Translations under genes and position numbers: made by a program
The notes under the pieces: generated by a model
What the model saw: only the letters and a program-made list of their open reading frames with translations
The model's database searches: none
Told to the model about the DNA's origin: nothing
Assembly (NCBI GenBank): GCA_003557385.1
Contig: PWON01000028.1
Coordinates: forward strand, 1-45,447
Direction of reading: 5' to 3'
Source: Bacteroidales bacterium
GTDB lineage: Bacteria; Bacteroidota; Bacteroidia; Bacteroidales; UBA7960
DNA: 45,447 nt
In this document: piece after piece, positions 1 to 45,447 of the stretch
How positions within the stretch are numbered: the first letter of the stretch is position 1
Layout: each line of letters begins with the position of its first letter

Positions 1-2427
1 AACATGGGCAGCAAATGCCGTGGCCCGGATGTTGATGCGGAAACCACCCTGGACCGCTTCAATGTCATAATGCAGGTGGCTATCCGGAAGGTTTAAATTT
101 CCGTAAGGTTCCAGGAATTTCTGGTTTTTAAAGCTTCGTCTGTCTTTTACGGTAAATACTGCTTCTACCAGGTGCCGCCTCATGTCGTATTGCGATTTGA
201 TCGTTTCCGATGCCAGGCTGGTGACTTTTACAGGGCTGTTTGCAGGCAACAACATGTCTTTTTCGTATAGGGTGATCCTGTTGTTTTCAAAATCAACAAG
301 ATGTAATTCCACACGGCCCTGCAGATCATCCAGCATGCCCGAAACCAGATATACGTCGAGCGATCTGTTATGGTCAATCACGGACACCATGATGTCGTCG
401 TACAGATCCCTTACGGTATATTGCAGGGCTTTCCAGTTGCCGTTGACATCCATTCCCGACCAGCTTGTAACCGGCCAGCAATCATTAAACTGCCAGTACA
501 AAGTTCCCATGCAGCGGGGCTGGGCTCTCCGGTGGGCTTCAATGGCCATTCCGATTCCTTTTGCCTGAATTAGCTGACTCAGATAAATATATTCCCGCAG
601 GCTTGATGGATACAGGTTTTCCCGTTCCAGGTAGGCGGTGATGGTTTCGTATCCCGTCGGGTGTTTCTGGTGGCAGCGCAGGGCATCGGAAAAAAGGCTG
701 TCTTCTTCTTCGGTTTGGAATTGCCGGATGGTGGCCAGGGCTGGCATGGCCTGGAAACCAAATTCGCTCATAAAACGCGGTACTTTTTCCAGGTACATTT
801 CAAATGGCTCGAGTCCCCACCATACACCCCAGTAATGGGCACTTCCTTCCATCATGCTTTCTTCATGACCCCAGCCATGCACGGGAGAAGTATGCAAATA
901 AAACCGTCCGGGGTCGTAGGTATTTATGACCTCTGGAAGCAATTGATGGAAGACCCTTTGATAACCTTTCCAGATGGTCGCTGAATCGGCAGGCTGTATG
1001 TTGTGCGCCGCCTGCCATTGCCAGTTGTGCCAGCCTTCATCCACCTCATTGTTGCCACACCACATGGCCAGGCAGGCATGATTTCTGAGCCGTTTTACCT
1101 GTTGGATGGCTTCCTGCCTTACATTCTCAACAAAGGCATCGTCCCCGGGATACATGGCGCAGGCAAACATAAAATCCTGCCATACCAGGATCCCGTTTTG
1201 GTCACACAATTCGTAGAATATATCGCGTTCATACATGCCGCCACCCCAAACCCGGAGCATATTCATATTTGACAGCACGGCGTTTTCTATGACCCGCTCA
1301 TAATCCTCGTCACTGACTTCGGTGACAAAGCTGTGTTGTGGTATGTAATTGGCCCCTTTCATAAACAAAGGTATCCCGTTGAGTTTAAGGTAAAGTGATT
1401 CACCGTATTGGTCATCTTCGGTGATCACTTCGATGGTACGGATGCCATATGGTATGTTCTGTTGATGTGTAAAACCGGAATGGGTTTCTATGTCAAATTG
1501 CAATGCATACAAGTGGGGGGCACCAAGGTCGTTGGTCCACCAAAGTACCGGATCCTGGATCTGAAACTCAAATGAATGGACGCTGCGTTCAGGGTTCAGT
1601 TCGATATTCTGTTTTGCATATATCCTGCCGTTTTCCCGGTCACTGACCCTGATCACTGCCTGTTCGATGATATCCGATTCAAATGTCATTTCCGTCAGGA
1701 TACGGGCCGATTTTTCCGTGATTTCTGTGGTATATAGCTGGATATCCCCCGGGCGGTGATCATCCCAGGTTTCCAGGTAAACAGGCTTATGGATGCCTGC
1801 TGTTATATAAACAGGACTCCAGTCCCATCCAAAATGATAGGCGGCCTTGCGTGCAAAAACCCATCTGCCCCCCGGAAGGGGATATCCCAGGGCCAGTGAA
1901 TCTTCCATGAACCGTTTTTCGGCCGACGAAAACCTGATTTCCAGATCGTTGTTCCCCGGTTGTAAAAATTCCCTGCAATCTGCTTCCCACTTCCTAAACA
2001 TATTATTGGCTTCCAGTAATTTACTGCCGTTCAAAAACACCTTTGCATAGGTGTCAAGCCCCTCAAACACCAAACTGATATGGGTTTTTGCCAACAGCTG
2101 CTCATCTGCATAAAAACTTTTTCTGTACACCCAGTCTTTTTGCCCGACCCACTGGAGCTCATATTCGTTACAGCCATAAAAAGGGTCGGGGATCAGTCCG
2201 TTCTTCAATAAGTCGGTATGAATGGTTCCCGGAACGGATGCAGGATACCAGGCTTCAGGACCTTCTTCTGACAGAAGAAAGGTCCAGCCTTCGGTAATGG
2301 GTATTTTTTGCAGCAGCGGTTTTTCTTCACTTGTGCAGGAGAGCATCACGATAGATAAAAGAAACAGTAACTTACCGGCCTTGTGACAAGCAATGGATAC
2401 TGGCATGAGAAGAAGTGTGTTGGTCAT
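1..2427 (-). CDS. GH2 beta-mannosidase, lipoprotein or secreted (3' end outside window)
   Basis: Glycoside hydrolase family 2, most like beta-mannosidase, which removes terminal beta-mannose. The frame stays open from an ATG at 2427 to the window edge (809 codons), so the C-terminus is missing. The N-terminus has a hydrophobic stretch ending in VMLSC near residue 31, which suggests a lipoprotein although the lipobox is not perfect. A jelly-roll sugar-binding region is followed by the TIM barrel motif NMLRVWGGGMYE (about residue 389). The acid/base motif WCGNNE places the catalytic Glu at residue 461, and FMSEFGFQ places the nucleophile Glu at 555. An in-frame ATG at 2406 is an alternative start. 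It follows the MFS gene by 45 bp on the same strand, so it is probably the last known gene of the GH20-lacI-MFS operon. Mannosidase rather than another GH2 activity is inferred from GNNE. Confidence 0.9.
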   Translation of the reverse strand, partial: MTNTLLLMPVSIACHKAGKLLFLLSIVMLSCTSEEKPLLQKIPITEGWTFLLSEEGPEAWYPASVPGTIHTDLLKNGLIPDPFYGCNEYELQWVGQKDWVYRKSFYADEQLLAKTHISLVFEGLDTYAKVFLNGSKLLEANNMFRKWEADCREFLQPGNNDLEIRFSSAEKRFMEDSLALGYPLPGGRWVFARKAAYHFGWDWSPVYITAGIHKPVYLETWDDHRPGDIQLYTTEITEKSARILTEMTFESDIIEQAVIRVSDRENGRIYAKQNIELNPERSVHSFEFQIQDPVLWWTNDLGAPHLYALQFDIETHSGFTHQQNIPYGIRTIEVITEDDQYGESLYLKLNGIPLFMKGANYIPQHSFVTEVSDEDYERVIENAVLSNMNMLRVWGGGMYERDIFYELCDQNGILVWQDFMFACAMYPGDDAFVENVRQEAIQQVKRLRNHACLAMWCGNNEVDEGWHNWQWQAAHNIQPADSATIWKGYQRVFHQLLPEVINTYDPGRFYLHTSPVHGWGHEESMMEGSAHYWGVWWGLEPFEMYLEKVPRFMSEFGFQAMPALATIRQFQTEEEDSLFSDALRCHQKHPTGYETITAYLERENLYPSSLREYIYLSQLIQAKGIGMAIEAHRRAQPRCMGTLYWQFNDCWPVTSWSGMDVNGNWKALQYTVRDLYDDIMVSVIDHNRSLDVYLVSGMLDDLQGRVELHLVDFENNRITLYEKDMLLPANSPVKVTSLASETIKSQYDMRRHLVEAVFTVKDRRSFKNQKFLEPYGNLNLPDSHLHYDIEAVQGGFRINIRATAFAAHV

Positions 2428-2472
2428 GTTTTTTTTTATGGCATATTGAAAGCATTGCATGCATGGTTCATG

Positions 2473-3651
2473 TTATCTGTTTACAGATCTTACGGCCAAC
2501 ACAAGCACATATATTATACACGCTGCAGGTACCATAAAACCCAGCAATACATTCACATCCGCTACCGCACCGGTAACAGGAGGTACAAGGGCGCCCCCGA
2601 CAATGGCTGTAACCATGAGGCCCGACAATTCATTGGCCCGTTCAGGCATTGCATCCACGGTGATTGAAAAGATCAGGGGAAAAACATTGGAAAATCCCAA
2701 TCCAACCAGGACAATGCCTGTAAAAGCAACATACTGGCTTCCGAAAAACAGCAATATCAAGCCAAGGATGGACAACAGCACGCTAAACATTAGAAAATGA
2801 CCTGCCCTGAACTTTCTGAGCAGAAAGGCACCCGCAAGCCGGCCAACGAAAATAGGCAGAAAGAACAAACCCCAGGCCAGCCAGAGTCCAAAATCAGTGA
2901 ACCCATAAACATTGGCCATCAAAATGGGTATTTTTGCACTCATGGATATTTCTGCCCCCACATAAAGGAATATCCCTGTGACCATCATCAGGACGAAGGG
3001 ATTTTTCAGCAAAGCAAAACTGGTGGAAATACTTGCGGGCCGGGCTTCCGGGGCTTTCACCTCAATGATCCTGATCGACTGCACCCAGATGAGCGTTATC
3101 ACAATGATAATGGCAAATAAAGGAAAGAGGATGGTCCAGTCGAGTCCAAACCAGATAGCTACGGCCGGAGGGATCAGAAAACCCATGGAAGAGCCGATCG
3201 CTTTGATAGACTGCCCGAGTGACAGGTTGCTGGAGTATCTGCCCGGGAGGGACACATCACGCATGATCGGGTTTCCTGCCACCTGGAGGGTGGTGGCCCC
3301 GGCACCCAGCAAAAAAATGGAAAAAAACAGGGCATACAATTTCAGGTTTGAATCGGGGTCCACTACCGTTTGGGGTCCATACATCCCAAAAAACATAGGG
3401 ATGATCAGCCCGAAAAAGGCTACGATCAAACCGACGGACAGAATATATTTTTTCCCTTTTGTGTCCTGAAACACCCCCATGGGGATCGACAGAATGCCAA
3501 ACATGATGAAGCCGCTGGTGGTCATCAGAGAAGCAACAAAGTTTGATACCTGAAAGGTGTCTTTAACCAGGGAAACCAGTGGCCCTACCACATCTCCGAA
3601 GCCCATGGCCAGGAATGCAAGAAAAATGGGAAATGCTTTGTTTCTAGTCAT
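2473..3651 (-). CDS. FucP-like sugar permease of the major facilitator superfamily
   Basis: A 392-aa inner-membrane protein of nearly continuous hydrophobic segments, consistent with about 12 membrane helices. The stretch LGAGATTLQVAGNP (about residues 115-128) resembles the conserved helix 4 region of FucP-family sugar:proton symporters, which carry fucose, glucose or N-acetylglucosamine. The loop GVFQDTKGKK after helix 2 is the usual MFS loop 2-3 position. Its ATG overlaps the lacI stop by 4 bp (3648-3651), indicating translational coupling. Flanking GH20 and GH2 genes suggest that it imports the monosaccharide or disaccharide released by those enzymes; GlcNAc, mannose or Man-GlcNAc are candidates, and the sequence alone does not decide between them. 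Confidence 0.9.
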   Translation of the reverse strand: MTRNKAFPIFLAFLAMGFGDVVGPLVSLVKDTFQVSNFVASLMTTSGFIMFGILSIPMGVFQDTKGKKYILSVGLIVAFFGLIIPMFFGMYGPQTVVDPDSNLKLYALFFSIFLLGAGATTLQVAGNPIMRDVSLPGRYSSNLSLGQSIKAIGSSMGFLIPPAVAIWFGLDWTILFPLFAIIIVITLIWVQSIRIIEVKAPEARPASISTSFALLKNPFVLMMVTGIFLYVGAEISMSAKIPILMANVYGFTDFGLWLAWGLFFLPIFVGRLAGAFLLRKFRAGHFLMFSVLLSILGLILLFFGSQYVAFTGIVLVGLGFSNVFPLIFSITVDAMPERANELSGLMVTAIVGGALVPPVTGAVADVNVLLGFMVPAACIIYVLVLAVRSVNR

Positions 3652-4688
3652 GATTTTGAGGGTTTTATTGATGATTCTCTGATGATAATGTCTACAGGGA
3701 GCACCACAGAATGATGCTTTTTTGCAATGCTCTCTTTATTGATTTGTTTCAGCAACAGCTTAAAGGCTTGTTCGCTGATCAGGTCGATGGGTTGTTTGAT
3801 CACGGATACCGATGGTTTTGTGAACCCGAAGTAAAATACGTCATCAAAGCCAATAATGGCTACTTCATCGGGGATGCTGACCGATAATTTTGCCAGGTAT
3901 TTCAGGCATGTGGAAGTAAGATTGTTGTTCAGTGTAAACATGGCTTCTGGGATGTCTCCTTCCTGGTAAAACGATTGCAGTTTGACCCTGACCACTTCGT
4001 CGATCTTGTCAAAAGGCGCCCTGATCAACCATTTCGGGGGGATTTTGATTCCTGCTTCCATAAGGGTTTTTTCAAATCCCATGATGCGGTCGTTGATGGT
4101 GGATATATGATCGGGCGAAATGGCCACAACCGAAAATTTCCTGATGCCCTGTTTCAGCAGATGACGGGCCGCCATCCGTGCCCCGCCAACATTGTCGACG
4201 GATACATTTGCCGATTTCATTCCCTTAAAGGTCCTGTCGATCAGCACATGCGGCAATCCGGACGCAGCCAGTTCATCAAAAAACGAGCTGTTTTCCTGCG
4301 AAGTGGAGATGATCATTCCATCTACCTTCCTTTCTTTCAGGAAACGGATTTGTTCTTTCTCTTTTTCGATGATTTCATCGGTGCTGCATATGACCACATT
4401 ATATCCGTGATTCCAGGCAAAATCTTCAATATTCCTGGCGATCCGTGCATAAAAGCGGTTGGAAATGTCCGAAACAATCAGTCCGATGGTGTTGGTTATG
4501 CCCATTCTGAACCCGCGGGCCAGCACATTGGGCTCATAATTCATTTCCCTGATCTTTTCCAGGACCTTTTCCTGGGTCTCCTTGCGGATGCCGTGTGCAT
4601 CGCCCTTGCCGTTTATGACGAGCGAGACCAGGGTTTTTGATACCCCAAGGCTCTTTGCAATGTCGGCCAGTGTTACTTTTCCTGACAT
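3648..4688 (-). CDS. LacI-family transcriptional regulator
   Basis: A 346-aa LacI/GalR-type regulator. The N-terminal helix-turn-helix covers about residues 5-50 (VTLADIAKSLGVSKTLVSL), followed by the hinge region PNVLARGFRMG. The residue that is usually the minor-groove leucine of the hinge helix is Phe here. The periplasmic-binding-protein-like effector domain starts at NTIGLIVSDISNRFYA and contains DRTF and FNNN-like sugar-pocket regions. The C-terminus is complete (DIIIRESS). It lies 12 bp after the GH20 gene and overlaps the permease gene, so it is within the operon it probably controls. Palindromes with a central CG at 7089-7100 and 11565-11578 fit the LacI operator type. The effector is probably a released sugar; this is not shown by the sequence. 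Confidence 0.95.
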   Translation of the reverse strand: MSGKVTLADIAKSLGVSKTLVSLVINGKGDAHGIRKETQEKVLEKIREMNYEPNVLARGFRMGITNTIGLIVSDISNRFYARIARNIEDFAWNHGYNVVICSTDEIIEKEKEQIRFLKERKVDGMIISTSQENSSFFDELAASGLPHVLIDRTFKGMKSANVSVDNVGGARMAARHLLKQGIRKFSVVAISPDHISTINDRIMGFEKTLMEAGIKIPPKWLIRAPFDKIDEVVRVKLQSFYQEGDIPEAMFTLNNNLTSTCLKYLAKLSVSIPDEVAIIGFDDVFYFGFTKPSVSVIKQPIDLISEQAFKLLLKQINKESIAKKHHSVVLPVDIIIRESSIKPSKS

Positions 4689-4700
4689 ATGGATGTTTTA

Positions 4701-7031
4701 TTATTCTACCATGATTTCGCTTACAAAAAGCCATGCGGGATTGCCTTCGCCGGAATGGCCTGGTGGGCAAACACCAAGGTTCTCTGCACGGATACGCACG
4801 TATCGCATGTTTTCTATTGCAATATGCGTGGAAAAACTGTGAATGATCCTGCCCATCTCGTAAGGTGAGATAGCATTTTCCACTGTTTCCAGCAAAATGA
4901 ATTGTTCCCCGTCGTCCGACACTTCAAAATGGACCCTGTGTGGCAAGAATATCCATGAGGCCACTGTCTGAAGTGCCTCTACCTGAATGCTGCTGATATT
5001 TGTGGGCTCACCAAGGTCAATAAGCGCGATCAGGTCATCGCCGCGAAAACCCTTCCAGTTACCGTCTGAATGACTTTTTGTGCCACGTACCCCGTTCACA
5101 AGGCTGTATTTGCCATGACCATCGTATTGGGGGCTGCTGGGATGCTCCAACTGAACGTCTGCCGCAAAGGCTTTATGTATATGGTATTCCCTTGCAAAAA
5201 CCTGTTCCGTGGATTTTCCGTTTTGGAATACGGCCGCTTTCAGCGTGCCGGTTTCACCAATCTCTATTGGTTTTCTGTAGACCGGCGACTGCTTGCCGGG
5301 CAAGCTTCCGTCGAGGGTATAACGGATTTCGGGATCGTAAACTTCCGAGTCCAGTTTTAGGAGCAGTTTTCTGCTCTCAGGATCAATTTCCGGACTTGCC
5401 GTCACCTGGAATGCGCTCAGGGAATAATTGATACCAAGTTGTTCATATATATGATACTGGGTCTTCATCCGCCTGGAAAAATCGCCCCAGTGACGCAACC
5501 GGGCCGGTGTCCACAACACTTCCGATAACGCGGCCAGCCTTGGAAAAACCATGTATTCAACATGTTCGGGTACAGGCATATACTCTGTCCATACGTTGGC
5601 CTGGGCGCCCAGTATCAGCCGGGCTTCTTCTTCATTGAGTGTATCAGGCACCGGTTCGTATGAATATACTTTTGCCAGGGTTGTATAACCGCCAATGGCC
5701 AGGGGTTCAATGGCAGGATCTCCCTGGTAATGGTCGAAGTAACAATAACTTCCGGGAGTCATCACCACTGTGTGGCCCATTTTGGCCGCTTCGATGCCCC
5801 CCTGTTCGCCACGCCACGACATAACCGTGGCGTTGGGTGCCAGGCCCCCTTCAAGGATTTCATCCCAGCCGATCAGTTGTCGCCCGTGGGCGTTAAGGAA
5901 TCGTTCTATCCGCCGGATAAAGTAGCTTTGCAGTTGCTCTTCATCTTTCAGGCCTTCTGCCTCCATGCGCGCCTGGCATTTTACACAGGTTTTCCAGTTT
6001 GATTTGTCTGCTTCATCGCCACCGATATGGATATAGGTGGAGGGGAACATGTCCATAACTTCTGTAAGCACATCTTTAAGAAACAGAAATGTGCTGTCGT
6101 TTCCCGCACAATAAATGTGTGTAATGGGCCATACACCTCCCGGTGGTACACCAAGGTTTTTGCCTGTACAGGAAAACTCCGGATAGGCTGCCAGGGCAGA
6201 CATCACATGTGCCGGCATTTCAATCTCCGGCATCACGGCAATATGTCTTTCGGCTGCATATTGAACCAGTGCCCTGATTTCTTCCTGTGTGTAATAACCA
6301 CCATAGGTGGCATTGTCCGGATCGTTGATAAGGGGTCTTTCGTTCCAGTGCACATCGGGCATATCAACCCGCCAGGCACCTGTTTCAGTCAACCCGGGAT
6401 ATTTTTTGATCTCCAGGCGCCACCCCTGGTCATCAATCAGATGCCAGTGAAATACATTCAGTTTATGCAGGGCCATATAATCGATCATTTTGTAAATGAA
6501 TTCAATGGGCATAAAGTGCCTGGAAACATCCAGGTGCATGCCACGGTAGCCGAAACGCGGGTAATCGATGATGCTTGCAGCGGACAGTTCTGCTTTGTCG
6601 CTGGCTGCAAGCAGTTTGTAAACCGTTTGGATCCCGTAAAACAAACCTGCCCGGGTATTGGCAGAAAGGAATATTCTTTCGGACTGGATGTCAAGCATGT
6701 AGCCTTCGGTTCCGAGGTCCGGGGAGTTGGGTTGTTCAATGGCCAGAAAAACGGCTTTGTCGATCCGGCCATATTTTATTTGCTCTACCGGCATCCAGAA
6801 TCCGAGCGGGGAGGCCCAGTAATCTGAGGCGAATTCAGCAAGTTTGCTGATATCTTCTCCGTGAAATACAATGGGAATGTCCGTGTCAAAGTAAAATATT
6901 CCTTCAGTTTTTTCAACATGCGCAGGCCGGGGAATGATCTCCGGATCGTTGGTTGCAACAGCCTGCAGGCTTGTGCATAATGAGAGCATAATGGCCAGGG
7001 CAATCAACATGTTGCAATATTCTTTAATCAT
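4701..7031 (-). CDS. GH20 beta-N-acetylhexosaminidase, secreted
   Basis: A 776-aa family 20 glycoside hydrolase that removes terminal GlcNAc or GalNAc by substrate-assisted catalysis. It has an N-terminal signal peptide (about residues 1-25, core MLIALAIMLSL), a GH20b-type N-domain, then the catalytic barrel beginning near YRGMHLDVSRHFMP. HIGGDEADK contains the catalytic Asp339-Glu340 pair. After the barrel there is a chitobiase-like C-terminal segment (YTLDGSLPGKQSP) and a discoidin/F5-8C-like domain near residues 640-776 (LIALIDLGEPTNISSIQVEAL, shortened), probably for carbohydrate binding. It is the first gene of the operon GH20-lacI-MFS-GH2. The start at 7031 is followed by a second ATG seven codons in (MLIALA), which would also leave a good signal peptide. 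Confidence 0.95.
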   Translation of the reverse strand: MIKEYCNMLIALAIMLSLCTSLQAVATNDPEIIPRPAHVEKTEGIFYFDTDIPIVFHGEDISKLAEFASDYWASPLGFWMPVEQIKYGRIDKAVFLAIEQPNSPDLGTEGYMLDIQSERIFLSANTRAGLFYGIQTVYKLLAASDKAELSAASIIDYPRFGYRGMHLDVSRHFMPIEFIYKMIDYMALHKLNVFHWHLIDDQGWRLEIKKYPGLTETGAWRVDMPDVHWNERPLINDPDNATYGGYYTQEEIRALVQYAAERHIAVMPEIEMPAHVMSALAAYPEFSCTGKNLGVPPGGVWPITHIYCAGNDSTFLFLKDVLTEVMDMFPSTYIHIGGDEADKSNWKTCVKCQARMEAEGLKDEEQLQSYFIRRIERFLNAHGRQLIGWDEILEGGLAPNATVMSWRGEQGGIEAAKMGHTVVMTPGSYCYFDHYQGDPAIEPLAIGGYTTLAKVYSYEPVPDTLNEEEARLILGAQANVWTEYMPVPEHVEYMVFPRLAALSEVLWTPARLRHWGDFSRRMKTQYHIYEQLGINYSLSAFQVTASPEIDPESRKLLLKLDSEVYDPEIRYTLDGSLPGKQSPVYRKPIEIGETGTLKAAVFQNGKSTEQVFAREYHIHKAFAADVQLEHPSSPQYDGHGKYSLVNGVRGTKSHSDGNWKGFRGDDLIALIDLGEPTNISSIQVEALQTVASWIFLPHRVHFEVSDDGEQFILLETVENAISPYEMGRIIHSFSTHIAIENMRYVRIRAENLGVCPPGHSGEGNPAWLFVSEIMVE

Positions 7032-7076
7032 GGTGTTCGATGTTGTGACCGGGATGATCTAATTGAATATCTTTTA

Positions 7077-7084
7077 TATTTTTG
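7077..7084 (+). promoter_or_regulatory. Bacteroidota -7 promoter element for the 7139 hydrolase gene
   Basis: TATTTTTG matches the Bacteroidota -7 consensus TAnnTTTG. No good -33 TTG is at the expected distance (19-21 bp). The predicted transcription start, about 7091, falls inside the LacI-type palindrome, which fits direct repression. Confidence 0.45.
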
Positions 7085-7088
7085 TGGC

Positions 7089-7100
7089 TAAATCGATTTA
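7089..7100. promoter_or_regulatory. Putative LacI-family operator, divergent GH20/hydrolase promoter region
   Basis: A perfect 12-bp palindrome, TAAATCGATTTA, with the central CG typical of LacI-family operators. It is just downstream of the -7 box at 7077-7084 and 58 bp upstream of the GH20 start on the other strand, so it could serve both directions. A copy differing by one base is at 11566-11577 in front of the symporter gene. That the LacI protein at 3648-4688 binds it is inference. Confidence 0.6.
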
Positions 7101-7138
7101 CTTCGCAAGATAAAAATATTTTTCAAACAGACAGATCA

Positions 7139-9658
7139 ATGATGCGACCCTGCATTCTGAAAAGCCTGGTGTTGCTTGCAGCTTTGCAGTTTTTGACCTT
7201 TTTTCATCTCCAGGCCCAACGGACCGGAAATATTGTCGAAATATTCGGCCGCGACCGGGTGGAAACCACCAGTGAGGGTTTGATCATACATGAGTTTTCG
7301 GAAGGGATGGCCTTGCGGGAAGCCATGCGCCCGGGCATGCTTACCGGGATGCAGGACATTCTTTTCTGGCAACTGGCCACCGGCCGTTTTGAGCAACCTG
7401 AAAGCGGGAAATACCTTGCCGATAATTATGCAGAGAATCCCGTACCGCTTGTTTGGGAAGAGATTGTAGTGAATCAGGAGGGTGTATTTACCGGGGATCT
7501 GGGCAGGGCTTACATTTACACAAGCTTTGAATCACCCGAAGAACGGATTGCGCTTTTGGATGCCTCGGGTCACACCAGGGTTTTTATTAATGGGATGCCC
7601 GGCGAAGGAGACCATTATGATTATGCCCACACGTTGATCCCATTCCGTTTAAACAAAGGATTGAATGAATTTGTATATACATATGGCCGCTTTGGGAGAC
7701 TGGTTTCAAGGATTGTGATCCCGCACCGGGAGGTTCAGTTTTCGGACCGTGACATGACCCTGCCGTCAATCATCCGTGGTGAACAGGATGATACATGGGG
7801 GGGCGTCCGGGTGGTGAACGCCTCCGAAAACCTTCATAACGGTCTGCATATTGAGTGTGTATTGGAAACCGGGGAAAGGGCAAAGATTCAAACAGGCCAT
7901 ATCATTCCGATGGCTGTACGAAAATTGCCGTTTAAAATACCTGCCCCGCTGATGCCGGTTTTGGCCGATACGTTGGCCGCAGATCTCTTTTTGACGGATG
8001 GATCGGGTCAACTCATTGATCAGATGTCCATAGTTATCAATGTGATGGACCACAACCGCCATCATGAAAGGACCTTTGTGAGCAACATTGATGGAAGTGT
8101 TCAGTATTACAGTGTGGCCCCATCCACTTCAGATGCAGAAAACCAGGCATTCATTTTGTCGGTTCATGGTGCTTCGGTTGAAGCCACCAACCAGACAAGG
8201 GCCTATAAGCAAAAAGACTGGGGCCATATCGTAGCTCCCACCAACAGGCGCCCATTTGGGTTTAACTGGGAAGAGTGGGGCCGCATTGATGCCCTGGAAG
8301 TATTGCATGAAGCAAGAAAAATTTTCCATACGGACACGGCACGGACGTACATTACGGGCCATTCGATGGGCGGACACGGAACCTGGTTCCTGGGTGCCAC
8401 ATATCCGGATAAATTTGCTGCCATAGCTCCTGCTGCAGGTTATCCGGATATCATTGGGTACAGGCGCACCGGGACCGACAGCCTGATCCAGGCAAATCCG
8501 CACTTCGAGATGATATACCGCGGCGCCCTTCCGGGACGGACCCTTGACCTGGCAAGGAATTACCTTCAATCGGGGGTGTATGTGTTGCACGGAGATGCCG
8601 ACGCAGTGGTGCCGGTTGAACAGGCCAGGCTTATGCGCAAATTGCTGGGCGGATTCCACAACAATTTTTCCTATTACGAATATCCCGGCGGATCGCACTG
8701 GTATGGTGATCACAGCATGGACTGGCCCCCGCTTTTCGATTTCCTGCAACAAAACACCATCCCCCAACCACATGAGGTGTTTGATATAGAGTTTTCAACG
8801 GCTTCACCGGGGGTTTCGGCAAGCAATTACTGGTTGCGCATCAATCAGCAGCAAATCCCTTACAAACAATCTTCTGTGAAGGCAAACCGGCGACTGGACA
8901 CTATATTCATCGAGACGGACAACATTGAACATATCACGTTGTTTGTTCACAAAATGTGCATGGATACACCGCCTGTAATATGCATTGATGCTCAATATAT
9001 TGTTGCAGAAAACAACCAGGAGGTCAACCTGGTTTTACAGGGGGAAAAGTGGTCCCTGGCCGATATGCCTGCGGCTTCGGAAAAGTATCCCGGCCGGTAT
9101 GGCGGGTTCAAACTGGCTTTTGACAACCACATGCTTTTTGTATATGCCACCGGAGGCACGGATGAGGAAAATCAATGGTACAAAAACAAAGCCCGTTTCG
9201 ATGCCGAAACTTTCCTTTACAGGGGGAATGGTTCCGTTGACATTATTCCCGACACGGATTTTGATCTGCAAAAATATCCCGACCGAAACGTGATTGTATA
9301 TGGCAATGCGGAAAACCACCAGTTCTGGGAGATATTGCTCTCCCAGTCGCCGGTAAAGGTGTTCCGGGATGGGATACAGTTCGGGAATATGTTTTTTCCC
9401 GGCGATGACCTTGGCACCTATTTTATTTATCCGCGCCCTGATAGCAAAACCGGCAGCGTTGGTGTTGTGGCGGGTACCGGTAAACCCGGTATGAAAGCGA
9501 TTTATGGCAACGATTATTTTTCAGGCATTACAGGGTTTCCTGATTTGCTGATCTTTGATGCCGGCTGGATCAGGGATGGAACTGAGGGGATCAGGGTTTC
9601 CGGATTTTTTGGCAATGACTGGAGTATTGACCGGGGTGATTTCAGGATAAGCCAATAA
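7139..9658 (+). CDS. Secreted alpha/beta hydrolase, prolyl-oligopeptidase-like
   Basis: An 839-aa exported serine hydrolase with an S9/esterase-type core. The start is placed at the ATG at 7139 (another ATG follows at 7142) because the signal peptide begins there and because the longer TTG reading frame from 7082 would cover the promoter and operator. The core has the nucleophile elbow GHSMGGHG (Ser409), HGDADAVVP (Asp488) and GGSHWYGDH (His520), a complete catalytic triad in the expected order. About 330 residues before and 300 after the core show no family that I recognise; both look beta-rich and may bind substrate. It is divergent from the glycan operon and shares the putative LacI operator, so it may remove ester groups or peptides from the same glycoconjugate. 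Peptidase versus esterase activity is undecided. Confidence 0.82.
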   Translation: MMRPCILKSLVLLAALQFLTFFHLQAQRTGNIVEIFGRDRVETTSEGLIIHEFSEGMALREAMRPGMLTGMQDILFWQLATGRFEQPESGKYLADNYAENPVPLVWEEIVVNQEGVFTGDLGRAYIYTSFESPEERIALLDASGHTRVFINGMPGEGDHYDYAHTLIPFRLNKGLNEFVYTYGRFGRLVSRIVIPHREVQFSDRDMTLPSIIRGEQDDTWGGVRVVNASENLHNGLHIECVLETGERAKIQTGHIIPMAVRKLPFKIPAPLMPVLADTLAADLFLTDGSGQLIDQMSIVINVMDHNRHHERTFVSNIDGSVQYYSVAPSTSDAENQAFILSVHGASVEATNQTRAYKQKDWGHIVAPTNRRPFGFNWEEWGRIDALEVLHEARKIFHTDTARTYITGHSMGGHGTWFLGATYPDKFAAIAPAAGYPDIIGYRRTGTDSLIQANPHFEMIYRGALPGRTLDLARNYLQSGVYVLHGDADAVVPVEQARLMRKLLGGFHNNFSYYEYPGGSHWYGDHSMDWPPLFDFLQQNTIPQPHEVFDIEFSTASPGVSASNYWLRINQQQIPYKQSSVKANRRLDTIFIETDNIEHITLFVHKMCMDTPPVICIDAQYIVAENNQEVNLVLQGEKWSLADMPAASEKYPGRYGGFKLAFDNHMLFVYATGGTDEENQWYKNKARFDAETFLYRGNGSVDIIPDTDFDLQKYPDRNVIVYGNAENHQFWEILLSQSPVKVFRDGIQFGNMFFPGDDLGTYFIYPRPDSKTGSVGVVAGTGKPGMKAIYGNDYFSGITGFPDLLIFDAGWIRDGTEGIRVSGFFGNDWSIDRGDFRISQ

Positions 9659-9673
9659 ATGCAGATATCCGCC

Positions 9674-11476
9674 TTATTTGACCACGGCCTCCCATCCTGT
9701 TTTTTGCAGCTGAATGTAAACTACAACAGCTGCAATGGCAGCGATGCCCAGATAAAGCATGCCCGAAAGATAATCGGCAAAGATCAGCTTGCCGGTTCCG
9801 AACAAGCTGAAAAGCACCATGATACATCCACTCACATAACTGATAAACAAAGACCGGTAACCGGTGTCCCCTTTTACATGGGGCATTTGTGCGGCAATGT
9901 TTTTCCATCCGGCCCCCCCCGGGTGCACCCTTTCATAAAAATCTTGCAGGGTTTTCGTTTCGGTGGGTTTGGTTAAAAACGTGGTGATCAGCCATACCAG
10001 GCTTGACCATACCACAATAATGATCAGTATGGTTTCATAATTTAACCCGTATCTGTAAACAAGTATGGGATATATGGCATAAGGAGCGATCATGGCGGCA
10101 ATTTCCGACCAGGCATTGATACGCCACCAGAACCACCGCAACAGCAAAACAAGGCCAATCCCACCGCTGCAAGCGAGGATAAAGCGCCATGCGTCGCTGA
10201 TCATATTGAATTGTGTGGTCACGATGAGCGAAAACACCATCAGCAGCACGGTGGTTATCCTGGAGACTTTCACATAATATCTTTCATTGGCCCCGGGCCT
10301 GATAAACGGCCGGAACAGGTCGTTGATCACATAAGAGGTTCCCCAGACTGTCTGGGAAGCCATTGTGGACATATAGGCGGCAAAAAATGCAGCCATCAAC
10401 AGGCCCAGCAGCCCGGTGGGAAGCAGGTCGCGTATCACCATGACATATGTTGCCCCCTTGTCGGCTTCATTCGGGTACATTACCAGCGCAGCCAGGGCTA
10501 CGATGATCCATGGCCATGGCCGGATGGCAAAATGTGCCACCTGGAACCACAATGTAGCCAGCAGCGAGTGCTTTTCATCTTTGGCCGACATCATCCGCTG
10601 GGCCACATAACCACCACCTCCAGGTTCGGCACCAGGATACCAGCTGGCCCACCATTGAACACCAAGATATGCCACCAGGGCCACCACACTCATCTTAAGC
10701 ATGCCTGTGGCGGAAACAGAGGCCTCACCGCCTTCCACCACAGGGAAAAAATCAAAAACCCAGCCTACGTCAGCAAGCTGTTCCTGTAATCCGGCAACAC
10801 CCCCAACGTGGTTCAGGGCCACAAAAGCCAGTATTATACTGCCACCCATGGCAATGATAAATTGGAAAGTGTCGGTAATGGATACGCCCCATAGTCCCGA
10901 AAGTGCTGTATAAAGCGCTACAAAGGCCATCATCCCACCAACGGCCAGCAAATGTGCACTGAAGGTAATGCCGAGGACCTGGATTTCCTGCACACCAAAC
11001 AGGCTGAGGCCGGGGAACATTACCTGCAGGATCTTGACCATGGCCAGGTTTACCCAGGCCATTACGATGGCATTCATAAACAGGCCTATATATATTGCGC
11101 GAAAGCCCCTTAAAAACCTTGCTTCCATGCCGGAATACCTGATCGAAACGAATTCTGCATCGGTCATGATGTTTGCCCGGCGCCATAAGCGTGCGAAAAA
11201 AAACACGGTAAGCATCCCGCCAAATAACATATTCCACCACAGCCAGTTACCGCTTATCCCACTTTGTGCCACCAGTTCAGTAACCGCCAGGGGGGTGTCG
11301 GCTGCAAATGTTGTGGCCACCATGCTTGTCCCGGCAATATACCAGGGCAGGTTCCGCCCGGTAAGGAAAAAATCGCTGGTGCTCCGGCTGGCTCGCTTCG
11401 ACATATAAATGCTGATCCCGATGCTGATCAGCAAAAATGCCCCGATGACCATCCAGTCAATATAATGAATATACAT
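9674..11476 (-). CDS. Sodium:solute symporter family (SSS) transporter
   Basis: A 600-aa inner-membrane protein with about 13-14 hydrophobic helices. The N-terminus (GISIYMSKRASRSTSDFF, followed by LTGRNLPWY) and TTFAADTPLAVTELV are typical of sodium-coupled SSS symporters of the sugar/sialic-acid branch. Length is normal for the bacterial family. The gene is convergent with the hydrolase (15 bp between stops) and has its own promoter. A palindrome at 11565-11578 in its promoter region almost equals the one between the GH20 and hydrolase genes, so it probably belongs to the same LacI regulon and may import a sugar set free by these enzymes. The substrate cannot be read from the sequence. Confidence 0.93.
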   Translation of the reverse strand: MYIHYIDWMVIGAFLLISIGISIYMSKRASRSTSDFFLTGRNLPWYIAGTSMVATTFAADTPLAVTELVAQSGISGNWLWWNMLFGGMLTVFFFARLWRRANIMTDAEFVSIRYSGMEARFLRGFRAIYIGLFMNAIVMAWVNLAMVKILQVMFPGLSLFGVQEIQVLGITFSAHLLAVGGMMAFVALYTALSGLWGVSITDTFQFIIAMGGSIILAFVALNHVGGVAGLQEQLADVGWVFDFFPVVEGGEASVSATGMLKMSVVALVAYLGVQWWASWYPGAEPGGGGYVAQRMMSAKDEKHSLLATLWFQVAHFAIRPWPWIIVALAALVMYPNEADKGATYVMVIRDLLPTGLLGLLMAAFFAAYMSTMASQTVWGTSYVINDLFRPFIRPGANERYYVKVSRITTVLLMVFSLIVTTQFNMISDAWRFILACSGGIGLVLLLRWFWWRINAWSEIAAMIAPYAIYPILVYRYGLNYETILIIIVVWSSLVWLITTFLTKPTETKTLQDFYERVHPGGAGWKNIAAQMPHVKGDTGYRSLFISYVSGCIMVLFSLFGTGKLIFADYLSGMLYLGIAAIAAVVVYIQLQKTGWEAVVK

Positions 11477-11535
11477 ATGATTCAGTTTTTCAGGATATTA
11501 CAAGTGTGTTTCGTTGCCCGGGCAAACAGAGGGTT

Positions 11536-11543
11536 CAAAATTA
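11536..11543 (-). promoter_or_regulatory. -7 promoter element of the symporter gene
   Basis: On the minus strand this reads TAATTTTG, matching TAnnTTTG, 60 bp before the symporter ATG. No TTG is found about 20 bp further upstream; that position is occupied by the LacI-type palindrome at 11565-11578. Confidence 0.4.
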
Positions 11544-11564
11544 AAAAAAAATGTGATTCAGAGA

Positions 11565-11578
11565 CTAAATCGTTTTAG
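11565..11578. promoter_or_regulatory. Putative LacI-family operator upstream of the symporter
   Basis: CTAAATCGTTTTAG is a 14-bp palindrome with one mismatched pair and a central CG. Its inner 12 bases differ from the site at 7089-7100 by one base. It covers the -33 zone of the putative symporter promoter, a position suited to repression. Confidence 0.6.
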
Positions 11579-11644
11579 CCTATTGTGTGTGATTTTAAAC
11601 ACTAATTATGTATGATTCCTAAACATTGGTGGACACCAATAAAT

Positions 11645-11668
11645 AATGATCATTTATTCGTATTTTTG
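11645..11668 (+). promoter_or_regulatory. Promoter region of the 11711 lipoprotein gene with short palindrome
   Basis: TATTTTTG at 11661-11668 matches the Bacteroidota -7 consensus, and a start near 11675 would give a leader of about 36 nt. No TTG is at the right distance. The 10-bp palindrome AATGATCATT (11645-11654) lies directly upstream of the -7 box and may be an operator. Confidence 0.4.
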
Positions 11669-11710
11669 CGGAATAATCGAAGTTATTAATGAATACTTAA
11701 GCAGACATTT

Positions 11711-12178
11711 ATGAAAAAGTTATTCTTGTTATTTGCCGCCGGGCTGATTATTACCGCCTGCGGGGGTCCTGCCACAGATGAAGCGGCCCGGGAGGTCATC
11801 GAGACTCATGCCATTGCGGAATTGGTTGAACAACCCATTGACTATGAAGGAAAGACTGTCAGGCTGGAAGGTGTAATCGACCATATGTGCCGCCACAGTG
11901 GTGATAAAATGCGTGTTGCGTCTACCGATGATGAACCCGTGAGCATCCAGGTGCGCCTCGGCGATTTTATGAACCAGTTTAGTGTGGAACTCGAGGGTAG
12001 TGAAGTGGCTGTTACAGGCAGGCTGATGATTGAAGTGATGAATATGGAAGAACTTGAACAGCATGACGAAGGGCACGATTGTGAATCGACCGAAGAAGCC
12101 ATTGCATTGATGGCCGAACGGGGCATAGATCCCAACATCAGGCCTTATTTGGAGTTACAGGCGTTTGAGATCAAATAA
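11711..12178 (+). CDS. Small lipoprotein with OB-fold-like domain
   Basis: A 155-aa lipoprotein: the signal sequence ends in the lipobox ITAC (Cys near residue 17), so the protein is probably membrane-anchored outside the cytoplasm. The rest has the pattern of a small OB-fold beta barrel (YEGKTVRLEGVIDHMC ... VAVTGRLMIEVM). CRHSGDKM in the middle and the HDEGHDCE segment near residue 115 bring Cys, His and acidic residues together that could bind metal. I do not recognise a precise family; it is somewhat like DUF4920/tRNA-anti-like lipoproteins. It is followed by a strong terminator and then by a PepSY-type membrane protein gene. Function unknown. Confidence 0.8.
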   Translation: MKKLFLLFAAGLIITACGGPATDEAAREVIETHAIAELVEQPIDYEGKTVRLEGVIDHMCRHSGDKMRVASTDDEPVSIQVRLGDFMNQFSVELEGSEVAVTGRLMIEVMNMEELEQHDEGHDCESTEEAIALMAERGIDPNIRPYLELQAFEIK

Positions 12179-12197
12179 ATTACGCATGTTACAACGA

Positions 12198-12229
12198 AAC
12201 TGCCGGAAAAAAACATTCCGGCAGTTTTT
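12198..12229 (+). terminator. Intrinsic terminator after the OB-fold lipoprotein gene
   Basis: An 11-bp perfect stem, AACTGCCGGAA / TTCCGGCAGTT, with a 7-nt A-rich loop, followed by a T run (12225-12229). It starts 20 bp after the lipoprotein stop and ends 11 bp before the ATG of the PepSY gene. The A-rich loop and the nearness of the next start leave open a role as an attenuator. Confidence 0.85.
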
Positions 12230-12240
12230 GATTCTTGATC

Positions 12241-12798
12241 ATGAAGCTCAGAAAATATAACCGTGCCATCCATCGTGACCTGGGATATTTCTTTTTCGGG
12301 ATGTGCATCATTTACGGCCTGTCAGGCATTGCACTCAATCACCGGCATGAGTGGAACCCAAATTATATCATCACGCAAAAGGACTTTCAGCTGCAAGCGC
12401 CCCAACAGGAAATCACCGACAACCGGGAGGCGGCCATGCACTTTCTGACACAGCTGGAAAGACAGGATGAATTTCGCACCAGCCTGCGCAGCGGCGACAA
12501 CCTCCGCATATTCATCAGGGATGGCAGCATGACAGTAAACATTTATACTGGCCAGGGAGAATTGGAAACCATACGTCCAAGACCTGTTTTCCGTGAGGTC
12601 AATTTTTTGCATTACAATACCCCACGAAGGTTATGGACTTGGTTTTCTGATTTTTATGCCGGAGGACTTATCATAATGGCCATTACGGGCTTGTTTATCC
12701 TGCGGGGCAAAAACGGGATCAGGGGCCGTGGGGCCTGGTTGACCGCTGCAGGCATCATGATACCCCTGATATTGCTTTACTATTATCTTAATGGCTAA
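12241..12798 (+). CDS. PepSY-associated membrane protein
   Basis: A 185-aa membrane protein of the PepSY-associated TM type. The N-terminus KLRKYNRAIHRDLGYFF is followed by a first helix (FGMCIIYGLSGIALNH) and the conserved NHRHEWNP. A soluble middle part is followed by LHYNTPRRLWTWFSDFYAGGL, two more helices and a short tail. The protein has the pattern of short PepSY-TM proteins linked to iron or redox systems in Bacteroidota. The ATG at 12241 is chosen over an upstream TTG (12235). The start lies 11 bp after the terminator hairpin, so expression may depend on read-through. The pairing with the OB-fold lipoprotein may be functional, for instance in metal or heme handling; this is inference. 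Confidence 0.82.
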   Translation: MKLRKYNRAIHRDLGYFFFGMCIIYGLSGIALNHRHEWNPNYIITQKDFQLQAPQQEITDNREAAMHFLTQLERQDEFRTSLRSGDNLRIFIRDGSMTVNIYTGQGELETIRPRPVFREVNFLHYNTPRRLWTWFSDFYAGGLIIMAITGLFILRGKNGIRGRGAWLTAAGIMIPLILLYYYLNG

Positions 12799-12817
12799 AA
12801 ACAGCATTGACACGACG

Positions 12818-13426
12818 TCAGTGGGGTATATCGGCAATCCTGGCAAAATGGTTCAGGAGGGAAAAAATTTCTTTGGCCATGGGTTTGGTTACATCATACA
12901 AAGCCAGGTAGTTGCGTCGCACTTCATTCATTAATGCCAGACCGGGTTTCTCATTCCGCATATTGGCCAGGATCAGCGTGGCGAGTCCGGTTCGTAAAGG
13001 ATTGCCTTTTAAACGCCTGGTGTGTTTTGAATATCTGGCGGGATGTATGTGAATATAGAATTCTTCTGAATCCCCTTTGCGCATGGTCCATTCTGAGTGA
13101 TCAGATATGCTCAGTTGCCAGAACAACTGGGGAGAACTTTCTATCCATCGGTAATACGAATCCAGGGTATAAGCCCGGAATCCCTTGAGTGTTTCGGTCA
13201 GGTCATTGGCTATTTCTTCGGGCGGCATGCTCCCTGTATACATGTCAAATTGAGAATCCCCAAGCATTTTTAATTTGGCTATGCACAGGGGGAAGGTTCT
13301 TTCATCAGCACCTGCCCATTTCTGAATCTGTGAAACAAGGAAACCCTGATGGTGTTTCCATCCATTCAGAATAACAGGCGCCGGTGTACAGCTTTTCCCC
13401 TTTAATGCCACCACAGAATTCATCAT
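12818..13426 (-). CDS. Uncharacterised protein, about 202 aa
   Basis: I do not recognise a family. The start is set at the ATG at 13426 (a second ATG is at 13423) because a good promoter lies just upstream at 13444-13474; a longer frame from 13516 would run through that promoter. The protein is soluble without signal peptide or membrane helices. It has several tryptophans and a striking segment YIHIHPARYSKHTRRLKGN (about residues 123-141) and a C-terminal basic helix with LMNEVRRNYLALYDVTKP. The His/Arg-rich segment looks like a binding or active site. It is divergent from ettA and convergent with the PepSY gene (19 bp apart). Its composition and codon use look like a real gene. Confidence 0.75.
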   Translation of the reverse strand: MMNSVVALKGKSCTPAPVILNGWKHHQGFLVSQIQKWAGADERTFPLCIAKLKMLGDSQFDMYTGSMPPEEIANDLTETLKGFRAYTLDSYYRWIESSPQLFWQLSISDHSEWTMRKGDSEEFYIHIHPARYSKHTRRLKGNPLRTGLATLILANMRNEKPGLALMNEVRRNYLALYDVTKPMAKEIFSLLNHFARIADIPH

Positions 13427-13443
13427 GTATGTTTTTAATGCTA

Positions 13444-13474
13444 CAAATATAAGGCATTGACTTAAAAAGCTCAA
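13444..13474 (-). promoter_or_regulatory. Promoter of the 12818-13426 gene
   Basis: On the minus strand TTG (13472-13474) is followed after 20 bp by TATATTTG (13444-13451), an excellent match to the Bacteroidota consensus TTG-N19-21-TAnnTTTG. The expected start near 13437 gives a leader of about 10 nt before the ATG at 13426 and supports that start. Confidence 0.75.
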
Positions 13475-13533
13475 TTTTCTGTGGATAACAAACGATTTTT
13501 TCAGACATTTGTACAAATTCCGAAAAATATACC

Positions 13534-15216
13534 ATGAGTGACGATAAAAAGATCATTTTTTCAATGGTCGGGGTAAGCAAGGTATTTCCACCCGGAAACA
13601 AACAGGTGCTGAAGGACATCTACCTCTCTTTTTTTTATGGGGCCAAAATCGGCATCATAGGGTTGAACGGGTCGGGCAAATCCACCCTGATGCGCATCAT
13701 TGCCGGCGAGGAAAAATCGTACCAGGGAAAAGTGGCCTTTTCACCCGGTTATTCCATCGGTTATTTGCCCCAGGAACCTGTTCTTGATCCCGGAAAAACG
13801 GTAAAGGAAATTGTACAGGAAGGGGTGCAGGAGGTGGTGGATATCTTAAAGGAGTATGAAGCGGTAAATCTTCGATTTGCCGAACCCCTGGATGATAATC
13901 AAATGGCTGAATTGATTGATCGTCAGGGCGAATTATCTGACCTGATTGAACAACGGGGCGGGTGGGAGTTGGATTCGCGTCTTGAGCGTGCGATGGATGC
14001 ATTGCGTTGTCCTGATCCTGATGAACCCATTGCCCACCTGAGTGGTGGCGAACATCGCCGGGTGGCTTTGTGCCGGTTGCTTTTGCAGGAGCCCGACATT
14101 CTTTTGCTTGATGAGCCAACCAACCATCTGGATGCCGAAAGTGTCGAGTGGCTCGAACAGCATCTGAAACAATACAAAGGGACGGTGATCGCCATCACCC
14201 ATGACAGGTACTTTCTCGACAATGCGGCCGGGTGGATCCTGGAACTCGAGAGGGGAGAGGGCATTCCCTGGAAGGGCAATTATTCCTCGTGGCTGGAACA
14301 AAAAGCCAGGCGTCTGGAAATAGAAGAACGGTCGGAAAGCAAACGGCGAAAAACCCTGGAACGGGAACTTGAGTGGGTGCGGATGTCTCCCAAAGCGCGC
14401 CAGGCTAAAGGGAAGGCAAGACTGAATGCCTATGAACGGATGTTGGGTGAAGACGTCAAACAAAAAGAGGAGCGGTTGGAAATTTTTATTCCACATGGCC
14501 CCAGGCTGGGCAATAAGGTCATTGAGGCAGTAGACCTGAGCAAGGCTTTTGGGGACAAACTTCTGTTCAGTGACCTGGATTTTTCACTTCCCCCGGCTGG
14601 CATTGTGGGCATCATTGGACCAAATGGCGCCGGCAAAACCACTTTGTTTCGCATGATCATGGGCCAGGAAAAAGCCGACGGCGGACGTTTTGATATAGGG
14701 GAAACGGTAAGCATCGGATATGTGGATCAGGCACATGCCGGCATTGATCCCGAAAAAAGTGTTTGGGAGGTGATTTCCGGGGGAAATGAGATAATCAGAT
14801 TATCCGGCCGGCAAATGAACAGCCGTGCCTACGTGGCCCGTTTCAATTTCACCGGACCGGACCAGGGCAAAAAGTGCGGGGTGCTATCGGGAGGTGAAAG
14901 AAACCGCCTGCATCTGGCCATGACCCTTAAAAGCGAGGCCAATGTGCTGTTGCTTGATGAGCCCACCAATGATATCGACGTGAATACACTGAGGGCCCTG
15001 GAAGAAGGTCTTGAACACTTTGCAGGATGCGCTGTGATCATTACGCACGATCGATGGTTCTTAGACAGGGTGGCCACACACATCCTGGCTTTTGAGGGCG
15101 ACTCCCGGGTCTGTTTTTTTGAAGGTGGGTATACCGATTATGAGGAAAACCGCCGTAAAAGGCTTGGAAATACTGGACTGGGGAGGATTAAGTATAGGAG
15201 AATTAGTAAGAAGTAA
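13534..15216 (+). CDS. ettA: ABC-F protein, energy-dependent translational throttle EttA
   Basis: A 560-aa cytoplasmic ABC-F ATPase that binds the ribosomal E site and tunes translation to the ATP/ADP ratio. It has two ATPase domains in one chain and no membrane part. Domain 1: Walker A GLNGSGKST (residues 43-51), signature LSGGEHRR, Walker B ILLLDEPTNHLD. Domain 2: GPNGAGKTT, LSGGERNR, VLLLDEPTNDID. The length and the C-terminal pattern RIKYRRI match the EttA subfamily (about 555 aa). The arm and linker region with RMSPKARQAKGKARL is present. The last codons (ISKK, stop) lie in a short AT-rich repeat that continues towards the transketolase gene. Confidence 0.95.
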   Translation: MSDDKKIIFSMVGVSKVFPPGNKQVLKDIYLSFFYGAKIGIIGLNGSGKSTLMRIIAGEEKSYQGKVAFSPGYSIGYLPQEPVLDPGKTVKEIVQEGVQEVVDILKEYEAVNLRFAEPLDDNQMAELIDRQGELSDLIEQRGGWELDSRLERAMDALRCPDPDEPIAHLSGGEHRRVALCRLLLQEPDILLLDEPTNHLDAESVEWLEQHLKQYKGTVIAITHDRYFLDNAAGWILELERGEGIPWKGNYSSWLEQKARRLEIEERSESKRRKTLERELEWVRMSPKARQAKGKARLNAYERMLGEDVKQKEERLEIFIPHGPRLGNKVIEAVDLSKAFGDKLLFSDLDFSLPPAGIVGIIGPNGAGKTTLFRMIMGQEKADGGRFDIGETVSIGYVDQAHAGIDPEKSVWEVISGGNEIIRLSGRQMNSRAYVARFNFTGPDQGKKCGVLSGGERNRLHLAMTLKSEANVLLLDEPTNDIDVNTLRALEEGLEHFAGCAVIITHDRWFLDRVATHILAFEGDSRVCFFEGGYTDYEENRRKRLGNTGLGRIKYRRISKK

Positions 15217-15262
15217 GAAGTAATTGGTAATTAGTAATTAGTATTTAATAATTGGTTGTTAG
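15202..15262 (+). repeat. Short AT-rich intergenic repeat after ettA
   Basis: A run of similar words, AAGAAGTAA, AAGAAGTAATTGG and repeated TAATTAG, starting within the last codons of ettA and ending at the transketolase start. The same words (AAGAAGTAATTAG twice) are on the minus strand at 40091-40135, again at the end of a gene. Confidence 0.6.
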
Positions 15263-15263
15263 T

Positions 15264-16112
15264 ATGGGAAAAGAGGTGATTGAGTTGAAAAAAATTGCTA
15301 CACAGGTCAGGCGTGATATTTTGCGGATGGTGCACGCTGCGCAGTCAGGGCACCCCGGGGGGCCTCTGGGTTGTGCGGATCTGTTTGCCGCTTTGTATTT
15401 TAAAGTTTTAAAACACAATCCAAAACGTTTTTCCATGGATGGGGAAGGGGAGGACCTGTTCTTTCTTTCCAACGGGCACTTGTCAGCGGGTTGGTACAGT
15501 GTGCTTGCCCGTACCGGCTATTTTGACAAAAGGGAGCTTTCCACTTTCCGAAAGATTGATACCCGTTTGCAGGGCCATCCTGCAACAGAGGAGGGTTTGC
15601 CGGGTGTCAGGGTTGCCAGCGGATCGCTCGGGCAGGGTTTAAGTGTGGCCTGCGGTGCTGCCCTGGCCAAACGGCTCAACAACGATCCCCATCTTGTTTA
15701 TTGTCTGATGGGTGACGGGGAACAGCAGGAAGGCCAGGTATGGGAAGCAGCCATGTTTGCGGCAGGCCGGCAGATTGACAATCTCATAGGCATGATCGAT
15801 TACAACGGGCAACAAATTGACGGGGCCGTTGACGATGTCATGCCCCTGGGCAATTTGCAGGCGAAATGGGCGTCTTTTGGCTGGAAAGTGCTGGATATGG
15901 ACGGAAACAATATGGAGGATGTCCTGAAAACCCTGGACAAAGCAAAATCGCTGTGTGGGAATAAACAGCCGGTGGTAATTCTCGTACATACAGAGATGGG
16001 TTACGGGGTTGATTTCATGATGGGAACCCATGAATGGCACGGCAAACCACCAAATGATGAACAGTTTGAACGGGCCATGGACAATTTCGAGGAAACCCTT
16101 GGTGATTATTAA
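15264..16112 (+). CDS. Transketolase, N-terminal (TPP-binding) subunit
   Basis: A 282-aa protein equal to the N-terminal half of transketolase, which moves two-carbon units between sugar phosphates in the pentose phosphate pathway. SGHPGGPLGCADL (near residue 28), the thiamine-diphosphate motif GDGEQQEGQVWEA and IDYNGQQIDG are typical. The C-terminal half is made by the next gene, 27 bp downstream, so the enzyme is probably an alpha2beta2 complex. The ATG at 15264 is preferred over a TTG at 15252, which lies in the repeat. The split form is common in Bacteroidota, archaea and some Firmicutes. Confidence 0.95.
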   Translation: MGKEVIELKKIATQVRRDILRMVHAAQSGHPGGPLGCADLFAALYFKVLKHNPKRFSMDGEGEDLFFLSNGHLSAGWYSVLARTGYFDKRELSTFRKIDTRLQGHPATEEGLPGVRVASGSLGQGLSVACGAALAKRLNNDPHLVYCLMGDGEQQEGQVWEAAMFAAGRQIDNLIGMIDYNGQQIDGAVDDVMPLGNLQAKWASFGWKVLDMDGNNMEDVLKTLDKAKSLCGNKQPVVILVHTEMGYGVDFMMGTHEWHGKPPNDEQFERAMDNFEETLGDY

Positions 16113-16139
16113 TTTTTGTTTAAAAATATATAGCATCTC

Positions 16140-17093
16140 ATGAAGGAATATACATTTGAGGAAAAAAAAGATACCCGCTCTGGTTTTGGTCTTGGCTTGC
16201 TGGATGTGGCACGCACCAATCCCGATGTGGTGGGACTGTGTGCCGATCTGACCGGTTCACTCAATATGGTTGCGTTTCAAAAGGAGTTTCCGGACCGTTT
16301 TTTCCAGGTGGGCATTGCAGAAGCCAATATGATGGGTATTGCGGCCGGCCTGACCATTGGCGGCAAGATCCCGTACACCGGAACGTTTGCAAATTTCAGT
16401 ACGGGCAGGGTATATGATCAGATCCGCCAGTCGATCGCATATTCCAAAAAGAATGTGAAGATTTGTGCTTCGCATGCCGGGATAACCCTGGGAGAGGATG
16501 GTGCCACACACCAGATGCTTGAAGACATCGGAATGATGCGCATGTTGCCCAACATGACCGTCATTTCGCCTTGCGACCACAACCAGACACGTGCTGCAGC
16601 CGTTGCCATTGCTGAATACCAGGGGCCTGTATATCTTCGCTTTGGCCGTCCCAAGGTACCCAATTTTACAGATCCCGGTGAACCCTTCCGTATCGGCGAG
16701 GCCGTCGTATTGAATGAGGGTACGGATGTGAGCATATTTGCTACCGGCCACCTGGTGTGGGAAGCCCTTGAAGCCGGGAAGGCTTTGTTTAAAGATGGAA
16801 TCCGTGCAGAGATTATCAATATCCATACCATTAAACCTTTGGATGTAAAAACCGTCTTACAATCAGTGGAAAAAACCGGTTGCGCCGTAAGTGCCGAGGA
16901 GCATCAGGTACATGGCGGGCTCGGTGATGCCATATCACAGGTGCTTGCAAGGTACCGGCCGACACCCATGGAGTTGGTCGCAGTGAACGACCGGTTTGGT
17001 GAAAGTGGCAAGCCTGCGGAACTGATGGAGAAATACGGACTAAGCGCCAGGGCAATTGTGGAAAAAGTCATGCAGGTGCTTCAAAGAAAATAG
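16140..17093 (+). CDS. Transketolase, C-terminal subunit
   Basis: A 317-aa partner of the preceding subunit. It holds the pyrimidine-binding domain, with the conserved Glu in VGIAEANMMGIAAG (about residue 62) that activates thiamine diphosphate, followed by the C-terminal transketolase domain (ATGHLVWEAL, AEEHQVHGGLGD). It resembles the dxs-like/transketolase beta chain. It is followed after 18 bp by an ECF sigma factor gene on the same strand, so this operon may also carry the sigma gene. Confidence 0.95.
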   Translation: MKEYTFEEKKDTRSGFGLGLLDVARTNPDVVGLCADLTGSLNMVAFQKEFPDRFFQVGIAEANMMGIAAGLTIGGKIPYTGTFANFSTGRVYDQIRQSIAYSKKNVKICASHAGITLGEDGATHQMLEDIGMMRMLPNMTVISPCDHNQTRAAAVAIAEYQGPVYLRFGRPKVPNFTDPGEPFRIGEAVVLNEGTDVSIFATGHLVWEALEAGKALFKDGIRAEIINIHTIKPLDVKTVLQSVEKTGCAVSAEEHQVHGGLGDAISQVLARYRPTPMELVAVNDRFGESGKPAELMEKYGLSARAIVEKVMQVLQRK

Positions 17094-17111
17094 CTGTTAA
17101 CAAAAACCAGG

Positions 17112-17660
17112 ATGAAACAGTATACGGATGAGGAACTGCTGGCCATGTTTTCTGGGGGGGATAACCCAAACTATGCCTTCAACCTCATTGTCAGAAAATA
17201 CCAGGAACCCGTATACTGGCATGTAAGAAGGCTTGTTGTCAGCCATGATGATGCGAATGATATTGTGCAGGATGTATTTGTGAAGACATGGCAGGCACTC
17301 GGAAAATTCAGGAAGGATTCGGCATTGTTTACCTGGATATACCGGATTGCCACCAATGAAGCATTCAGTTTTCTGAACAAGAAAAAAAGACGCTTCATGC
17401 TTCCACTCATGGATGTGAGCAAGCAGCTTGAAGAAACACTCGAGTCGGATGTCTATTACCAGGGGAGTGAAATGGAAAAAAAGATTCAGAAGGCCATTCT
17501 GTCGTTGCCCGATAAACAGCGGGCGGTATTTAACCTTCGTTATTACGAAGAGATGAAGTACGAAGACATGTCCGAAATCCTGAATACCTCGGTAGGGGCT
17601 TTGAAAGCATCATACCATCATGCGGTAAAAAAAATCGAACAATTTGTGCGGGGTGATTAA
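17112..17660 (+). CDS. ECF-type RNA polymerase sigma factor
   Basis: A 182-aa sigma-70 family factor of the extracytoplasmic function type. Region 2 spans about residues 25-90 (YQEPVYWHVRRLV, DDANDIVQDVFVKTWQ, FTWIYRIATNEAF). Region 4 begins at LPDKQRAVFNLRYYEEMKYEDMSE (shortened) with a helix-turn-helix ending near ASYHHAVKKIEQF. It follows transketolase by 18 bp and is followed by a one-TM protein and a CpxP-like secreted protein. These two are candidates for anti-sigma factor and periplasmic sensor. Confidence 0.95.
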   Translation: MKQYTDEELLAMFSGGDNPNYAFNLIVRKYQEPVYWHVRRLVVSHDDANDIVQDVFVKTWQALGKFRKDSALFTWIYRIATNEAFSFLNKKKRRFMLPLMDVSKQLEETLESDVYYQGSEMEKKIQKAILSLPDKQRAVFNLRYYEEMKYEDMSEILNTSVGALKASYHHAVKKIEQFVRGD

Positions 17661-17703
17661 ACCCTGGATCTCTTTAAGTATCTAATAAAAAAGGATATCA
17701 AGG

Positions 17704-18225
17704 ATGAAGAAAGAAAGCAAAGAAGCCATCAGAAAGGAACTTCAGGAACTTGGAAGCTCGCTTAAGGCGGGAGACAGCACTCCGGGTTTCAGGGTCCCTG
17801 ATGCCTATTTTGATCAATTGCCAAACGCCATCCAGGAGAAATTGCCGGTGAAAACAAGCCCATGGGTTTTCAACCTGCCTGTGCTTGCTTACCGAAGGCT
17901 GATACCGGCAATGGCTGTCTTGCTTTTGCTTGCCGGCATCACTTTCAGCCTGTTTATGTTGCGCAGCGATGGCATTGGTGATCAACTTGCTGCAGACTTT
18001 GAGGCCGCAGATCTCGAATATGTTGTATATCAAACAGGTATGGATAGGGGATTGTGGTACGAACTGGTACTGGAATCAGAACTTACTGCCGATGAAATTT
18101 TGTTCGGACTTGAAACCGGGATTGCAGAAGCAGAGAACGGCTACGATGAAATGATTGAAATGATGTTTGAGGATGCACATTATTACGGCATGGAAAGCAG
18201 CGTCCTTTTGTCATTCCTTGATTAA
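17704..18225 (+). CDS. One-TM protein, putative anti-sigma factor
   Basis: A 173-aa protein with a charged N-terminus (KKESKEAIRKELQELG), one clear membrane helix at about residues 63-85 (IPAMAVLLLLAGITFSLF) and an acidic C-terminal part rich in Glu, Asp and Tyr outside the membrane. The motif VPDAYFDQLPNAIQEKL before the helix is common in proteins coded after ECF sigma genes in Bacteroidota. It has no recognisable zinc-binding anti-sigma motif (HxxxCxxC), so the anti-sigma role is inferred from position and topology. The gap after the sigma gene is 43 bp. Confidence 0.75.
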   Translation: MKKESKEAIRKELQELGSSLKAGDSTPGFRVPDAYFDQLPNAIQEKLPVKTSPWVFNLPVLAYRRLIPAMAVLLLLAGITFSLFMLRSDGIGDQLAADFEAADLEYVVYQTGMDRGLWYELVLESELTADEILFGLETGIAEAENGYDEMIEMMFEDAHYYGMESSVLLSFLD

Positions 18226-18248
18226 CCTTTTTAAAAACGACATCTGTT

Positions 18249-18761
18249 ATGAATACAGTAAAATCAAATATGCGACACATCCTTTTTGCACTGATGGCCA
18301 TTCTGTTGATCAGCAATGGTTTTGCCCAGCCGCCCAGGGGAAACAGGCAGCCCGAACGGCGGATCGACCAAAGGAAAGAAGCCATTGAAGCCAGGAGGGT
18401 ATCCTACATCACTACAAAATTGTCACTGAGCCCGGAAGAAGCCAGGGAATTCTGGCCCATTTATAACGAGTATACCCGGAAAGTTGATGAAATATCGGAA
18501 GGTTTCAGAAAACAGCAGGAAACCTTGCCTGACCCGGAGTTTATGAACGAACAGCAGGCCGCACAATTTGTGGAGGCAGAACTCAAACGTTTTGAGCAGT
18601 CATCGACGCTGCGCCGTGAATACACCGAAAAGCTCCTGGATATACTATCCATTCAGCAGGTGGCCCTGCTGTTTGATGCCGAGAGGAATTTTAACCGAAT
18701 GTTTTTCCGCGAGGCACAACGGCGTCATCGCCAGGATACATGGGACAGGGATAACAACTGA
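18249..18761 (+). CDS. Secreted CpxP/Spy-like helical protein
   Basis: A 170-aa exported protein: a signal peptide (MRHILFALMAILLISNGFAQ part) is followed by a highly charged helical protein with LSLSPEEAREFWPIYNEY, a pattern seen in periplasmic LTxxQ/CpxP/Spy-type chaperone-sensors. The first ATG at 18249 lies eight codons before a second (MRHILF); either gives a signal peptide. It is the last gene of the sigma module (23 bp after the preceding gene). Its stop touches the stop of batE on the other strand, giving the palindrome TGATCA at 18759-18764. A role in envelope-stress sensing is inferred. Confidence 0.8.
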   Translation: MNTVKSNMRHILFALMAILLISNGFAQPPRGNRQPERRIDQRKEAIEARRVSYITTKLSLSPEEAREFWPIYNEYTRKVDEISEGFRKQQETLPDPEFMNEQQAAQFVEAELKRFEQSSTLRREYTEKLLDILSIQQVALLFDAERNFNRMFFREAQRRHRQDTWDRDNN

Positions 18762-19526
18762 TCATATTGTCTCAACGGCCGAGGATTTTACCCAGCCAAT
18801 ATTGCCATTGGCCAGCCGCACTTCGTACCAATCCCACAAACTGTCTGTAACTTCCACCTTTGTGCCTTCGTGGATTAAAAACAGGTCAATGCCCCGTTCT
18901 CCCGGGGCGCTTTTTGCAGTGATCCTGGGCATCATCACGATGGCTTCCTGCTTTTGATGGAGGTTGTGGTATTGCCTGCCGGCGGCATAAAAACCAAGTA
19001 TGGTGCATAGCAGCAAGAAGAGTGCTGCAGCCAAACCCAGTTTTTTGTGCCATTTTTTTCGTACTACAAAAAACAACCCCACACTTATCGACAGCAGAAC
19101 AATACATACAATGATTGTCTTTGCCCATCCGTCGACCGGCTGTAATCGTACAAAGGCATCGCGCCAATCGAGAAAAAACAATTGTGGAAGCGGTTCAATG
19201 CGATCGGCTATCTGCTGCCTGGCCAGGGCCAGGTTGTGCCGGACCGCCTCGTTGTTGGGACTTATTCGCAGGGCCCTTTCGTAATTCAGTATGGCTTTTC
19301 CTGTGGCCCCTTCTTTGAAATAGGCATTGCCCAGGTTGTAATACAGGTAAGCCGACTCCCATTCCAAATCAAGGATCTGCTCATATAGCAGAATGGCCTC
19401 CCGGTAAGACTCTTCAATGTATGCCTGGTTGGCTTTTTCCATCAACTGATCGGGTGAATGGGCCTTTGCCGGTATGGTAAACAGGGCCGTCAGCAGCATC
19501 AATAATGTACAGGCTTTTGACTTCAT
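18762..19526 (-). CDS. batE: BatE, TPR and SH3-domain membrane protein
   Basis: A 254-aa protein with signal peptide (TALFTIPAKAHS), TPR repeats at about residues 30-110 (YLYYNLGNAYFKEGATGKAI), two membrane helices near residues 140-185 (IIVCIVLLSISVGLFF; AALFLLLCTILGFYAAG) and a C-terminal SH3-like domain (VEVTDSLWDWYEVRL). This architecture is that of BatE, the last protein of the aerotolerance operon. Its ATG overlaps the batD stop by 4 bp. The family helps Bacteroides tolerate oxygen; the mechanism is not settled. Confidence 0.9.
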   Translation of the reverse strand: MKSKACTLLMLLTALFTIPAKAHSPDQLMEKANQAYIEESYREAILLYEQILDLEWESAYLYYNLGNAYFKEGATGKAILNYERALRISPNNEAVRHNLALARQQIADRIEPLPQLFFLDWRDAFVRLQPVDGWAKTIIVCIVLLSISVGLFFVVRKKWHKKLGLAAALFLLLCTILGFYAAGRQYHNLHQKQEAIVMMPRITAKSAPGERGIDLFLIHEGTKVEVTDSLWDWYEVRLANGNIGWVKSSAVETI

Positions 19527-21370
19527 GATTTGACTGTGCCTTGTTGGCGTAGTTCTTTTTCGATTGTAACAATGGTATTCAGGGCCTTATTGTATGTGGT
19601 TTCCATCGGGCTTTCCATACCCCTTGGGGCGAAACGGGCAAATTCACATTCCTCGAGATTTTCCAGGAAAGTTTTTGCCAGCTCACCGGAAACTTTTCCG
19701 GATTGAAAGGCACTGGCAACGTTTTCTTTGTTAAGGCCGGACACGGGGATGTTTAGCCGGTCGGACACATAACCCCAAAGGGCTTTAAATATCTCATCAA
19801 AAAAAGCTTCTTTGTTTTGTTGCTGCAACAGTGACGCAGCCTTTTTCAGTCTTTTAACGGCTACTTTGCGCGCTTTTCGTGTACGCTGACCTGATTCATC
19901 AGCCAGCATTTGCAAACGTTTTCTCCAAATGATAAGGAACACTCCCAAAAAGACCAATGGCAGGATGGCCAGCAAATAAAAATAGATGCTCCTGAAAAAC
20001 AGATCGCCTGTACTTATCCAGGAAACCGGCCTGGTATGGATAAAACGGATGTCTTCGGACAGGTAACTGCCGTCACCATGTATTCCGTGACCTGCAGTTC
20101 CGGCCAGGAGTTCTCCATCCACATGGAGAGAAAAAGGGCCTTCGGTTTTTGTAATATATTCCCGGCGTTGCGGATCATAGAAACTGAACCGGATGGCAGG
20201 TATGTCTATATTTCCGCCGCTTCGGGGGATGATTACATAATCAAATGTACGATGACCGCTAAGGCCATTCCTGCCGGAATTGATGTTATCGGACACCTGG
20301 GGGTCGAATACATCCAATTGCCTGGGAAACTGAATATCGGGTGGCTCTGCCATCCGCAGGTTGCCAAGTCCGCTTATGGTGACGACAAGGTTTGCCGCAT
20401 CATTGACTTCCAGTTCCTGATGACTCATCCTGGCCTCCATGTCAAAATCTCCAACCATGCCCCGGAAACTGCCCGGCCTGTTTTGAGCCGGCAGTGGCTT
20501 TACAGCAAGTGTGATGGCATTGGATTGAACCCGGTGTGTAACGGTCTGAAAACTGTCGAAGGGGGATCCCCTGAAGAAATCATCAAACAGGCTTCCAGGC
20601 CGTCGCTGCCTTGTGGTTCTCATCCTGACACCCATGTCCACCTCCATGGGTTCAATCCGGATTTCACCGCTGCGTTGCGGAAAAACAGCCACACGCCTGA
20701 TCTCAGCCACATTGTATGTGATGCCGTTCACCTCGCGCGTGCTTGTCGGCGGTTGACCTTGCCCGGTAATGTTTTCTGACCATAAGTCCTGAAATCCCGG
20801 CAAGCGTTCAATGGAATAATTGGTTATTGGCAGACGGGTGTACAATTTGTAGGTGATGATCACCTGTTCCCCCTGGTAAGGGTCGGATTTGCCCGCTTCT
20901 GCCCGTATAAAAATATCTTCGGGCCCGGGTCTGCCTGGTTCAGCGGGCTCTGTTTCAGGTCTTGCCGGGGGCGGGGATGTGTCATAGGATTCATCAACTT
21001 TGATCTGCAGGGGTTCGCTGTGGTAAAGTTTGCTCTCAACGTGTGCAATGGCCGGAGGTATCCGGAATGTTCCTTCTGCAGGGGCTTCAACCAGGTAGGT
21101 GTAAGAAAAGGATACAGTCGTTGTAACCTGGTTGTTGATGATTTGCGTAGAGGTGCTTGACGACTGGCTGGGTCCTGATAATACACGCAAACCTTCGAAT
21201 GCAGGCGCGTCGAACCGGTCGGGCCTTGCATTGATTGTATATGTAATCCGGAAACGTTCTCCTTTACCTGCCGTTGACGGGGCGGAGGCAGAAAGCCGTA
21301 TCTCTTCAGCCATGCTAAGGGCGGGGCTTAAGAGCATACACATCCATATGGTCTTGAATAAGGTGTTCAT
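19523..21370 (-). CDS. batD: BatD, aerotolerance membrane protein
   Basis: A 615-aa protein with a signal peptide (residues 1-21, LLSPALSMAEEI), several Ig-like beta-domains outside the membrane (VLSGPSQSSSTSTQI, YKLYTRLPITNYSIERLPG) and one membrane helix near residue 460 (LLAILPLVFLGVFLIIW), followed by a helical cytoplasmic tail. The order matches BatD/oxygen-tolerance proteins. It is encoded between batC (13 bp before) and batE (4 bp overlap). The large exported part probably contacts BatA/B von Willebrand domains; inferred from the operon. Confidence 0.92.
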   Translation of the reverse strand: MNTLFKTIWMCMLLSPALSMAEEIRLSASAPSTAGKGERFRITYTINARPDRFDAPAFEGLRVLSGPSQSSSTSTQIINNQVTTTVSFSYTYLVEAPAEGTFRIPPAIAHVESKLYHSEPLQIKVDESYDTSPPPARPETEPAEPGRPGPEDIFIRAEAGKSDPYQGEQVIITYKLYTRLPITNYSIERLPGFQDLWSENITGQGQPPTSTREVNGITYNVAEIRRVAVFPQRSGEIRIEPMEVDMGVRMRTTRQRRPGSLFDDFFRGSPFDSFQTVTHRVQSNAITLAVKPLPAQNRPGSFRGMVGDFDMEARMSHQELEVNDAANLVVTISGLGNLRMAEPPDIQFPRQLDVFDPQVSDNINSGRNGLSGHRTFDYVIIPRSGGNIDIPAIRFSFYDPQRREYITKTEGPFSLHVDGELLAGTAGHGIHGDGSYLSEDIRFIHTRPVSWISTGDLFFRSIYFYLLAILPLVFLGVFLIIWRKRLQMLADESGQRTRKARKVAVKRLKKAASLLQQQNKEAFFDEIFKALWGYVSDRLNIPVSGLNKENVASAFQSGKVSGELAKTFLENLEECEFARFAPRGMESPMETTYNKALNTIVTIEKELRQQGTVKS

Positions 21371-21383
21371 TCTTCGCGTATCT

Positions 21384-22097
21384 TTACCATTCCCGCTGTG
21401 TCCTCACCCTTTCTTCTGTATGTTCCTCCCTGTTAATTTGTTCCTGTATTTCCTGTTCCTGTTGTCTGAGTGCGTCGAGTATTTTTTCTGCCTCTTCGTG
21501 GCTTAACTGCTCTTTGCCATCCGGCCTGGAGTCTTCAGGTGCTGCATCTGCCTCCTGGTCTTCACCGGTGCCTTCTCCCGGGTCATCCTCCCTGTCCTGT
21601 TCTTCAGAATCATCCGGATCGTCAGGGCCTTCCCCTGCCTCGGGTTCTTCCTGTGGTGGCAAATCATCAAGCAGGTTCAAAGCATAAGCCAGGTTATACC
21701 GGGTGTCTTCATCATCTGGTCTTAGACGCAGTGCCTGCTTGTATGCCTCAATGCTTTCTGCAATCCGGCCGGCACCCAGGCAGGCATTCCCCAGGTTGTG
21801 CAGCACCTTTGCCTGGTCCGAGTCCGACGGTGCCTGATAAGAAAGCATATCAAAGATTTCGCGTGCTTCTTCCAGTCTGCCTTGTCTGTAAAGGGCATTC
21901 CCCAGGTTAAACAAGGCCGTGTAGTTGTTGCTCTCTGCGTCAAGTGACTGACGGTATTTCATTTCAGCATCAGCATAGTGGCCCTGCTCGAACAAACGGT
22001 TGCCTTCACGGATCCACTGCCGGGCATCCGAAGCAGAAGCACCGGTGACCACCAGGGATAAAAAGAGGATCGTCGGTATCAGTCTGAGCATGTCCAA
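21384..22097 (-). CDS. batC: BatC, TPR protein
   Basis: A 237-aa protein with a signal peptide, three TPR units at about residues 25-145 (YTALFNLGNALYRQGRLEEA; KVLHNLGNACLGAGR; DEDTRYNLAYALNLL), a very acidic low-complexity linker (about residues 146-195, mostly Glu, Asp, Gly and Pro) and a helical C-terminus SHEEAEKILDALRQQEQ. The last segment is typical of BatC. It lies between batB and batD with 13-bp gaps on both sides, which indicates co-transcription. Confidence 0.92.
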   Translation of the reverse strand: MDMLRLIPTILFLSLVVTGASASDARQWIREGNRLFEQGHYADAEMKYRQSLDAESNNYTALFNLGNALYRQGRLEEAREIFDMLSYQAPSDSDQAKVLHNLGNACLGAGRIAESIEAYKQALRLRPDDEDTRYNLAYALNLLDDLPPQEEPEAGEGPDDPDDSEEQDREDDPGEGTGEDQEADAAPEDSRPDGKEQLSHEEAEKILDALRQQEQEIQEQINREEHTEERVRTQREW

Positions 22098-22110
22098 TAT
22101 CTATTTACCA

Positions 22111-23154
22111 TTACAACCACGAATCAAAAAGTTTTATTTTCCCAAACCATCTATTTTTTCTGTCCCTTATCAAAAAATCCAAAATTAAGCATAATAGGGC
22201 CAATGCGGCAAAATAGTGAAACCGGCTTTCATATTCGGCAAAAATGCTGGTTTCATATTGTTCCGTTTCAAGGGCACGTATCTGCTCAAGTATGCTGTCG
22301 AGCCCCATGTCGGCCCCCCTGCCGTGACGAAATACGCCTCCGGTGATGGAAGCAAGTTGCCGCATCATTTGTTCATCGTACCTGGTAATGACAGTATTTC
22401 CCTCATGGTCACGTAAGAAACCTGTAAGATTCCCATTCTCAAATACGGGAATGGGGGCACCCTCGCGGCTTCCAATGCCTACAGTATGTATCCTGATTCC
22501 TTGATCCCTGGCCAGCTGCGCATATTCCAGGGGGTTGTCTTCGTGGTTTTCACCATCACTTATCAATATAATGGTTTTGTTTTGCAAATCGCTTTCCGGA
22601 AAAGATGCAATGGCTCTTTCAATGGCTTTTCCGATGGCGGTACCCTGTATTGACACGCTTTCGGTGCCTACACTTTGCAGCAGCATTTTGGCCGCCTGAA
22701 AATCGGCTGTCAATGGTATTTGGGTATGGGCTGTACCGGCAAAGACAACCAACCCAAACCTGTCCTGTTGCAGGCCATCGATCAACCTGTTAACGGCCAG
22801 TTTGGCGCGGTCCAGCCTGCCCGGACGAACATCCTGTGCCAGCATGCTCCGGCTGACGTCCAGGGCCACAATGATATCAACCCCCTCGCGTCTGGCCTCC
22901 TCCAGGCGGCTGCCTGTTTGGGGATTGATGGCTGCCACCACTGCCAGGCTAAAGGCCAGCATCAGCAGTATGAACTTTATCCAGGGCCTGGTTCCCGAAG
23001 CCAGGGGAGCCATGCGTGTAAGTACATTTTTACGGCCAAAACGTTGCAGGTTTTTCCTGCGCCGGTATCTGGCCCACAGAAAAACAAGGACAAATACCGG
23101 GATAACCAGAAAACACCAGACCCATTCGGGGTTGTCATAACGGATCATTTCCAT
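22111..23154 (-). CDS. batB: BatB, von Willebrand factor A membrane protein
   Basis: A 347-aa protein with two N-terminal membrane helices (CFLVIPVFVLVFLWA; FILLMLAFSLAVVAAI), a VWA domain with intact MIDAS metal site (VALDVSRSMLAQD, and a later ISDGENHED), and a C-terminal helix (YFAALALLCLILDFLI). It follows batA by 4 bp. BatA and BatB are paralogues and probably act as a pair in the aerotolerance complex at the inner membrane. Confidence 0.95.
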   Translation of the reverse strand: MEMIRYDNPEWVWCFLVIPVFVLVFLWARYRRRKNLQRFGRKNVLTRMAPLASGTRPWIKFILLMLAFSLAVVAAINPQTGSRLEEARREGVDIIVALDVSRSMLAQDVRPGRLDRAKLAVNRLIDGLQQDRFGLVVFAGTAHTQIPLTADFQAAKMLLQSVGTESVSIQGTAIGKAIERAIASFPESDLQNKTIILISDGENHEDNPLEYAQLARDQGIRIHTVGIGSREGAPIPVFENGNLTGFLRDHEGNTVITRYDEQMMRQLASITGGVFRHGRGADMGLDSILEQIRALETEQYETSIFAEYESRFHYFAALALLCLILDFLIRDRKNRWFGKIKLFDSWL

Positions 23155-23158
23155 TTCA

Positions 23159-24154
23159 CTATGGTATTGTTCTTAGCCATGTATTTCTTAACACAAGCTC
23201 GATCCCCAACAGTAGGAGCACCAGCATTAAAAAAGGCAGGTATTCGTCCTTGACACGGACAAATTCTGCGTGGTCAATGATGCTTTTTTCCAACTGGTCG
23301 ATCTCATCATACACCTGTTTGAGCGCATCCTGGTTTTCGGCCCAGAAATAATAACCGCCCGTGATTTCAGCCATCTTTTGCAATAACTCTTCATCCACCG
23401 GGATTTCCACATCCTGGTACTGAACCCCAAAAGGTGTTTGAAAAGGGTAGGGAACAAGGCCGCTGCTGCCAACCCCGATGGTGTATACCCTGATGCCAAA
23501 CAGGGCGGCCATTTCTGCAGCGGTAAGCGGGTCTATTGCCCCGGTGTTGTTGATGCCGTCGGTGAGCAGGATAATCACCCTGCTGATGGCATCACTGTCG
23601 CGCAAGCGGTTAATAGCCGTTGCCAGGCCATCACCAATGGCCGTGCCATCTTCCACCATGCCTGTACTAACCCCTTTGGCCAGGTTTTTCAGCAACGCAT
23701 GGTCGGTGGTCAGGGGGCATAGCGTGAAACTTTGTCCGCTGAATACAGTCATCCCAATGCGGTCGTTGCCGCGCATGTCAATAAAATTCAATGCGGTTTC
23801 CTTGGCCGCTTCCATGCGGTTAGGTTTAAAATCCTCGGCAAGCATGGATCCGGAGATATCGAGTGCAATCATGATGTCTACGCCTTCGATGGAGACCTCT
23901 TTGATGCTTGATGTGCTTTGTGGTCTGGCCATGACCACAATGAGCAGTGCGATGGCAATCAAGCGAAATGTTACGGGCAGTTGGATCAGGCGTGTCCGCA
24001 GGTTTTTCCTGACACCTGCCACAAATTCAGAATGGACGAAACGGATGTCGGCCGAGCGTTCCCTGTTGGTCCGGAAATACCATATGGCCAGCAATGGAAT
24101 CATGGCCAGCAGGAACAAAACATTTGGGTTTGCAAATTGAATATCAGACAGCAT
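23159..24154 (-). CDS. batA: BatA, von Willebrand factor A membrane protein
   Basis: A 331-aa protein with N-terminal helices (VLFLLAMIPLLAIWYF; FRLIAIALLIVVMARP), a VWA domain with MIDAS (IALDISGSMLAED; LLTDGINNTG), and a C-terminal membrane anchor (FLMLVLLLLGIELVL). The start overlaps the preceding gene by 11 bp. It is the first of the two VWA proteins of the Bat operon, with batB right after it. Confidence 0.95.
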   Translation of the reverse strand: MLSDIQFANPNVLFLLAMIPLLAIWYFRTNRERSADIRFVHSEFVAGVRKNLRTRLIQLPVTFRLIAIALLIVVMARPQSTSSIKEVSIEGVDIMIALDISGSMLAEDFKPNRMEAAKETALNFIDMRGNDRIGMTVFSGQSFTLCPLTTDHALLKNLAKGVSTGMVEDGTAIGDGLATAINRLRDSDAISRVIILLTDGINNTGAIDPLTAAEMAALFGIRVYTIGVGSSGLVPYPFQTPFGVQYQDVEIPVDEELLQKMAEITGGYYFWAENQDALKQVYDEIDQLEKSIIDHAEFVRVKDEYLPFLMLVLLLLGIELVLRNTWLRTIP

Positions 24155-25136
24155 CTGTATTCTTTTTTACTGATTCAGCAATCGAAACATCTCCGGTTTG
24201 CTCACCGGCATGCTCTGCCGGAATGGTATTCCGGACAAATTCAAGGGCCGTTTCCAGGGCCTGTTCGTTGGCTTCAGGATCAGGCTGGTATTTGGCAAAC
24301 TTGACCAAATCTGCTACTTCCATTATTTCCCGTGCTTTTCCTCTGATTGAGGAACGATCAAGTTTGTTGTTCAAAAGATGCATGATCTCCGAAGTGGTCA
24401 TCTCCAATGCGTTTATTTCAAACCGTTTATATACATAAAGGCGCAGAATGGTGGTCAATTCGCTATAATATTGCTTTGTTTTTCCAGCCTGCCATAATTT
24501 CTTTCTTCTCAGGGTTTCCAGGCTGGATATGGCGGCAATGTGTGCAGGTACATCCGGTTTTTCCCATATGCTTTCCTCTGCGACGGCCGGTTTTCGATTT
24601 CGCATCCATCTGATCATAAAATACAGGAGCAGGACCATTGCGGGGATGATCAATAACCAGGGCATAAGGTCTTTCAGGCCCAGGGGGATGCGAATTATTG
24701 GCCTGATGTCTTTGTATTGTCCTGCCATGTCGACCTCCACACCCTGAACCTGCAAAAGGGCTGCCTTGCTTTCAAATACGGTGGTATCACCATTGGCAAT
24801 ATGCTTGAATATGAGGGGAGTAATCGGGAAATAGCCTTCCCCCCAGGCCGTTATGAGATGATTTTGGCGCAATGCAATAAGTTGTCCGTCTCTGTGCAAA
24901 GTATCCGGGGCACCGTATCGAACCACCTCAATGCTTTCGCTTTCAATATCTCCGGCACCCGGCAACACAATTACGCCCCAGGAAGGTGCCTCAAGCTCAA
25001 TGACCAGCCGGCTGTGTTGACCCAGAACAATCTCTTCGGGGATGAGTTCCATCCTTGCCTGTTGTGCACATGAGGGCTGTCCCTTGAACAAGCAAAGGAA
25101 AAGACATCCTGTGATTATGTATTGGGTTGTGCCCAA
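24144..25136 (-). CDS. Bat-operon membrane protein of unassigned family
   Basis: A 330-aa protein between the DUF58 gene (11 bp before) and batA (11 bp overlap). It has a signal peptide (IITGCLFLCLFKGQPSCAQ), a beta-rich exported part of about 140 residues with VLGQHSRLVIELEAPSWGV similar to BatD Ig-like domains, one membrane helix near residue 165 (MPWLLIIPAMVLLLYFMI), and a helical cytoplasmic part with YYSELTTILRLYVYKRF. Proteins of this kind are usual in Bat loci and are labelled BatD-like or DUF4381-like. It may be a short BatD paralogue. Confidence 0.85.
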   Translation of the reverse strand: MGTTQYIITGCLFLCLFKGQPSCAQQARMELIPEEIVLGQHSRLVIELEAPSWGVIVLPGAGDIESESIEVVRYGAPDTLHRDGQLIALRQNHLITAWGEGYFPITPLIFKHIANGDTTVFESKAALLQVQGVEVDMAGQYKDIRPIIRIPLGLKDLMPWLLIIPAMVLLLYFMIRWMRNRKPAVAEESIWEKPDVPAHIAAISSLETLRRKKLWQAGKTKQYYSELTTILRLYVYKRFEINALEMTTSEIMHLLNNKLDRSSIRGKAREIMEVADLVKFAKYQPDPEANEQALETALEFVRNTIPAEHAGEQTGDVSIAESVKKNTDAV

Positions 25137-25147
25137 ACCTCTTTTTG

Positions 25148-26017
25148 TTAGTGGCTTCTTTGCCTGAACAATTGCATCAGGGGAGGCACATAGTCCGTCT
25201 CCGTTGATATCATCACCTGGTCAACCCCCGCCCTGGTAAATGTGTTTTTTATGAATGATTCATGATGCCTGTTGTGGCTGCTTATAGTCTCCCTGATGAC
25301 TTTGCTTGACGTATCCAACCAATAGGCTTCCCCGGTTTCTGCGTCCCTTAACTTCACCAGCCCCATGGCGGGTATGCTTTGTTCCCTGCGGTCAAATAAG
25401 CGAACACAAATCAAATCGTGCTTTTTGGAAACGATCTTTAATGCTTCCTCAAACCCCTTATCTTGAAAATCTGAGATCAGAAATGCTACCGAGCGTTTTT
25501 TGATCACATTCCGGAAATATTTCAATGCCATGGAAATATCCGTTCCCCGATGATCAGGTGAAAAGTCAATAAGTTCCCTGATGATCCGCAGGATATGGCT
25601 TGTCCCTTTTTTCGGCGGGATGAATTTCTCAATCTTGTCGCTAAAAAAAATAACCCCCACTTTATCGTTGTTGCTGATGGCGGAGAATGCCAGAACCGCG
25701 GCAATTTCGGCAATCATTTCATCCTTGATCCGTCCGGTGGCCCCAAATTCGTTTGAACCACTCACATCGATAAGCAACATCACGGTCATTTCACGTTCTT
25801 CTTCAAATACCTTGACATAAGGGTGGTTGAACCGGGCAGTTACGTTCCAGTCGATGTTCCGGATATCATCGCCGTAATAGTATTCCCTGACCTCCGAAAA
25901 AGCCATCCCACGACCCTTGAAAGCGCTGTGGTAGTTTCCGGAAAACAGCTTGTCACTGAGCCCCCGGGTCTTGATCTCGATTTTGCGGACCTTTTTTATC
26001 AGCTCTTTTGTTTCCAT
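25148..26017 (-). CDS. DUF58 protein (von Willebrand-like), MoxR partner
   Basis: A 289-aa soluble protein with the DUF58 pattern: GNYHSAFKGRGMAF, YYYGDDIRNIDWNVTARF and a MIDAS-like metal site LLIDVSGSNEFG. DUF58 proteins work together with MoxR-type AAA ATPases in maturation or metal insertion of partner complexes. It follows moxR by 3 bp and precedes the Bat genes, the standard order in Bacteroidota. Confidence 0.93.
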   Translation of the reverse strand: METKELIKKVRKIEIKTRGLSDKLFSGNYHSAFKGRGMAFSEVREYYYGDDIRNIDWNVTARFNHPYVKVFEEEREMTVMLLIDVSGSNEFGATGRIKDEMIAEIAAVLAFSAISNNDKVGVIFFSDKIEKFIPPKKGTSHILRIIRELIDFSPDHRGTDISMALKYFRNVIKKRSVAFLISDFQDKGFEEALKIVSKKHDLICVRLFDRREQSIPAMGLVKLRDAETGEAYWLDTSSKVIRETISSHNRHHESFIKNTFTRAGVDQVMISTETDYVPPLMQLFRQRSH

Positions 26018-26020
26018 ATA

Positions 26021-27004
26021 TTAAGGTACTTCTACCTTATTCAATATGTCATTAATAATGTCTTCGGTGGTGATGTTTTCAGCTTCTGCCTCATAGGTCA
26101 GTCCGATGCGGTGACGCAACACATCATGGCAAATGGCCCGAACGTCTTCGGGGATTACATAACCACGCTGGCGGATAAAGGCGTAGGCTTTCGATGCCAG
26201 GGCCATGTTAATACTGGCCCGTGGCGATCCGCCATAACTGATCAGCGGGCTCAGGGATGGCAGCTTGTACTGGTCGGGGAAACGGCTGGCAAATACGATA
26301 TCTGTGATGTAATTTTCAATTTTTTCATCCAGGTATACATCCCTGACCACCTTCCTGGCCCTGATGATGTCAGCCGGTTCTACCACCGGTGAAGTTGCTG
26401 GAAATTCCTGCTGCACATTCAGCCTCAATATCCGTTTCTCTTCTTCACGGCCCGGGTATCCGATGATCACCTTGAGCATAAAACGGTCTACCTGGGCTTC
26501 CGGCAGGGGATAGGTGCCTTCCTGCTCCAGGGGGTTTTCAGTGGCCATCACAAGAAAAGGCTCATCCAGGGCAAACGTGTGGTCGCCGATGGTTACCTGG
26601 CGTTCCTGCATGGCTTCGAGGAGTGCACTTTGCACCTTGGCCGGGGCCCTGTTGATCTCGTCGGCCAGGATGAAATTGGCAAACAGGGGCCCTTTTCGTA
26701 CCAGGAACTCCTCCGATTTCTGGCTGTATATCATCGTACCGATCAGGTCAGCAGGCAGCAGGTCGGGGGTGAATTGTATCCGGCTGAACCGGGCCTTGAT
26801 GGCCATGGACAATGATTTAATGGCCAAAGTTTTGGCAAGGCCTGGAACCCCTTCCAGCAATATATGCCCGTCGGCCAGCAAAGCAATCAAAAGCCTGTCG
26901 ATCATTTCTTTTTGACCCACGATCACCTTTTGCATCTCTCCGGTGAGCGTGTTGACAAAAACGCCCTCCTGTTGAATCTTTTCATTCAATTCCTTGATAT
27001 CCAT
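26021..27004 (-). CDS. MoxR-family AAA ATPase
   Basis: A 327-aa AAA+ ATPase, first gene of the Bat operon. Walker A GVPGLAKT (residues 52-59), Walker B FILADEINRAP (Asp115-Glu116), sensor region ATENPLEQEGTYPLPEAQVDRF and the C-terminal lid are complete. MoxR ATPases are chaperone-like proteins acting on VWA-domain partners, here probably DUF58, BatA and BatB. A promoter lies at 27037-27067. Confidence 0.96.
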   Translation of the reverse strand: MDIKELNEKIQQEGVFVNTLTGEMQKVIVGQKEMIDRLLIALLADGHILLEGVPGLAKTLAIKSLSMAIKARFSRIQFTPDLLPADLIGTMIYSQKSEEFLVRKGPLFANFILADEINRAPAKVQSALLEAMQERQVTIGDHTFALDEPFLVMATENPLEQEGTYPLPEAQVDRFMLKVIIGYPGREEEKRILRLNVQQEFPATSPVVEPADIIRARKVVRDVYLDEKIENYITDIVFASRFPDQYKLPSLSPLISYGGSPRASINMALASKAYAFIRQRGYVIPEDVRAICHDVLRHRIGLTYEAEAENITTEDIINDILNKVEVP

Positions 27005-27036
27005 CGTACCTTAATATTGGGGATTAATGATTTTGG

Positions 27037-27067
27037 CAAATATATCTCTCCGGGGCTTATGTTGAAA
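27037..27067 (-). promoter_or_regulatory. Promoter of the moxR-bat operon
   Basis: On the minus strand TTTC (27064-27067) is followed after 19 bp by TATATTTG (27037-27044). The -7 box is a full match; the -33 element differs by one base from TTTG. The transcription start would be about 26 bp before the moxR ATG. Confidence 0.6.
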
Positions 27068-27145
27068 GCATATTTCAGTTAAAAAATGTTAAAGCCCTAA
27101 TAATCAGTGCTAAACAAAAGTATTTTAAAAAAAAAGCAAAAAAAA

Positions 27146-27178
27146 TTTGGAAACATAGAAAAAAAGGTTTTACATTTG
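27146..27178 (+). promoter_or_regulatory. Promoter of the ABC-GntR-GIN operon
   Basis: TTTG (27146-27149), 21 bp, then TACATTTG (27171-27178): both elements of the Bacteroidota consensus with correct spacing. The start of transcription falls inside the palindrome at 27179-27204. Confidence 0.8.
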
Positions 27179-27204
27179 TAGTGTATTAGTTATGTAGAAC
27201 ACTA
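27179..27204. promoter_or_regulatory. Putative GntR/YtrA operator
   Basis: A 26-bp imperfect palindrome, TAGTGT-N2-TA-N6-TA-N2-ACACTA, starting at the base after the -7 box. GTGT/ACAC half-sites of this span are typical of YtrA-subfamily GntR regulators, and such a gene is third in this operon (28832-29206). Binding by that protein is inference. Confidence 0.65.
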
Positions 27205-27218
27205 AAACATTAATTAAG

Positions 27219-28055
27219 ATGGTTCAAATTGAAAACCTTAGTTTTGGTTACACAAGAAAACAGACCTTGTTTGACCAATTGGTGCTTGAGCTTAAGCCAG
27301 GCTATATATATGGCCTGCTGGGCAAAAACGGCGCCGGAAAAACAACCCTGCTCAAAGTGATTGCAGGCCTTGTATTTCCAAGGGAAGGACGTTCGGTGGT
27401 TTCCGGGTATGAATCGAGGCAACGTGTACCGGCCTGCCTGGAAGACATTTGTTTGATTCCCGAAGAATACCATATGCCCTCCATTCGCATTGATCGCTAC
27501 GTTTCGCTGAATGCACCATTTTACAAGCGATTTGATCATGATAAGCTTGCATGGCTTATGAAAGAGTTTCAGTTGCAATCAGCCCAGAAACTCAATCAGC
27601 TCTCTTTTGGCCAGAAAAAGAAATTTTTGCTGGCATTTGGCTTGTCGACTTCTGCACGTTTGTTGCTGATGGACGAACCTACCAACGGACTGGACATACC
27701 TTCGAAAAGCCAGTTCCGGCGGGTTATTGCCGCCTCATTAACCGATGAACAAAGTGTGGTGATCTCCACCCACCAGGTGCGGGATCTGGAAACACTCATC
27801 GATCCGGTCATTATCATTGACGAAGGGAAGATCATCTTCCAGCAGGGTCTGGAGCAGATCTCCAGTGCACTGGCCTTCGAAACCATTCCGGAGATCAAGG
27901 AGAACTTTCAGCCGATCTATTATGAAGAAGGGCTTGGCGGTTATACAGCCATATTGCCCAATATCAAGGGCAAGGATACGAAAATGGACCTTGAACTGCT
28001 GTTCAATGGAGTGATCGCAAATACCAGGGGAATTAATCACGCTTTTAAATCATAG
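27219..28055 (+). CDS. ABC transporter ATP-binding protein
   Basis: A 278-aa ATPase of the exporter type. Walker A GKNGAGKT (residues 35-42), signature LSFGQKKKF (Gly in the third position replaced relative to LSGGQ), Walker B LLLMDEPTNGLD and a switch His in VVISTHQ are present. The C-terminal 60 residues are an extra domain. It is the first gene of an operon with a permease, a GntR regulator and a GIN-domain protein. YtrB-like ATPases in such operons serve exporters or membrane-stress systems; the substrate is unknown. Confidence 0.95.
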   Translation: MVQIENLSFGYTRKQTLFDQLVLELKPGYIYGLLGKNGAGKTTLLKVIAGLVFPREGRSVVSGYESRQRVPACLEDICLIPEEYHMPSIRIDRYVSLNAPFYKRFDHDKLAWLMKEFQLQSAQKLNQLSFGQKKKFLLAFGLSTSARLLLMDEPTNGLDIPSKSQFRRVIAASLTDEQSVVISTHQVRDLETLIDPVIIIDEGKIIFQQGLEQISSALAFETIPEIKENFQPIYYEEGLGGYTAILPNIKGKDTKMDLELLFNGVIANTRGINHAFKS

Positions 28056-28061
28056 GTTAAA

Positions 28062-28829
28062 ATGGAAACAAATAACATATTTAATATAAGACGTTTATAT
28101 TTGCTTATAAGGCGACAGTTGTTGTCCAATGCAACGGCCTTGCTGATTGCATTTGGAGCGGTAGCGGGGTCCCTCTTGGTGATATCTCTGTTTGTGGCCT
28201 ATTTTCAGCCGGCCAACCTGGCCGGCCTGACCGGCTTGTATTTTACCGTCATGTTTATTGGCGGGTATATTTTTACCAGCAACATCTTTGCCGAATTGCA
28301 CCAGTCACAGCGCAGTTACCAATATTTAACCCTGCCGGTATCTATCACCGAAAGGGTTTTAAGCGCCTGGATACTTACGGCCGTTGTATTTCCTTTGATA
28401 GCCATTCTGAGCATGGCCCTGATTGTGTTCATTGCAAACCTGGTAATGAATTTTACCTTTGATATGGAACCCTTCCAGAGCGTTTTTTCACCGCTCAGTT
28501 GGGCTGCCATTAAAGTATATGTTGTTACCCAGTCGGTTTTTCTGCTGGGGGCGGCTTATTTCAGGAAAAATAATTTTTTAAAGACGGTACTTTCCCTGTT
28601 TGTTATTTCCATGGTCATACAGGCCATCCTGGCCTTATCGGCCTGGGCTATTTTCTCCCCGTTGTCAGAAACCGGTGGAATACAGATAGGACCACAGCAC
28701 ATGTCAGAACAAATGGAAAGACTGTTCTTGAATTATATACCCTCTGTGGCACGGATTATTTTCTGGTATCTGTTTGCCCCGTTTTTCCTCGTCGTTACCT
28801 GGTTTAGCTTAAAAGAAAGGCAGGTGTAA
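28062..28829 (+). CDS. ABC transporter permease
   Basis: A 255-aa membrane protein with six hydrophobic helices (for example ALLIAFGAVAGSLLVISLF and WILTAVVFPLIAILSMALIV). No solute-binding protein is encoded nearby, so an exporter is likely. It starts 6 bp after the ATPase gene and ends 2 bp before the GntR gene, so translation of the three genes is probably coupled. Confidence 0.92.
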   Translation: METNNIFNIRRLYLLIRRQLLSNATALLIAFGAVAGSLLVISLFVAYFQPANLAGLTGLYFTVMFIGGYIFTSNIFAELHQSQRSYQYLTLPVSITERVLSAWILTAVVFPLIAILSMALIVFIANLVMNFTFDMEPFQSVFSPLSWAAIKVYVVTQSVFLLGAAYFRKNNFLKTVLSLFVISMVIQAILALSAWAIFSPLSETGGIQIGPQHMSEQMERLFLNYIPSVARIIFWYLFAPFFLVVTWFSLKERQV

Positions 28830-28831
28830 TT

Positions 28832-29206
28832 ATGGAATTCAATGATAGCCAAGCGATATATCTTCAAATAGCAGATCATTTCTGCGATCGCATCCTGAAA
28901 AAACAATGGAAAGAAGGGGAGAAGATCCCCTCCATCAGGGATACTGCCGTGATGATGGAAGTGAATCCCAATACGGTTGTCCGCACCTTTAATTTTTTGC
29001 AGGACCGTGACATAATATTCAACAAAAGGGGAATCGGTTATTTTGTAGCCGAAGACGGGTTTAAAAAAACCCTGGTTTTTAAAAAGGAGAGTTTTGTCAA
29101 TGAAGACTTGCCGAAGGTATTTCATACGATGGATGTATTGAAGTTGCGAACTGCAGACCTGGAGCGTTATTATTCGATGTACAAAGAGCAAAACGTTAAT
29201 GATTGA
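28832..29206 (+). CDS. GntR-family regulator, YtrA subfamily
   Basis: A 124-aa short GntR protein. The winged helix-turn-helix (about residues 10-75) has IYLQIADHFCDRIL, EGEKIPSIRDTAVMMEVNPN and TVVRTFNFLQDRDII. The effector part is only about 45 residues, the mark of the YtrA subfamily. Such regulators repress the ABC operon in which they lie. The palindrome at 27179-27204 is the likely operator, so control is probably autogenous. Confidence 0.95.
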   Translation: MEFNDSQAIYLQIADHFCDRILKKQWKEGEKIPSIRDTAVMMEVNPNTVVRTFNFLQDRDIIFNKRGIGYFVAEDGFKKTLVFKKESFVNEDLPKVFHTMDVLKLRTADLERYYSMYKEQNVND

Positions 29207-29223
29207 TTTAAACCATAAGTGAA

Positions 29224-29970
29224 ATGAAAACAGCAAATAAAATATTGATTACAGCTTTTGTTGCCATGATTGTCATCATGATTGCCTTCATGTTTTACCT
29301 GCGTGCCAACCTTGACTTCGAAGTGCTTGAAGGGAGCGGAAATGTCATACGAAAAGATGTAGAAGTATCTGATATACAGTTAATTAACCTTCGGGGAAGA
29401 ATGAGTGTGGAACTGATTCAGGATACGCTTTGCCGCCTGTATATTGACGCAGACGACAACCTGATGGAACTGGTTGCCGTTTCCTTGCAGGACGGTGAAT
29501 TGGATGTTTCCTTGGAAAAAGCCGTTGACAAGCGGGCCACGGTGAATGTATTCATCCATGTGCAGGAACTGGAGGCATTGAATGTTTCGGCCGGTTCAAC
29601 AGTACATGCCGGTGAAGCGCTCAAAGGCGCATATTTTGATCATCATTTGCAGGCCGGTGCAAAAAGCACATTACATTTGCAGTATGATGAGGTGAACCTG
29701 AAACTGCAGGCAGGAGCCCTGAGCACTTTGTCGGGCATGGCGCAATCCCTGAAGGCATATAGTGCGGCAGGTGCCGTCATTGAAGCAGGTAAACTGAAGG
29801 TAACGGATTGTGTGATAGAGTCCAGGGCGGGAGCTGTCAACAACTTATACGTAACCGGTACGTTGTCAGGATCTGTAGGAAGGGGGGCCGTACTGCATTA
29901 CCGCGGGGATCCCGAGTTGAAAAACTTCAGGCAGGAACGTGGTTCATCTATCGAAGTAAAGATTAACTGA
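29224..29970 (+). CDS. GIN-domain (DUF2807) membrane-anchored protein
   Basis: A 248-aa protein with an N-terminal membrane helix (ILITAFVAMIVIMIAFMFYL) and an exported repetitive beta-rich part. Repeats such as LNVSAGSTVHAGEAL, LKLQAGALSTLSGM and YSAAGAVIEAGKL are those of the GIN/DUF2807 beta-helix domain, also called putative autotransporter adhesin head. It is encoded 17 bp after the GntR gene. Ligand unknown; a cell-surface or periplasmic sensor linked to the exporter is possible. Confidence 0.9.
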   Translation: MKTANKILITAFVAMIVIMIAFMFYLRANLDFEVLEGSGNVIRKDVEVSDIQLINLRGRMSVELIQDTLCRLYIDADDNLMELVAVSLQDGELDVSLEKAVDKRATVNVFIHVQELEALNVSAGSTVHAGEALKGAYFDHHLQAGAKSTLHLQYDEVNLKLQAGALSTLSGMAQSLKAYSAAGAVIEAGKLKVTDCVIESRAGAVNNLYVTGTLSGSVGRGAVLHYRGDPELKNFRQERGSSIEVKIN

Positions 29971-29977
29971 CAGGCAA

Positions 29978-30697
29978 TTGTTAAAAAGGATCATTAAAAA
30001 AGCGTGCGTGCAGGCCGGAATAGACCTCACCAGGAATATGGCCTATGACAGGTATACTGCAAACATCATGCGGGGCCTTCTCAGGCATGACTCCAACTGT
30101 ATAGACGTAGGCAGTCACAACGGCGAGATCCTCGGGAGGATCCTCCGTTTGGCTCCCGGAGGACGCCATTACGCCTTTGAACCGATACCAGAATATTATC
30201 AGGCCCTTGTAAGGATGTATGGCGACCGGGCAACCGTGTTGCCATATGCCTTGTCTGACAAAGACGGAGAAACAAATTTTCATTATGTACGCAATGACCC
30301 GGCCTACAGTGGCCTGAGAAAGCGCAGTTATGCAACATCCACACCAGATATTTGCGAAATCAGGGTACAGACGCGTGCATTGGACAATGTGATTCCACCA
30401 GGCACTTGTATACATTTTATGAAAATTGATGTGGAAGGGGCGGAATATGATGTAATGAAAGGGGCCAGGGCGCTCATAAAAGAATGCCGTCCGGTCATTG
30501 TGTTTGAATTTGGCCTGGGGGCAAGCGAATATTATCATACAAACCCTGAAGATGTTTACAAACTTCTCAGGGAGGAATGCGGGTTGCGCATATCCTTGTT
30601 AAAAGATTATCCTGGAAAAAATAATGCACTTTCTTTTGAAGCATTTGCAAAACATTATCAGGATAAAACCGAATATTATTTTATTGCCCATCCTTAA
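29978..30697 (+). CDS. FkbM-family methyltransferase
   Basis: A 239-aa SAM-dependent methyltransferase. CIDVGSHNGEIL (about residue 41) is the SAM-binding loop and KIDVEGAEYDVMKGA the FkbM signature. The start is a TTG at 29978, because the N-terminus MLKRIIKKACVQAG agrees with the family and the next ATG (30041) would lose it. It lies 7 bp after the GIN gene and probably ends the operon. FkbM enzymes often methylate hydroxyl groups of sugars or polyketides; a glycan target is possible. Confidence 0.9.
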   Translation: MLKRIIKKACVQAGIDLTRNMAYDRYTANIMRGLLRHDSNCIDVGSHNGEILGRILRLAPGGRHYAFEPIPEYYQALVRMYGDRATVLPYALSDKDGETNFHYVRNDPAYSGLRKRSYATSTPDICEIRVQTRALDNVIPPGTCIHFMKIDVEGAEYDVMKGARALIKECRPVIVFEFGLGASEYYHTNPEDVYKLLREECGLRISLLKDYPGKNNALSFEAFAKHYQDKTEYYFIAHP

Positions 30698-30822
30698 GCG
30701 GTTTTCCCGGCCATATTTACTCAGCAAGAAAATCCTGCTTATTATAGCTTATGTGAGGGTCATTGCCCAACCACATAAATGTTATATAATTAATATTATG
30801 TTAACTTATGTTTTTCAAAACA

Positions 30823-30853
30823 AACAGGGAAGCATGAAGTATGCTCCCCTGTT
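30823..30853 (-). terminator. Terminator hairpin after the TPR-protein gene
   Basis: A 13-bp stem with one mismatch (AACAGGG A AGCAT / ATGCT C CCCTGTT) and a 5-nt loop, between the convergent FkbM and TPR genes. On the minus strand a T-rich stretch (TTTGTTTTG) follows, so it mainly ends minus-strand transcription; it may also act for the plus strand. Confidence 0.75.
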
Positions 30854-30875
30854 CCTTTATGATCATGTTTGAATC

Positions 30876-32099
30876 CTATTCTTCTGTACCGAAATATTTC
30901 AGGTACAACTCCTCTATTTCCCGGAGCTTGTCAGGCTGATTGGTCCTGGCGTACAATTCTACCAAAGAAATAACAACGGTCCGGTAACTCGGGTCGTCTT
31001 CATCAATCATGTTCAGGGATTCTTCCAGGTAAGGCTGCGCCTGGAGCCAGATCTCCCGGAATTCTTTTTCGTCTTGCTCATACCGGGCAAAATCCTGTGT
31101 GGCCCGCAGGCGTTCCTCTGCTTCCTCAAACAACATCAGCCCCTTGTTAAAGTAAAGTGCCCCCAGGTTGTACATGGCATCAAAATAATCCGGATTAAGC
31201 TCCAGGGCTTTTTCGTACGCTTTAACGGCTTCAACAAAGGCAAATTCCCTTTCTTCTGCAGTATACATGGTGTCCTGAGCCATTTTATCGTAGTTGGCGC
31301 CAAAGGCAAAATACAAGCTGGGGTTGTCCGGATCTCTCTGAATGGCCAGGTCAAGTATTTTTTCGGCATTTTCAACATCACCGGTAAAAATATGAATATT
31401 GGCTTCGGTAAAGATCAGGTCAAGATCATCAGGATACCGTTCACGCCCCTCCTGGATGTATTCTGTGCCTGCCAAAGTATCGCCGGTGAATAAAGATATA
31501 TTAGACAGCGAGGAATAAATAAAAGGCTGGTCATACTCCATCTCTTTCAAATCAAGATAAAGTGTACGGGCCTTGTCAAAGTCCCTGCCCAGTTCAGCAG
31601 CCAGGGCTGCATTATACAATGTGGTGGTGTCTATCGCATCAAAGGTTTTGCCAATTTCGTATGCCCGTAAAAAATAATCACTGGCCTGGCCCCAGCGTTC
31701 CCTGTTGTATGCATCCACCCCTTCGTTGAAGATCAGCTCAGATAAAAATAACATATTTTGCTGAATTTCAATAAAATAGCTATCTTCAGTATCCAGCTCT
31801 ATGGCTTTTTTCATGGCGGCATCAGCCTTGTCGACCGGCCTTTCGGCCAGTGCACGGTATTCTGGTTCTTCACTCATGGCAATGTTGATATACAAACGTG
31901 CCTGCAAAAGCCAGATTTCAGGATCTTCCAGTACTTCTTCATACTCCATGGCCGCTTCGATATGCTCTTTGGCATCGGCCAGGTTCCCGCGGTTCAGATT
32001 GCGGTCGGCACGTCTGATATCCCTGCCCTGACCGAATACCACGGTTGTGGAGATAAAAACGATTATCAATACAAAAAGAATGCGTTTCATTGGTTTCAT
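30876..32099 (-). CDS. Secreted TPR-repeat protein
   Basis: A 407-aa exported protein with signal peptide (KRILFVLIIVFISTTVVFGQ) and TPR repeats throughout (NRERWGQASDYFLRAYEIG; PSLYFAFGANYDKMAQDTMY; AYEKALELNPDYFDAMYNLG). No enzyme domain is visible. The start may be at 32099 or at the fourth codon (MKRILF). It is encoded after gyrA on the same strand with 55 bp between, and a -7 element lies at 32129-32136, so it may have its own promoter. Function unknown; periplasmic scaffold likely. Confidence 0.88.
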   Translation of the reverse strand: MKPMKRILFVLIIVFISTTVVFGQGRDIRRADRNLNRGNLADAKEHIEAAMEYEEVLEDPEIWLLQARLYINIAMSEEPEYRALAERPVDKADAAMKKAIELDTEDSYFIEIQQNMLFLSELIFNEGVDAYNRERWGQASDYFLRAYEIGKTFDAIDTTTLYNAALAAELGRDFDKARTLYLDLKEMEYDQPFIYSSLSNISLFTGDTLAGTEYIQEGRERYPDDLDLIFTEANIHIFTGDVENAEKILDLAIQRDPDNPSLYFAFGANYDKMAQDTMYTAEEREFAFVEAVKAYEKALELNPDYFDAMYNLGALYFNKGLMLFEEAEERLRATQDFARYEQDEKEFREIWLQAQPYLEESLNMIDEDDPSYRTVVISLVELYARTNQPDKLREIEELYLKYFGTEE

Positions 32100-32128
32100 T
32101 TTTTGTTTTTACTAACAATTTTGTACGG

Positions 32129-32136
32129 CAAAATTA
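32129..32136 (-). promoter_or_regulatory. -7 promoter element of the TPR gene
   Basis: On the minus strand TAATTTTG, a match to TAnnTTTG, 30 bp before the ATG. No clear -33 element at the right distance. Confidence 0.4.
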
Positions 32137-32154
32137 GAAAATATTTGATAAAAC

Positions 32155-34674
32155 TTAATTAATGTCTTCAATTTGTACTTCGTCGTCACCATTATGGTCA
32201 ACTTTATGATCATCTTCATCATTTTGACCGTTCAGGGCCTTTTCCTGGATTTTTGTAACGGCTGCAATCTTGTCATCATTTTTCAGTGTAATGAGCCTGA
32301 CGCCCTGCGTTGCACGGCCCATTTCGCGCAAACCCGAAACAACGAGCCTGATGGTGATGCCCGATTTGTTGATGATCATCAGGTGATCCTTGTCCTGGAC
32401 ATTGACCATGGCAATCAGGGGGCCTGTTTTATCGGTAATATTTAGTGTCTTAACACCCTTCCCCCCTCTGTTGGTAATCCGGTATTTATCCAGAATGGAG
32501 CGTTTCCCGAATCCTTTGTCACTAACCACCAGGATGCTGCTCATGGAATCTTCCACACATACCATGCCAATTACTTCATCCTTTGGCCCGGCGAGGGTAA
32601 TGCCCTTAACCCCGGATGCGTTCCTGCCCATGGCCCTGACGGTATTTTCCTTGAACCGGATGGCCTTGCCGCTTTTTAATCCGATCAGGATCTCGTTTTC
32701 GCCATTGGTCAGGGAGGCTTCCAAAAGCTCATCCCCTTCCCGGATATTGATGGCAATGATCCCGTTGGCCCTTGGCCTGCTGTATGAAGACAGGTTGGTC
32801 TTTTTGATGATGCCCTTTTTGGTGCACAGGATGATGAAGTTGTTGTTGGTGTATTCCTGGTCTTTCAGGTCTTTTACATTCACAAAGGCCTTGATCTTGT
32901 CATCCGAGGGTATGTTTATAAGGTTCTGTATGGCACGTCCCTTGGTGGTTTTTGCCCCTTCGGGTATCTCGAAAACACGCATCCAGAAACACTTGCCCTG
33001 TTCGGTAAAAAACAAGAGGTAATTGTGATTGGAAGCCACAAAAAGGTGTTCAACAAAATCGCCGTCACGGGTTATCGAACCTTTGCTGCCGCGGCCTCCC
33101 CTGCCCTGCGTGCGAAATTCAGCCAGCAGGGTCCGCTTGATATATCCCAGGTGCGAGATGGTAATCACCACATCTTCGTCCGGTATGGTATCCTCGATGC
33201 GAAAATCGTTGGCGGTATATTCGATCTCAGTACGGGTTTTGTCGCCAAATTTTTCCTTGACCTCCAGCAGTTCGTCTTTGATGATATTCATTCTGAGGCT
33301 TAAGTCAGCCAGTACAGACTTGTAGTATTCAATCTTCTGAAGCAGTTCATTGTATTCCTGCTGGATTTTATCCCTCTCCAGCCCCGTCAGGCGTTGCAGG
33401 CGCATATCCAGAATGGCCCGGGCCTGTGTTTCGGTGAGGGAAAATTGCTCCATCAGTCCGGCTTTTGCTTCGTCAGGTGTTTGTGAGGCACGGATCAGGG
33501 CAATCACCTCGTCAATATGATCCAACGCAATAAGCAACCCTTCCAGGATGTGTGCGCGCTTTTCGGCTTCACGCAACTCATATTCGGTCCGCCGGTTGAC
33601 TACATTGTGTCGATGATCTACAAAATACCTGATCAACTCTTTGAGGTTCAGCAACATGGGTCGTCCATTCACCAGGGCGATGTTGTTCACATTGAACGAA
33701 GACTGCAGTCCGGTATGTTGATACAACAGGTTCAATACCACATTGGGTACAGCATCTTTACGCAGTTCGTAAACGATGCGCAACCCTTTGCGGTCGGATT
33801 CATCCCTGATATCGGTGATGCCGTCAATTTTCTTTTCATTGACCAGGTCGGCGGTACGTCTGATCATTTCGGCCTTGTTCACCAGGTAAGGTATGGAGGT
33901 AACCACAATGGCTTCTTTCCCATTTTCCAGGGTGTCCATATTTGCCTCGCCCCGCATGAGAATGCGGCCACGGCCGGTATGGTAGGCGTCCTTAACCCCT
34001 TCGTATCCATAGATCAGTCCCCCGGTCGGGAAATCAGGAGCCTTTATATGTTCCATCAGCCCGTCGATGGTGATGTCGTTATCGTCAATGTATGCAATGA
34101 CCCCATCCACTACTTCGCCCAGGTTGTGCGGTGGCATGCTGGTAGCCATCCCGACGGCAATGCCCGACGATCCGTTCACCAAAAGGTTGGGGATTTTTGC
34201 AGGTAGTACTGTGGGTTCTTGTAGCGTATCGTCAAAATTCAGCTGAAAATCAACCGTTTCTTTGTCAATGTCTGCCAGGAGTTCCTCAGAAATTTTTTGC
34301 ATGCGCGCTTCGGTGTAACGCATGGCTGCGGGGCTGTCCCCGTCTATGCTGCCAAAGTTGCCCTGACCGTTCACCAGTGGGTACCTTAGAGACCAGTCCT
34401 GTGCCATGCGTACCATGGCATCGTAAACAGAACTGTCTCCGTGGGGATGATATTTACCCAGGACCTCTCCCACTATCCTGGCCGATTTTTTATAAGGCCT
34501 GTTGCTGAAAACACCCAGTTCATGCATCCCGAACAGCACCCGGCGATGTACCGGCTTCAATCCGTCGCGTACATCCGGTAAGGCCCTGGAAACGATGACC
34601 GACATGGCATAATCGATGTATGCCGTCTTCATCTGTTCCTCAATATCTACTTTTATGATTTTTGCTTCCGACAT
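32155..34674 (-). CDS. gyrA: DNA gyrase subunit A
   Basis: An 839-aa complete GyrA, which cleaves and rejoins DNA during negative supercoiling. The catalytic tyrosine is Tyr120 in AMRYTEARM. The quinolone-determining loop [12 protein letters not shown] has Ser81 and Asp85 at the positions of E. coli Ser83 and Asp87, the susceptible type. The C-terminal beta-pinwheel begins with the GyrA box [10 protein letters not shown] and contains six blade repeats. An acidic tail closes the protein. GyrA rather than ParC is indicated by the GyrA box. Confidence 0.97.
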
Positions 34675-34690
34675 TCCAAAAAACCGATAA

Positions 34691-34812
34691 ATTGTAACAA
34701 TAAAAATTAATAAAAAATAACATACGAAAATACGCTTTTTTTCCTTACGGAACGTTATATTTTCAAGGTATTTGGCAATAAATTTTCTAACAATTGCCGT
34801 TAATTATTGTTA
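34691..34812. promoter_or_regulatory. Repeated ATTGTTA-type half-sites between gyrA and clpC
   Basis: Within the 207-bp gap lie ATTGT-A-ACAAT (34691-34701) and an inverted pair TAACAAT (34788-34794) / ATTGTTA (34806-34812) with an 11-bp spacer. They are not CIRCE or CtsR sites. They could be operator sites or chance in AT-rich DNA. Confidence 0.3.
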
Positions 34813-34835
34813 ATAATATGGGGTTGGTTTTTTCA

Positions 34836-34866
34836 TTTTGATTATTATTGTAAACGATTTAATTTG
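34836..34866 (+). promoter_or_regulatory. Putative clpC promoter
   Basis: TTTTG (34836-34840), 18 bp, then TTAATTTG (34859-34866), which differs in one base from TAnnTTTG. The ATG is 16 bp downstream, so the leader would be very short. Confidence 0.4.
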
Positions 34867-34881
34867 TAAGTAGGATTTATT

Positions 34882-37461
34882 ATGGAAGCAAAATTTTCGC
34901 CCGTTGTAAAAGATGTGATCACGTATAGCCGCGAGGAGGCATTGCGCAATGGAAATGACTATATCGGGATCGAGCATTTTTTACTGGGGTTGATACGCGA
35001 AGGAGAAAATGTGGCCATTCAGCTGCTGACCCAGTTGGGCGTTGACTTGAATGATATTAAAAAGACCGTTGAGAAGACCATTAAAGGGCAATCGCCCAAA
35101 ACACGGGTCCTTGAGAATATTCCGCTGGTGAAACAGGCAGAACGTGTGTTGAAGATAACTTACCTGGAAGCCAAACTGTTTAACAGCGATTTGATTGGTG
35201 CCGAACATTTGTTGTTGTCCATTTTGAAAGACAATGACAACCTGGCCACCCGGCTGTTAAATCAGCAGGGCGTGGATTATCAGTTAATCAGGGAAGAGAT
35301 CCGGAATATGCAAAGCGAATTCTCAGAAGAACCACCACCCAAAGAAGTTCGTGATGAACTGACTCCCAGTGAGGATGATGATGCACCGGAAGGAGGAGGT
35401 TTTGGCAGTTCGATCAAGAAGGGTAGCGAAAAATCGACCACACCCGTGCTGGATAATTTTGGCCGTGACCTTACCCGGGCGGCGGAGGAGGATCGTCTCG
35501 ATCCGGTTGTGGGCAGGGAGAAGGAATTGGAACGAATTGCCCAGATCCTTTCAAGGAGAAAGAAAAACAACCCCATACTTATCGGGGAGCCCGGTGTGGG
35601 GAAATCTGCCATAGCGGAAGGTCTGGCGTTGCGCATTGTACAGCGCAGGGTCAGCCGCGCCCTGTTCAACAAACGCATTGTAACGCTTGACCTGGCTTCA
35701 CTGGTGGCGGGCACAAAATACCGTGGACAGTTTGAAGAGCGGATGAAGGCGCTGCTTAATGAACTGGAGAAAAACCCCCAGGTTATTTTGTTCATCGATG
35801 AATTGCATACCATTGTCGGCGCCGGCGGTGCATCCGGGTCGCTGGATGCATCCAATATGTTCAAACCAGCCCTTGCGCGTGGTGAGATCCAGTGCATCGG
35901 GGCAACCACCATGGACGAATACCGTCAGCATATTGAGAAAGACGGTGCACTGGAACGGCGTTTTCAGAAAATCATCATCGATCCCACCACCGCCGAAGAA
36001 ACCATGGAAATCCTCAATAACATCAAATCGAAATACGAGGACCATCACCTGGTGACTTATGCCGACGATGCCATTAAGGCCTGTGTGTATCTGACCGACC
36101 GCTATGTGAGCGACCGGTATTTGCCTGACAAGGCCATCGATGCCCTGGATGAAGCAGGATCGCGGGTTCATATAACCAACATAAGGGTGCCCGAGGCCAT
36201 CATCAATATTGAGGGCAAGATTGATGAGGTGCGCGAAGAAAAAACAAAGGCCATCAAAAGTCAGAAGTATGAGCAAGCGGCCAAATTCCGTGACCAGGAA
36301 CGCGAGCTGATGGATCAGTTGGAACTGGAAAAACGCAAATGGGAAGAAGAATCCCAATTGCACCGTGAGGTGGTGAGCGAACAGAACGTGTCTGAAGTGG
36401 TATCCATGATGACGGGCGTGCCCGTCCAGCGCATTGCACTCAACGAAAGCGAACGGCTGATCAATATGGAGAAGGACCTGGAGAAAAGTGTTATCGGCCA
36501 AAGCGATGCCCTCCGCAAGATTGTGAAAAGCATTCGAAGGAACCGTGCAGGCCTTAAGGATCCTTCAAAACCCATTGGCTCTTTTATTTTCCTGGGTCCA
36601 ACGGGAGTAGGGAAAACCCATCTGGCAAAAGTGCTCTCCCATCATCTGTTCGACTCAGAAGATGCGATTATCCGGATCGATATGAGCGAATACATGGAAA
36701 AATTTGCCGTGAGCCGCCTGGTGGGTGCACCTCCCGGATATGTGGGCTACGAAGAGGGCGGGCAACTTACCGAGAAAGTCCGCCGGAAACCCTATTCCGT
36801 GCTTTTGTTGGATGAGATTGAAAAAGCACACCCGGATGTGTTCCATTTGCTGCTGCAAATGCTCGACGACGGTCAGCTCACAGACAGCCTGGGGCGCCGG
36901 GTGGACTTTAAGAATACCATCATCATCATGACTTCGAACATCGGTTCCAGGCAGCTAAAGGATTTCGGAATGGGTGTCGGGTTCAATACGCCCGCAAGAC
37001 AGGCCGCCTCCAAAGAATATACCCAGAGCGTGATCGAAAATGCCCTGAAAAAAACCTTTGCCCCGGAATTCCTCAACCGTGTTGATGATGTGGTCATCTT
37101 CGATGCCTTGCAGAAAGAACACATTTTCAAAATCATCGACATTGAACTGAAAAAACTGTTCAAGCGCATTGATGACCTGGGGTATCAGATAAAACTGACC
37201 GATACTGCCAAGGAATTTATTGCAGAAAAAGGATGGGATCCGTCGTTCGGGGCCAGGCCGCTTAAGCGAGCCATCCAAAAATACCTGGAAGACCCGCTTG
37301 CAGAAGAGATCATCCGCAGCAAGATGAAGGAAGGCGATGTGATAGAAGTGGATTACAAAAAAGAGGATGAAGAGGTTTCCATCAGGGTAATCCCTGCCGG
37401 GTCAGACCAAAAAAAGCCTGGAAGTAAAAAGAAAGACAAACAGGATCTTGGATCCGGTTAA
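34882..37461 (+). CDS. clpC: ClpC, Clp protease ATP-binding subunit
   Basis: An 859-aa AAA+ unfoldase that feeds proteins to ClpP. Two Clp_N repeats (residues 1-150), first ATPase domain with GEPGVGKS (near residue 235), a UVR-type middle segment (KSQKYEQAAKFRDQERELM), the second ATPase domain with GPTGVGKT (near 572), and DEIEKAHPDVF are present. The ClpP-contact loop GVGFNTP is present. The C-terminus carries a long lysine-rich tail. The last bases overlap the stop of the convergent acyl-CoA dehydrogenase gene (shared TTAA, 37458-37461). Middle segment and UVR motif point to ClpC rather than ClpB. Confidence 0.96.
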   Translation: MEAKFSPVVKDVITYSREEALRNGNDYIGIEHFLLGLIREGENVAIQLLTQLGVDLNDIKKTVEKTIKGQSPKTRVLENIPLVKQAERVLKITYLEAKLFNSDLIGAEHLLLSILKDNDNLATRLLNQQGVDYQLIREEIRNMQSEFSEEPPPKEVRDELTPSEDDDAPEGGGFGSSIKKGSEKSTTPVLDNFGRDLTRAAEEDRLDPVVGREKELERIAQILSRRKKNNPILIGEPGVGKSAIAEGLALRIVQRRVSRALFNKRIVTLDLASLVAGTKYRGQFEERMKALLNELEKNPQVILFIDELHTIVGAGGASGSLDASNMFKPALARGEIQCIGATTMDEYRQHIEKDGALERRFQKIIIDPTTAEETMEILNNIKSKYEDHHLVTYADDAIKACVYLTDRYVSDRYLPDKAIDALDEAGSRVHITNIRVPEAIINIEGKIDEVREEKTKAIKSQKYEQAAKFRDQERELMDQLELEKRKWEEESQLHREVVSEQNVSEVVSMMTGVPVQRIALNESERLINMEKDLEKSVIGQSDALRKIVKSIRRNRAGLKDPSKPIGSFIFLGPTGVGKTHLAKVLSHHLFDSEDAIIRIDMSEYMEKFAVSRLVGAPPGYVGYEEGGQLTEKVRRKPYSVLLLDEIEKAHPDVFHLLLQMLDDGQLTDSLGRRVDFKNTIIIMTSNIGSRQLKDFGMGVGFNTPARQAASKEYTQSVIENALKKTFAPEFLNRVDDVVIFDALQKEHIFKIIDIELKKLFKRIDDLGYQIKLTDTAKEFIAEKGWDPSFGARPLKRAIQKYLEDPLAEEIIRSKMKEGDVIEVDYKKEDEEVSIRVIPAGSDQKKPGSKKKDKQDLGSG

Positions 37462-39242
37462 AACTTATATTGATTGTCTTCAATGAGCTTGGCTGCGATG
37501 CGCCGGCGTGCTTCCTTCACATTTACGCCTTCAGTCGTGGTTAGTGTTGACAGGACCTTAACCAGTTTTTCTGTTTCATCACCGTTGCCGGTCGAATATA
37601 TGGCGTCCATGCCAAGTTTCCTGACCTTGCTGGTTGCATCATAAAGATACACATCCAGAATGTCTTTGTAGATGGCAGCCTCCTCCCCTTTCATGGGCTC
37701 AATTTTCTCTACCCGCAGGGCAAGCGACTCTGATATATAGATCTCGGTGATGATGTCGGCAATATTGTTCAGTACTTCCTGTTCCCTGACCAGTTTTCTT
37801 CCGAAAGCCTGATTGGCCGCTTGAATAATCAACATGGCCACCTTTTTCAGGTTTTTCACACAGCGCTGTTTTTGCTGGTAATAGTCCCCCCCTGCTTGTT
37901 TGCCATCGGTTATGTCATCCAGTTGACCAAACAATTGTCCCGCCATTTCAAACAGTGGAAAATCACCTTTTACAGCACGTTTCAGGGCAGTGTCCGTAAT
38001 CAGGATCCGGTTGATCTCATTGGTCCCTTCAAAAATCCTGTTGATGCGTGAATCGCGGTATCCCCTCTCCACATTCATTTCGGCCGAATAACCCATGCCT
38101 CCATGGATCTGAACGGCTTCATCCACAATAAAATCAAGGACTTCAGATCCATAAACCTTTAAAATGGCGTCTTCCACGGCATAATGGCTGATGGCTTCAA
38201 TCGCGGCACGGCCTTCGTCGCAAGCTTCTTTTTGCTTCAGTTTTTCCATCAGATTGTCAATGTCCTTACTGACCCTGTAAATGGCTGATTCATGCGCAAA
38301 TATCCGGATTACCATTTCTGCCAGCTTGTGCTGAATGGCCCCGAATGAAGAGATCAGCATAGAGAATTGTTTGCGTTCGTTGGCGTATTTGACAGAGTCG
38401 GTGATGGCCATTTTGGCTGCACCAATTACATTGGCACCCAGTTTCATCCTGCCCATGTGCAGGATGCTTAATGCAATGCGGAAGCCCTCTCCCCTGGCGC
38501 CAAGAAGGTTTTCAACGGGTACTTTTACGTCATTGTAATAGATCTGCGCTGTGGATGAGCCCTTGATGCCCATTTTGTGCTCGTCCGGACCAATCACTAC
38601 GCCCGGCAGATCGCTGTCCACAATGAAAGCACTCAGGATGCGGTCGTTATCTATTTTGGCAAACACAACCTGGGTGTCACAAAATCCGGCATTCGTGATC
38701 CACATTTTCTGTCCGTTCAGGATATAATGTTTCCCGTCTTCGGAAAGCGTGGCGCTGGTTTTTCCCGAATTGGCGTCGCTTCCTGCGCCAGGCTCAGTGA
38801 GGCAGTAGGCGCCCAGCAATTCTCCTGTGGCCAGCCGGTTCACATACTTTTCCCGTTGTTCATTGCTGCCATAATACATGATGGGCAGTGTGCCGATGCC
38901 ACAATGGGCCATAAAGGCGACAGAGAACGAGAAACCCGCGCCAATGGTTTCAGCAGCGAGCATTTGGGTAACAAATGACTGACCAAAACCACCAAATTCT
39001 TCCGGGAGAGAAATCCCCATGAGGCCAAGTTCCCCTGATTTTTTTAATATTTCCTTCATCAATTCCCTATCACCCTGGTCCAGTTTATCCAGGTTGGGGT
39101 ATACCTCGGCTTCCAGGAAATCCTTACAGGTTTGTGCAATCATCTGCTGTTCCTCATCAAATTCTTCAGGAACAAATACATCTTTGGCTTCCACCTCTCT
39201 CGTCAGAAATTCCCCGCTTTTCAAATATTCTTTTTTATCCAT
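37458..39242 (-). CDS. Acyl-CoA dehydrogenase family protein
   Basis: A 594-aa FAD enzyme for the first step of fatty-acid beta-oxidation (acyl-CoA to enoyl-CoA), passing electrons to Etf. The N-terminal helical domain is followed by the FAD/substrate motif YCLTEPGAGSD, WITNAGF, and the C-terminal dehydrogenase domain with IHGGMGYSAEMNVERGYRD and RIFEGTNEINR, where the Glu after Phe is the expected catalytic base. A C-terminal extension of about 150 residues makes it longer than the 380-aa short-chain type and like VLCAD/AidB-type Bacteroidota enzymes. It is the last gene of the etfBA-FeS operon, 21 bp after the CCG-domain gene. Confidence 0.95.
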   Translation of the reverse strand: MDKKEYLKSGEFLTREVEAKDVFVPEEFDEEQQMIAQTCKDFLEAEVYPNLDKLDQGDRELMKEILKKSGELGLMGISLPEEFGGFGQSFVTQMLAAETIGAGFSFSVAFMAHCGIGTLPIMYYGSNEQREKYVNRLATGELLGAYCLTEPGAGSDANSGKTSATLSEDGKHYILNGQKMWITNAGFCDTQVVFAKIDNDRILSAFIVDSDLPGVVIGPDEHKMGIKGSSTAQIYYNDVKVPVENLLGARGEGFRIALSILHMGRMKLGANVIGAAKMAITDSVKYANERKQFSMLISSFGAIQHKLAEMVIRIFAHESAIYRVSKDIDNLMEKLKQKEACDEGRAAIEAISHYAVEDAILKVYGSEVLDFIVDEAVQIHGGMGYSAEMNVERGYRDSRINRIFEGTNEINRILITDTALKRAVKGDFPLFEMAGQLFGQLDDITDGKQAGGDYYQQKQRCVKNLKKVAMLIIQAANQAFGRKLVREQEVLNNIADIITEIYISESLALRVEKIEPMKGEEAAIYKDILDVYLYDATSKVRKLGMDAIYSTGNGDETEKLVKVLSTLTTTEGVNVKEARRRIAAKLIEDNQYKF

Positions 39243-39263
39243 GGTCAGATATGTTTTTGTATG

Positions 39264-40061
39264 TTATTTTTTCAACGCCAGGGCAATCAGTTCTGCAATA
39301 TCGTAGTTTTTTACGTCTTCTTCACGGTTTTTATACTTGATGCCGTCTGTAAGCATCACCATGCAAAACGGGCAGGCTGTGGCAATGACCCCCGGTTCCG
39401 TTTTTAGGGCTTCTTCGGTGCGCTCCATGTAGATTTCTTTATCCCCTTTTTCGGCTTCCTTAAACATTTGTCCACCCCCGGCGCCGCAACACAGGGCAAA
39501 ATGCCTGTTTCTTTCCATTTCAATCAAATGGCCTGTTAGCATGTTCAGGATATTTCTGGGCGGCTCGCATATGTCATTGGCACGGGCCAGGTAACAGGGG
39601 TCATGGTATGTGATCCGTACATTGGCAAACCTGTTCAGGTCGGGTTTCAGCCTGCCCTCTGCAAGGGCATGTTCCAAAAAATGGACGTAACTGATCACCC
39701 TGTAATGGCCGCCAAGATCGGGATACTCGTTTTTAAAAACATTGTAGCAATGCGGGCATATGGTGATGATTTTTTCGATCCCGTAGGATTCAAACAGTTC
39801 GATCAGTTGAATAGCCTGCATCTGGAACAGCATTTCGTTCCCTGCGCGGCGTGCAGGATCCCCGGTGCAGGTTTCCTCTGTGCCCAGCACTGCATAGTTT
39901 GTGCCAAGATGATTCAGGATGGATGCAAAGGCCCTGGTAACCTTTTTGTACCTGTCGTCGAAGGCACCGGCGCAGCCTACCCAGAATAAATATTCCGGTT
40001 TTTCTCCACTGGCCGCCAGATCAGCCATCACCGGCACATCTATTTTTTCCCTTAAATCCAT
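39264..40061 (-). CDS. CCG-domain FeS protein (HdrB-like), Etf:quinone oxidoreductase part
   Basis: A 265-aa soluble protein with two cysteine-rich CCG-type domains: CPHCYNVF, HDPCYLARAN, CCGAGGG and CPFCMVM. Such domains bind a non-cubane 4Fe-4S cluster in heterodisulfide reductase HdrB and related proteins. Located between the membrane FeS protein and the acyl-CoA dehydrogenase, it probably forms with the former an enzyme passing electrons from Etf to menaquinone. In other bacteria both parts are one DUF224-type protein. The role is inferred from motifs and operon. Confidence 0.9.
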   Translation of the reverse strand: MDLREKIDVPVMADLAASGEKPEYLFWVGCAGAFDDRYKKVTRAFASILNHLGTNYAVLGTEETCTGDPARRAGNEMLFQMQAIQLIELFESYGIEKIITICPHCYNVFKNEYPDLGGHYRVISYVHFLEHALAEGRLKPDLNRFANVRITYHDPCYLARANDICEPPRNILNMLTGHLIEMERNRHFALCCGAGGGQMFKEAEKGDKEIYMERTEEALKTEPGVIATACPFCMVMLTDGIKYKNREEDVKNYDIAELIALALKK

Positions 40062-40090
40062 ATATTATCCCCTAACCCGTAAATTTTTAC

Positions 40091-40135
40091 AACTAATTAC
40101 TTCTTCTTGCTAATTACTTCTTCTTCCTTCTTCCT
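40091..40135 (-). repeat. Short AT-rich repeat at the end of the FeS protein gene
   Basis: On the minus strand AAGAAGTAATTAG occurs twice, 17 bp apart, partly inside the coding end of the upstream gene, for which it supplies the terminal ISKKK and the stop. It resembles the element at 15202-15262 after ettA. Confidence 0.55.
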
Positions 40136-41431
40136 CCCGGCCGTCCACAGCAGCCGGTCTTCATTGGAAAACTGCCAGGGCGCCCCGTTGTTTTCAATAT
40201 TTGAAAAAGTGGCATTGATCTCCCCGGGTGCCGCTGCTTGCTCCATGACCTGGTACCTCCGTAGTTCAAGGATCATGGCCAGCGGGTCGATATTTACCGG
40301 ACATTCCTGCACACATGCATTGCAGGTCGTACATGCCCATAGCTCCTCGTCCGTGATCCTGTCGAACAATGTTTTACCATCGGTGGAATCCGGGCCTGAT
40401 TGACGCACGTTCCTGCCGATCTCTTCGATCCGGTCACGCACATCCATGACCACTTTCCTGGGAGAAAGTTTCTTGCCTGTAATACTGGCCGGACAACTGG
40501 ATGTACAACGACCACATTCCGTACAGGTATAGGCATCCATCAAGTGCTTCCAGGTAAGGTCGGTGGCGTCTTTTGATCCAAACTGACCAATATCTCCTTC
40601 TTCTTCCATGGATCCTGCTGCAGGGTCGAGCATCATTTTGACTTCATTGGTGATCGAAGGCATGTTTACCATCTTTCCGGGAGGATCCAGTTTGGAATAA
40701 AACACATTGGGAAAAGAAAGGAAAATATGAAAGTGCTTTGAATATGGAATATAATTCAAAAAGATCAACACTCCAACGATATGAAACCACCAGCTAGCCC
40801 TCTCAAGTTGAATCAGGGCACTGTCGGATATGCCGGCAAACCAGGACTGCATCAGGTCGCTGACCAGAAATGTTCCCACGGCAGCATAATGGACATCTCC
40901 CCTGGCTTGCAACAAACCGTCGGCAGCGTTCATGACCAGGATGGAGCTCATGAGGAGAATCTCTGTAAACAGGATGATGTTGGCATCCGTCCGTGGCCAG
41001 GCTTTCATTTCATTGCCCCGGAATCGCCATAGTCTTATAAGGTTTCTGCGGACAAGGAAAATAACGCAGGCAAGGATAACCAATACCGCCAGTATCTCGA
41101 ACAAGGAGATCAGAACCGGATACACTGCCCCAAGGAATGACAGGATCCTGTGGGTGCCAAAGATCCCGTCGATCAGAATTTCCAGCATTTCGATGTTAAT
41201 GACAATGAAGCCCACATATACAAAAATGTGCAATATGGCCGATACAGGCCTGGTTGACATTTTTGACTGGCCAATGGCCACCCAGGCCATGATCCGCCAC
41301 CTTCGGCTTTTCTGATCATTGATGCACAGCTTTTTGCCCATTTTGATATTCCGTGCGATCCGGTTAACGTTCCGGGTAAACAGCCACACGGCAAGAATGA
41401 GCAACAGGCTGAAAATAAAGTTAGATATCAT
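40097..41431 (-). CDS. Membrane 4Fe-4S oxidoreductase (HdrC/NarI-like)
   Basis: A 444-aa membrane protein. The first 250 residues hold about six helices, including conserved His residues (AILHIFVYVGF; ASWWFHIVGVLIFLNYIPYSKHFH, shortened) that may bind heme b as in NarI-like proteins. The C-terminal part has two 4Fe-4S motifs, CTECGRCTSSCP and CTTCNACVQECP. Downstream of etfA by 40 bp and before the CCG gene by 35 bp, it is a good candidate for the quinone-reactive part of an Etf:quinone oxidoreductase. The gene ends in a short repeat that codes for the last residues. Confidence 0.92.
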   Translation of the reverse strand: MISNFIFSLLLILAVWLFTRNVNRIARNIKMGKKLCINDQKSRRWRIMAWVAIGQSKMSTRPVSAILHIFVYVGFIVINIEMLEILIDGIFGTHRILSFLGAVYPVLISLFEILAVLVILACVIFLVRRNLIRLWRFRGNEMKAWPRTDANIILFTEILLMSSILVMNAADGLLQARGDVHYAAVGTFLVSDLMQSWFAGISDSALIQLERASWWFHIVGVLIFLNYIPYSKHFHIFLSFPNVFYSKLDPPGKMVNMPSITNEVKMMLDPAAGSMEEEGDIGQFGSKDATDLTWKHLMDAYTCTECGRCTSSCPASITGKKLSPRKVVMDVRDRIEEIGRNVRQSGPDSTDGKTLFDRITDEELWACTTCNACVQECPVNIDPLAMILELRRYQVMEQAAAPGEINATFSNIENNGAPWQFSNEDRLLWTAGRKKEEEVISKKK

Positions 41432-41471
41432 GAAAATTGCTTTGGTGGGTTGAGTGGTTTCCGGGATTGAT

Positions 41472-42443
41472 TTAAGCAGATTTGGCCTTTTTCAGTGCCT
41501 CTACAAGCCTGGGCAACACCCTGGATGCATCGCCCACAATGCCGTATTGCGCCGCTTCAAAGATCGGGGCATCCTTGTCGTTGTTGATCGCCACGATGTA
41601 TTTTGAAGCGCTGATCCCTGCAAGATGCTGTGTAGCCCCTGATATCCCAATGGCTACATACAGGTTGGGTGCAATGATCTTGCCGGTTTGACCGGTGTGT
41701 TCCTCGTGGGGTCGCCAACCTTCGTCCGATACCGGCCTTGAACAAGCTGTGGCGCCGTTGAGCAACCCGGCAAGCTCCTCAATGGGCGCCCAGTTATCGG
41801 GCGATTTCATGCCCCGGCCACCGGACACCACGATTTCCGCATCGCTAAGCAACAACTTGCCGGTTTGTATCTCTACATCTTTCACTGTTGCTTTTGGGAT
41901 GATCCCCGACAGGTCGGCTTCCGCTTTTTCGATTACCATGTCTACCGGTTTTTCAACCAGCTCAAAAGAGTTTTGAGCCAGGGTGATGATTTTCATTTCT
42001 GTTTTCAGTTCCAGTCCGGCCTGTGCATTGCCTGAAAACGCCCTTTTTTTGACCACAAAAGGCGAAAGTTGTTCCGGTAGTTGCCCCACACCGGAGGCAA
42101 CGGCTGCCTTAAGACGGACAGAAAGCCTTGGAGCCAGTGATTTCCCCGTGTTGTTATTGGATAATACAATGGCCTTAGCCGATTGGCTGTTTGCCAGGTC
42201 TGCAATAACCCTGGTGTATGTTTGTGTGTCAAACTGTGTCAGGCCGTCATGTTCAATGGTGATTGTCTTTTTGATGCCATACTTTGACAGTTTTTCCAGT
42301 TCATCCCGTCCCACCTGCCCAATCGAAACAGCTATGGGATTCGTATTGAGCATTTCGGCCAGCCTGGCTGCATAAGAAGCAAGTTCAAAAGACAATTTTT
42401 TAAATGATCCGTTCCAGTTCTCGGTATATACTAATACTGACAT
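41472..42443 (-). CDS. etfA: Electron transfer flavoprotein alpha subunit
   Basis: A 323-aa EtfA. The start is the ATG at 42443 ([10 protein letters not shown]); a TTG frame from 42488 overlaps etfB and adds residues foreign to the family. The C-terminal FAD-binding domain has [39 protein letters not shown] and [10 protein letters not shown], all typical. It pairs with EtfB and accepts electrons from the acyl-CoA dehydrogenase of this operon. Confidence 0.96.
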
Positions 42444-42484
42444 ATGTTTTCTTTGGTTTGGAGTGAAATGATCAATGACTGTGT

Positions 42485-43234
42485 TCAAATCACCTTGGCT
42501 TCATTTTGAAGCAGGGCGATCAGTTGCTCCGGATTATCCGGGTCAATGAATTTGCAGGCAGGCCTTGGTTGCGGGGGTTCGTATGCCAGCGTCCGGGTAA
42601 GGGGTTCAACCCGGGCAGCATCAACAAGCTGAATGGTTTTTTTCCGGGCCATCATGATTCCGCGCATGGCTGCAATACGTGGTTCTCTGGCAATCCCTTT
42701 CTGGACAATGCCCACAAAAGGCGTTGGCAAGACAAGCATTTCCCTTCCCCCGTCAATCTCCCTGTTTACCTGCACCTGGCCATCCTGGACTTCAAGATGG
42801 GATATCCCGGAAACAGAAGGGTAATTCAGAAATTCTGCCAGCATCCCTCCAACATTGGATCCGTTGTAATCGCTTGATTCAATCCCGCAAAGAATAATGT
42901 CAAAAGATCCCGCCTTTACCACTTCGGCCAGCTGGGCAGCAACCTGGTAAGCATCCAGGGCTTCAGTATCAACCCTGTATGCATCATCAGCGCCTATGGC
43001 AAGCGCTTTGCGAATGGTTGGTTCTGTCGACACCGGCCCCACGAGGGCTACGGAAACTTTGGCCACACCACTCGATGCGTCATCTTTCAATTCAAGCGCA
43101 CGGGTCAATGACAACTCATCCCAGGGGTTTATGACCCATTGGATGCCCGTTGTATCAAGCCTGGTGTTATTGTCTGTGAACTTAACCTTGGTGGTGGTGT
43201 CAGGAACCTGACTGATACATACTAAAATATTCAT
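42485..43234 (-). CDS. etfB: Electron transfer flavoprotein beta subunit
   Basis: A 249-aa EtfB, first gene of the five-gene operon. MNILVCISQVPDTTTKVKF, NPWDELSLTRALELKD and the ETF signature region VNREIDGGREMLVLPTPFVG are present; it binds AMP or a second FAD. Gap to etfA is 41 bp. The leader region holds a -7 element (43328-43335) and two GGCAAATGCC sites. Confidence 0.96.
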   Translation of the reverse strand: MNILVCISQVPDTTTKVKFTDNNTRLDTTGIQWVINPWDELSLTRALELKDDASSGVAKVSVALVGPVSTEPTIRKALAIGADDAYRVDTEALDAYQVAAQLAEVVKAGSFDIILCGIESSDYNGSNVGGMLAEFLNYPSVSGISHLEVQDGQVQVNREIDGGREMLVLPTPFVGIVQKGIAREPRIAAMRGIMMARKKTIQLVDAARVEPLTRTLAYEPPQPRPACKFIDPDNPEQLIALLQNEAKVI

Positions 43235-43260
43235 AATGTATTGATTAGGTTACTTATTCA

Positions 43261-43302
43261 GGCAAATGCCCTGCAAATCAGATTGACACTCCGGCAAATG
43301 CC
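43261..43302. promoter_or_regulatory. Paired GGCAAATGCC sites in the etf leader
   Basis: Two identical 10-bp quasi-palindromes (GGCA-N2-TGCC), 43261-43270 and 43293-43302, 32 bp apart, about three helical turns. They lie between the -7 element at 43328-43335 and the etfB ATG. They may bind a regulator of fatty-acid use. Confidence 0.45.
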
Positions 43303-43309
43303 TTTCAAT

Positions 43310-44215
43310 TTAAGTATTTGAGGGGGACAAATATACATAATTATTCCTTTTTCTTGCCCATGACCCGCTCCCTTTCGACGATGTCGTCAAAGCATTCCCC
43401 TGACAGGTAAAGCAGCTTTGAATAAGGGTCTCACTGATGCCCATGGTGGAATAACCCCCGTCGTGAAACAGGTTTTGCATCGTTACTTTGCGTGTAAGAT
43501 CCGAAAACATCATGATGCAATAGTCGGCGCAGTCTTCAGAAGAGGCATTGCCCAGGGGCGACATACATTGTGCGTAGGCATAGAAGCTTTTGAACCCGCC
43601 TACCCCGGTGCCGGCGGTGGTGATGGTCGGTGACTGTGAAATGGTATTGACACGCACTTTTTTCTTTTTCCCGTAGTGATAGCCAAAACTTCTGCAAATG
43701 GATTCCAGCATGGCCTTGGCTTGTGCCATGTCGCTGTAGGTAGAGAAAGTACGCTGGGCTGCAATATAACTCAAAGCGATCACGGAACCCCACTCGTTGA
43801 TTACATCCATTCTATAAGCTGCCTGCAAGAGTTTATGCAATGAAATGGCCGACACATCCATGGTTTTCATCATGTAATTGTAATCCAGGTCTGTGTAACG
43901 CAATCCCTTTCTGACGTTGGGCGACATCCCAACGGAATGGAGCAGGAAATCAATATTGCCTCCCAGGATGTTTATGCTTTCCTGGTATAAATGTTCAATA
44001 TCGTCTACCTGGGTTACGTCGGCCGGAATCACTTCACTGCCGGTTTCTTTTCCGAGCGTAAAAATGTCTCCTTTTCTCAAAGCAATCGGTGCGTTCGACA
44101 GTACAAAGGAGGCTCCTTGCCGGTGGGCTTTTTGAGCTACTTTCCATGCAATGGAATTTGCATCCAGGGCGCCCAGGATAATGCCCTTTTTTCCTTTAAG
44201 CAGGTTTTTAACCAT
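43310..44215 (-). CDS. fabI: Enoyl-ACP reductase FabI, apparent 3' frameshift
   Basis: A 301-aa reading frame for the NADH-dependent last step of fatty-acid elongation. The Rossmann motif GALDANSIAW near the N-terminus, SVGMSPNVRKG, and the active-site pair YSDMAQAK (Tyr-x6-Lys) are intact. The family pattern holds to FHDGGYSTMGISETLIQ. After that the frame gives 30 unlikely residues. One added base at the A run opposite 43417-43419 would give KLLYLSGECFDDIVERER and end at 43341. The gene is thus probably 43341-44215 with a sequencing error or a true one-base deletion. Catalytic parts are unaffected. Confidence 0.9.
   Translation of the reverse strand: MVKNLLKGKKGIILGALDANSIAWKVAQKAHRQGASFVLSNAPIALRKGDIFTLGKETGSEVIPADVTQVDDIEHLYQESINILGGNIDFLLHSVGMSPNVRKGLRYTDLDYNYMMKTMDVSAISLHKLLQAAYRMDVINEWGSVIALSYIAAQRTFSTYSDMAQAKAMLESICRSFGYHYGKKKKVRVNTISQSPTITTAGTGVGGFKSFYAYAQCMSPLGNASSEDCADYCIMMFSDLTRKVTMQNLFHDGGYSTMGISETLIQSCFTCQGNALTTSSKGSGSWARKRNNYVYLSPSNT
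43328..43335 (-). promoter_or_regulatory. -7 promoter element of the etf operon
   Basis: On the minus strand TATATTTG, a full match to TAnnTTTG, with no clear -33 element. It lies right after the stop codon of fabI as expected in the corrected frame (43341), which supports that stop. Confidence 0.5.
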
Positions 44216-44233
44216 ATTGTTCTATTTAGATAT

Positions 44234-45447
44234 TTACTTTCCTTTGTTAAAGATAAGTTCTTTTGCGGTTTCCACCATTTTTTCCGTAGGTTTTTCACCA
44301 CCCAGCATTTTTGCCACTTCAATGATGCGTTGCTCCGGGTCCAGTGGTTTAATGTGTGTGCGTGTCTGGCCATTTTCCACAGTTTTATATACAAGCATGT
44401 GTGCATCTCCCCTGGAGGCGATCTGCGGAAGATGCGTAATGGCCAACACCTGCATTTTGGCGCTCATACGATTGAGTATATTCGACACCTTGGTACTGGT
44501 TTCGCCTGATATTCCCGAATCTATCTCGTCAAATACAATGGTGGGGAGCAGTTTTCTCCGTGAGATCATGCTTTTTATGCTGAGCATGACCCTCGAAAGT
44601 TCACCGCCGGAAGCAACTTTTGATATATCCTGCATCTCACCTCCAACATTGGCATTAAAGAGGAAAACCAAGTGATCATTGCCGTTTATGCTGAACGTCT
44701 CAGTGGTTTTTAGAACGATATGGAACCTGGCGTCTGGCATTCCAAGATTTTTGAGCAAGCCCAGGATTTCATCCTCTATGCCCGGGATGGCTTTACTTCT
44801 TACCCGGGAAATATCAGCAGCCATCGCGTGCAGGTTGTCCTCCATCTCCCCGGCCTCTTTTTCCAGCAGGCGGATCTTTTCTTCCAGCGAGTTGCTTGCA
44901 TGGATCTTATTTTGAAAATCCTCCCTCACCTTCAACAGGTGTTCTACACCGGTTGCATGGTGTTTCATCAGCAGTTTGTTGATCAAATCCAGTTTGGATT
45001 CGATCAGGGCAGCCTGATGCGGATCGTGTACAATGTTATCTTTGATTTTGCCTGCTTCTTCGGCAATATCCTTTAATTCGATCATCACAGAGTCCAGACG
45101 ATGGCGCAAAGACCCATAATCCTTTCCAAACTTCTCCAGGGGTTGGATCAGCGTCAGCACCTCCCTGATGATATCCAGTGCATTGGATTCTGCTTCCTGC
45201 AAAAGGAAGCATGCTTTTTCGAGGTTGTACAGTATTTCTTCCGCATGACTCAAAACACCGGCTTCCTCCTCCATTTGACGGAATGCTTCAGGATCCAGGT
45301 CTGCCTTGTTGAGTTCTTCGAGCTGAAATTGATTATAATCCAGATCTGCCCTGGCTGCAAGCTCTGCCTGGCGAGTGTCTTCGAGTTCTTTTTGTTTATA
45401 CTGAAATTGCCTGAACAATTCCCGGTAAGATTCAACGCGGTCGAGAT
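44234..45447 (-). CDS. recN: DNA repair protein RecN (5' end outside window)
   Basis: The C-terminal roughly 400 residues of an SMC-like ATPase that takes part in double-strand break repair. The frame is open to the window edge; about 150 N-terminal residues with Walker A are beyond it. A long coiled coil (to about 250 residues into the visible part) is followed by the ABC signature SGGELSRVMLSIKSM and Walker B TIVFDEIDSGISGE, then ITHLPQIASRGD with the switch His. The gene ends 18 bp before fabI on the same strand, so they may be co-transcribed. Confidence 0.95.
   Translation of the reverse strand, partial: LDRVESYRELFRQFQYKQKELEDTRQAELAARADLDYNQFQLEELNKADLDPEAFRQMEEEAGVLSHAEEILYNLEKACFLLQEAESNALDIIREVLTLIQPLEKFGKDYGSLRHRLDSVMIELKDIAEEAGKIKDNIVHDPHQAALIESKLDLINKLLMKHHATGVEHLLKVREDFQNKIHASNSLEEKIRLLEKEAGEMEDNLHAMAADISRVRSKAIPGIEDEILGLLKNLGMPDARFHIVLKTTETFSINGNDHLVFLFNANVGGEMQDISKVASGGELSRVMLSIKSMISRRKLLPTIVFDEIDSGISGETSTKVSNILNRMSAKMQVLAITHLPQIASRGDAHMLVYKTVENGQTRTHIKPLDPEQRIIEVAKMLGGEKPTEKMVETAKELIFNKGK

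Follow-up and report, generated by a model that had tools for sequence, protein, structure and literature searches.

Two near-identical palindromes as predicted operators of a LacI-family regulator of glycan-use genes in a Bacteroidales bacterium

The window (the whole stretch of DNA that was analyzed, 45,447 nucleotides) contains two near-identical palindromes. They are probably operators for a LacI-family protein whose gene lies at 3648-4688 (probability roughly 0.8). This protein would repress a GH20-lacI-MFS-GH2 operon together with a divergent hydrolase gene, and operator 2 would add a sodium symporter gene. The observed basis is the conservation of the sites, the co-occurrence of regulator and motif, the promoter geometry and the enzyme families. 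From these we infer binding, repression rather than activation, an inducer, an N-glycan substrate and the action of operator 2. The operator reading is well supported for site 1 and the operon-hydrolase pair. An initial annotation of this DNA had proposed LacI operators of a glycan regulon, and phylogenetic footprinting, motif-regulator co-occurrence and a paralogue control (0/20) strongly support this prediction.

Gene content and features of the window

The features used below are as follows.

1-2460, minus strand: GH2 beta-mannosidase gene, the last operon gene seen, cut by the window edge (homology)
2473-3651, minus strand: MFS sugar transporter gene, FucP/GluP-like by profile matches that lie under the curated cut-offs
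3648-4688, minus strand: lacI-family regulator gene, P0001, 346 aa (domain matches)
4509-4511, minus strand: codon of hinge residue F60, the counterpart of the CcpA hinge Leu in the alignment
4701-7031, minus strand: GH20 beta-hexosaminidase gene, the first of the operon (solved relatives are beta-hexosaminidases)
7077-7084, plus strand: TATTTTTG, -7 box for the divergent hydrolase gene, separated from operator 1 by 3 bp
7088-7101, no strand: predicted operator 1, CTAAATCGATTTAC, between the divergent starts and also found in relatives
7105-7112, minus strand: TATCTTGC (GCAAGATA on the plus strand), -7-like box for the GH20 operon, separated from operator 1 by 3 bp
7139-9658, plus strand: serine hydrolase/esterase gene, 839 aa, divergent from the GH20 operon (homology)
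9674-11476, minus strand: sodium:solute symporter (SSF) gene (homology)
11536-11543, minus strand: candidate -7 box TAATTTTG of the symporter gene (TAnnTTTG match)
11565-11578, no strand: predicted operator 2, CTAAATCGTTTTAG, upstream of the symporter gene and absent before 22 other symporter homologues

Homology upholds all gene identities that had been proposed (GH20, LacI, MFS, GH2, divergent hydrolase and sodium symporter). The best solved relative of the GH2 protein is the beta-mannosidase 2vjx (E 3e-189). P0001 matches PF00356 with 41.7 bits (cut-off 27) and PF13377 with 91.2 bits (cut-off 26.5). It has the N-terminal LacI helix-turn-helix and the periplasmic-binding-protein-like sensor domain that define the LacI family. 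The gene has no operator of its own in the 200 bp upstream, where the best match has 4 mismatches.

Sequence and frequency of the palindromes

The 12-mer TAAATCGATTTA lies at 7089-7100 and the 12-mer TAAATCGTTTTA at 11566-11577. Both are CG-centred and they differ by one base, as had been claimed. The 14-mer form CTAAATCGWTTTAS (equivalent to CTAAATCG[A/T]TTTA[C/G]) occurs 2 times in the window and not once in 100 dinucleotide shuffles. A genome-wide scan, which the initial annotation had called for, was run on the assembly (2.13 Mb in 247 contigs, 80% complete). The only perfect 14-mers were these 2, both at promoters and less than 7 kb from lacI. At up to 2 mismatches, perfect matches counted, the motif had 14 forward and 9 reverse matches (23), and a reversed control pattern had 17 and 18 (35). 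The weaker genome matches are therefore background. A third copy of the 12-mer lies at C118:18312 within a 653-codon open frame. A chance origin of the palindrome at site 1 is ruled out by the genome and shuffle counts together with its conservation before related lacI genes. At site 2 a chance origin is thought unlikely.

Conservation upstream of related regulator genes

The set of 118 genomes contains 47 genomes from the family of the window (G000 to G046). Orthologues of P0001 with 57-76% identity were found in 12 further family genomes of the set, and relatives with 40-43% identity in five other families. Within 200 bp upstream of such regulator genes, CTAAAnCGnTTTAG was present exactly or with 1 mismatch in 17 of the 19 examined, a sample that includes the contig-edge fragment L070. 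The exceptions were L065, with a two-mismatch form only, and L068, with none. L064 has a nearby copy with 1 mismatch and an exact copy 604 bp off.

A larger sample contained the best 80 of 193 relatives and partly overlaps the genomes of the other sets. In 47 of these 80 loci the 200 bp upstream of lacI contain an exact CTAAAnCGnTTTAG, and in the other 33 they do not; at up to 1 mismatch the count is 58/80. The 200 shuffled sets gave a mean of 0.0 exact matches and 0.1 at up to 1 mismatch. Among the loci with a Phe hinge (n=33), 26 carry CTAAAnCGnTTTAG upstream of lacI at up to 1 mismatch. L186 to L188 only appeared to have lost it. They carry the one-mismatch form GTAAATCGATTTAG before GH20, the first gene of the lacI operon in these loci, with the 14-mer and layout identical to those of the window. 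Three Phe-clade loci (L168, L169 and L181) lack an operator both at lacI and in the rest of the locus, and L185 is truncated within GH20. An even, palindromic, CG-centred operator sits either before lacI itself or before the first gene of its operon, an arrangement that agrees with the LacI family and would include autoregulation.

Co-occurrence of motif and regulator

The exact 14-mer was found in 11 of the 13 family genomes with a P0001 orthologue versus 2 of the 34 without one (Fisher p 3e-7), with G021, whose regulator is a 45% fragment on the edge of a contig, counted as regulator-less. There were 27 copies in the regulator-bearing and 2 in the regulator-less genomes. Across these 47 genomes the reversed control pattern had 16 copies, of which 3 fell in the 13 regulator-bearing ones. 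The regulator-bearing G010 and G020 have no exact 14-mer and carry one-mismatch sites at the expected places. In G007 and G042 the motif is present and the regulator was not detected. In G017, where the regulator was also not detected, the MFS gene adjoins the hydrolase gene, with no operator between the two. Some copies are chance-like, both those inside genes (L093, L115, L117 and one in L066) and at least two in regulator-bearing genomes that precede unrelated genes (L107 and L113).

The motif was absent within 250 bp of all 20 paralogous lacI genes examined, where the best matches had 4-5 mismatches; these genes were chosen from a longer list, 19 from 12 regulator-bearing family genomes and one from G070. 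This bears on whether another regulator, for example a second LacI, binds the palindromes and their nearness to P0001 is incidental. The genome does encode a second LacI-family protein, and operators of the family are mostly CG-centred palindromes (PMC4052901, cited in part). However, the second LacI has a different perfect palindrome of its own, CCGCAAACGTTTGCGG, which also occurs before a related gene (L261, L275) and rules this protein out as the binder. Motif presence also follows the P0001 orthologues and not other LacI genes. Binding by another regulator is very improbable.

Promoter architecture and proposed repression

Bacteroides promoters have a -7 box with the consensus TAnnTTTG (PMC7366714, cited in part). 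Judged by this sigma-ABfr box alone, TATTTTTG at the hydrolase gene is a match, and on the GH20 side the box is present only as the variant TATCTTGC. The element at site 1 reads TATTTTTG-N3-CTAAATCGATTTAC-N3-GCAAGATA. This two-way element is intact in 4 of the 7 readable regulator-bearing genomes and near-intact in a fifth; other hydrolase copies are without start or upstream sequence. The 3-bp-spacer element was also found in G012, G010 and G025, the last with CA at the operator centre, and G020 has it with one spacer of 4. L179 has the hydrolase half only (TATCTTTG-N3-operator). L173 is regulator-bearing with a readable hydrolase start and has none of the element; regulator-less G017 likewise has none.

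The sets used for the hydrolase and symporter comparisons contain 47 genomes in all, 29 of them from the window's family (G000 to G028). Among these 29, the hydrolase occurs in 6/6 regulator-bearing versus 1/23 regulator-less genomes, the one being G017. The proposal that the GH20-lacI-MFS-GH2 operon and the divergent hydrolase form one unit is supported by the two-way element, kept in most though not all readable relatives, and by recurrence of the gene set.

For 29 of 46 exact lacI operators, 18-25 bp separate the operator start from the start of a downstream -7 box (4% at random positions). Eight have the box elsewhere and 9 have none; the count used 46 of the 47 exact sites, with L220 left out. 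The box lies at 21-23 bp in the 8 SusC, 2 ROK and 1 MFS promoters examined. At the symporter gene, 35 bp separate the start of operator 2 from the start of the nearest downstream TAnnTTTG. The claim that both palindromes overlap promoter elements stands for site 1, which is 3 bp from both boxes. It is weaker at site 2 (35 bp versus 18-25).

In the proposed mechanism, a LacI dimer without inducer would sit on operator 1, 3 bp downstream of both divergent -7 boxes. One dimer there would cover both presumed start sites. It would keep transcription of both the GH20-lacI-MFS-GH2 operon and the serine hydrolase gene from starting. The regulator would also repress itself, because lacI lies within the operon under operator 1. 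The dimer would leave the DNA in response to an N-glycan-derived sugar, likely a mono- or disaccharide that contains mannose or GlcNAc. Operator 2 would bring the sodium symporter into the regulon in this genome's line only.

The protein may instead be an activator or a dual regulator, which we consider unlikely. The positions that could suggest it are just downstream of the -7 boxes at site 1, about 22 bp upstream at lacI and SusC, and 35 bp upstream at the symporter. Repression is nevertheless the best fit to a site that lies immediately past the -7 box of both promoters, and most LacI-family members bind DNA in the ligand-free state (PMC4052901, cited in part).

The symporter and operator 2

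The initial annotation had placed the sodium symporter in the same unit. The palindrome before it is present. Only the window's symporter gene has an operator within 300 bp, and the 22 other homologues (23 in 47 genomes) have none, L123 of G010 being read over 221 bp upstream only. The 22 include the homologues of two regulator-bearing close relatives (G010 and G020) and that of G018 (93% identity). Membership of the symporter therefore appears lineage-specific or doubtful.

G018 has the same SSF-DUF4920-PepSY-ABCF order with 82-94% identity and no operator. When the two intergenic regions are compared, the DUF4920 side aligns and the symporter side does not, and the gap in the window is 85 bp longer. 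Operator 2 written as CTAAATCGTTTTAG is the form found at SusC promoters. So read, it points to the DUF4920 gene and away from the symporter, although orientation may be irrelevant to a dimer on a palindrome. In G012, operator-bearing SusC/SusD genes end about 4.5 kb from the DUF4920 gene.

It is possible that only operator 1 is a true operator. Operator 2 would then be a chance site or a relict that does not control the symporter, left for instance by a lost or moved PUL promoter beside DUF4920. The bare upstream regions of the 22 homologues, G018 with its shared gene order, the G012 arrangement, the orientation of the SusC-type 14-mer and the unusual distance to the symporter -7 box all point this way. 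Against this, operator 2 is the better palindrome of the two, and its 14-mer is identical to that before 7/7 orthologous SusC genes. The background is also just 2 copies in 34 regulator-less family genomes, which makes it unlikely that a copy only 90 bp from the start of a transporter gene and 7 kb away from lacI arose by chance. We regard a relict or chance site as a possible but not the probable case. It seems from these comparisons that the symporter came under this operator recently in the line of the window, or that the site is a relict.

Regulon content in relatives and predicted substrate

In relatives, the operator precedes lacI, SusC/SusD, MFS, ROK and GH20 genes. It lies before 7 orthologous SusC/SusD pairs (L098, L099, L103, L105, L106, L109 and L112), two other SusC-like genes (L101 and L104), two ROK kinase genes (L108 and L111) and an MFS-ROK pair (L110). 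The regulon had been called local. This is too narrow, since relatives carry the operator before SusC/SusD and kinase genes on other contigs.

The genes near the regulator were counted in 33 Phe-clade loci, some of them on short contigs. MFS genes were present in 21, GH92 in 20, ROK in 18, GH2 in 12, GH29 in 8, SusC in 5, PNGase F in 4, the hydrolase in 3 and GH95 in 3. A GH20 catalytic region was found in 16/33. A GH20 count of 23/33 was rejected as an overcount, its weak matches being a tail domain common to GH92. PNGase-F-type domains occur in 6 of the 13 regulator-bearing family genomes versus 0 of the 34 without the regulator (p 1.6e-4), and also in 20 genomes of other families.

The GH92, beta-mannosidase, fucosidase and PNGase F genes near the regulator suggest N-glycan use. 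An N-glycan core locus would be expected to encode a beta-hexosaminidase, a beta-mannosidase, an alpha-mannosidase and a deglycosylating enzyme. Of these the window itself contains GH20 and beta-mannosidase; GH92 and PNGase F lie beside the regulator only in relatives. The assembly of this genome (80% complete) has no match to PNGase F. Its single GH92 gene lies elsewhere with no operator nearby. No SusC/SusD partner was found in this assembly, where the best SusC matches have 35-43% identity, and the operon, hydrolase and symporter genes do not include the SusC/SusD pair that defines a PUL. N-glycan is for these reasons a putative substrate deduced from the relatives.

Hinge residue of the regulator

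Leu54 in the hinge of PurR intercalates at the centre of the operator. CcpA inserts its hinge Leu in the same way (PMC5809078, cited in part). P0001 has Phe where Leu is usual, as had been noted (F60; 34 Phe and 51 Leu proteins). The hinge Leu is usual and not universal in the LacI family, and the membership of P0001 by its domains stands. In a tree of 85 regulators, 34/34 rows of the clade have Phe and 51/51 other rows have Leu. The Phe rows form one side of a single well-supported branch, with one change whose direction is taken from the paralogue rows; the tree kept the hinge column itself, and its bootstrap is not fully settled.

An exact operator precedes lacI in 26 of 47 Leu-hinge loci, which rules out the Phe hinge as the cause of operator specificity. 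Because Leu-hinged relatives keep the same palindrome, the sequences indicate that Phe marks one change particular to this clade and does not alter DNA specificity. R58Q was also rejected as a cause of operator loss, as L170, L177, L180 and L191 have Gln together with an exact operator.

We offer a broader view tentatively. In this LacI branch the hinge may have changed from Leu to Phe once with CTAAAnCGnTTTAG fixed. The branch might command N-glycan scavenging across free-living Bacteroidales, and could lock two divergent sigma-ABfr promoters via one symmetric operator. The Phe ring wedge might kink the central CG and alter affinity or induction, not sequence choice. The single Leu/Phe change at the hinge, across which the operator stayed the same, amounts to a natural experiment on DNA kinking by the LacI hinge.

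Comparison with known systems

The main texts on gut N-glycan loci (PMC9522356 and PMC10154615) do not name a LacI regulator (term count 0). Searches of the open-licence literature on LacI, N-glycan, PUL and Bacteroidetes regulons gave no report of this regulon by title among the matches listed. The matches listed for the motif string with LacI were unrelated by title. The kind of regulator is familiar, and by titles of the open-licence literature the regulon itself seems to be undescribed. The analysis provides operators and targets that can be tested for a LacI regulator probably concerned with N-glycan use in uncultured and free-living Bacteroidales. The conserved two-way promoter points to a way in which a single dimer might silence two genes simultaneously.

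The closest solved structures are CcpA and PurR. Their domain make-up is alike by sequence, and P0001 differs in the Phe at the hinge Leu. The gut Bacteroides N-glycan loci contain PNGase, GH92, GH29 and SusC/D sets that resemble the genes of the relatives (PMC9522356 and PMC10154615, cited in part). In the part of PMC3878776 cited here, the Bacteroides loci for alpha-mannan (N-glycan core) are assigned to HTCS two-component hybrids and ManR (GntR), not to LacI. KdgR, UxaR, UxmR and UxuR of Bacteroides (same part) are likewise LacI-family regulators of sugar use in Bacteroidales. Unlike the regulator studied here, they serve uronate pathways. A further parallel is with the local sugar regulons of the LacI family (Ravcheev et al. 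2014, PMC4052901, cited in part). There, as here, the operator is an even CG-centred palindrome (1173 of 1303 transcription factors). A local regulon, autoregulation and a site mostly 30-140 bp before the start codon are also shared. The present system differs from those regulons in the Bacteroidales-clade core CTAAAnCGnTTTAG, the Phe hinge and the N-glycan-type enzymes.

Gene order around DUF4920

9674-15216, SSF-DUF4920-PepSY-ABCF gene run
11477-11710, intergenic region between the symporter (SSF) and DUF4920 genes

The sister genome G018 retains this gene order. The symporter-DUF4920 gap is 85 bp longer in the window than in G018; between the two, the symporter side is divergent and the DUF4920 promoter side is conserved. 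Glycan genes recur at the DUF4920 spot, since the DUF4920 gene adjoins or lies near the hydrolase gene in the related genome G017 and SusC/SusD genes with an operator in G012.

Variant regulators and a second LacI gene

Nine regulator proteins (L170, L177, L180, L181, L185 to L188, and L191) carry Gln in place of R58 in the hinge. The operator ahead of lacI or GH20 is still present in seven of the nine. It was not found before either gene at L181, and L185 is a cut locus. In two close regulators, L168 and L169, no operator was found at lacI or elsewhere in the locus. Both loci retain GH29-GH20-GH92 genes despite this absence, and their operator sequence may be altered.

G000:C118:10603-11598, second LacI gene (L261) of the window's own genome

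A perfect 16-bp palindrome, CCGCAAACGTTTGCGG, lies about 154 bp upstream of L261 and also occurs ahead of the related gene L275. L261 adjoins a SusC-like gene (C118:9522-10340). This is probably a further local regulon.

Hydrolase

7139-9658, hydrolase, 839 aa

The hydrolase is present in 7 of 47 genomes, six of which have the window's type of LacI regulator. It matches esterase families only partially. Its best solved relative is LC-Est1C, with a match spanning 136 residues.
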